This document shows positions 1 through 34,595 of a stretch of DNA of 34,595 bases, one piece after another. Every line of letters starts with the position of its first letter. Position 1 is the stretch's first letter. The DNA comes from Fusobacteriaceae bacterium (GTDB lineage: Bacteria; Fusobacteriota; Fusobacteriia; Fusobacteriales; Fusobacteriaceae): contig JAGNSM010000006.1 of NCBI GenBank assembly GCA_017988045.1, positions 1-34,595 of the forward strand, in the 5' to 3' direction. The position numbers and the translations under genes were made by a program. The notes under the pieces were generated by a model. That model was not told where the DNA came from and did no database searches. It saw only the letters and a program-made list of their open reading frames with translations.

Positions 1-1738
1 CATAATCCATGATTTGAAGCAAAATGTTATAAATATCCGAGTGAGCTTTTTCTATTTCATCAAGAAGCAAAACTGCATGAGGATTTTTTCTGACAGCATC
101 TATAAGAAGTCCACCTTGTTCGTATCCTACATATCCTGGTGCTGTTCCGATCAGTTTGGCAACACTATGTTTTTCTTGATACTCACTCATATCATATCTG
201 ATTATAGGAATATCCATATTTTTAGAAAGTTGCTTAGCAAGTTCAGTTTTCCCTACTCCAGTTCTTCCTACAAATAACAGAGAAGCTATAGGTTTATTAT
301 CATCATTTAAACCAGCTCTGGCTCTTTTTATTGATGAAACCACTGTTTCAATTGCAGAGTTTTGACCAAAAATTACAGATTTCATACTTTCTTCCAGTTT
401 AAATAGTTTTTGAACTTCAGTTTCTTCTATTTTTTCTTCAGGAATACGAGCTAATTTAGCAATAGTTTGCTCAATTTCTTTAACTGTAATTGTAATTCTT
501 TTTTTAGATTTTTTTGTAAGCCTAATAAATGCAGCTGCTTCATCAATAAGGTCTATGGCTTTATCTGGAAGATGTCTGTCATTAATATATTTGTCTGAAA
601 GTTTACAAGCAGCTTCTAAAGCTTCATCTTCATAGTAAACTTTATGATGTTCTTCATAAGTTTTCTTTAATCCTTTAAGAATTTTTATACTATCTTCTAC
701 CGTAGGCTCCATTATTTCAATTTTCTGAAATCTTCTAGCAAAAGCTTTATCTTTTTCTATAAAATTTTTATATTCATCATAAGTTGTAGAACCCATAAAC
801 TTAATATTTTGCTCAGCAAGATATGGTTTTAATAAGTTTGAAGCGTCCATAGCACCGCTATTGTTAGCTCCTGCTCCCATCAAATTATGAATTTCATCAA
901 TATAAAGTATAACATTTTTTTCTTTTTCCACTTCATTCAGAAGTTTTTTGATTCTATCTTCAAAATCTCCTCTGTATTTTGTTCCTGCCAAAAGAGCAGC
1001 AATATCAACAGAATAGATTTTCGCATCTAAAAGAGATACAGGAACTTTCTTAGTGGCGATTAAATATGCCAGTCCTTGAGCTATTGCAGTTTTACCTACC
1101 CCAGCTTCTCCCACGTGAATAGGATTTGACTTACTTCTTCTAAGGAGTACTTCTAAAGTTCTATTTAACTCTTTTTCTCTACCTATAACAGGATCTAAAG
1201 TTTTATTAAATGCTTTTTCTGTCAAATCAACACAGAATTTTTCTATGTATGAACCGATTAATTCATCGTCTTCCTCTTCGTCGTATTCATCATAAAAATC
1301 TTCTTTTTCAATACTATCAACATTTTCATTAACAATAGAATCTAAGATACTAATTCTTCTTAATCCTTGTTTTTTAAGATAATAACTAGCATGGGTTTTA
1401 TCTTCTTCAAATATTCCAAGGAAAATATCTGTAAAATTCAGAAGTTCTTTTCCAGCAGCAGCTTTTTGAAAAGCAACAGTATTTAAAACGGCGTCTAAAA
1501 GTGCTGAATTTATTGGTTCTATACTGTTATAACTTATGTTGACATCTTTTAGATAAGTAGATAAATCATTTTTTAGTTTTAATGGGTCAATATTTAAATT
1601 TAACAAAAACTCAAAAAATCTCTTACTTTCTGTAGCTGTTAAGAGAACTAATTCAGGAGTTATATATTCGTATTTATTTTTTAGTGCCAAATCATAGGCT
1701 TTTGTAAAAATTTCGCTAGCGTCTTTATCCAGTCTCAT
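1..1738 (-). CDS. clpA: ATP-dependent Clp protease ATP-binding subunit ClpA (3' end beyond window)
   Basis: AAA+ unfoldase that pairs with ClpP and unfolds substrates, including N-degron substrates handed over by ClpS. The first 579 codons lie in the window; the reading frame runs off the left edge, so about 170 residues of a usual ClpA are missing. Residues 1-145 form the Clp N-domain. The first AAA module has Walker A GEAGVGKT at 210-217 and a Walker B ending in LYIDEIH. The second module has Walker A GRTGVGKT at 491-498 (usual form GPTGVGKT) and [10 protein letters not shown]. An acidic linker ([10 protein letters not shown]) separates the N-domain from module one. The ATG lies one base after the clpS stop, and its AGGAGG ribosome site is inside clpS, so the two are co-transcribed and probably translationally coupled. 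Identification is firm. Confidence 0.95.
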
Positions 1739-1739
1739 T

Positions 1740-2039
1740 TTAGGCCTCCTCTATAGTTACTTTAAGTGGGAATCCTTGTGATCTTGCCAGTCTAGTAACA
1801 TGATTTAATTTTGTAAGAGCAATATCGTATGAATAAGCAGCAACAATAGCAGCTCCTGCATTGTGAACTTCGAGCATAAGACTTTCAGCATCACTAAAGG
1901 TTTTATGGAAAATCTCAACAAGTATTTCTATTACGAATTCTTGAGTAGTGTAGTCATCATTGTGTAAAATAACGTTATATAAACTAGGTTCTTTTAGTAT
2001 TTCTTTTATACTTTGCTTTTCTTTTATTTCTGTACTCAT
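1740..2039 (-). CDS. clpS: ClpS, ATP-dependent Clp protease adaptor
   Basis: Small adaptor (99 residues, normal length) that binds proteins with N-terminal Leu, Phe, Trp or Tyr and delivers them to ClpA. The N-degron pocket signature is visible: HNDDYT at about residues 26-31 (the Asn-Asp-Asp that grips the free amino group) and EVHNAG with the pocket histidine at about residue 59. The first ~20 residues are the flexible tail that enters the ClpA pore. It is the first gene of clpS-clpA, separated from clpA by one base and transcribed divergently from dinB. An AGGTG ribosome site precedes the ATG. A weak promoter (TTTAAA, 17 bases, TATTAT) can be read about 30 bases upstream on the minus strand. 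Very secure. Confidence 0.95.
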
Positions 2040-2183
2040 AAATCACCTCGTGTTTTTATCTTCTTTATATAATAACACAAAATTTAAAGTATTTAAATAG
2101 TTTATATGAGAAAGCTATCATATATAAAAAATATTTTTTCTTTTAAAAATTGGAAAACACTTTTTATTTTTGGAAAAAAAGAG

Positions 2184-2189
2184 TATAAT
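2184..2189 (+). promoter_or_regulatory. -10 element of the dinB promoter
   Basis: TATAAT lies 39 bases before the dinB ATG. The matching -35 region 17 bases upstream (TTTTTA) is poor, so the promoter may be weak or activator-dependent. No LexA-type palindrome was recognised here. Confidence 0.35.
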
Positions 2190-2227
2190 TTTAGATATTT
2201 GAGAAGTGAGATAAATTGGAGTAAAAA

Positions 2228-3355
2228 ATGAAGAGAATAATAATGCATTATGACATGGACGCATTTTATGCCTCTGTTGAAATTAGAGATAATCCTCAAT
2301 TAAAAGGTCGCCCAGTGATTGTTGGAACAAGAGTGGTAACTACTTGTAGTTATGAAGCAAGGAAGTTTGGACTTCATTCTGCAATGAGTGTGAAGGAAGC
2401 CAGAAAACTTTGTCCAAGGGGGATTTATTTGGAATGTGATAAAGAAAAATATTCAAAAGTTGCATATGAAATTCAAAATCTGATTTACAAAATGTCAGAT
2501 AAAGTCGAATTTGTTGCGCTAGATGAAGGTTATGTTGATATTACAAAACTTTATGAAAAATATAAAGACTTAGAATATATTGCAAAGAAGTTTAAAGAAA
2601 GAATATTTGATAAAGTAAGATTAACGTGTTCTGTTGGTATAGGATATAATAAACTTTCTGCAAAAATATCTTCAGAAATTAATAAGCCAAATGGTTTTTA
2701 TATAATGAAAGATGAGAAGCAATTTTGTGAATATTTATCAGAAAAAAGTATAAGAGTTATTCCCGGAATAGGTGGAAAAACTCAAAATATTCTTAATAAA
2801 TTTGGGATATATAAAGTTTCTGATATCTCAAAACGCTCTCTGCTTGAGCTTCAAGGAATATTGGGGCACGTACGGGGAATACAGCTTTATGAGAATGCAC
2901 AAGGGATTGATAGCAGACCTATTGAGAATGAAAGGCAACATAAATCAATAGGGAACGAAACAACGTTGAATACCCCTGTAAAAGATGAAGATTTTATAAA
3001 AGAGAATCTGAAAAAGATTTTTGATGGAGTTTTTTTGAGATTAAAGCAAAAAGATTTTTATGCAAAAACTTCTACCATAAAAATAAGATATGGTAATAGA
3101 GAAACTATACAAAAATCAAAAAGTTTAAAAACTTATTCTAAAAATTATCTGGATTTTTTAATGATTTTTAATGAACTTTTAGAGGAAATTGACTTGTCAA
3201 AGCCAATACTTTTGTACGGATTTACTTTTTCAAACCTTGAGGAGAATATAAGCGAACAACTTAGCTTAAATGATTTGGAAAAAATCAAAAAGAATAGTAA
3301 ACTTGTAGAGTTACAAGAAAAAATACGGAAAATTGAAAAAGGAGAAAGGGGTTAA
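2228..3355 (+). CDS. dinB: DNA polymerase IV (Y family, DinB)
   Basis: Error-prone translesion polymerase of the DinB branch, 375 residues (normal about 350-420). Catalytic carboxylates are visible: D9 in YDMDAFYASVE and D99-E100 in ALDEGYVD (usual form SLDEAYLD, so the residue after the Glu is Gly rather than Ala). Y14 is the predicted steric gate against ribonucleotides. The thumb carries IPGIGGKTQNIL, a helix-hairpin-helix, and the little finger follows from about residue 230. QLSLND at 344-349 resembles the beta-clamp binding motif QL(S/D)LF, followed by about 25 charged residues. The ATG has a GGAG site 6 bases upstream. The next gene starts one base after the stop, so the two form an operon. 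Divergent from clpSA. Confidence 0.95.
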   Translation: MKRIIMHYDMDAFYASVEIRDNPQLKGRPVIVGTRVVTTCSYEARKFGLHSAMSVKEARKLCPRGIYLECDKEKYSKVAYEIQNLIYKMSDKVEFVALDEGYVDITKLYEKYKDLEYIAKKFKERIFDKVRLTCSVGIGYNKLSAKISSEINKPNGFYIMKDEKQFCEYLSEKSIRVIPGIGGKTQNILNKFGIYKVSDISKRSLLELQGILGHVRGIQLYENAQGIDSRPIENERQHKSIGNETTLNTPVKDEDFIKENLKKIFDGVFLRLKQKDFYAKTSTIKIRYGNRETIQKSKSLKTYSKNYLDFLMIFNELLEEIDLSKPILLYGFTFSNLEENISEQLSLNDLEKIKKNSKLVELQEKIRKIEKGERG

Positions 3356-3356
3356 A

Positions 3357-4856
3357 ATGTTAGAAAAATATTTGGAACAATTAGCTTCATATAATGAGAA
3401 AATTCAAAACTATAATTTTTGTTTAAATATGATTTATTGGGATATGGAAACGGAAAAAGGTTTTCCATCAAAAGGAATAGAAAAAACTGGGAAAGTAATA
3501 GAGTTTCTGTCGAGCGAAGTCAATAATCTTATGATAAATAGCAAATCGAAGGACATGTTAGATTATCTTTCTTTGCACAAAGAAGAACTTTCAAAAATAG
3601 ATCAGAGACAAGTGGAACTATTATTAAGAAATTATGAAAGAGTATCAAAAATACCTGTTGAGCTTCTTTCAAAATACGAGGGATTAAAAATAAAAGCGCA
3701 AAATGTGTGGGTAGAAGCAAAGGAAAATAATGACTTTAACTTGTTTGCGCCGTATTTGAAAGAACTTATAGAATACAACAGAGAGTTTATAAAATTATTA
3801 GGTTATAAGGGACATCAGTATAACACGCTTTTGGAAGCTGGAGAATATGGAATGACTGTTGAGAAACTTGATAGTTTTTTTGAAGTGTTGAGAAAAGAAT
3901 TAGTTCCTTTTGCAAAAGAAACAATTAAAAAATTTGAGAGATTTGATGCTAGTTTCTTAGAAAGATTGGTTCCTTTAGAAAGACAAAAATCGTTTTCAAA
4001 TTTTCTTGCAAGATATATAGGATTTGATTTGGATAAAGGATTAATAAAAGAATCGGAACACCCATTTTGTATGGGAATAGAGCCAAATAATGTTAGATTT
4101 ACAACTCATTATTACAAAGATAATTTTGTATCTTCTATGTTTAGTATACTTCATGAAGGTGGCCATGGAATTTATGAGCAAAATCAAGATGAATCTCTTA
4201 TAGTAACTCTTTTACAGGGTGGAGCATCAATGGGAGTTCACGAATCTCAATCAAGAACTTATGAGAATATTTTTGGTAGAAATTACTATTTCTTAAAAGG
4301 ACTTTATCCAAATATTCAAGAAGTTTTCCCAGAGTTTAAAGATATTTCTTTAGATAATTTTTATAAAGGAATAAATAAGCCTGAGAACAGCTTAATAAGA
4401 ATAGAAGCTGATGAATTGACATATTCGCTTCATGTTATGATAAGATACGAAATTGAAAAGATGATTTTTGAAGGTAAGCTGGAGGTAGAAGATTTGCCAA
4501 GGGTTTGGAATGCAAAAATAAAAGAATATCTTGGAATTGATGTTCCTAGTGACTCAAAGGGAGTTTTGCAAGATGTTCACTGGGCTGGAGGAATGTTCGG
4601 ATATTTCCCTTCATATTCACTGGGAAATGCTTATGCCAGTCAAATAATTGATGAATTAAAAAAAGAGATAGATATAAATAGCCATTTGGGAAACGGAGAT
4701 TTTGCACCAATTAATTCATGGTTAAATGAAAAAATTCATAAAAAAGGAATGACTCTTGACCCTAATGATTTAATAAAATCAGTTTGCGGAGAAGAACTTA
4801 ATCCAGTTCCCTTTATTAATTATTTGAAAGAAAAGTTTGGTAGTATTGAGATATAG
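3357..4856 (+). CDS. Metallocarboxypeptidase, M32 family (carboxypeptidase Taq type)
   Basis: Zinc carboxypeptidase that trims C-terminal residues from peptides in the cytoplasm. The length, 499 residues, is exactly that of the family. The HExxH zinc motif is HEGGH at 266-270; the helix with the third ligand and family motif is HESQSR at 295-300. Other M32 signatures are seen: HPF...NVRFTT before the zinc site, IRIEADELTYSLH after it, and a C-terminal DVHWAGGMFGYFPSYSLGN. An in-frame ATG 24 bases upstream lies inside dinB before the ribosome site; I chose position 3357 because GGAGAAAGGGG sits just ahead of it and the family N-terminus then aligns. It starts one base after the dinB stop. There is no signal peptide. 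Confidence 0.93.
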   Translation: MLEKYLEQLASYNEKIQNYNFCLNMIYWDMETEKGFPSKGIEKTGKVIEFLSSEVNNLMINSKSKDMLDYLSLHKEELSKIDQRQVELLLRNYERVSKIPVELLSKYEGLKIKAQNVWVEAKENNDFNLFAPYLKELIEYNREFIKLLGYKGHQYNTLLEAGEYGMTVEKLDSFFEVLRKELVPFAKETIKKFERFDASFLERLVPLERQKSFSNFLARYIGFDLDKGLIKESEHPFCMGIEPNNVRFTTHYYKDNFVSSMFSILHEGGHGIYEQNQDESLIVTLLQGGASMGVHESQSRTYENIFGRNYYFLKGLYPNIQEVFPEFKDISLDNFYKGINKPENSLIRIEADELTYSLHVMIRYEIEKMIFEGKLEVEDLPRVWNAKIKEYLGIDVPSDSKGVLQDVHWAGGMFGYFPSYSLGNAYASQIIDELKKEIDINSHLGNGDFAPINSWLNEKIHKKGMTLDPNDLIKSVCGEELNPVPFINYLKEKFGSIEI

Positions 4857-4929
4857 AAGTTTTTAATATTTTTATAGACCTATCATAATTGATTGGTTTG
4901 TCTGTTTAAAAAAGACAAAAAAATGAATC

Positions 4930-5057
4930 TGAAGCTTATGCAGCTTCACCGCACCAACCTAACGTTGGACGTATTAATACTATTGGATTTATATATTGCA
5001 TTTTTTATGGGGTTTCCTAAAGGATAAGTTCCCTTTGGTCACAAAAATCGTCCAACG
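4930..5057. other. Structured noncoding element in the 4857-5213 gap (possible RNA or old repeat)
   Basis: This 357-base gap between convergent genes has no credible ORF but clear paired segments. TGAAGCT/AGCTTCA at 4930-4948 is a 7-bp hairpin with a 5-base loop. CTAA+CGTTGGACG (4959-4971) pairs with CGTCCAACG+C+TTAG (5049-5061): 13 bp with one bulged C, closing 77 bases. Inside that loop CC(T)AAAGG (5016-5023) pairs with CCTTTGG (5032-5038). CCAAC/GTTGG at 4954-4968 would compete with the long helix. It matches no riboswitch, tmRNA, 6S, SRP or RNase P consensus I know. On the minus strand the first hairpin is followed by a T7 run, so a minus-strand transcript could end there. Function unknown. 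Confidence 0.4.
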
Positions 5058-5158
5058 CTTAGATTTTTAGAATAGTCTTATTTCGACTGTAAGGAGATAT
5101 ATTTTGTATTAAAAATTCGAACTGTGCAAAGCTCTTTTTTAATAATAGAATAAAATTA

Positions 5159-5197
5159 AAAAAGAGTTAAAGAAAATCAATTTCTCTAACTCTTTTT
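5159..5197. terminator. Bidirectional intrinsic terminator between the M32 peptidase and aspartoacylase
   Basis: A 17-bp stem with one mismatch (5159-5175 with 5181-5197), loop ATCAA, flanked by A5 and T5 so that it works on both strands between two convergent genes. Confidence 0.8.
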
Positions 5198-5213
5198 GAT
5201 TAAAATTTTTATA

Positions 5214-6077
5214 TTAATCCTCAATAATAGCAGTAATTTTTTTTGCTAAACAACAAGCAATATTTTTTGTATAATAAGCAGCTTCATTTATAAATAAAGC
5301 GTACAATCCTTCTTCACCATTATATTCAAGGTTAGTATCAATGTGTGTTTTAAAAAGTCTATCCCCTTTGTAAAGAGGGAAAAAATCTCTTCCTTGAAAC
5401 TCATCATGAATATATCCAAATCTTTCTCCATTTTCATTTTTCGGATAATACAGATAATCTACACCTTCGTAAAGAGTGATTTCTTTTTTTAGAGTTGGAA
5501 GCATATCTTTATTATACTTTTCAGCAAAATCAAGAATATCTTCAATAAGTACAAGAGTATCCTCAATTATTTTACAATCTAAAAGATTATTAGCTACAGG
5601 TCCCATTTCTATAGCAAAACCTATAGGACTAATGGTGTTTAGGAAAGCTAAATCTTCATTTTCTGCCCAATAAAAAACTTTTAAATCTGAATGTAAATCT
5701 TGTAAAAAAGAGATAAGTTTCAAATTAAAAGAATTAATTTTTGTAAGAACAATACTTTTCCCCATATTTGATGTAGTTGTATGAATATCTATAATTAAAT
5801 TATTAGGATTAGCATATTTGTCATAGATTTCCTTTGCGACTCTTTCTTCATGCAAAAATCCACCCTTTTCAAGAACTTCTTTTGTAAAACTTCTATTCAA
5901 ATCTTTATCAACAAATCTTTTTCCAAGCTCAAAAGCTTTTCTGTTAGCAAAATGTCCGATTAAATTAAGATTTTTTCCAAAGTAATTTCTTTTTTCAAGT
6001 AGTTTTATAACTTCTACTCCTGTAAACTCGTTCCCATGAGTTCCGCCAAAAACTATCATATTCTCTATTTTATGCAT
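5214..6077 (-). CDS. Aspartoacylase-type zinc deacylase (AspA/AstE family, M14-like)
   Basis: Probable N-acyl-amino-acid deacylase; family members split N-acetylaspartate or related N-acyl amino acids into acid and free amino acid. Zinc ligands are H14 and E17 in GGTHGNEFTG and H99 in DIHTTTSNMG. DLNRSF (N61, R62) is the substrate-binding motif, and E157 in FAIEMGPV fits the general base. The length, 287 residues, is close to vertebrate aspartoacylase (about 310), and the C-terminal beta domain with Tyr-rich segments is present. A TTG 12 bases upstream would overlap the GGAGG ribosome site, so I chose the ATG at 6077. It has its own promoter and terminator and is therefore monocistronic. Family secure; substrate inferred. 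Confidence 0.85.
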   Translation of the reverse strand: MHKIENMIVFGGTHGNEFTGVEVIKLLEKRNYFGKNLNLIGHFANRKAFELGKRFVDKDLNRSFTKEVLEKGGFLHEERVAKEIYDKYANPNNLIIDIHTTTSNMGKSIVLTKINSFNLKLISFLQDLHSDLKVFYWAENEDLAFLNTISPIGFAIEMGPVANNLLDCKIIEDTLVLIEDILDFAEKYNKDMLPTLKKEITLYEGVDYLYYPKNENGERFGYIHDEFQGRDFFPLYKGDRLFKTHIDTNLEYNGEEGLYALFINEAAYYTKNIACCLAKKITAIIED

Positions 6078-6101
6078 AATTTCCTCCAAAATTTTTCCTA
6101 T

Positions 6102-6130
6102 ATTATACCCTCAAACTATTGTGATGTAAA
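6102..6130 (-). promoter_or_regulatory. Promoter of the aspartoacylase gene
   Basis: On the minus strand TTTACA, a 17-base spacer, then TATAAT. Transcription would start about 18 bases ahead of the ribosome site. Confidence 0.7.
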
Positions 6131-6141
6131 CTAATTATTTG

Positions 6142-6170
6142 TTGCTAAAGGCTATTTTACATGTTAAACT
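6142..6170 (+). promoter_or_regulatory. Promoter of the 6188-8246 operon
   Basis: TTGCTA, a 17-base spacer, then TAAACT, just ahead of the GGAGG ribosome site of the first gene. It lies back to back with the aspartoacylase promoter. Confidence 0.45.
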
Positions 6171-6187
6171 TCTGTATGGAGGTTTTT

Positions 6188-6763
6188 ATGAAATATTTTT
6201 TGATAGTTTATATAATTTGTAATAGTTTTATTTTTTCTATAGGGCAACAGTTTGTAGAAGAGTTTGAAAATAATAAAAATGATTGGTATATTAACAAAAG
6301 CAAGGCAGAAGAAGTATATATTGAAAAGGGTAATTATATAATAAAAAATTTAGATGAAAATACAGGTCTTTCTCTTAACTTAACTGGGGACATAACAGAT
6401 TTTTTTGCTCAAGAATATATATGGAAACAAATAGGTAAAGAAAATTCTATTTATGGAGTATATATAGAGCTTGATACAAAAGATAGATTTTACTTTGTTT
6501 TTAATAATGATAAAATAGCTTACTTGTATGAGAATGAGGGCAAAATGGGGATTTTGGATGATTTTAAGAAGTTTCCATATTTATCTCCTGAATATAACAG
6601 TATAGTGTTTGTTAAAGATAATAATAATTTTACGTTCATTATAAATCAAATACCAACAGAAAAAATTTGGACTCTTTCAAGTGCAAAAATAGAAAGAGTA
6701 GGGGTTTATATTGGAGATTTAACAAGTTTATACATAGATAAATATACAATATTTAGACTTTAA
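6188..6763 (+). CDS. Secreted protein with a predicted jelly-roll (LamG/concanavalin-like) fold
   Basis: 191 residues. A signal peptide is evident (MKYFLIVYIICNSFIFSIG, likely cleaved before QQF). The mature protein begins FVEEFENNKNDWYI, then alternating beta strands with GNYIIKN and GVYIELDTKDRFYFVFN, and ends in a strand pattern IERVGVYIGDLTSLYIDKY. This pattern (a disturbed region 'F..NxxxW', then 'G.Y.I...', then a fluorescence-like exposed beta sheet) is typical of secreted beta-sandwich proteins annotated as LamG-like or DUF1080-like; the fold is inferred, and no catalytic residues are evident. GGAGG at 6178-6182 fixes the start; an upstream in-frame ATG overlaps this site and is rejected. 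It is first in an operon with the DUF3298 protein (9-base gap). Confidence 0.7.
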   Translation: MKYFLIVYIICNSFIFSIGQQFVEEFENNKNDWYINKSKAEEVYIEKGNYIIKNLDENTGLSLNLTGDITDFFAQEYIWKQIGKENSIYGVYIELDTKDRFYFVFNNDKIAYLYENEGKMGILDDFKKFPYLSPEYNSIVFVKDNNNFTFIINQIPTEKIWTLSSAKIERVGVYIGDLTSLYIDKYTIFRL

Positions 6764-6772
6764 GGGGGAATA

Positions 6773-7582
6773 ATGAAAAAAGTTTTATTGTTTTTTTTAT
6801 TAGTATTAAATTTTACTTTTGGAGCAGGAAAAAATTATTATCATTTTGAAGGTAAAATAGGAAGTTTACCTGTAACTATGGATGTAAATGTTTTAGAGAA
6901 TTATGTGAATGCTACTTATAGTTACGATAAATTTGGAGAAATTATACCTTTATTTGGAAGCCTTGAAAAAGGCAAATTAATTTTAAGTGATAACAACGAA
7001 GGTGAAAATTTTGAAGGTATAATTACAAATAATAAGTTTGAAGGAACATGGAAAATGGGGGCTAAGGCATTAAAATTTTCATTAGTTGAAAATTATAAGA
7101 ATAGTTTGTCATTAGAAGAGTTAAAGAATCTCAATATGAATCCTATTAGTTTATCTACTACAAATGATAATTTTACAAGGAGTACTTCGGTTTCTTATAA
7201 TAAAAATGGTATTGCAGTTGCAGAAGAATATACTTATGTTTATAGTGGTGGAGCCCATGGGAATTATGGAGTTAATTATAGAACTTATGATAAAAAATTT
7301 AGGAAACTAATTTCATTTTATGATTTTTTTGATGAAGATGCCTATGATTCTTTACTTCCATTAATTGAAAAAGAGATTAAAAATAGAGATATTTTTACTT
7401 TTGATGATAGTGTATTTGTTACAGAAAATGTTTATTTTACAGAAAAAGGGATAATGTTTGTTTATAATCCTTATGAAATAGCCTCTTATGCTCAAGGAAT
7501 AATTAGTATTTTCCTAAGCTATGAAAAGATACCAAAAAACTTAATATTAAACAATGAAATAACTAAAAAAATTATAAAGTAG
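6773..7582 (+). CDS. Secreted DUF3298-domain protein (RsiV/PdaC-like)
   Basis: 269 residues with a signal peptide (MKKVLLFFLLVLNFTFGAG). Residues about 22-110 form a beta domain (HFEGKIGSLPVTMDV...GEIIPLFGSLEKGKL) that in relatives precedes DUF3298. Residues about 130-262 are DUF3298: the hallmark YSGGAHGNYG at about 160-169 and the late segment YNPYEIASYAQG followed by a beta strand (ISIFLSYEKI). In characterised relatives this fold binds lysozyme (RsiV) or sits beside a peptidoglycan deacetylase; no catalytic domain is present here, so a cell-envelope binding or sensing role is an inference. GGGGG precedes the ATG. It lies between the other secreted protein and the nucleoside kinase, with gaps of 9 and 10 bases. 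Confidence 0.8.
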   Translation: MKKVLLFFLLVLNFTFGAGKNYYHFEGKIGSLPVTMDVNVLENYVNATYSYDKFGEIIPLFGSLEKGKLILSDNNEGENFEGIITNNKFEGTWKMGAKALKFSLVENYKNSLSLEELKNLNMNPISLSTTNDNFTRSTSVSYNKNGIAVAEEYTYVYSGGAHGNYGVNYRTYDKKFRKLISFYDFFDEDAYDSLLPLIEKEIKNRDIFTFDDSVFVTENVYFTEKGIMFVYNPYEIASYAQGIISIFLSYEKIPKNLILNNEITKKIIK

Positions 7583-7592
7583 AAAGGTAAAT

Positions 7593-8246
7593 ATGTATTA
7601 CGAAATTTTTTTTAAGAAGTTTATAGAAACTCACACAGAAAATAGTCAAGTAATTTGTATAGATGGAGTTGTAGGAGTAGGAAAAAGTACATTAGGAGAA
7701 CTTATAACAAAGGAGTTTGGAATAAATATGTTCCAAGAACCTGTTATTGATAATCCTTTATTAGATAAGTTTTATTATGATAAAAAGCGTTATTCGTTTC
7801 CGCTTCAAATATTTTTTTTGAATAAACGATTTCAAATGATGTTAGAAGCTTTGGAACTCAATAGTTGTCTTATGGACAGAAGTATTTATGGAGATATTAT
7901 TTTTAGTAAAATGCTTTGTATGGACAATGAGATGACAAAAGAGGAATATGATGTCTATGAAGAACTTTTGGAGACAATGCTAAAATTGGTTAAAAAGCCG
8001 AAATTAATGATTTACCTAAAATCTTCTGTTAGTAGTGCAATGGCAAAGATTAAGGAAAGAGGCAGAGCATATGAGCTTGAGGTACCTACTGAGTATTGGG
8101 AAAGTTTAAATAGACATTATGAAGCATATTTTGAGGCGTATAACCTTTCAGATTTATTAATATTTGATATGGATACTCTAAACCCTAGAGATAACAGGGA
8201 AGATAGAGAATACATTTTTAGTGAAATAAGAAAAAAATTAAAATAA
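7593..8246 (+). CDS. Deoxynucleoside kinase (dAK/dGK family)
   Basis: Cytoplasmic salvage enzyme that phosphorylates deoxynucleosides at the 5' position, 217 residues (normal for the bacterial dAK/dGK family). The P-loop is GVVGVGKST at 25-33. E49 in FQEP is the expected catalytic base, DRS at 95-97 is the ERS/DRS signature, and the LID carries KERGRAYE with the conserved arginines. The nucleoside base cannot be decided from this alone: dAdo, dGuo and dCyd kinases share these motifs. The ATG follows AAAGG at a normal distance. It is the last gene of an operon with two secreted proteins; the functional link is unclear. A strong terminator follows. Confidence 0.88.
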   Translation: MYYEIFFKKFIETHTENSQVICIDGVVGVGKSTLGELITKEFGINMFQEPVIDNPLLDKFYYDKKRYSFPLQIFFLNKRFQMMLEALELNSCLMDRSIYGDIIFSKMLCMDNEMTKEEYDVYEELLETMLKLVKKPKLMIYLKSSVSSAMAKIKERGRAYELEVPTEYWESLNRHYEAYFEAYNLSDLLIFDMDTLNPRDNREDREYIFSEIRKKLK

Positions 8247-8261
8247 TTTACAAAAAAAGTG

Positions 8262-8285
8262 AAAAAGAGCCAAAAGGCTCTTTTT
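8262..8285. terminator. Bidirectional intrinsic terminator
   Basis: AAAAAGAGCC, loop AAAA, GGCTCTTTTT with two further T. It ends the 6188-8246 operon and can also serve the minus-strand gene at 8386-8958, about 100 bases away. Confidence 0.9.
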
Positions 8286-8385
8286 TTGATTAAAATTAAG
8301 GAAAGATATGCTTACTATGTCAATCAGAAATACAAAATAAATATACCATTGTTTACTAAATTAGTCAAGTATCTTTTTTAAATTT

Positions 8386-8958
8386 TTATAATTTTTCTTT
8401 TATTTTATTAAACTCTTTAAATTCAGTACCAAGTTCTTTAATAAATTCTCTACCATTTTCAGAATCACTTATTAACTTTTTCATATATTCGCTATCAGCA
8501 TAATATTCTACAATGTAACTTCTACCTAAAAATAAGTTAAGAATAATTTTAGTATTTCCAGTATTCCACTCAAAATTATCATCAAGACCATATGTTTTGT
8601 AGTTTTCTCCATATTTCCAAATAAGATATTGTTTCATTCTCTCAAAGCTTTTATCATTTTCTTTTAGTTCTTTAGTATAAGTCCCTTTGTAAAGACGATT
8701 TTTTAAAAAACTATATGTTACTCGAAATTCTCCTAAACTTTCTAAACTATCTAAAAAACTATATTCATCAATAGAATAATTGTATATATAGTCATCTTTA
8801 AAAGTATTAAAAGATTTGCTCTTGAAATTTTCTTTGTAACTTATACTAGGAAGGTTTTCTATTTTTAATACTTCTTCAGATAAATCTCCCCAATTATTCA
8901 GTCTGAAATCATTAGCAAATAAGTTTATAGCAACTAGAAACATAAGTAAAATCTTCAT
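8386..8958 (-). CDS. Exported protein of unknown function
   Basis: 190 residues with a signal peptide (MKILLMFLVAINLFAND, probable cleavage after LFA). The mature start FRLNNWGDLSEEVLKIE resembles the 'FRNxxWGxSxxEV' opening seen in many small exported proteins, in which a helix follows a single strand. The remainder is charged, with paired aromatic residues and a long C-terminal helix rich in Lys and Glu (FIKELGTEFKEFNKIKEKL). There is no lipobox or catalytic motif. AGGGGTGA precedes the ATG. A good promoter lies upstream, and it shares the 8262-8285 terminator, so it stands alone. I do not recognise a family with confidence. Confidence 0.7.
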   Translation of the reverse strand: MKILLMFLVAINLFANDFRLNNWGDLSEEVLKIENLPSISYKENFKSKSFNTFKDDYIYNYSIDEYSFLDSLESLGEFRVTYSFLKNRLYKGTYTKELKENDKSFERMKQYLIWKYGENYKTYGLDDNFEWNTGNTKIILNLFLGRSYIVEYYADSEYMKKLISDSENGREFIKELGTEFKEFNKIKEKL

Positions 8959-8989
8959 AAATCACCCCTAAAAAATTTTGATTTATATT

Positions 8990-9018
8990 ATTGTACCAGA
9001 TTTTTTAGTAGAATTCAA
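8990..9018 (-). promoter_or_regulatory. Promoter of the 8386-8958 gene
   Basis: On the minus strand TTGAAT, a 17-base spacer, then TACAAT, about 31 bases before the ATG. The -35 overlaps a small palindrome, CAAAG-TT-CTTTG. Confidence 0.6.
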
Positions 9019-9033
9019 AGTTCTTTGTAATAT

Positions 9034-9062
9034 TTGCATTTTTTTGATTTCTTTGATAAACT
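9034..9062 (+). promoter_or_regulatory. Promoter of the helicase gene
   Basis: TTGCAT, a 17-base spacer, then TAAACT, followed by an AAGGAGG ribosome site before the ATG at 9090. It is back to back with the divergent promoter at 8990-9018. Confidence 0.45.
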
Positions 9063-9089
9063 ATAGGGGTTAATTTTAAGGAGGTAGTC

Positions 9090-10610
9090 ATGTCTTGGAC
9101 TCAGGAACAAAAATCTGTGATTAAGTGTACAGATCCGCTTATTGTTGTAAATGCTTGTGCTGGTTCAGGAAAAACAGCTACACTTTTAGGTGTAATGAGA
9201 GCAAATCCTAATAAGAAAATTTTATATATAGTATTTAATAGTTCTATGAAAAAAGAAGCAGAGGAAAAAGTCAGAAAATATGGATTTCATCATGTAGATA
9301 TAAAAACTTCTCATGGACTGGCTTATAAACATTTTGGAAGAATGAATGTACTTGGAAATGTAAGCTACATAGATATTGCAGAAGCATTTTCTTGGGGAGA
9401 TAGTCCTCAAAGAAGAGGATATTTGCGTATACTTTATTCATACTATAAAAAATATTTGCAATCGTCAGTATTGTCTATATCAGAATTTTGTGAAACGCAT
9501 AAGGAAGATATGATTCATAAGTTGAAAACTTATATTAAGAATGCATCTATTGAAGAAGCAGTTAAAAATCTTAATAAAATATGGGAAGGAATGGAAAATG
9601 GGAAAATAAAAATGACCCATGATTATTACCTAAAATATTTTGCAATAAGTAATAAAATAGAAAGTTTGTATGATATAGTTCTTCTTGACGAGGCTCAAGA
9701 TACCAATGAAATCATGCTTAGTATAATGGAGAAAAAATTTCCTAGAGCAAGAAGAATTATAGTTGGCGACCATAATCAAGCAATCTATGCTTGGCGTGGA
9801 GCTATAAATGCTATGGATTTCTTTGCTAAACTAGATGGTTCTACAAAATTGTCTTTGACAAACTCTTTTAGAGTGGGAGAAAAAACAGCAGGTTTGGCTA
9901 ATTTTGTTATAAATGCAAAAAGAGAATTATTCTTAGAAATGAAAGGTTTAAATGATAAACAAGCCTTGTCCAAGAAAATATCAAGAACAGAACCATTTAC
10001 TTATCTTGCTAGAACTAATGCAACTTTATTTGAATATGGAGTAAATAATATGAATAAGAAACTTCATTTTAATAACAATGTTAGTTTCAAAATATTAGAA
10101 GAAGTTTATGAACTTTTTGTTGGAAATATAAGAGGTGTAGAAGACCCGAGGTTAAAGATGTTTAGTACTTTTGATTCTCTAAAATTTCATATGGATGAAG
10201 ATGGGGTAGAAGAAACAGAGATAAAAATTGCAGTAAATGTTGTTGATAAATACCGTGAGACAACAAAATCACATCTTGAAAAACTGAAAAAAAATCTTTC
10301 GAGCAAGGAAGAGTGTGATGTTCTTTTAAGTACTGTTCATGCTTCAAAAGGTCTTGAATATGAAAAAGTTATTTTGGCAGACGATTTTGTAGATATAGAA
10401 AAAATATCTGAAAAGATTAATTTTATAGAAAACAAAATTCATACAGCATCTGATAGCCCAGAAAAATTAAAGCAATTTAGAGAAAAACATAAAGACTTGT
10501 TTAATTGGTTTAAAGAGGAATGTAACATACTTTATGTAGCGTTAACTCGTTCTTTTGGAGAAATAGAACTGAATAAAAGTTTATCAGAAATTTCTTCTAA
10601 TAAATATTAA
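9090..10610 (+). CDS. FBH1-like superfamily 1 (UvrD/Rep-type) DNA helicase
   Basis: 506 residues. SF1A motifs in order: Q-motif WTQEQ (3-7), Walker A ACAGSGKT (22-29), motif Ia region FNSSMKKEAEEK and TSHGLAY, Walker B LLDEAQD (198-204), motif III GDHNQAIYAWRGA (226-238), motif IV region TYLARTN, motif V STVHASKGLEYEKVILADDF (about 415-434), and motif VI LYVALTRS (481-488). The spacing and the TSHGLAYKHFG segment match the short FBH1 (F-box helicase 1-like) branch rather than PcrA/UvrD, which are about 200 residues longer and have larger 1B/2B insertions. An ATP-dependent 3'-5' DNA helicase acting in recombination or repair is inferred. AAGGAGG precedes the ATG. It is followed by a small gene with the same orientation. 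Confidence 0.88.
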   Translation: MSWTQEQKSVIKCTDPLIVVNACAGSGKTATLLGVMRANPNKKILYIVFNSSMKKEAEEKVRKYGFHHVDIKTSHGLAYKHFGRMNVLGNVSYIDIAEAFSWGDSPQRRGYLRILYSYYKKYLQSSVLSISEFCETHKEDMIHKLKTYIKNASIEEAVKNLNKIWEGMENGKIKMTHDYYLKYFAISNKIESLYDIVLLDEAQDTNEIMLSIMEKKFPRARRIIVGDHNQAIYAWRGAINAMDFFAKLDGSTKLSLTNSFRVGEKTAGLANFVINAKRELFLEMKGLNDKQALSKKISRTEPFTYLARTNATLFEYGVNNMNKKLHFNNNVSFKILEEVYELFVGNIRGVEDPRLKMFSTFDSLKFHMDEDGVEETEIKIAVNVVDKYRETTKSHLEKLKKNLSSKEECDVLLSTVHASKGLEYEKVILADDFVDIEKISEKINFIENKIHTASDSPEKLKQFREKHKDLFNWFKEECNILYVALTRSFGEIELNKSLSEISSNKY

Positions 10611-10670
10611 AGGATTTTTTGGTATTAGTGGTAAAACTTTTAAAAGAATATCTTTTAAGGGAGGTTTATC

Positions 10671-10949
10671 ATGTCTAGAAGGTCTATTGAAGATTTAAAA
10701 TTTCAGTTAGAAGCTATAAGAGAAAGAAAAGTTAAAGAGAAAAAGATTTTTATTTCTTTGGATAAAGAAAAGTACAACAGATTTCTGACAGCGATAGTTT
10801 TGTCTAACAAAAAAGATGAAGAAATGGAAAAAACTTATAAGAAAATTGTCAATAAAATGGTAGATGATTTTATAGAATCTGTAGATTTTTATGATTTGAC
10901 AGAAAAAGATATAAATACTATTGCAGAAATGTTTGATGAAATAGTTTAG
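10671..10949 (+). CDS. Small protein, possible ribbon-helix-helix type
   Basis: 92 residues, highly charged, no signal or membrane segment. A basic N-terminal helix (SRRSIEDLKFQLEAIRERKVKEKK) leads to a strand-like KIFISLD, a helix KEKYNRFLTAIVLS, a polar turn, and a second helix KTYKKIVNKMVDDFIESV. That strand-helix-helix order is that of ribbon-helix-helix DNA binders, but this is only a shape argument; no family was recognised. AAGGGAGG precedes the ATG. It lies 60 bases after the helicase and shares its direction, with a terminator straight after, so co-transcription is likely and a helicase accessory role is possible. Confidence 0.6.
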   Translation: MSRRSIEDLKFQLEAIRERKVKEKKIFISLDKEKYNRFLTAIVLSNKKDEEMEKTYKKIVNKMVDDFIESVDFYDLTEKDINTIAEMFDEIV

Positions 10950-10972
10950 GATAGCTTTGCTATCCTATTTTA
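10948..10972 (+). terminator. Intrinsic terminator after the small helicase-linked gene
   Basis: 8-bp perfect stem AGGATAGC/GCTATCCT with loop TTT, beginning inside the stop codon of the 10671-10949 gene, followed by ATTTTATTTATT. Confidence 0.75.
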
Positions 10973-11042
10973 TTTATTAGAAATAATCAAAGAAATTAAG
11001 TAATAAAAATATAAAAAAATTTATTTTATATTAACAAGAGGA

Positions 11043-11071
11043 TTGCAAATAGCTATAAATAAGGGTATAAT
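11043..11071 (+). promoter_or_regulatory. Promoter of the membrane diguanylate cyclase gene
   Basis: TTGCAA, a 17-base spacer, then a perfect TATAAT, 39 bases before the ATG at 11111. Confidence 0.75.
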
Positions 11072-11110
11072 TAAGTGTTATAAAATTTTACAAGATTGGG
11101 TGGAAGTATT

Positions 11111-12241
11111 ATGAATGAATTTTTTGTAGTAGATATAAATATTGTAGCAGGGATTCTGTTAAGTATAATTATTTATATTGCATATAAAACTCTTGATAAA
11201 ACGGATAAAGTAAATAGAATATTTTTGACATTATCATTTTTGGTGGTACTTGAAATGTTTTTAGAAACATTTGTATGTTTTATAGATGGAATAAGAGGAT
11301 ATTTTTTAAAAAGTATTTATTATTTTTCATGTTTTGCCATATTTATAATGGCGCCTTTTCTAAGTTATTTATGGTTTACATTTATCAAATATTGGGTTTC
11401 ACCCAGTAAAAAAGAGATTTTTCATAGAAGTATTTTTTCAGGTTTACCTATACTATTAAACTTTTTTTTAGTGGTAACTTCAATGAATAATGGGAATGTA
11501 TTTTATATAGATTCAGAAAATATTTATCATAGAGGACCTTTGTTTTTATTAACGGTATTAATATCATACACATATTTGTTTTTAGGTTGCTTTTGGGTAA
11601 TTTCTCATAGAAAAAAAATATTAAAAGGAGAACTACTCCCATTTTTAACTTTTGGTTTTTTCCCATTATTGGGAGGGATGATTCAAGTTTTATTTTATAA
11701 AATTTTATTAATATGGAGTAGTGCAGCGTTTTCGTTAGTTATAGTTTATATATTTTTGCAAAAAAGAATGGTTCATTTAGATTATTTAACAGGGGCTTGG
11801 ACGAGAGAATCATTTTTCGGATATTTTCATCAAAGATATGAAGAAAGTCATGGAGAGGTTCCCATGATATTTGTAGATATAGATAATTTGAAAACAATAA
11901 ATGATGAATTTGGGCATATTGAAGGAGATTTTGCCATAAAAAAAGCTGTTTATATAATAAAAAATAGTCTGAGAAAAACAGATATTATAACAAGGTATGG
12001 TGGGGATGAATTCCTAATAACATTAGATATAGAAAAAGCTAAGGATGTTGAGAGGATTCTGGAAAGAATTAACAGAAGTTTTGAAAAATATAATAGATAC
12101 TCAAATAAAAAATATGAATTATCTGTAACTTTTGGACACGGAACTTATAGTAAAAACTATGAAACTTTAGAGAAGTTTATTAGTGTTATTGATAATAAAA
12201 TGTATGAAAATAAAAGAATAAAAAAAGTAGTATTTGAATAA
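11111..12241 (+). CDS. Membrane-anchored diguanylate cyclase (GGDEF)
   Basis: 376 residues. Six to seven hydrophobic segments fill residues 1-215, beginning FVVDINIVAGILLSIIIYIAY, followed by a cytoplasmic GGDEF domain from about 220 (LTGAWTRESFF). The domain is expected to be active: the metal-binding IFVDIDNLKTINDEFGH is intact and GGDEF is at 297-301 within RYGGDEF. The inhibitory I-site RKTD is at 288-291, exactly five residues ahead, so product feedback inhibition is likely. It synthesises c-di-GMP from two GTP. No EAL partner is in the window, but a PilZ protein and a second cyclase lie 10-13 kb away. I chose the ATG with GGTGG upstream; an in-frame TTG five codons earlier lies before that site. 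Confidence 0.9.
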   Translation: MNEFFVVDINIVAGILLSIIIYIAYKTLDKTDKVNRIFLTLSFLVVLEMFLETFVCFIDGIRGYFLKSIYYFSCFAIFIMAPFLSYLWFTFIKYWVSPSKKEIFHRSIFSGLPILLNFFLVVTSMNNGNVFYIDSENIYHRGPLFLLTVLISYTYLFLGCFWVISHRKKILKGELLPFLTFGFFPLLGGMIQVLFYKILLIWSSAAFSLVIVYIFLQKRMVHLDYLTGAWTRESFFGYFHQRYEESHGEVPMIFVDIDNLKTINDEFGHIEGDFAIKKAVYIIKNSLRKTDIITRYGGDEFLITLDIEKAKDVERILERINRSFEKYNRYSNKKYELSVTFGHGTYSKNYETLEKFISVIDNKMYENKRIKKVVFE

Positions 12242-12242
12242 T

Positions 12243-12268
12243 AAAAGGGCGAAAATTTTCGCCCTTTT
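12243..12268. terminator. Bidirectional intrinsic terminator between the cyclase and purA
   Basis: A perfect 26-base palindrome, AAAAGGGCGAAAA and its complement, with T-runs on both strands, placed between convergent genes. Confidence 0.9.
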
Positions 12269-12271
12269 GTA

Positions 12272-13576
<1,305 letters not shown>

Positions 13577-13580
13577 TTAA

Positions 13581-13644
13581 ATTAGTTAGAATTAAGAAGA
13601 TTTTTTCAATAATTACTAACTACTAATTTCTAATTCTTAATTAG
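13581..13644. repeat. AT-rich degenerate short repeat between hpt and purA
   Basis: The stretch is built from about nine copies of AATTAG/TTAGT-like 6-8 base units on either strand, with inverted pairing (TTAGTTAGAATTAAG against CTTAATTAG-like units). It overlaps the last codons of hpt. Such units make it a possible mRNA stem between the two genes. No function assigned. Confidence 0.5.
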
Positions 13645-14170
13645 TTTGCACGACTTTTCCAATAAATTTAAGGTTTCTATGTTTTTCAGCATAGTCTATA
13701 CCATAACCTACTACAAATTCATCAGGTATTTTAAATCCTATATATTTAACTGCTACTTCTACCTCTCTTCTTTCAGGTTTATCAAGGAGAGTACAGATTT
13801 CTAATGTTTTTGGTTCACGAAGTGATAATATTTCATAAACTTTTTTAAGAGTGTATCCAGTATCGATAATATCTTCTACAATCAAGACATTTTTACCTTT
13901 TATGTCATCTTCAAGGTCTTTTTTTATTTTAACATCTCTTGAGCTTGTCATAGAATTTCCATAGCTTGAAACAGTCATAAAATCAAGTTTTACATCATAA
14001 TCAGATAATTCCCTTGCCAAGTCACTTAGAAAAATTACAGAACCTCGTAGAAGCCCAACAAAAATAAGTTCATCACCTATTTTATAATCTTCCCTAATTT
14101 GTTCAGCTAGTTGGCTTACTTTGGTTTTAATTTCTTCTTCAGAAATTAGAGTTTCAACATTGTATTCCAT
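13637..14170 (-). CDS. hpt: Hypoxanthine (guanine) phosphoribosyltransferase
   Basis: Salvages hypoxanthine (and usually guanine) with PRPP to IMP/GMP. 177 residues, the typical size of bacterial HPRT. The PRPP loop is [13 protein letters not shown] at 95-107 with E99 and D100. LLRGSVIF at 40-47 is the pyrophosphate-binding loop, [15 protein letters not shown] at 68-82 the flexible catalytic loop, and [17 protein letters not shown] at the C-terminal side contacts the base. AGGAGG precedes the ATG at 14170; nine in-frame codons upstream are rejected for lack of a site. It is preceded by an intrinsic terminator 35 bases upstream on its own strand and a leader ORF, so expression likely depends on read-through. 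Confidence 0.95.
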
Positions 14171-14204
14171 AATTCCTCCTCGTTTAAGATAGTTCAAATT
14201 TGAA

Positions 14205-14247
14205 TAAAAAAAGCCTAAGCTAAACTAAAATTAGTTTACACTTAGGC
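14205..14247 (-). terminator. Intrinsic terminator/attenuator in the hpt leader
   Basis: On the minus strand GCCTAAG, TG, TAAACTAA, TT, TTAGTTTA, G, CTTAGGC, then T7: a two-part 15-bp stem and a strong T-run. It lies 35 bases upstream of the hpt start, inside the transcript from the 14398-14426 promoter. The 5' arm is made of the last five codons of the 44-residue leader ORF. Confidence 0.85.
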
Positions 14248-14365
14248 CAGTGTTTATATAAGATAAATTATAATTATTTTTATTTAAGGGTATACAACAA
14301 AGCCCTGTACTATTTGACGTACAGCTAAACAATATTTTTTCTGTAAATAAGGAAAAAAGCTTCAT
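14231..14365 (-). CDS. 44-residue leader peptide ORF ahead of hpt
   Basis: Too short for routine calling but well supported: a promoter at 14398-14426, AGGAGG at 14371-14376, a 5-base spacer, ATG, 44 codons and TAA. The peptide begins MKLFSLFTEKILF (amphipathic) and continues with a Cys/Ser/Thr/Asn-rich part SCTSNSTGLCCIP (Cys at 15, 23 and 24), then NKNNYNLSYINTG. No family was recognised. The stop codon lies inside the terminator at 14205-14247, so a ribosome reaching it would cover the 5' arm and favour read-through into hpt. Either a translated attenuator leader or a small peptide gene in its own right (a peptide antibiotic precursor is conceivable but not shown). Confidence 0.6.
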   Translation of the reverse strand: MKLFSLFTEKILFSCTSNSTGLCCIPLNKNNYNLSYINTGLSVN

Positions 14366-14397
14366 GTTTGCCTCCTAAATATTTTATCACAAGGCTT

Positions 14398-14426
14398 ATT
14401 TTACCATAAGAATAAGTTATTTGCAA
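14398..14426 (-). promoter_or_regulatory. Promoter of the leader ORF-hpt-purA unit
   Basis: On the minus strand TTGCAA, a 17-base spacer, then TAAAAT, with transcription expected to start about 25 bases ahead of the leader ORF. Confidence 0.75.
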
Positions 14427-14457
14427 GAGTTTTAGAAATTAGTATCTATTTAATTTT

Positions 14458-14796
14458 TTATTCAATATCAAGCTTATAAAGTATCTCTTTTAAAATATTA
14501 TCTTTTATAAAAATATCTTCTTTGTATTTGTAAGAATATAATTCTTCAAACTCATTATTGTCGGGATTAAATTCAACTCCATTAAAAGAAAATCCCAAAA
14601 TATTCAGAATAATTTTCTTTTTATCTTCGGTTTCTTTGATATTACATGTAATAGTTTGATTTTTAAAGTCAGAGTTTTTAATAAAATTAGAATACTCTTC
14701 ACTTGTTATATCAAAATTTTTATTTTCTAAGATATTAAGATTGAAGTTATCGCTGATTTCTAGATATATATGCCCATTTTTTTCTATTTTATTCAT
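14458..14796 (-). CDS. Hypothetical protein
   Basis: 112 residues, acidic, rich in Asn, Lys and Glu, no signal peptide or membrane segment. Predicted mostly beta in the first half (GHIYLEISDNF, TITCNIKETEDKKKIILNILGFSFNGVEF) with a C-terminal helix (FIKDNILKEILYKLDIE). No family recognised. Its ATG lies one base after the SDR stop, so the two are co-transcribed and probably translationally coupled; its ribosome site would be within the SDR's last codons, where no strong AGGAGG is seen. Confidence 0.65.
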   Translation of the reverse strand: MNKIEKNGHIYLEISDNFNLNILENKNFDITSEEYSNFIKNSDFKNQTITCNIKETEDKKKIILNILGFSFNGVEFNPDNNEFEELYSYKYKEDIFIKDNILKEILYKLDIE

Positions 14797-14797
14797 A

Positions 14798-15553
14798 CTA
14801 ATTCCCTACTTTCTTTTGAGTTTTTGCTAAAAAATAAGCTAGAATTCTTTTGTTGAAAAATCGACTAATAAAAATAAGTAGTTTATTATAAGTCCCGTAG
14901 ATTACAAAAGGTTTATTTGATTGTTCACCGTTATAAAAATATCGTGCAACTTCCTCTGCAGTAGGGATATAACCTCGTAAGGCACTACTTTTGGGTCTTT
15001 TAGCAACTTGTTGAAACTCTGTTTGGGTTTCTCCAGGGCAGAAAAGAGATATATTTATGTTGCTGTACTCTCTTTGGATAGCAAGAGTAAAGTCTACAAT
15101 AAAGCTTTTTGTGGCACTATAAATAGCCATTAGTGGAACAGGCTGAAATCCTGCGGTAGAAGCAATGTTTATAATTTTACTGCCACTTTTCATACTTTTA
15201 GCAAAAAATTTAGTTAGAATAATTGGTGTCAAAATATTTAAATTTATCATTGAGATGTCAGTTTCTAAATTATAAGAATCAAATTTACCATATTGCCCAA
15301 GGCCAGCATTGTTTATGAGTACATCAATGTTTTTATATTTTAATGATAAAATTTCTAGATTTTCTTTTTTTGATAAATCCATAACTTCTATTATTACAGA
15401 AATTGAATGTTTTTTCTCTAATTCTTCTTTTAAATCTTTTAATTTTTCTTCTCTTCTAGCAACAAGAACAAGATTATGAGAATTTTCTGCATAAATTTTG
15501 GCTAAAGCACATCCTATTCCACTACTTGCACCTGTTATAAGTATTGTTTTCAT
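14798..15553 (-). CDS. Short-chain dehydrogenase/reductase
   Basis: 251-residue classical SDR oxidoreductase. The Rossmann nucleotide motif is TGASSGIG at 7-14, NNAG at 81-84, and the catalytic triad is S132 (in NIASTAG), Y145 and K149 (YSATK). The R33-R34 pair after the second strand (VARREEK) suggests NADP(H) rather than NAD(H). The C-terminal PTAEEVARYFYNGEQSNKPFV and the following basic hydrophobic tail are as in YqjQ/DltE-like SDRs of unknown substrate. AGGTGA at 15559-15564 lies ahead of the ATG at 15553; the GTG three codons upstream overlaps it. Coupled to the following hypothetical gene. Substrate unknown. Confidence 0.88.
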   Translation of the reverse strand: MKTILITGASSGIGCALAKIYAENSHNLVLVARREEKLKDLKEELEKKHSISVIIEVMDLSKKENLEILSLKYKNIDVLINNAGLGQYGKFDSYNLETDISMINLNILTPIILTKFFAKSMKSGSKIINIASTAGFQPVPLMAIYSATKSFIVDFTLAIQREYSNINISLFCPGETQTEFQQVAKRPKSSALRGYIPTAEEVARYFYNGEQSNKPFVIYGTYNKLLIFISRFFNKRILAYFLAKTQKKVGN

Positions 15554-15652
15554 AGTTATCACCTGCTACTATTATAGCTTTATTTTTGACAAAATAGAAG
15601 GGAATAATTAGTTTTAGAGTATACTATTATATATGGAATGAGGGTGGTGTAC

Positions 15653-16318
15653 ATGAAGATATTTATTGACATTGATGGAGTATTGTGGAATACAGCAAAA
15701 AGTATAGTAACCCTATATAATAAGAAATATAGTCACAATGGTAAGTGGGAAGAGGCAATGGAATGGAATTTTAGTCCAGCGATTCCTCAAGGAACTTCAG
15801 AAAAAATTATTGATGAACTTTTTGCTAGTCACGAAATCTATAAAGGAAATCATACGGTAGAAGGAGCAGTTGAATACATAAATAAACTTAATACAGAGTT
15901 TGATAATGTTTACTTTTGTACTGTAGGAAAAAATATCAATAACTCACAGAAATTAAAAATGTTAAAAAGATTAGTACCTACAGTAAAAGTCATAACAATT
16001 AGTTTTCCAGAAGAAGTTTTTGCAGATAAATCAATGATAAATATGGAGGGTTCTATTTTTATAGATGACCATTCAAAAAATTTGAGCAGTTCCAATGCAA
16101 AATATAAAATATTGTTTGAACCTTACGGAGAAAAAAACTGGAATAAGGGATATGAAGGGATAAGATTAAAATCTTGGGAGGAAGTTTATAATTTTGTAAG
16201 AACTCTTCATATCATTGAAGAAAAGGTTCTTGGAGAATATTTAGATTTGATAAAAAATCAAGATAAAAATGCAGGAAATAGTATTTTGGAAGAGATATCA
16301 AAGATAAGTAAAAAATAA
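15653..16318 (+). CDS. 5'(3')-deoxyribonucleotidase-like HAD phosphatase (NT5C family)
   Basis: 221 residues of the HAD superfamily. DIDGVLWNT carries the nucleophile D6 and acid D8, and FIDDHSKNL with D138-D139 gives the magnesium-binding pair. The cap region has EEAMEWNFSP typical of NT5C proteins. Family members dephosphorylate (deoxy)nucleoside monophosphates; substrate here is not proven. An in-frame ATG five codons upstream is rejected because the GAGGGTGG ribosome site lies between the two. The C-terminal ~40 residues form a long charged helix. It stands alone, facing away from the SDR gene, with a terminator after it. A TATACT -10-like element is at 15620 but no good -35. Confidence 0.78.
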   Translation: MKIFIDIDGVLWNTAKSIVTLYNKKYSHNGKWEEAMEWNFSPAIPQGTSEKIIDELFASHEIYKGNHTVEGAVEYINKLNTEFDNVYFCTVGKNINNSQKLKMLKRLVPTVKVITISFPEEVFADKSMINMEGSIFIDDHSKNLSSSNAKYKILFEPYGEKNWNKGYEGIRLKSWEEVYNFVRTLHIIEEKVLGEYLDLIKNQDKNAGNSILEEISKISKK

Positions 16319-16371
16319 TACGCAGTCACTTAAATTTTGTAATTATTAGGAGATATATAGCTAGAATATCA

Positions 16372-16426
16372 AATATTGCCATTTAGAATAGGATAAATAG
16401 TGTTTCTAAATGACAATATTTTTTAT
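16372..16426. terminator. Intrinsic terminator between convergent NT5C and mntP
   Basis: AATATTG-CC-ATTTAGAA pairs with TTCTAAAT-GA-CAATATT (15 bp with a 2-base internal mismatch), then TTTTT. It is strongest for the plus-strand gene and can act weakly on the minus strand. Confidence 0.75.
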
Positions 16427-16433
16427 TAGCTTT

Positions 16434-16985
16434 TTAGAAAATTAGAGTTTTAAAAGCTATTAATATTAAAATACCTCCACCAAAATATTCAGCTTTAGTA
16501 TTGATATGTTTACCGATTTTGCTTCCTAGACAGACTCCTGAGAAGGAAATGATAAAAGTAATTAATCCAATTACAGTAATTGATTTAAAAATATTTATAT
16601 TTTGTAGCAGAGAAAAAGAAAAACCTATAGCCAAAGCATCAATACTTGTAGCAACTCCAAGCATAATCAAATCTCCACTTAATTTACAAATACCTTTTTT
16701 TTCACACAAATCACTTTCATAAGCTTCGTAAAGCATTTTACAGCCAATTCCTAAAAGTAGAATAAAAGATACAATACGACTATATTTGCTTATAAATTCT
16801 GAAAAAAGAGAACCAGCATACCAACCGAGAAGTGGCATAAAGGCCTGAAAAGCTCCAAATAATAATCCTACAATCAAACCATATTTTATAGATTGACGTT
16901 TGAGAGCTATTCCCTCTGAAAGGCTCACAGCAAAAGCATCCATAGCAAGACCGATTGATATTGCTATTAGGGTAAAGTTATTCAT
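16434..16985 (-). CDS. mntP: Manganese efflux pump MntP
   Basis: 183 residues and six membrane segments, the size of E. coli MntP. Two inverted halves each carry the family Asp motif: GLAMDAFAVS with D16, and ATSIDALAIG with D116, both in transmembrane helices thought to pass Mn2+. It exports excess manganese. The ATG at 16985 follows GGAGG; the extra 13 codons of the longer frame precede this site and are rejected. Its 5' leader of about 130 bases holds a promoter and a strong terminator, so attenuation is likely. Confidence 0.92.
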   Translation of the reverse strand: MNNFTLIAISIGLAMDAFAVSLSEGIALKRQSIKYGLIVGLLFGAFQAFMPLLGWYAGSLFSEFISKYSRIVSFILLLGIGCKMLYEAYESDLCEKKGICKLSGDLIMLGVATSIDALAIGFSFSLLQNINIFKSITVIGLITFIISFSGVCLGSKIGKHINTKAEYFGGGILILIAFKTLIF

Positions 16986-17022
16986 AAAAACCTCCAAGTG
17001 TATTAAATATTTTAAATTTCTC

Positions 17023-17074
17023 AAAAAAGACTTTTAATATGATTTTTAAGCCTAAAAGTCATATTAAAAGTCTT
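17023..17074 (-). terminator. Intrinsic terminator/attenuator in the mntP leader
   Basis: On the minus strand a perfect 16-bp stem, AAGACTTTTAATATGA with its complement (17059-17074 with 17027-17042), followed by TTTTTT overlapping the stem end and GAG. It lies 38 bases upstream of the mntP ATG. No minus-strand gene lies upstream that it could terminate, so it must act in the mntP leader. Confidence 0.8.
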
Positions 17075-17124
17075 GGCTAGCAGATATTAAGTAGTAAAAA
17101 ATTTATTCTAGAAAATATCACTTG

Positions 17125-17153
17125 ATTTTACAGGAAAGCATAAAAATGGTCAA
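17125..17153 (-). promoter_or_regulatory. Promoter of the mntP leader
   Basis: On the minus strand TTGACC, a 17-base spacer, then TAAAAT. Transcription would start near 17118; the 17106-17113 palindrome TTCTAGAA lies just inside the transcript. The leader before the terminator is only about 45 bases. Confidence 0.7.
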
Positions 17154-17207
17154 GAATAAATTTATTCGGTATTTATTAAAATGTTTGGAATTAGTTTTTT
17201 AAAAGAC

Positions 17208-17236
17208 TTGAAGTAATCTATTAAAAATAGTAAAAT
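17208..17236 (+). promoter_or_regulatory. Promoter of the AI-2E transporter-lipoprotein operon
   Basis: TTGAAG, a 17-base spacer, then TAAAAT, 23 bases before the GTG start. Confidence 0.6.
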
Positions 17237-17258
17237 GTTTTAAGAAAGAGGTGGGTTT

Positions 17259-18335
17259 GTGGATAAATTTAAGAAGTTTAAACCATTTATATATATGGCT
17301 TTTGGAATTTTATTTTATACGCTTATAAATCATGTTGGAGCTATAACTCAATTTTTAGGAAAAATATTTGGGACAGTAGCTATTTTTGTTTATGGAATGG
17401 TAATTTCGGTATTTTTGAATCCTGTTTTAGATTATTTGGAAAAACATTCTAAACTTAATAGAATCAAGAGTATTATATTGATTTATGCGTCTTTACTAAT
17501 AATAGTGTCTTTACTTTTATTTTTAGGAGTTCCTACATTCTTAAATAATATTAGAAATTTGACCAAAGAAATACCTGATTATGTAGTAAAACTTAATGAA
17601 ACTTTTAGTAGATTGGCAATTAAAATTGAGTTTTTTGAAAAGGTTAATTTTGCTGAAGAGCTAACCAATGGAAGTCAACTAGTCATGAATAGTATAGAAA
17701 ATATTCTTATTAATTCTGTAGGTAGCTTAGCAAAGACTTTTAATATAATAACTAACTTTTTAATAGCAACGATACTTTCAGGATTTTTTCTTGGGAAGAA
17801 AGAGTACTTTATAAACTTAACAAGAGAGATAATTTCTTTGTATTTTTCAGAAAAGAATACTGTTAAAATTTATTTTTTTGGAGAAAAACTTAATGAAGTA
17901 TTTTTAGGATGGCTCCATGGAAAAACAATAGATTCATTAATTATAGGGTTTGTAGGATTTATAATTTTGAGCTTATTAAAAGTTCCTTATGCAGTATTTT
18001 TAGGAGTAGCAATTTATATAACAAATTATGTTCCATATCTTGGACCAATGGTTGGAATAATAATAAGTGCTATAGTTGCATTTTTTACTGTTCAAGATAA
18101 AGTTTTATGGGTTATATTATTCCTGTTTATTTTGCAACAGTTTGACGCATGGTATCTAGAGGCAAGATGTTTTAGAAAGACATTAAATCTTGATTTGTTT
18201 TGGGGAATAGCAGCAGTTTTGTTTGGAGGGTCAATAGGAGGTCCTATTTGGATTATATTAATGATACCTACTTTTGCCTTTATAAAAGATATGTATCTGA
18301 TGAAAAAAGCTAATCAAGAAGATGAAGCAGAATAA
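17259..18335 (+). CDS. AI-2E family transporter (YdiK/TqsA-type membrane protein)
   Basis: 358 residues. Hydrophobic segments flank a soluble central part (about 90-150), with the family block GWLHGKTIDSLIIGFVGF, ILSLLKVPYAVFLGVAIYIT, and YVPYLGPMVGIIIS, and a late IGGPIWIILMIPTFAFIKD. Some members export autoinducer-2 and others move Na+ in exchange for H+; the name does not fix the substrate. GTG start with AGGTG five bases upstream; no nearby ATG fits. Its stop is 35 bases before the lipoprotein gene, so they are likely co-transcribed. Confidence 0.85.
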   Translation: MDKFKKFKPFIYMAFGILFYTLINHVGAITQFLGKIFGTVAIFVYGMVISVFLNPVLDYLEKHSKLNRIKSIILIYASLLIIVSLLLFLGVPTFLNNIRNLTKEIPDYVVKLNETFSRLAIKIEFFEKVNFAEELTNGSQLVMNSIENILINSVGSLAKTFNIITNFLIATILSGFFLGKKEYFINLTREIISLYFSEKNTVKIYFFGEKLNEVFLGWLHGKTIDSLIIGFVGFIILSLLKVPYAVFLGVAIYITNYVPYLGPMVGIIISAIVAFFTVQDKVLWVILFLFILQQFDAWYLEARCFRKTLNLDLFWGIAAVLFGGSIGGPIWIILMIPTFAFIKDMYLMKKANQEDEAE

Positions 18336-18370
18336 TTTGGAAAAGTTAAAGTTACAAAGGAGATTATTTA

Positions 18371-20857
18371 ATGAAAAAGGTTTTTACTTTAATATCAAAA
18401 CTTAGTTTTATTATGACATTAGTATTGATAATAGCTTGTAGTAAAGAAAATAATAATATAGGAAAACAATCAGAAGTAGATTTGAAAGTAAAAGGTGGAA
18501 TTCCTGATAAGATTATTTTTACTGGAATAGAAAATAAGGAAATTGCATTAAAAAATGTGAGAGAAGGAAAATCAGATTTATTCTTGAGTCATGTTTCTCA
18601 AAATAAACTTAAAGATAAAGATTTGGAGATGTATCAATCGACTTCGGAAATTTGGAGTCTATTATTAAATCCAGCTCCAAATGGAGCTCCTTATCAACTA
18701 AAAGTTAATAATAATTTGGAGTTTAATCCGTTTGCCATAAGAGAGATAAGATATGCACTTAATTTTTTGCTAGACAGAAAATATGTAGTAGATGAAATAT
18801 TAAAGGGCTTTGGTGGAGTTAATATTTCTCCTACAATTTCAGGGACAGCTAATTCTTGGAAGTTCGAAGTACAGGCGAAAAGAATGGGAATTAGTGATAA
18901 AGGGAATAAAGAAGCAGCTATCAAAGATATAAATAAAGCTATGGAAAAAGCAGCAAGTTTATCTGAAAACCAAGGTAAATTGACAAAGAAAAATGGTTTT
19001 TGGTATTTCTTAGGAAAACCAATTACTATTAAGTTTGTAATAGAATCTGATGATTCAGAAGAAAAAAAAGAATTTGGAAACTATTTTGCGAAACTATTGG
19101 AAGAATCGGGATTAAAAGTATTAAAAATTTTAGAAAATAAAGAGAAAGCAAAAAAAATAGTTTATGAAACTAATCCTATAAATTTAAACTGGAATATTTA
19201 TACTGAATCTTTGAAAGAAGATACAGCATCAATGTTTAGAGATAAAAGTATAATAAGTAATATGAGCTCAATCTCTGGAAATCAGCCTGGGTGGAATGAA
19301 AAGAATTGGTGGAACTATAAAAATATAGAAGCTGATAATCTTTCTCTCAAGATAGCAGGTGGGAAGATACAGACTGATTTAGAATATTGGAATACATTAA
19401 TAAAAATTAATCAGATAGGACTAACAGAGGCTGTTAGAATTTATGCTGTAAATAGTGTAGAAAACATTGTTAGTAATAGCGATAGTTTTTATGAAAGAAT
19501 GTTTTATGATTTAGATTTAGGTGTTAAGAAAACAGCCTTAGAAAATGCCTATACTAAAGATGGAATACTGAATATACTGCAACTTAATCAAAATAAAGAG
19601 CAATTTTCTTCGGTTTGGAATCCATTAAGTTCTTATGGTTTTACTGACAAGAATACCAAAGATTTAATTCAAATGATATTTGATGAAGAGATTGGAGAAA
19701 GTCCCTTTGGTCAAAATGCAGAAAGAAGAACATCTGTAATGTCAGCTAAAGTAGATCCTATTTTTGAGAAAAATGCTAATGGAGAAATAGTGAATGTTAG
19801 TGGAAATATATTAGTTCCAGAAGATGCAGTTATTTTTGATAGAAGCACAAGCCTTTATAGACAGGTAAATAAAGGGTTAAAAGCTGCAATAGAGACAAGT
19901 TATAAAATTAATTTTGGAATGTGGCATCATGGAAGAGAAATAAAACCTACAGATTACATGTATGCTGAGGCTTCAACTTATGAATTTGGTAATAAAACTC
20001 CTTATTTTGAAGCAGAAATGCAAGGTAAATTGGCATCAAAATGGAATAAAGATAATACTCTTACAATATGGTCTAACAAATTTTTACCAAAAGGTGGAAT
20101 AGATAATATTGGAAATTTACCAAGTTTAAAAATTAACAGTAATTTTATAGGGAATGTTTCATTACCTTGGGAAATAATGGAAGGATTAAAAGCTTTAGTT
20201 AAAGAGAAAACTTTATCTGATAGCTCATACATCGAAAAGATAGATATGAAAAATCCTGAATTTATAAAAGAATTGAAAAGTAAATTATTGGAATTATCTC
20301 AAATGGGATATGTACCAAATGTATTGAGTGGGAAAATTAGCTTAGGTGAAGCTAAAATAAATTACGACTTAGCAATTAAGTTTATAGAAACATATGGGCA
20401 TCCTTTAATAGGGAATGGGTCATATATTCTTACAAAATTGGATATAAAGACAGGATATGCAGAATTATCAGCTTTTAGAAATCCAAAATATACAGAAGAA
20501 AAAGGTAAGTGGGCTGACAGTTTTAGAGCTGCAAGATTAAGAATTGATGAGATAGAGTTACCTAAAAAATTAATAACAGGAAAGAGAGTCGATATTTTTG
20601 TTAAGCTATCACAATTGGATTACCCAAATAATAGGGTAAGAAAAACAAGAAGTGGTGGGGTAGAACTTATATTTGTTAATGGAAATGAGGAATTTAGGTT
20701 CTATTCAGTTAACGAAGGTGATGGTAGATTTGTAATAAACATTGATGAAGAAACTGCAAAATCATTTCATGGGACATATACAGCTATTTATACAGCAAGT
20801 TTAGATGGAAAATATTCGAGTACAAAAATTGATCAAATTAGCTTTACGGAAGAATAA
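18371..20857 (+). CDS. Oligopeptide-binding lipoprotein of ABC-transporter type (SBP family 5), permuted order
   Basis: 828 residues. Lipoprotein signal with lipobox LIIAC (Cys 23). Family-5 solute-binding signatures are present but in an unusual order. First comes the usual C-terminal half: DKIIFTGIENKEIALKNVRE (about 46-65), NPFAIREIRYALNFLLDRKY (119-138), and ITIKFVIESDDSEEKKEF (about 215-232). Then comes the usual N-terminal half: GILNILQ..VWNPLSSYG (398-423), INFGMWHHGREIKPTDYMYA (513-532), and NGSYILT...FRNPKY (682-707). A C-terminal beta-sandwich of about 100 residues follows. Members bind peptides or nickel outside the membrane. No permease or ATPase is adjacent, so it is an orphan. 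AAGGAG fixes the start. Confidence 0.82.
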   Translation: MKKVFTLISKLSFIMTLVLIIACSKENNNIGKQSEVDLKVKGGIPDKIIFTGIENKEIALKNVREGKSDLFLSHVSQNKLKDKDLEMYQSTSEIWSLLLNPAPNGAPYQLKVNNNLEFNPFAIREIRYALNFLLDRKYVVDEILKGFGGVNISPTISGTANSWKFEVQAKRMGISDKGNKEAAIKDINKAMEKAASLSENQGKLTKKNGFWYFLGKPITIKFVIESDDSEEKKEFGNYFAKLLEESGLKVLKILENKEKAKKIVYETNPINLNWNIYTESLKEDTASMFRDKSIISNMSSISGNQPGWNEKNWWNYKNIEADNLSLKIAGGKIQTDLEYWNTLIKINQIGLTEAVRIYAVNSVENIVSNSDSFYERMFYDLDLGVKKTALENAYTKDGILNILQLNQNKEQFSSVWNPLSSYGFTDKNTKDLIQMIFDEEIGESPFGQNAERRTSVMSAKVDPIFEKNANGEIVNVSGNILVPEDAVIFDRSTSLYRQVNKGLKAAIETSYKINFGMWHHGREIKPTDYMYAEASTYEFGNKTPYFEAEMQGKLASKWNKDNTLTIWSNKFLPKGGIDNIGNLPSLKINSNFIGNVSLPWEIMEGLKALVKEKTLSDSSYIEKIDMKNPEFIKELKSKLLELSQMGYVPNVLSGKISLGEAKINYDLAIKFIETYGHPLIGNGSYILTKLDIKTGYAELSAFRNPKYTEEKGKWADSFRAARLRIDEIELPKKLITGKRVDIFVKLSQLDYPNNRVRKTRSGGVELIFVNGNEEFRFYSVNEGDGRFVINIDEETAKSFHGTYTAIYTASLDGKYSSTKIDQISFTEE

Positions 20858-20900
20858 AATAAAACAGGAAAAACTATTATGGTTTTTCCTGTTTTATTTT
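20856..20900. terminator. Bidirectional intrinsic terminator after the lipoprotein gene
   Basis: A perfect 19-bp stem (20856-20874 with 20882-20900), loop TATTATG, beginning in the stop codon, with T-runs for both convergent genes. Confidence 0.92.
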
Positions 20901-20909
20901 GATTAACAT

Positions 20910-21098
20910 TTATGCAAAATGTCTAGCTTCTGAAAAATATTTGAAACCACCTTTTTCTAATGCATTTAATAGTTCAGTTTTCTCAATATCATAGTATTTT
21001 AGTAATTCATCTAAATCCCAATTTTCATCACGCATTTTCATATTAACAATTCCTAATAAAATATTGACATCCATTGTTTTGAAATTTTTTAAGTCCAT
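20910..21098 (-). CDS. DUF4250 family protein
   Basis: 62 residues. The pattern MDVNILLGIVNMKMRDENWDLDELLKYYDIEKTELLNALEKGGFKY fits DUF4250, a short helical family found mainly in Bacillota and Fusobacteriota, typically 55-65 residues with 'LL..VN..LRD.....L.ELC...DID...L...L'. Function unknown; the helical pattern looks like a small helix-turn-helix-like unit. GAGGAGG lies ahead of the ATG. It is 10 bases after the PilZ gene and so part of the same transcript. Confidence 0.8.
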   Translation of the reverse strand: MDLKNFKTMDVNILLGIVNMKMRDENWDLDELLKYYDIEKTELLNALEKGGFKYFSEARHFA

Positions 21099-21108
21099 AA
21101 TTTCCTCC

Positions 21109-21737
21109 TCACATATTATTGGATATTTTTAATAGCATTTTTTGTACTTGAAATATATATGATACTATTTCTTCTCTGACAGGAGCATCAATGTAATCAA
21201 AATTTATACCATATTTATAAGGAAGTTTTGTACCTTTTTCAATTCTTTTTACAACTCCCTCAATATCTTCAAGAATAAAATCAGTAGAAAAAGGTATAGT
21301 TACTCTAACATTTTCATTAGGATATAATTTTTTATCCAACTCTACGCACATTCCCAATCCACTAATATCAAGAGATTCACCAAGACAGATTTCATCTGCA
21401 GAGTTTCTCACGCTTATTGGAACATTAAGTGGCAAACGATAGAATTCTCTTCTTTGAATTCTATTAATTTCTTTTGGGATATGCAATACAATTATATTTT
21501 TGTGCTCATTATGCGTGTAGCCTAAAACTTTGGTATTAAATATAAAAATAATATCCTTAAATTCTCTTTTTACTGAAATAAAAGAATTAACAGGGATATC
21601 TTTGTTGATGGAATGGACTACAAAAAATTTCTTTTCATAATCTATAGTTAGAATTTTTGTAACATAAAAATTACTACTATCTTTTGATATGTTGATTTTA
21701 ACAACATCTCCTGTTTTGAATTGTTCTTTAAAGTCCA
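21109..21737 (-). CDS. PilZ-domain c-di-GMP receptor (YcgR-like)
   Basis: 209 residues. Residues 1-90 match the N-terminal YcgR-like beta barrel (FKTGDVVKINIS...NKDIPVNSFISVKRE). PilZ begins at the c-di-GMP motif RRxxxR: R96, R97 and R101 in RREFYRLPL, and D124-x-S-x-x-G129 in LDISGLGM. YKYGINFDYID follows and closes the barrel. It is a cytoplasmic c-di-GMP sensor, likely to affect motility, surface or secretion, but the target is unknown. GGAGTGAT precedes the ATG at 21737; an ORF extension upstream lies ahead of that site. Divergent from RNase M5. Confidence 0.88.
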
Positions 21738-21770
21738 TAATAATCACTCCAAGCAAAGCTATATAATAGA

Positions 21771-21799
21771 ATTCTATGACAAATATATAAAAAAAACAA
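21771..21799 (-). promoter_or_regulatory. Probable promoter of the PilZ-DUF4250 operon
   Basis: On the minus strand TTGTTT, a 17-base spacer, then TAGAAT, about 35 bases before the ATG. Confidence 0.45.
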
Positions 21800-21866
21800 T
21801 AGCTAGGGGAAAAATAATTAAAAGATTTTATATTGAATATGTGTTAAAATAGGAATGGAGGTATTT

Positions 21867-22409
21867 ATGTTGAAAATTCAAGAGACAATTGTGGTAGAAG
21901 GCAGAGATGATGTTTCTGCAGTAAAAAGAGCTGTTAACGCTCAAGTTATAGAGGTAAATGGGTTTGCTGTAAGAAAAAAAACTACATTAGAAAAGATAAA
22001 ATTTGCAGCAGAAACAACTGGAGTAATAGTACTTTGTGATCCTGATTTTGCAGGAGAAAAAATAAGAAAAACTATAGAAAACTATGTGCCTAATATTAAA
22101 CATGCCTATATATCTAGAGTAGAGGGCGAAAAAAATGGGGATATTGGTGTAGAAAATGCCAATCCTGAGGCTATAATAAAAGCATTGGAAGGTGCAAAGT
22201 TTAAAGAGGTAGAAGAAAATAATATTTATAACATGGAAGATATGATTTATTATTCTTTGACTGGAGCTGAAGATTCTAAGGAGTTAAGGCAAAAAGTAGG
22301 AGAAGCTTTAAGAATAGGATATGGGAATGGTAAACAATTTTTGCATAAATTAAATCATTTTTCTGTTAATAGAGATAAGTTAGAAGAAGTTATCAATAAT
22401 ATTAAGTAG
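21867..22409 (+). CDS. rnmV: Ribonuclease M5
   Basis: Cuts the 5S rRNA precursor to mature 5S. 180 residues, the typical length. Toprim signature: E11 in VVEGRDDVSAVKRA, and D58-x-D60 in LCDPDFAGEKIR, the metal-binding residues. NGFAV between them and VENANPEAIIKAL after them are RNase M5 features, and the C-terminal DUF4093 domain (LTGAEDSKELRQKVGEALRIGYGNGKQFLHKLNHF) is complete. The start is the ATG with GGAGG five bases upstream; an in-frame ATG four codons earlier overlaps this site. Confidence 0.93.
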   Translation: MLKIQETIVVEGRDDVSAVKRAVNAQVIEVNGFAVRKKTTLEKIKFAAETTGVIVLCDPDFAGEKIRKTIENYVPNIKHAYISRVEGEKNGDIGVENANPEAIIKALEGAKFKEVEENNIYNMEDMIYYSLTGAEDSKELRQKVGEALRIGYGNGKQFLHKLNHFSVNRDKLEEVINNIK

Positions 22410-22468
22410 GAAATAAGTAGGATATCTAGTATATTAGACAAATACGATATTTGAAAAGAGTGATTGAG

Positions 22469-24049
22469 ATGAACTTAAAAAAACGATTTTTAATATTTAT
22501 AATACTAATGATATTAGTTCCTTTAGGTATAATAAGTATAAGTTCTTACTACTATAGAACAAATTTTTATGTAAAAACAGAAAAAGAACATGTTAAAAAT
22601 CATATTATACTAATAAACAGCAACTTAGACTCTTTTGGAAAAGAAGTAGAAAGTTTATTAAAATATCTTGTAGCAGAGTACAATGATAAAGATGAAGAGA
22701 GTTTTAGGGCAAGTATCAAAAATCTTATTGTTGCAAAAAAAGAATTTATGCTTGTATATTACGGATTGGAAAATACAGGAGAATTTTATGGAGTGTCTCA
22801 AGATTTAATAGTCAATAATAAGAATCCTGAGCTGGTGCATACTCTTCCAAGTGGCTATAATCCTCGTGTGAGACCTTGGTATGTAGGGGCAAAGGAGAAA
22901 AGAGGTTTCTTTTTATCAGAGGTTTATACTGATGTTGTGACAAAAAAAAGTATAGTAACTTTTTCTATTCCTATTTATAAAGCAGATAAATTTATAGGTG
23001 TAATGGCTTTAGATATAGACTTAAAAGAACTTTCTAAAAGGTTAAATCTTCATAGATTTGTTAGAGGAAGTCTATGTGTTATTGATCATAATGGACACGT
23101 AATAATTAGTTCAGATGAGAAAGAGTTAGGAACAACCAACAAGTATTTTAATAAAATAGTAGGTGTAAGTGGAGAATTTGTTGAGAAAAGTGAAGAGAGT
23201 ATTTATATTTATCAATTAATTGACCAAATGGACTTTTATATTTTAGCTCAAGTAAGTAAAGAAAATATACTGAAAGAATTTAAGCCTTTAAGACAGTTGG
23301 CTGTAATCATTGGAATAATTTCAATTGTTTTTTCGATAATTATAATATCGACTACGATTAAAATTATAGAGAAATTTTTGTCAAAAGTCACTAAAACTTT
23401 AGATAATGTATCTGAAGGGAAATACGAAAATAATATCAAAGATTACGAAAACTTAATGGGAAGAAACAAAGAATTCTATGCAATTAAGAACTCTTTAGAA
23501 AAAATGCAAAATAGAGTTCAAAAAAGAGAAATGGATTTGGAGAAATTAGCTAATTATGACATGTTGACTATGATTTATAATAGAAGATATTTATTTCAAA
23601 TTCTTAATGATGAGTATGAAAAGGCAAAAATTCTAGATATCAATTTTACTATAGCTCTTTTGGATTTAGATGATTTTAAACTAGTAAATGACACTTTTGG
23701 ACATTGTATTGGAGATGATGTACTAAAGAAAATAGTATTGGTGATAAAAGAGAATTTGAGGGAGAAAGATATAGTAGGGAGATATGGAGGAGAAGAGTTT
23801 TTAATTATATTTCCAGACTCTTATTTGGGTGAAGTTATAGATATTTTGAGGAATATAAGACAAAGAATCGAAGATATAGAGTGGGAGATATCAAATCTAA
23901 AGTCCACAGTAAGTATAGGCGCAGTAGACTATAGGGGTCAAAGCTTGGAAAAAATGATACAAGAAGCAGATTATTATCTTTATGAAGCAAAACATGAAGG
24001 TAAGAATAAAATAGAATCCCCGAGACATTCTCAAAAAAATAATTTATAA
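22469..24049 (+). CDS. Cache-domain diguanylate cyclase (GGEEF)
   Basis: 526 residues. TM1 at about 7-28, extracytoplasmic dCache domain about 35-270 (TLPSGYNPRVRPWYVGAKEKRG and VYTDVVTKKSIVTFSIPIYKADKFIGVMALDIDLKEL are the classical Cache blocks), TM2 about 275-298, then a linker helix and GGDEF from about 365. The cyclase is expected to be active: LLDLDDFKLVNDTFGH, and GGEEF at 440-444, with I-site REKD at 431-434, five residues ahead. So ligand in the periplasm or outside likely controls c-di-GMP synthesis. The start is the ATG in GAGTGATTGAG; GTG three codons upstream is an alternative. No strong promoter is seen in the 41-base gap, so it may share the RNase M5 transcript. Confidence 0.9.
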   Translation: MNLKKRFLIFIILMILVPLGIISISSYYYRTNFYVKTEKEHVKNHIILINSNLDSFGKEVESLLKYLVAEYNDKDEESFRASIKNLIVAKKEFMLVYYGLENTGEFYGVSQDLIVNNKNPELVHTLPSGYNPRVRPWYVGAKEKRGFFLSEVYTDVVTKKSIVTFSIPIYKADKFIGVMALDIDLKELSKRLNLHRFVRGSLCVIDHNGHVIISSDEKELGTTNKYFNKIVGVSGEFVEKSEESIYIYQLIDQMDFYILAQVSKENILKEFKPLRQLAVIIGIISIVFSIIIISTTIKIIEKFLSKVTKTLDNVSEGKYENNIKDYENLMGRNKEFYAIKNSLEKMQNRVQKREMDLEKLANYDMLTMIYNRRYLFQILNDEYEKAKILDINFTIALLDLDDFKLVNDTFGHCIGDDVLKKIVLVIKENLREKDIVGRYGGEEFLIIFPDSYLGEVIDILRNIRQRIEDIEWEISNLKSTVSIGAVDYRGQSLEKMIQEADYYLYEAKHEGKNKIESPRHSQKNNL

Positions 24050-24051
24050 AA

Positions 24052-24180
24052 AAAATTGACTAAAAATTAAAAAATATTGTTATTTGGATAAATAATATTT
24101 CTAGAAAAACTTTAAATATAAAGGTTTTCAGATTTATTATCAAAACTCAAGATGACAATATTTATGTTTTAGTCATTTTT
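24052..24180. repeat. Long imperfect palindrome after the Cache cyclase gene
   Basis: The two arms (24052-24112 and 24122-24180) pair over about 60 bases with mismatches, with blocks TGACTAAAA/TTTTAGTCA, ATATTGTTAT/ATGACAATAT and AAAACTTT/AAAGGTTTT around a 6-base loop. A T8 run follows the 3' arm, so it can terminate the cyclase transcript. The length and mismatches suggest a decayed mobile palindrome (MITE-like) rather than a plain terminator. Confidence 0.55.
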
Positions 24181-24270
24181 TTTATGTAGAAAAAATAATT
24201 AAGATATTTTATTTTTACAAACTATATGTTATACTCAAATTGTGCATTAAATTTATGGGGGTTGGTAGAA

Positions 24271-25533
24271 GTGATTTATTCACCAAGAGAAAAACTTCAA
24301 CTATTAAGAAAACATTATAAAATTAGTCAGATAGAGCTGGTAGGAGATAAAGTTTCACGTAGTCATTTAGCTATGATAGAGACGGGTAAAACAAAACTTA
24401 GCAAAAGAGTAGCACAGGTTTTGGTAGAAAATTTTAATGAAATATTGGAAAAACGTGGGGTAGGGGACATAATAACCTTGGACTATGTTATAGAAGATAC
24501 AAAAGATCAAATTACTAAAAAACGTGCTTATTATATTGAAGTTCTAAATAAAGGAATTTTAAATGATGATTTAATTTATGAAATAGAGAATTTTATTAAG
24601 GTTTCAGATATTTCTAGTAAGGTAGTTCTCTACAGTAAAATAGGTGATTTCTATTTTGCAGCAGATCAGTTGAAGAGAGCATTTTCGTACTATGCCAGAA
24701 CTTTTGATGAAGCATTAATTATAAATGATACTAAAATTTTAGAGAATATTGTATTAAAATTAAGTAGCATAAATTATAGAAATAAAGATTATGTTAATAA
24801 CCTAGCTTTAGAAAAGGCAGTTAAAGAAAGATTAGCAAATTTTTCTTTTGGTAAAAGAGAATATATTTACAATAATTTTATTATTTCATTTACAAGTTTA
24901 CAAGAATATGATAGAGCTATAAGCTATCTAGATAAACTCCTAAAAGAAACAGAAGATAAGGAAAAATTATTTATTTTAGAACTAAAAAAAGCCAAATTGT
25001 TGGAGAAAAAAGATATATATATTAGTGCAATCTCAATATATAGAGGGATGCTCTTAAAATATCAAGAAGAAGACAAAAAACTACTGATAAATATAAAGTT
25101 GATGAATGCATATAAGTTAAAAGGGGAACATTCAAAAGTTGAAATTTATTACAAAAAGAATATGGCTACTTTAAAAAAAGAGAATATTAGTTGCCAAGCA
25201 GTAATTGAAAATGGGCAATGCTTATATTTTGAAATGGGATTAACTTCTATATATTTAGAAAAAAATGATAAAGCTTTTAAATTTTTTAAAAAAGCTATTG
25301 AAACAAATGTAGTATGCGATGAAGAAAATTTAGAAAAATTATTTACTAATTTATTAAAACTAGCAACAAAAAATGATTTTGAATTTATAAAAAGTATTGA
25401 AACCCTATATTTAGATAATGTTCTTGAAAAAAGAATGTTTAAAATAGGTTATTTATTTATGAATTATTATAAAGAAAATCATTTTTCTATAGATGCAGAT
25501 AAATTTTTAAATAGACTAATGTCAGTAATATAA
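24271..25533 (+). CDS. XRE-family regulator with TPR-like C-terminal domain
   Basis: 420 residues from the GTG. The N-terminal helix-turn-helix covers residues about 6-60, REKLQLLRKHYKISQIELV with recognition helix SRSHLAMIETGKTKL. The rest is alpha-helical repeats (FYFAADQLKRAFSYYARTFDEAL, EYDRAISYLDKLLKE, DIYISAISIYRGMLLKYQ, NDKAFKFFKKAIE), TPR-like, as in RNPP regulators (PlcR, Rgg) that respond to peptides. No ligand gene is obvious. The start is uncertain: an ATG at 24226 would overlap the TATACT -10 element near 24230, whereas the GTG at 24271 has GGGGG about 10 bases upstream. It has no close partner gene downstream on this strand. Confidence 0.72.
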   Translation: MIYSPREKLQLLRKHYKISQIELVGDKVSRSHLAMIETGKTKLSKRVAQVLVENFNEILEKRGVGDIITLDYVIEDTKDQITKKRAYYIEVLNKGILNDDLIYEIENFIKVSDISSKVVLYSKIGDFYFAADQLKRAFSYYARTFDEALIINDTKILENIVLKLSSINYRNKDYVNNLALEKAVKERLANFSFGKREYIYNNFIISFTSLQEYDRAISYLDKLLKETEDKEKLFILELKKAKLLEKKDIYISAISIYRGMLLKYQEEDKKLLINIKLMNAYKLKGEHSKVEIYYKKNMATLKKENISCQAVIENGQCLYFEMGLTSIYLEKNDKAFKFFKKAIETNVVCDEENLEKLFTNLLKLATKNDFEFIKSIETLYLDNVLEKRMFKIGYLFMNYYKENHFSIDADKFLNRLMSVI

Positions 25534-25624
25534 AAAAATGAGAACGAAAGATTGGAATATCTAATTTTATTTAAGAGCTCACTGTATTTACAAGTTCCGC
25601 ATGATTCTTAATTTTTTATTTTAA

Positions 25625-25656
25625 GCCCCCTGCTCTGCTATAATGAGTAAAGGGGC
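25625..25656. terminator. Weak hairpin between convergent regulator and GyrI-like gene
   Basis: GCCCC and GGGGC pair around a loop with CTC/GAG pairs; the plus strand has T7 12 bases later. A plausible but imperfect terminator for the XRE gene. Confidence 0.35.
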
Positions 25657-25682
25657 GTAAGATAAATTTTTTTAGATTTCCT

Positions 25683-26144
25683 CTACTTTATCGGTACATA
25701 AATATCAAACTCAGAATCCTTTGAATCATGTTTAAATCTTTCATCATAAAGTTCAAAATTAAAGTCATTGTCTACTTTAAATTCTAAGGTAGGAAGAATT
25801 TCAGAATAAATTTTTTCATATGTTTTCATAAGGCTTCCATCTGCAAGTAGTCCTTTATGAGTAAATACAAGATATTTTCTAGCAGGGATTACTTTTGTAA
25901 TCATCCCTTCTGGTATATCTTCGAAGTCAGAAACTTCTGTTGCAACTGTTTCGTCAAAATTGTTTGGTTCTGCCATGTTATCTGCAACACCATAACAAGC
26001 CATATTATTTACTATGTTTTTAATTTCTCCGAATCTTGAATTAAATTTTCCCCATAATTGCCCAATAGTATTATTTGGCATAACAATTCTTTCCATCATT
26101 CCAACTAATTTAATCTCGTCTCTCTCAATAACTTTGTAATTCAT
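25683..26144 (-). CDS. GyrI-like/AraC effector-binding domain protein
   Basis: 153 residues, all one GyrI-like (effector-binding) domain without a DNA-binding part. Family pattern: YKVIERDEIKLVGMME, then IGQLWGKFNSRFGEI, YGVADNM, FEDIPEGMITKVIPARKYLVFTHKG, MKTYEKIYSEILP, and FELYDERFKHDSKDSEFDIYVPI with the EFDIYVPI strand that ends these domains. Such stand-alone proteins bind small molecules or drugs; some hydrolyse cyclopropanated substrates; target here unknown. AGGAGG precedes the ATG. It lies 39 bases after the minus-strand 26184-26546 gene, so it is likely the second gene of an operon. Confidence 0.85.
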   Translation of the reverse strand: MNYKVIERDEIKLVGMMERIVMPNNTIGQLWGKFNSRFGEIKNIVNNMACYGVADNMAEPNNFDETVATEVSDFEDIPEGMITKVIPARKYLVFTHKGLLADGSLMKTYEKIYSEILPTLEFKVDNDFNFELYDERFKHDSKDSEFDIYVPIK

Positions 26145-26183
26145 TTGATACCTCCTGTTTTATTTTTTTTATCTATGTATAAA

Positions 26184-26546
26184 TTATGCTAACTCTCTAT
26201 TTTCAATAAGTGCAACAAGATATTTTTGTATATTTTCTGAGGATAATTTACTGCTGTCTATATCAGCTTCTTCCAGTTCACTAAGAATACTGGAAATACA
26301 ATGAGCTTCATTTTCTTTGTATTTAAAGGCTTCTATGTACCAAATTGCATCTACCCAATCCATAAGGTCATCAATACTAACTCTTCCAAGGTCAAGAAGG
26401 TTTAAAAGTCTAAGAATATTCTCTCTGCTGACTTCTATTATGTTTTTCATTCTTAATATAGAAAGTTTTCCTTTTAGATTTAAAGATAACTCTTTCTTAT
26501 TGATTTTCAAATCTCTAAACATTTCCAAATATTTAATTTCTTCCAT
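26184..26546 (-). CDS. Hypothetical protein
   Basis: 120 residues, no signal peptide or membrane segment, predicted all alpha-helical. Acidic, with LRLLNLLDLGRVSIDDLMDWVDAIWYIEAFKYKENEAHCISSILSELEEADID as the best-defined core. The segment resembles small helical proteins often annotated as unknown function in low-GC anaerobes; I cannot name a family. AGGAGAG precedes the ATG. It leads an operon with the GyrI-like gene. The 347-base gap upstream holds the McrBC terminator and no clear promoter. Confidence 0.6.
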   Translation of the reverse strand: MEEIKYLEMFRDLKINKKELSLNLKGKLSILRMKNIIEVSRENILRLLNLLDLGRVSIDDLMDWVDAIWYIEAFKYKENEAHCISSILSELEEADIDSSKLSSENIQKYLVALIENRELA

Positions 26547-26611
26547 AAAAATCTCTCCTATATTTTAGTAATTTCCGCATTTCTAATTTCTATGATTAGA
26601 TTAAAAATTCC

Positions 26612-26665
26612 TTACCACAGGAAGTACAGGATAACTATTAACAATAATAAATGTCTTATTTTCAC
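26612..26665 (-). CDS. 17-codon hydrophobic small ORF (doubtful)
   Basis: In the 26547-26893 gap, AGGAGG lies 10 bases before a GTG that opens 17 codons, MKIRHLLLLIVILYFLW, then TAA. A basic head and a single hydrophobic run look like the start of a signal peptide or a tiny membrane peptide. It may be a decayed gene start rather than a real gene. No relation to neighbours is evident. Confidence 0.25.
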   Translation of the reverse strand: MKIRHLLLLIVILYFLW

Positions 26666-26859
26666 AATACTTAATCCTCCTGTCAAAGTCTTTGAACCTA
26701 CAGATAAACCCACCTTAAATTATTACTACCAATTAAATTTTTCTTTCCTTTTCTATTAAGTTTTAATCTTAACTATTTCTGATATTTTTATTACACCTTA
26801 TCTTTCCAAAAAATAAAAGATTTTTTCAAAAATAAATGGAAAATATTTGAAAAAATTAA

Positions 26860-26889
26860 AGAGATTTCTCTCTTTAATTCTTTATTATT
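26860..26889 (-). terminator. Intrinsic terminator of the mcrB-mcrC-DUF7669 operon
   Basis: On the minus strand AATTAAAGAG, loop AGAAAT, CTCTTTAATT, then TTTT; it lies just after the 26894 stop codon. Confidence 0.8.
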
Positions 26890-26893
26890 ACTT

Positions 26894-27130
26894 CTAGAGT
26901 AATTTATATAGGCCTCTACTGACTCTTTTTAAGTCTTCAGTTTTATCCTTATGATGTTCAGGAGCATTAGCACACATTTTAGCACATACATGTGTTCTTA
27001 CATTTGATTCTGAATAAAGAAAATTTCTTTCTTTTGCTCTTTTTACAACTTCGCCTAATGAAAACTCATTAGTTTCTTTTTCAGCTATAATTTCATTAAT
27101 TAGAACTAATAATTCATTTCTACATCCCAT
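26894..27130 (-). CDS. DUF7669-like winged-helix protein of the McrBC module
   Basis: 78 residues. The signature ESNVRTHVCAKMCANAPEHHKDKTEDLKRVSRGLYKLL (given only by its parts: SNVRTHV, CANAPEHH, RVSRGLYKL) fits the small domain described as DUF7669, usually found alone or fused to restriction proteins and thought to be a winged helix. FSLGEVVKRAKERN gives the first helix-turn-helix half. It is 10 bases after mcrC, the last gene of the operon, so a DNA-contact or regulatory role for McrBC is inferred. Family assignment rests on recall of the motif, not a search. Confidence 0.68.
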   Translation of the reverse strand: MGCRNELLVLINEIIAEKETNEFSLGEVVKRAKERNFLYSESNVRTHVCAKMCANAPEHHKDKTEDLKRVSRGLYKLL

Positions 27131-27140
27131 GACTTACCTC

Positions 27141-28382
27141 TCAATTATTATTTTGAAATAAATTTATCAAGCCTTCTATTGTCCTTTTTTTACTAGTAAT
27201 ATCTATCGCTACCAGTTCAATACTATTTTCTCTTCTCTCTTCCAAAAGATATTTTTCAATAATTTTTCCGTTCTCAAAAAACTCATCATTAAGCGGATAC
27301 ATTAGAATAACCCTATCAACATCAGCATACCTTGTTAAATAAGCATACATCTGATAAAGGTCGCTGACTTGGACACCATATCTATTTTCAGATTTTTTTA
27401 ATATTTTCCATTTGGTATCAATAATTATTCTTTTTTCAGGTATAAAAATATCTGGTTTAAGTTGAACAACAGGAATCAAATTACTTGCTTTTATTATCAA
27501 TTTTTCTGACTTATCTTGTATAGAAGTTGAATTATCAATAGATTTACAAAGTATACCTACGTATTTTTCATAGAGGTCATTAACTTCAAAGAGCAAACAG
27601 AATCCATCATCTTTTCCATATTCTCCTAATGAGTTTTGTCCAAAAAGAAGTTTTTTCATTAAAATAAAACTTTCATAAAATCTCTGGTTATTTCTATGAA
27701 ATTTTACCTTTTCAAAGTTATATTTATTAAGTTCTCTACCTTCAATATCTACAAAATTTGCCAAGATAATATTTAAGTTATCTAGGGTTTTTAGTGTTCT
27801 TATATTTTTAATTAATCTTAAACTAATACTTTTAAATAACCCATTTAATAAATTATCTTCTGTGAATTCATCAAACTCGCAAGCTGCTTTAAGTGTTTTT
27901 TTAGATTTGTTTTTAAGCTGCTCTTTTATCTTTAGTTTTCCTTTAATCATAGTCAAGTTATCTTGTTGATTTACATACTCTTTGTACATACCTCTACTTA
28001 ATTCTTTTTTCATCTTAATAGTAAATAGATACGCTAAAATTTCCAAAAGATTTTCATTTTTTAAATCTATATTAGTAATTTCAGAATAATTAATATCTAT
28101 AAATCTACTATTAACTAACATATTAATTAAAGACTTTCTAGAGTCCTCTTTGTTATGCTTATTTGTTTTCGGAAGTATTTCAATACTAATTCCTCTAATT
28201 GTGATTAATCCAACATAATTTATAAAACGAAATTTTCCCATTTCCCAAGAGATATAAGTACTCTTAAGTTTTTCTTTTTTTATGAATTTTTGCAGAAGTT
28301 CAACTTCTTTTTGATTCAGGGAGTTTTTCCCATCACCTATTGTTATATAATCGTTTGCCTCATAAACTGTTATTCTCTTCAT
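27141..28382 (-). CDS. mcrC: McrC-type restriction endonuclease subunit
   Basis: 413 residues. The N-terminal half contains the McrC beta domain (KFRFINYVGLITIRGISIEILPK) with DNA-translocation/stimulation roles. The PD-(D/E)xK nuclease is in the C-terminal half: KPDIFIPEKRIIIDTKWKIL, with D of PDIF, then D-T-K as D-x-K, and DLYQMYAYL as the later conserved Gln. McrC supplies the nuclease that cuts after McrB translocates DNA. Two bases separate it from mcrB, so translation is likely coupled. The catalytic triad appears complete. Confidence 0.92.
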   Translation of the reverse strand: MKRITVYEANDYITIGDGKNSLNQKEVELLQKFIKKEKLKSTYISWEMGKFRFINYVGLITIRGISIEILPKTNKHNKEDSRKSLINMLVNSRFIDINYSEITNIDLKNENLLEILAYLFTIKMKKELSRGMYKEYVNQQDNLTMIKGKLKIKEQLKNKSKKTLKAACEFDEFTEDNLLNGLFKSISLRLIKNIRTLKTLDNLNIILANFVDIEGRELNKYNFEKVKFHRNNQRFYESFILMKKLLFGQNSLGEYGKDDGFCLLFEVNDLYEKYVGILCKSIDNSTSIQDKSEKLIIKASNLIPVVQLKPDIFIPEKRIIIDTKWKILKKSENRYGVQVSDLYQMYAYLTRYADVDRVILMYPLNDEFFENGKIIEKYLLEERRENSIELVAIDITSKKRTIEGLINLFQNNN

Positions 28383-28384
28383 AG

Positions 28385-30769
28385 TTAATCCTTATATATA
28401 TTTACTAAAGCATCTACTTCAGGATTATCTACTAATGAATACTTAATTGTATTTTCTTCATAGTCTTCATTATTTCCTTTAAATAGAGATTTAAAGTCCA
28501 TGTTCTCCTTGTATAGGAAGAATGAAGAGTATTCTGCTTTTTCTCCTGCTCCACCTAAAACAAGAGCTATCTTTTCCCAATCTTCATAGAAATATTCTTG
28601 AAGTAATGGAATAATCTTATTTTGTATAGTAAAAATAAGGTCTTCAACACAAGTGTCATTTATAAAATAAGCGTGACCAATAGTATGGTCTCTATCAAAT
28701 AAATACTCAATTCTCGCATTCATTTTTCTAAGTAGTTCTCTAACATTTACCCCTTCGATATCTGTATCCAAAAGATTAGGGTCTGGAAGTATCTCTTGAA
28801 ATTCAAATCTTCTTCTAAGAGCAACATCAATAAGAGAAATACTTCTATCTGATGTATTCATCGTACCTAATATATATACATTATTAGGTATGCCAAATTT
28901 TTCTTGTGAATAAGGAAGAATAACTTCAAGTTGATTCTCTTCTCCAAGTCTCTTGTCTTTTTCTACAAGGGTTATTAATTCTCCAAATATCTTAGAAATA
29001 TTTCCTCTGTTAATTTCATCAATTATAATAACTTTGGGTAATGCATTATCATTATTGTCTTCCAAGAGTTTAATTATCATATTGGCAATAATGTTTGGAT
29101 AGCCATTAATTATGTATTTTTCCATATTTAATTCCGGTATTATTTTAAAGGATTCGCTTTTCTTTATATCTTCAATACTTAGTTTTCCACTTTTTACTAA
29201 ACCTAATAACTCATGTATGTCTTTTTTTTCAAAGACCAAGTCTATAGTACTTTCTTTTCTTCTTATATAATAAAACCTATTATCCTCTTTGAATACTTCA
29301 TAACCACTCCAATTATACCCTGCAAGCTTATACTCTGTTTTACAAAGCTTTTTAAAAATTCCATCTTCAAGTTTAAATGAACCATCTAATTGAGCTTTAT
29401 ATCCTTCAATAAACTCTTCATATCCATAAGATTGATGAAAAGTAGTAAAGACAATCTGCCCCTTATTAACAAATTCTTCATATTTTTTTATAGCTAAATC
29501 TCTTTCACTTTCTCCATCATATCTATTTCCTTCTAAAATTTCTAAAGCTTCATATATTATGTTAAAAGTTTTGCCAGTTCCAGGAGGACCATATAAGATT
29601 TTATTTAAAGATTTTTTCATTTTTAATACTTCCTTTATTTCATTTTGTATGATTTCATTTTTAGTTTTAAAAATTTTGTATATATGTTCAGCTTTATTAT
29701 TTTTATTTAACCAGTGTATGGTAGAGCCATATCCTCCAATATTTAACTCTTTGAATATAGGAGCATCAATGAACTCAACATTAATTCTATGAACCAATTC
29801 ATCATTCTTATATTCATAGACATTTCCATTTCTTTCCACAACTTTTGCAATACCTACTATAGAAAGATATCCTTCACTTCCTCTGGGAGAGCCACTTTTT
29901 TTAACAGCAATCATATCCCCTTCTTTGATTTTTAAAAATTTTTTAAAAGCACTTTTAGCACTTGAATTTGTCACATTTTCATCTATAAATGAATCTATGA
30001 TTTTGCTATCTTTTCCATATATTTCAGAAAAATCTAAGTCATCATTCCACCCAATACTTACACATTGATTTTCCATCATTTTATCAAACATATAGTTTTT
30101 ATCATACATAGACCCAATTATATAAAAGTCATTTTTTCCTGTAGAATAGTTTTCCCATAAGAAACTTCCAAGTTTATCATAGTTCCAATCTTTAAAAATA
30201 GGATTCTTTCTAATTTGTTTATTTATATAAGCATTTTCAGAGATGTAGTTCAGAGCTCTAAGTTCATCATTTATTTTAAATTCCATAGCAATCAGTTTTA
30301 AAGTTGAATAATCACCAATAGGTAAGAATTTTTCTGGATAATATATAAACAGTATTTTTAGTAATACTATGTCCCATATAGGACAAGCTTCAATATTTAT
30401 TTCCTCATATTTATCTTCTTTTGTTTTTTCTAAAGAATCAATAATAGAGATTTTGACTTTCTCAAATTCAAGAGCAGCATCATTATAATCAAGTATTTGG
30501 GAGTTTTTACCTTTTCCAAATACATATTTTTCTTCTTTATTCAAGTAAATACCAAATTTACCAGCATTGCCACCTTTTATACCCATTGCAATTTCTTTAA
30601 ATTCTAAACCATAAGTAAAAGTTTCTTTATTTCCATATCCTGTATACTCTTCCAATTTAAGATTTTTCAAATTTTCTAAAGGGAATTTTTGAACAAATTC
30701 AAGCCTTGCTTTCTCTCTAAATTCAAAAATACTATTGTCATAGTTATAATTTTCTACTAAGTTTTCCAT
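28385..30769 (-). CDS. mcrB: McrB-type GTPase with N-terminal reader domains
   Basis: 794 residues from the ATG. Residues about 10-195 are a domain seen in McrB-like restriction proteins (EEYTGYGNKETFTYGLEF, KGGNAGKFGIY). Residues 214-350 are a PUA/EVE-like domain of the modified-base readers (DFYIIGSMY, CVSIGWNDD, FLKIKEGDMIAVKKSG, IVGIAKVV). Residues 380-794 are the AAA+ motor: Walker A GPPGTGKT at 394-401, Walker B IIIDEINRG with D584-E585, and the McrB GTPase signature MNTSDRS at 637-643, then DVALRRRFEF. It should bind modified DNA, use GTP to translocate, and recruit McrC. The true start is the ATG after GGAGG; the frame extends 15 codons upstream without a site. Confidence 0.9.
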   Translation of the reverse strand: MENLVENYNYDNSIFEFREKARLEFVQKFPLENLKNLKLEEYTGYGNKETFTYGLEFKEIAMGIKGGNAGKFGIYLNKEEKYVFGKGKNSQILDYNDAALEFEKVKISIIDSLEKTKEDKYEEINIEACPIWDIVLLKILFIYYPEKFLPIGDYSTLKLIAMEFKINDELRALNYISENAYINKQIRKNPIFKDWNYDKLGSFLWENYSTGKNDFYIIGSMYDKNYMFDKMMENQCVSIGWNDDLDFSEIYGKDSKIIDSFIDENVTNSSAKSAFKKFLKIKEGDMIAVKKSGSPRGSEGYLSIVGIAKVVERNGNVYEYKNDELVHRINVEFIDAPIFKELNIGGYGSTIHWLNKNNKAEHIYKIFKTKNEIIQNEIKEVLKMKKSLNKILYGPPGTGKTFNIIYEALEILEGNRYDGESERDLAIKKYEEFVNKGQIVFTTFHQSYGYEEFIEGYKAQLDGSFKLEDGIFKKLCKTEYKLAGYNWSGYEVFKEDNRFYYIRRKESTIDLVFEKKDIHELLGLVKSGKLSIEDIKKSESFKIIPELNMEKYIINGYPNIIANMIIKLLEDNNDNALPKVIIIDEINRGNISKIFGELITLVEKDKRLGEENQLEVILPYSQEKFGIPNNVYILGTMNTSDRSISLIDVALRRRFEFQEILPDPNLLDTDIEGVNVRELLRKMNARIEYLFDRDHTIGHAYFINDTCVEDLIFTIQNKIIPLLQEYFYEDWEKIALVLGGAGEKAEYSSFFLYKENMDFKSLFKGNNEDYEENTIKYSLVDNPEVDALVNIYKD

Positions 30770-30797
30770 TTTGTCCTCCATTAGTGTCATTACTATA

Positions 30798-30826
30798 AAG
30801 ATACCTTTTTTCACATATTATTTCAA
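30798..30826 (-). promoter_or_regulatory. Promoter of the mcrB operon
   Basis: On the minus strand TTGAAA, a 17-base spacer, then TATCTT, about 22 bases of leader before the ATG. Confidence 0.5.
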
Positions 30827-30830
30827 ATTA

Positions 30831-31104
30831 TATTTTTTTATTAATCATTTCATTATCTATAAACCTACTAAAACAGATCTCTATCAAATAGTCTCCACAG
30901 AACCCTACTACAAAAAAACTTTTGGTTGTAAGTTGTAATATATACTTTTAATGAAGATTACTTTGGAATTGAAATTTAGGATATTTAACATTTAGAGATT
31001 TAAGAAATAATATTTGAGATAGAATGTGTAGAAGAAAAGCCTATGTTCATTATATTTTTCATGATAATATAAACTTAGACATTAAAAGCATTTTTTGTTT
31101 GAAA
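30831..31104. other. Intergenic stretch upstream of mcrB, no gene recognised
   Basis: AT-rich, no convincing coding frame on either strand beyond a 40-codon chance ORF (31024-31146, plus) that runs into a terminator and has no ribosome site. No known RNA or repeat seen. Confidence 0.5.
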
Positions 31105-31155
31105 AAAAAGGACTCAAAATTCCTAAATTTTATCTTGGAATTTTGAGTCTTTTTA
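31105..31155. terminator. Bidirectional intrinsic terminator downstream of the AhpF-like gene
   Basis: GACTCAAAATTCC (31111-31123) pairs with GGAATTTTGAGTC (31137-31149), 13 bp, flanked by A/T runs on both sides. Confidence 0.85.
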
Positions 31156-31230
31156 TCTATTTTATAGGAACTTGTATTTATGTTAGTCATTCTTATTTAT
31201 TTTCTTTATTACAGATTATCTATATATGAT

Positions 31231-31329
31231 TTATGATTCTCTTATAGGAGCAGTGATAACAAAGTTATTTTCCTCTATCCATTTTAGTGTATATGAATAA
31301 GTTTCTCCAAAAGTCTCATTTTTTATATT
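31231..31329 (-). pseudogene. Remnant of a GyrI/MerR-type effector-binding gene (3' end only)
   Basis: Directly after the AhpF-like stop, in the same frame, 32 codons without a start read ...NETFGETYSYTLKW, then IEENNFVITAPIRES and stop. 'Y...LKWIEENNF.I.AP.RE' is the last helix and strand typical of GyrI-like/MerR effector-binding proteins (compare the intact one at 25683-26144). There is no upstream start or ribosome site, so it is a fragment left by deletion. The in-frame position with the reductase is probably chance. Confidence 0.5.
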
Positions 31330-32313
31330 TTAATGTTTATTTAAGTATTCACATGCAGACAATGCTGCTTTAGCACCTTCTCCAGAAGCAATAATGATTT
31401 GTTTGAATGGAACATCAGTAATATCACCACAAGCATAAATTCCGTCTATTGTTGTCTCACAATTTTTGTTAATTACAATTTCTTTAAATTTATTTAGTTC
31501 AACAAGTCCATCAACAAATTGAGAGTTAGGAACTAAACCAATTTCAACAAAAATACCCTCTACATCAATAGTTTTATCTTCACCACTAGTCCTATCTTTG
31601 TATTTAAGCCCAGTAACTCCGTCATCCCCAAGAACTTCTACCACTTGAGCTGAAGTAATAGATTCAATATTAGGAGTAGCCAACATTTTATCAATTAAGA
31701 CTTTATCAGCATTTAGCTTGTCTGAAAATTCGACAACTTTAATTGATTTAACCATTTTTGAAAGGTCAAGAGCAGCTTCTACCCCAGAATTTCCTCCACC
31801 AATAACAGCAATATCAAGGCCTTTGAAGAAAGGTCCATCACAAATTGCACAGTAACAAACTCCTCTACCTCTTAATTTTTCCTCTCCAGGAACATTAAGT
31901 TGTCTCCATTTGCTTCCTGCAGCGATAATAACAGTTTTACTTCTATATTCAAATCCATCAGAAAGTTTAATAACTTTAATATCTCCCTCTAAATGAATGT
32001 TTTCAACAAAAACATATTCTTTAAATGCAATTTCAAATTGTCTAACTTGGTTAGAAAATTTAGAAACTAACTCATCTCCTTCAATATAGTTATATCCCAT
32101 ATAGTTTTCGATTCCTTTAGTATCTCCTACTTGACCACCAATTTTACCAGCGACTATTGCAGCTTTAATACCTTTTCTCATTAGATAAACTGCTGCAGTC
32201 ATAGCTGCAGGACCTCCACCAATTATGAAACTTTCATAAATTTCATTTACACTTAATTCAGTAGTTTTTGTTTCAGTTCCTAAACCTAAGTCTAAATTAA
32301 AGTTAAAATCCAT
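31330..32313 (-). CDS. AhpF-like flavoprotein disulfide reductase without the thioredoxin-fold domain
   Basis: 327 residues. FAD motif [11 protein letters not shown] (31-41), GIENYMG, then the redox site CYCAICDG with C155 and C158, NADPH/NADH motif [12 protein letters not shown], and [28 protein letters not shown] at the end. Details ([46 protein letters not shown]) match the C-terminal part of AhpF better than TrxB; full AhpF is about 515-520 residues with a tandem thioredoxin-fold N-domain, which is replaced here by a 24-residue Asn/Leu-rich lead ([20 protein letters not shown]). It should reduce a separate thioredoxin- or AhpC-like protein. GGAGATGATAGT precedes the ATG. PerR-type operator upstream. 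Confidence 0.87.
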
Positions 32314-32343
32314 ACTATCATCTCCTATATATTAATCTCATTT

Positions 32344-32358
32344 TTGTAATGATTACAA
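32344..32358. promoter_or_regulatory. PerR/Fur-type operator at the reductase promoter
   Basis: TTGTAATgATTACAA, a perfect 7-1-7 inverted repeat that matches the PerR box TTATAATnATTATAA in 13 of 15 positions. It covers the transcription start expected from the promoter at 32362-32390, a position where a repressor would block. Peroxide-dependent control of this reductase is thus likely. Confidence 0.8.
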
Positions 32359-32361
32359 TTT

Positions 32362-32390
32362 AGTATAGCATACTAGATTTTGAGTGTCAA
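32362..32390 (-). promoter_or_regulatory. Promoter of the AhpF-like reductase
   Basis: On the minus strand TTGACA, a 17-base spacer, then TATACT: the best promoter match in the window. Its start overlaps the PerR-type box. Confidence 0.85.
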
Positions 32391-32488
32391 TATCATTTAT
32401 ATTATAATTCAAATTTTTTTAAAATCAAAATTTATATAAAATTAAAGTAACTATTTAGAAATAATAAATATAGAAAAATCAAGGTTTT

Positions 32489-32632
32489 TGAGGAGTGGTG
32501 AAGTAATCCTAGCTGTGAGTACGAGCTATGTTTAGTGTCATCAGCCTAAGAAATTTTCATTCTATTATGACTTAACTGTTGTCATACCGACAAGGGAGGT
32601 ATCTTGAGATTTCTCGTACCTCGAAATGACAA
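32489..32632. repeat. Degenerate interspersed repeat with inverted ends
   Basis: Richer in G+C than its surroundings. GAGGAGTGGTGAAG, TAGCT-GTGAGTACG-AGCTA, GTGTCATCAGCC and a terminal palindrome TTGTCAT (32579-32585)...ATGACAA (32626-32632) that encloses GAGGTA...TACCTC (32596-32601, 32617-32622). This is the look of small noncoding repeats (MITE-like) scattered in bacterial genomes. The copy here carries no ORF. Copy number elsewhere cannot be judged from one window. Confidence 0.6.
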
Positions 32633-32645
32633 ATTGTTGAAAAAA

Positions 32646-32736
32646 TAACCCCTTCCTTGTTGCTGTTTTTCTTTAATAAGGGCAACTATAGTAGAGCTGT
32701 AAGCTCATAGAAGTGAAGCTTTTAGGGGGGGGGTTA
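32646..32736. other. Branched RNA-like fold ending in a G9 tract
   Basis: TAACCCC (32646-32652) pairs with GGGGTTA (32730-32736), closing a region with two further hairpins: GTTGC/GCAAC (32659-32663, 32682-32686) and GAGCT-GTA-AGCTC (32694-32706). The 3' side is a run of nine G at 32725-32733, unusual in this AT-rich setting. It may be part of the adjacent repeat or an RNA. Confidence 0.4.
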
Positions 32737-32809
32737 CCTTTATTTAGAAACTTTTACTAAGTTGATGACATTGCGAAAATCTCTTTCCCAACCCTCCAAA
32801 GTCGCTTAT

Positions 32810-32835
32810 AAAAACTTGACATTTCAAGTTTTTTT
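32810..32835. terminator. Hairpin with T-run (plus strand)
   Basis: AAAAACTTGA, loop CATT, TCAAGTTTTT, then TT. A 10-bp intrinsic terminator shape downstream of the repeat/structured region; no plus-strand gene precedes it, so it would end a noncoding transcript if one exists. Confidence 0.5.
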
Positions 32836-32856
32836 GATGCTTAATAATTACTAAAA

Positions 32857-32890
32857 TTAAAAGCACTATAAACTAATATAGTGCTTTTAA
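32857..32890. terminator. Intrinsic terminator of the GH13 gene
   Basis: A 14-bp perfect stem TTAAAAGCACTATA with its complement, loop AACTAA, next to the stop codon of the minus-strand glucosidase; TTTT on that strand. Confidence 0.8.
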
Positions 32891-32892
32891 AG

Positions 32893-34464
32893 TTAAATTT
32901 TATTTAAATATATTCTTGTTTCATAAGCCTTATAATTATTGTTAGAATCATAATTTGACATGATAAGCTCACCAGAAATTTCCAAATTCAAATCTTTTTC
33001 ATCAGGAGTAAGATTTGAAATTAAGTATAGTTCTGTATTGTTATATACCCTTTTATAAGCAAAAAAATCTTTTCCAAAATCTAAAAGTTCAAAATTACCT
33101 TTTTCAAATATTTCTTCTGTTTTTCTTAGATTAATAAGTTCTTTATAAGTGTAAAGTAAAGAGTTTTTATTATTCAAACTGTTTTCTACATTAATCTCTT
33201 TATAATTTTCATTCACAATTATCCACGGCTCTTTTTCTGAGAAGCCCCCATAGATTTTGTCATTCCACTGCATAGGAGTTCTAGCATTGTCTCTTGAAAT
33301 CTTATTTATTTTATCAAGTACATAGCTTTCATCATGAGTTTTAATTGCTTGATTATAGTAATTTATAGCTTCAACATCTCTAATTTCCTCGTGAGTCCAG
33401 TTTCTGTTGGTCATTCCAAGTTCTTCACCTTGATAAATAAAAGGAGTTCCTTGCATACAATGAAGAATCATAGCCCATTGCTTACCAGTAATTTCACGAT
33501 AATTTTCATCTCCATATCTAGAAATCAGTCTAGGCAAATCATGGTTATTAAAAAATAAACTATTCCATCCTTTATTGAAAAGTTCAGTTTGATTTTTCTT
33601 AAAAATTTCTTTTAATTTTTCTTTATCTATTGATGTTTCCCATTTATTGCTTGTAAACATTATATGTTCAAAAGTAAATACCATAGAGAACTCGCTTCCA
33701 TCAGGATTACTATATAGCTTAGTATGTTCAGTATCAGCTGACCAAGTTTCTCCTACAGTAAGAGTTTTATAGTTGCCAAAAGTTTTTTTATTCATCTCTT
33801 TAATGTAATTATGAAGGTCTGCACCGTTAGACATTGATAATTTATCAAAATCTTTGCTAATCATATCAATAACATCAAATCTAAATCCTTCTACCCCTTT
33901 TTCCAGCCAGAAATTCAGAATTTTGTAAATCTCTTCACGAACTTCTACATTATCCCAATCTAAATCAGCTTGAGTTTTATCAAAATTATGAAGATAGTAA
34001 AGGTCTAAATCTTCTATGTATTCCCAAGCGTTTCCACCAAATATAGAATTAATTGGGTGAGTATCTACATAGGATTTATCTCTAAAAATATAGTAATCTT
34101 GGTATTTTTTATCACCATTTAAAGCATTTTTGAACCATTCATGGTAGGTAGAAGTATGGTTGGCAACAATATCCATAATAATTCCAATATTTCTATTTTT
34201 AGCTTCTTTTATTAGATTTTCAAAATCTTCCATAGTTCCAAATTGCGAATCAATATTATAATAATCAGCAATATCATAGCCATTATCATATTTTGGAGAA
34301 GTGTAAACAGGAGTAATCCATAGCATATCTACATCCAAGAATTTTAAATAATCAAGTTTCTCAATAATTCCTTGAATATCCCCCATACCATCATTGTTAC
34401 TGTCCTTAAAACTCATAGGATAAATTTGATAAACAACTTTGTTTTTAAAATGATTATTTTTCAT
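32893..34464 (-). CDS. GH13 alpha-glucosidase (TreC or oligo-1,6-glucosidase type)
   Basis: 523 residues, cytoplasmic. GH13 fold start VVYQIYPMSFKDSNNDGMGDIQGI. Catalytic residues: D197 in GFRFDVID (nucleophile), E239 in VGETWSAD (acid/base), D309 in NNHDLPR (transition-state stabiliser), with DIVANHTS earlier. MQGTPFIYQGEELGMTN is shared by TreC (trehalose-6-phosphate hydrolase) and oligo-1,6-glucosidases, and I cannot separate these by motif alone; HDLPR rather than HDQPR is not decisive. The typical lengths are 551-560, so it is a little short but complete. GGGGG precedes the ATG. A LacI-type operator overlaps the transcription start, so it is probably sugar-induced. The cognate PTS or transporter lies outside the window. 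Confidence 0.87.
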   Translation of the reverse strand: MKNNHFKNKVVYQIYPMSFKDSNNDGMGDIQGIIEKLDYLKFLDVDMLWITPVYTSPKYDNGYDIADYYNIDSQFGTMEDFENLIKEAKNRNIGIIMDIVANHTSTYHEWFKNALNGDKKYQDYYIFRDKSYVDTHPINSIFGGNAWEYIEDLDLYYLHNFDKTQADLDWDNVEVREEIYKILNFWLEKGVEGFRFDVIDMISKDFDKLSMSNGADLHNYIKEMNKKTFGNYKTLTVGETWSADTEHTKLYSNPDGSEFSMVFTFEHIMFTSNKWETSIDKEKLKEIFKKNQTELFNKGWNSLFFNNHDLPRLISRYGDENYREITGKQWAMILHCMQGTPFIYQGEELGMTNRNWTHEEIRDVEAINYYNQAIKTHDESYVLDKINKISRDNARTPMQWNDKIYGGFSEKEPWIIVNENYKEINVENSLNNKNSLLYTYKELINLRKTEEIFEKGNFELLDFGKDFFAYKRVYNNTELYLISNLTPDEKDLNLEISGELIMSNYDSNNNYKAYETRIYLNKI

Positions 34465-34482
34465 AAAGACCCCCTTTAAATT

Positions 34483-34500
34483 TATGCAAGCGTGTGCATA
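34483..34500. promoter_or_regulatory. LacI-family operator
   Basis: TATGCA-AGCGTG-TGCATA: an inverted repeat with a CG centre like the TGCAA(A/C)CG(T/G)TTGCA operators of LacI/MalR-type regulators. It lies at about +1 of the glucosidase promoter, so binding would repress. Confidence 0.7.
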
Positions 34501-34505
34501 AAAAG

Positions 34506-34534
34506 ATTATACATCTATAAAAGTAAAAAGTAAA
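34506..34534 (-). promoter_or_regulatory. Promoter of the GH13 gene
   Basis: On the minus strand TTTACT, a 17-base spacer, then TATAAT; start near 34499, in the LacI-type operator. Confidence 0.65.
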
Positions 34535-34595
34535 TAGGAAGATTTAAAGAAATAAAGAAATTATTTAAGCAACTAAAATAAGAATAAGTACTTCA

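Follow-up and report, generated by a model that had tools for sequence, protein, structure and literature searches.

The window, the 34,595-nucleotide stretch of DNA analysed here (genome G000, genus g1), carries on its minus strand hpt and purA as the first and second genes of an operon, the products of which lead from hypoxanthine through IMP to adenylosuccinate, the precursor of AMP. The features of the leader that precedes these genes are collected in Table 1, with all leader, hpt and purA coordinates referring to the minus strand of the window. The original prediction had placed a strong intrinsic terminator 35 bases before hpt and, ahead of it, a 44-codon open reading frame (ORF) equipped with its own promoter and AGGAGG site; each of these lies where it was placed. 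The ORF encodes the 44-residue peptide MKLFSLFTEKILFSCTSNSTGLCCIPLNKNNYNLSYINTGLSVN. The 5′ arm of the terminator stem (14248–14231) consists of codons 40–44 (GLSVN) and the stop codon, which bears out the further claim that the last five codons form this arm with the stop inside it. The hairpin has a predicted stability of about −18 kcal/mol and is followed by seven T residues at 14212–14206, with the ATG of hpt at 14170, 35 bases beyond the T tract. This terminator was missed by a rule-based terminator scan and is found by RNAfold. Likewise, promoter-type matches in the region number 10 where 13.6 are expected, such that the leader promoter match taken alone is at chance level; because it falls within the chance number, conservation is needed as support.

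Table 1. Features of the hpt-purA leader and operon in the window.
Feature	Position	Strand	Remarks
Leader promoter: TTGCAA (14426–14421), 17-nt spacer, TAAAAT (14403–14398)	14398–14426	−	Hexamers and spacing recur in G001
Shine-Dalgarno sequence AGGAGG of leader ORF	14371–14376	−	AGGAGG also in G001
Leader ORF, 44 codons plus stop (TAA at 14233–14231)	14231–14365	−	37-codon homologue in G001
Mid-ORF hairpin CUGUAC-N8-GUACAG (possible pause hairpin)	14305–14324	−	Identical stem in G001, loop 3 nt shorter
Intrinsic terminator (putative attenuator): stem 14248–14212, T tract 14212–14206	14206–14248	−	RNAfold; stem conserved in G001
hpt, hypoxanthine phosphoribosyltransferase; first operon gene (Shine-Dalgarno sequence 14180–14175)	13637–14170	−	
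purA, adenylosuccinate synthetase; second operon gene	12272–13552	−	

A homologous leader is present in G001 (MAG JAFGUR010000086, Fusobacteriaceae), the sole genus-mate compared. There, hpt (82% identical to that of the window) and purA (92%) lie behind a 37-codon ORF encoding MKIFSLFLENLLFSCTNSTGLCRIYQSLNKINGLSVS, with the same terminator as in the window. The gene upstream of the leader differs between the two genomes, which indicates that the leader travels with hpt. When the two regions are aligned, the promoter hexamers, the Shine-Dalgarno sequence, the ORF and the stem correspond and the stretch from terminator to hpt does not; both hexamers and their 17-nt spacing are kept around a spacer of different sequence. 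Two indels separate the leader ORFs, of 3 and 18 nt, both in-frame. Furthermore, within the conserved parts of the ORF 6 of the 12 differing codons are synonymous, as compared to a neutral mean of 20% under random substitution (p=0.008), and the synonymous excess persists over all aligned leader codons (p=0.036). The in-frame indels and the synonymous excess support translation of the leader ORF, as read from the sequences of these two species. A comparison of the leader DNA with 61 relatives returned G001 as the one real homologue, the other matches being short and attributable to chance, and a search with the leader peptide in the family found no homologue beyond G001, with G084 and others matching at chance level (E near 0.1).

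The architecture extends further than the peptide. In a survey of 96 genomes of the order (mostly MAGs, from one phylum), hpt-purA pairs are present in several genera, and a leader precedes them in four genomes beyond g1: G016 (genus g3), with the peptide MKILYYSTSNYLSIKKSNILTINI, and the Sebaldella-type species G092, G093 and G055, with the peptide MAEKSKMYKSVFFDNVSKPEIVLSYKQINNFI and variants of it. None of these peptides is related to the g1 peptides. Nonetheless, in all six leaders, from three genera, the leader stop either sits in the 5′ arm of the terminator or extends into its first paired bases. The ORFs are preceded by AGGTGG in G016 and GGTGAG in the Sebaldella-type genomes, and promoters can be discerned by eye at the same place (TTGTAT-17-TAAAAT and TTGACA/TAATAT, respectively). 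Thus, of the conservation that the original prediction proposed to look for, the ORF and stem are kept in G001 and the architecture is kept in two other genera, but the peptide is limited to its genus. Among the Sebaldella-type genomes the leader, from its −35 hexamer through the T tract, is nearly invariant: in the widest pair, the 99-nt leader ORF has 4 differences and 3 of its 33 third codon positions are changed, as compared to 47 of 172 (27%) in hpt. The segment that begins with the −35 hexamer and runs up to the leader start is identical in all three of these species (L155 at about 1270–1460, plus strand; L154; L156), a conservation exceeding that of hpt. The distance from the start of the T tract to the start of hpt varies between 30 and 46 nt among the leaders compared, with no conserved promoter in it.

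The majority of the remaining hpt-purA operons in the order are without a leader. None of this kind was seen in the hpt-purA operons of g19, g20, g22, g25, g26, g27 and a Clostridia MAG, leaving aside the terminator at L165 (G057), which lies 70 nt before hpt and is the sole one flagged among these operons. Where purA is unlinked to hpt it lies downstream of another gene, and no unit of leader ORF and terminator was seen there. On an hpt tree the leader carriers do not form one clade and three changes are needed; this sequence-based tree fits a single gain followed by two losses as well as more than one gain.

It is informative to consider how often such an arrangement arises in these genomes. 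A control set of 941 kb sampled from G000 and G093 contains 61 terminators located 15–110 nt before a co-directional gene, to which we applied an automatic rule calling for a stand-alone ORF of 15–70 codons that is preceded by a Shine-Dalgarno sequence and ends in the 5′ arm of the terminator. The rule selects one of the 61, the leader of the window; one match besides is the tail of a 469-residue ORF, and none of the 59 other terminators ahead of genes in the 941 kb has a stand-alone, Shine-Dalgarno-preceded ORF ending in its stem. All six hpt leaders satisfy the same rule. Judged against this sequence sample, the stop-in-stem leader before hpt-purA is not a product of chance. At L238 (G000:C6, 3451–3592, plus strand), 20 nt ahead of a trpG/pabA-like gene, a terminator-like hairpin overlaps the 3′-end of a 469-residue ORF whose position is trpE/pabB-like, a further instance of a stop in a stem, here in a long gene.

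Searches for other regulatory signals were negative. Upstream pairing with the 5′ arm is no better than in shuffled sequence (p 0.23–0.95), Rfam covariance models run against the leader gave no family at any useful score, the purine riboswitch included, and the leader peptides contain no run of codons for one amino acid; together these results make a trp-type switch or a known riboswitch unlikely. They also agree with three earlier statements on this DNA, namely that the peptide shows no run of one amino acid, that no purine-riboswitch consensus is present and that no leader peptide was known to have been described for hpt; for the last of these, a search of the CC-licensed PMC literature turned up no paper describing a leader peptide for either hpt or purA. 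With no upstream competitor for the 5′ arm, the ribosome is the competitor that is left. We infer that the leader is translated and that the terminator is conditional, and we think it probable that the region is an attenuator of the pyrBI kind, worked by translation of the short leader ORF and governing the salvage of hypoxanthine to AMP. Transcription would begin at the leader promoter. Were the polymerase to outpace the first ribosome, the hairpin of the terminator would fold and transcription would end near 14206; were the polymerase slowed in the leader, the ribosome could close up to the stop codon, where it would cover the hairpin's 5′ arm, letting the polymerase continue into hpt-purA. 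Read-through by a ribosome occupying the arm, as originally suggested, remains the best-supported mechanism that the sequences point to, given the stop-in-stem arrangement in six of six leaders and the lack of an antiterminator.

This mechanism has precedents in Escherichia coli, where a terminator is repressed when a ribosome occupies a stop codon within a few bases of it, and where terminators in the first ~100 bp of an ORF remain active, since the first ribosome still trails the polymerase there (PMC4824070). In the pyrBI operon the terminator lies inside a 135-bp leader gene and pausing restores the coupling of ribosome and polymerase (PMC4824070, PMC5021804). The leader described here likewise has a 135-bp ORF that overlaps an intrinsic terminator before an operon of nucleotide metabolism and, as in pyrBI (PMC4824070, PMC5021804), is predicted to need no antiterminator, the ribosome itself blocking the hairpin. 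There are also differences: the genes serve purine salvage as opposed to pyrimidine synthesis, the phylum is another, the peptide is unrelated to that of pyrL and the hpt leader has no recognised U-rich, UTP-sensing tract. Moreover, the ORF here ends inside the stem or at its base; the pyrL ORF of E. coli instead reads through its terminator stem. With the trp- and his-type attenuators the leader shares a peptide, a terminator before a biosynthetic operon and, in g1, a pause-like hairpin, but it lacks their codon run, their mutually exclusive antiterminator and the gap of >20 bp that separates leader stop from terminator in amino-acid attenuators (PMC4824070). By analogy, then, the geometry of the leader matches the pyrBI kind and not the trp type. 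The leader also resembles the purine (guanine and adenine) and other purine-related riboswitches in that purine genes stand behind a terminator in a 5′ leader, yet unlike them it has no Rfam match and is filled by an ORF.

Several other explanations should be weighed against the pyrBI-like one. A trp-type attenuator sensing the charged tRNA of an amino acid in the leader would account for the presence of a leader peptide and a terminator, but with no codon run, no alternative pairing and the stop inside the terminator, not >20 bp before it (PMC4824070), we regard it as scarcely credible. That the promoter, ORF and terminator form a complete set invites the idea of a stand-alone gene for a small peptide or a small RNA, with hpt served by a separate promoter. 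However, the leader stays with hpt-purA in G001 despite the different upstream gene, the slot is kept between genera although the peptide is not, and the variable 30–46 nt between T tract and hpt are too short for a conserved promoter and leader. The alternative that had accompanied the original prediction, a separate peptide gene and a hidden hpt promoter, is weakened by this lack of a conserved promoter and by the unrelated peptides found in the slot, and we consider a stand-alone gene very unlikely.

The remaining two alternatives are also improbable, if somewhat less remote. One is a switch made of RNA, either a new riboswitch or a protein-binding leader, in which the ORF would be incidental. 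The Sebaldella-type leaders lend this some weight, being conserved at the nucleotide level down to third codon positions, as does a leader fold that beats shuffled sequences (z −2.8), much of it owing to the terminator. But there is no Rfam match and no antiterminator pairing, reading the sequences reveals no motif common to the three lineages and every leader has an ORF led by a Shine-Dalgarno sequence with its stop in the stem, all of which leaves the RNA-based switch a slim chance. The other is a sensor in the nascent peptide of g1, in which the stretch FSCT(S)NSTGLC would stall the ribosome on a metabolite in the manner of TnaC or Erm leaders and so alter formation of the terminator. Conservation between the two g1 peptides is highest in this stretch, and synonymous changes lie nearby, but the residues are conserved within g1 alone, the peptides of G016 and the Sebaldella-type species at the same place being unrelated. 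The same nucleotides also form a hairpin, such that a constraint on the RNA accounts equally well for their conservation, and a ribosome stalled at codon 20–25 would come to rest ~45–60 nt short of the terminator, leaving it unmasked. We give such peptide sensing little credence.

The pyrBI-like mechanism calls for a slowing of the polymerase, and the mid-ORF hairpin of g1, at about −8 kcal/mol, is a candidate site. A pause-like site of the form G−10/Y−1/G+1 (PMC9291695) lies 9 nt past this hairpin, with the RNA 3′-end at about 14296, and the consensus is kept in G001 despite a U-to-C change of the Y. Different mid-ORF hairpins occupy comparable places in G016 and the Sebaldella-type genomes; in all three lineages they are marginal against dinucleotide shuffles (each p ~0.03–0.09). 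In G016 the pause consensus is just 5 nt past the hairpin, and the stretch examined after the Sebaldella-type hairpin contains no Y-G site, so that g1 alone has the consensus at about the his-type distance. Pausing of the polymerase in the leader, in g1 perhaps at the mid-ORF hairpin, may be what does the coupling.

As to what is sensed, our guess is a low purine nucleotide pool, with ATP the natural candidate, although the composition of the leader gives this no support. Since the route from hypoxanthine to AMP runs through hpt and purA, and purB follows them in the TD116 locus (MAG TD116_bin61, matching G092), a polymerase slowed by low ATP would be a sensible signal. We hesitate to carry this to its full form, an ATP-sensing counterpart of pyrBI in three fusobacterial genera, selected as an architecture and not as a peptide, in which low ATP slows the polymerase, the ribosome masks the terminator and salvage is switched on; at present we think that unlikely. 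The composition of the A/U tract ahead of the stem was considered as the signature of a nucleotide sensor and rejected: it is above average relative to coding sequence but ordinary relative to the other terminators of the same genomes, and hence does not point to a sensor of any particular nucleotide. The leader could simply report how well translation keeps pace with transcription.

If the pyrBI-like reading is correct, attenuation by a coupled ribosome would take in purine salvage as well as pyrimidine and amino-acid operons, and would reach the phylum Fusobacteriota. Ribosome-coupled terminators are known for pyrimidine genes; for purine genes we found none described in the CC-licensed PMC literature. 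It would also follow that a leader can be conserved as geometry, a stop codon in a stem, even when its peptide is wholly replaced, so that peptide-based searches miss leaders of this sort. A search for the geometry itself (Shine-Dalgarno sequence, short ORF, stop in the terminator arm, gene) is specific, with one true match in 941 kb.

The salvage genes themselves show some variety. The genome of the window has a second hpt paralogue (G000:C98:4379–4897), 53% identical to the first, and the hpt genes of Enterovibrio, Grimontia and Yersinia (L077–L092) are closer to the hpt of the window, at 61–65%, than is this second copy. Genomes of genus g12 (L017–L023) carry two hpt genes in tandem. The purA gene is broken by several stop codons in G075 (G075:C1:314337–315610) and by one TGA in G092 (G092:C161:2493–3764), and in genus g7 a divergent purA, about 45% identical, is the only one in six of the seven genomes examined.

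Follow-up and report, generated by a model that had tools for sequence, protein, structure and literature searches.

In Streptococcus, a Mn-sensing riboswitch of a Mn2+/Ca2+ ATPase was reportedly described by Martin et al. in 2019. In the Mn riboswitch of L. lactis, the terminator takes over the 3′ segment of helix P1.1 if no ligand is present (PMC11087558), and a study of E. coli mntP places a Mn riboswitch in the leader of that gene (PMC9603457). The window analysed here (the whole stretch of 34,595 nucleotides from a Fusobacteriaceae genome) also carries an mntP gene with a terminator-type hairpin in its leader. We propose, with a probability of about 0.62, that this hairpin is an orphaned expression platform, derived from a short riboswitch of yybP-ykoY-like (Mn2+) type, and that it presumably acts at present as a constitutive, Mn-blind attenuator.

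Architecture of the mntP leader

The mntP gene, which encodes a Mn efflux pump (Pfam Mntp, 4.3e-44), is located on the minus strand at 16434–16985, with its ATG at 16985, and is preceded by a GGAGG ribosome-binding site, read from the sequence, at 16991–16995 of the same strand. The neighbouring AI-2E-family gene (17259–18335, plus strand, own promoter-like site at 17208–17236) is divergent from mntP. Therefore, as had been noted in an earlier reading made from the letters alone (the sequence-only reading), there is no upstream minus-strand gene that would need a terminator. The minus-strand promoter TTGACC-17-TAAAAT put forward in that reading is present in the sequence, with TTGACC at 17153 and TAAAAT ending at 17125. 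A promoter scan of the window found 29 such sites, compared to 40.4 in shuffled sequences, and this one is among the four that score 10 of 12 matches. Because promoter-like sites are not in excess as a class, the assignment rests on position and on likeness to the promoter of a riboswitch leader on contig C26 of the same genome, TTGACT-17-TAAAAT, which has the same layout.

The predicted transcription start is separated from the platform by a 42-base leader (17077–17118, minus strand), which contains neither an aptamer nor an antiterminator strand. The putative orphan platform (17023–17076, minus strand) is composed of CCAAGAC, the terminator hairpin, and a T-run. The two arms, AAGACTTTTAATATGA on the 5′ side (17059–17074, minus strand) and TCATATTAAAAGTCTT on the 3′ side (17027–17042, minus strand), are exact reverse complements and form the perfect 16-bp stem claimed earlier. 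The loop has 16 bases and contains an additional inner stem of 5 bp, set off by a C/A mismatch. The sequence after the stem is TTTTGAG; the T6 tail of the sequence-only reading is obtained with a stem of 14 bp, but not with one of 16 bp, since two of the Ts lie inside the stem, which leaves 16 bp followed by T4. The last T, at 17023, is 37 bases before the ATG, close to the 38 bases given previously. The mntP leader region folds better than shuffled sequences (z −2.46), and the hairpin is missing from a simple terminator scan, the size limit of which is exceeded by its loop. The only leader-peptide frame noticed by eye, from GTG 17121 to a TAG upstream of the stem, was rejected; it would begin no later than the predicted transcript start and lacks a ribosome-binding site.

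A short yybP-ykoY-like element in Fusobacteriota

A DNA search of the genome identified a single other place similar to the mntP hairpin, on contig C26, where a P-type cation ATPase gene has this terminator in its leader. The hairpin is therefore not a dispersed repeat. The 13-mer AAGACTTTTAATA occurs six times in the 2.4-Mb genome, and four of the copies are the arms of the mntP and C26 hairpins. The C26 ATPase has the Pfam domains E1-E2_ATPase and Cation_ATPase_C, and its best NCBIfam model is a PMR1-type Ca ATPase, matched at 697 bits, below the cut-off of 798 bits. Both mntP and the C26 ATPase are cation-transport genes, and they share the same promoter layout.

Ahead of the terminator, the C26 leader contains GGGAGTAG...GGTGACAAGAC, which suggested a yybP-ykoY-type aptamer. 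The pattern GGGAGTAGN{40,70}AAGAC has matches in 47 of the 61 family genomes, most of them unrelated, and its reversed control is also common. From the list of matches, 29 plainly alike leaders in 28 genomes were picked by eye, and 21 of the 26 distinct leaders were aligned. In a test that leans in its own favour, because the structure was drawn on the same sequences, the alignment supports four helices with 26 pairs, in which 93.5% of the cells are paired, compared to at most 45.2% in slid controls. Within the aptamer, 11 pairs are changed on both sides (6.9 in shuffles, of which 3 of 500 are as high), and the covariation score of 0.315 is reached by none of 500 shuffles. The platform stem is 99.1% paired, with seven pairs in which both sides have changed (a count equalled by 109 of 500 shuffles) and a covariation score reached by none of 500 shuffles. 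The Fusobacterial element, as exemplified by the C26 copy, has a conserved and covarying structure in which helix P1 would compete with the terminator.

A covariance model of the aptamer, R1, run over 98 Fusobacteriota genomes, identified 40 copies in 39 genomes, including that of the window. The carriers are 37 of the 61 genomes of the family and two genomes of another family. The C26 copy (G000:C26:6557-6651, equivalent to L051 3558-3652) precedes the P-type cation ATPase gene, and 39 of the 40 copies are located before relatives of this ATPase (35–100% identity, tblastn). The remaining copy, in the other genome of the genus (L126 326-423, G045:C296), precedes a gene for an HtpX-type M48 peptidase (Pfam Peptidase_M48). 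Because this sister genome has a copy before the M48 gene and none before mntP, the element seems to have moved within the genus. An M48 peptidase of the HtpX type is an unusual target for a Mn-type switch.

The Rfam model of yybP-ykoY (RF00080) has no match over the gathering score in any of the 61 family genomes and none at E up to 10 in C26 or locus L104, and no tested copy of the Fusobacterial element reaches the Rfam cut-off. When run without filters, R1 matches all six RF00080 places in related genera (E 0.0025 or better) with the same start and 17.8–21.8 bits; the six places are themselves below the Rfam cut-off. GGGAGUA, UCAACA, CUGG, and AGAC are aligned in these matches, and the GGGAGUAG, UCAACA, CUGG, and CAAGAC-type stretches of the RF00080-like loci and the Fusobacterial elements are in register, whereas the Fusobacterial elements are without the 8–9-base insert after GGGAGUA-- and without part of the last hairpin. 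We treat the Fusobacterial element as a probable divergent and shortened relative of yybP-ykoY, to which the designation 'Mn' is given by kinship and gene context. It is a candidate for a new Rfam subfamily, a compact Mn-type riboswitch of 37 of the 61 family genomes that is not called by the Rfam model, and it predicts that the P-type ATPase is under Mn control throughout the family. We consider the short aptamer with its covariation a more useful discovery than the mntP hairpin. Among the titles and abstracts retrieved from the open-licence literature, none deals with a Mn riboswitch of Fusobacteria or with a riboswitch platform that has been orphaned. Two longer RF00080-like elements are located about 1.1 kb apart at L053 1502-1614 and 2627-2734 (G052:C1), and each precedes a gene that by eye resembles a cation exchanger.

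Platform likeness and sensor search at mntP

The exact pattern AAGACTTTTN{24,54}AAAAGTCTTTTT has eight matches in the 61 family genomes, and its reversed control has none. Seven of the matches are behind an aptamer, and the eighth is the mntP hairpin. A covariance model of the platform, R2, was built from 21 platforms with mntP excluded, and in a search of the 98 Fusobacteriota genomes it gave the mntP hairpin 56.1 bits. The 39 rows of at least 45 bits are made up of 37 platforms directly behind an R1 aptamer, one antisense match of such a platform, and mntP, which is thus the sole aptamer-free hit at this level (1 of 38 after the antisense row is dropped) in the 98 genomes. Conversely, R2 matches among the rows compared accompany 38 of the 40 aptamers, one of them, in G033, at 39.6 bits; the other two aptamers are without such a match. 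The energy of the mntP hairpin, −19.7 kcal/mol, is inside the range of 29 platforms (−15.5 to −27.6), and the 5′ arm of its terminator contains the sequence of the P1 3′ strand, as in an expression platform. These comparisons strongly indicate that the mntP hairpin is akin to the riboswitch platform. The link to Mn drawn in the sequence-only reading appears to be real, but of another kind, in that the hairpin corresponds to the platform of a Mn-riboswitch-like element elsewhere in the genome.

It is improbable that the hairpin is an ordinary intrinsic terminator whose likeness to the platform arose by chance or convergence, unlinked to the riboswitch. Stems of the AAGACTTTT type do occur elsewhere in the phylum, and the best aptamer-free hairpins besides mntP reach 39.2 (G066) and 37.2 bits (G002); several of nine decoys inspected by eye are close behind coding sequences and resemble ordinary terminators. 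However, the mntP hairpin is 17 bits above the best decoy, has stretches of 14 and 17 bases in common with the C26 platform of its own genome and of 15 and 18 bases with that of the congener, and is located before a Mn exporter gene with no upstream gene to end. A rough exponential tail of ten decoys, with antisense and duplicate rows dropped and the position before a Mn exporter not counted in, gives an expectation of 0.002 hits at 56.1 bits in the 98 genomes. Likeness alone is still not descent, because a resemblance of up to 39 bits can occur among ordinary Fusobacterial terminators, as in G066. A second, weaker platform-like hairpin at 31105–31154 of the window has 24.5 bits on the minus strand and 22.1 on the plus strand, in the range of ordinary terminators.

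The hairpin is present before one of 48 mntP matches, in one genome, and is absent before mntP in the congener, which does not bear out the expectation that the stem would be kept before mntP in relatives. A comparison by eye showed no overlap between R2 matches and the other 47 mntP matches; 31 distant mntP loci from other phyla were left out of the comparison. In the sister genome, the mntP leader is without a hairpin of this kind and is not significantly similar (alignment score 32, shuffle mean 33.4). An eroded hairpin in the sister genome was thus rejected, and no intermediate is seen. The carrier genome is a draft in 248 contigs (completeness 90.06, contamination 3.07), and one congener was compared. 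Such fragmentation would allow an assembly error, by which an aptamer present in the organism is missing from the draft contig, but we give this very little credence; the longest stretches shared with C26, of 14 and 17 bases, are short for a collapse in the assembly, and the same mntP/AI-2E gene pair occurs in the congener (70% and 66% protein identity). This shared pair makes the locus unlike a contig chimera on that side. Among 45 further mntP loci, mostly covering only ~1.5 kb of flank, the pair was not found. At L039 1348-1883 (G040:C11), an mntP match is split over two frames with stops and is likely a pseudogene, and the same locus carries a SAM riboswitch at 3416-3501.

No Rfam family matches the window at the gathering score. 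In the region 16900–17300, RF00080 is not found at E up to 10, in agreement with the earlier statement that the leader lacks the yybP-ykoY consensus, and R1, run without filters, does not exceed 6.5 bits, with 4.1 bits at the mntP hairpin. The other Rfam matches in the leader at E up to 10 were rejected; most are to microRNA or sRNA models, which fit the bare hairpin with scores far below their cut-offs. Of the aptamer, which is defined by GGGAGUAG ... CAAGAC and the switch helix P1, only CCAAGAC remains in the mntP leader. Upstream of CCAAGAC, alignments to three aptamer leaders are at the level of shuffles, and no recognisable aptamer remnant was found; common descent of this segment with the three leaders was rejected, because only shuffle-level likeness was seen. 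A duplex of the 42-base leader with the 5′ arm of the terminator has an energy of −1.1 kcal/mol (300 of 300 shuffles as low), and that of the whole upstream intergenic DNA −6.7 kcal/mol (104 of 300). The same pairing test on 29 intact elements gives −5.3 to −12.7, with 4 to 181 of 300 shuffles as low. Because only part of the 29 elements beat their shuffles, the test points to a lack in mntP, and not to P1 generally.

These results bear on a working attenuator with another sensor, where control of the terminator by Mn or another signal would lie with the 42-base leader or with a bound protein. Promoter, leader, terminator, and gene are correctly ordered for it, and the intact hairpin, as strong as other platforms, speaks against long neutral decay. 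Nevertheless, we consider it unlikely in view of the absence of a competing strand in both the leader and the whole intergenic DNA, the lack of conservation of the leader hairpin in the congener, and the lack of an Rfam match. Of the attenuation of mntP proposed in the sequence-only reading, the terminator-type hairpin in the leader stands, whereas its control by a different, short Mn-sensing RNA is unsupported, because the hairpin is unconserved and the leader is without a strand able to compete with the terminator. It is very unlikely that the terminator has been captured by a new control, so that read-through of the mntP platform depends on the 42-base leader or on a partner in trans, for example the terminated leader RNA of C26; if this were true, two exporters would share one switch, with the sensor in only one of them.

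Proposed function and relation to known manganese riboswitches

In the intact elements, CAAGAC-TTTTAATA serves both as the P1 3′ strand of the aptamer and as the 5′ arm of the terminator. The ligand would hold P1 and let the polymerase pass, and when the ligand is absent, the terminator would form. Before mntP, the terminator half alone remains. Because there is no aptamer and no competing strand, termination would be metal-independent: the mntP terminator is expected to stop, at any level of metal, a fixed share of the transcripts that the 17153 promoter starts, and mntP expression from this promoter may be low and Mn-independent.

The orphaned platform probably originated by one of two routes, which are not separated here: the loss of the aptamer from a riboswitch copy that stood before mntP, or the partial copying of a platform. 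Against its reading as a relic, the feature occurs in one 248-contig draft genome, and both the start site and the termination are predictions. As a candidate case of a riboswitch that has decayed or spread in part, the mntP hairpin is well delimited: the platform may have persisted after its sensor was gone, next to a gene of the type such switches often serve.

The Fusobacterial element resembles yybP-ykoY riboswitches in its position before a cation ATPase, and C26 and the other elements also in the P1 3′ strand that doubles as the terminator 5′ arm, whereas in the mntP leader the aptamer is wholly absent. The riboswitch of the Streptococcus Mn2+/Ca2+ ATPase, which belongs to another phylum, is reportedly likewise a Mn-type switch before a P-type cation ATPase. 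The exchange between P1 and terminator appears to be the same as in L. lactis (PMC11087558). The mntP gene of the window and that of E. coli (PMC9603457) both have parts of a Mn riboswitch in their leaders, but the leader in the window is aptamer-free, and what remains in it is an intrinsic terminator.
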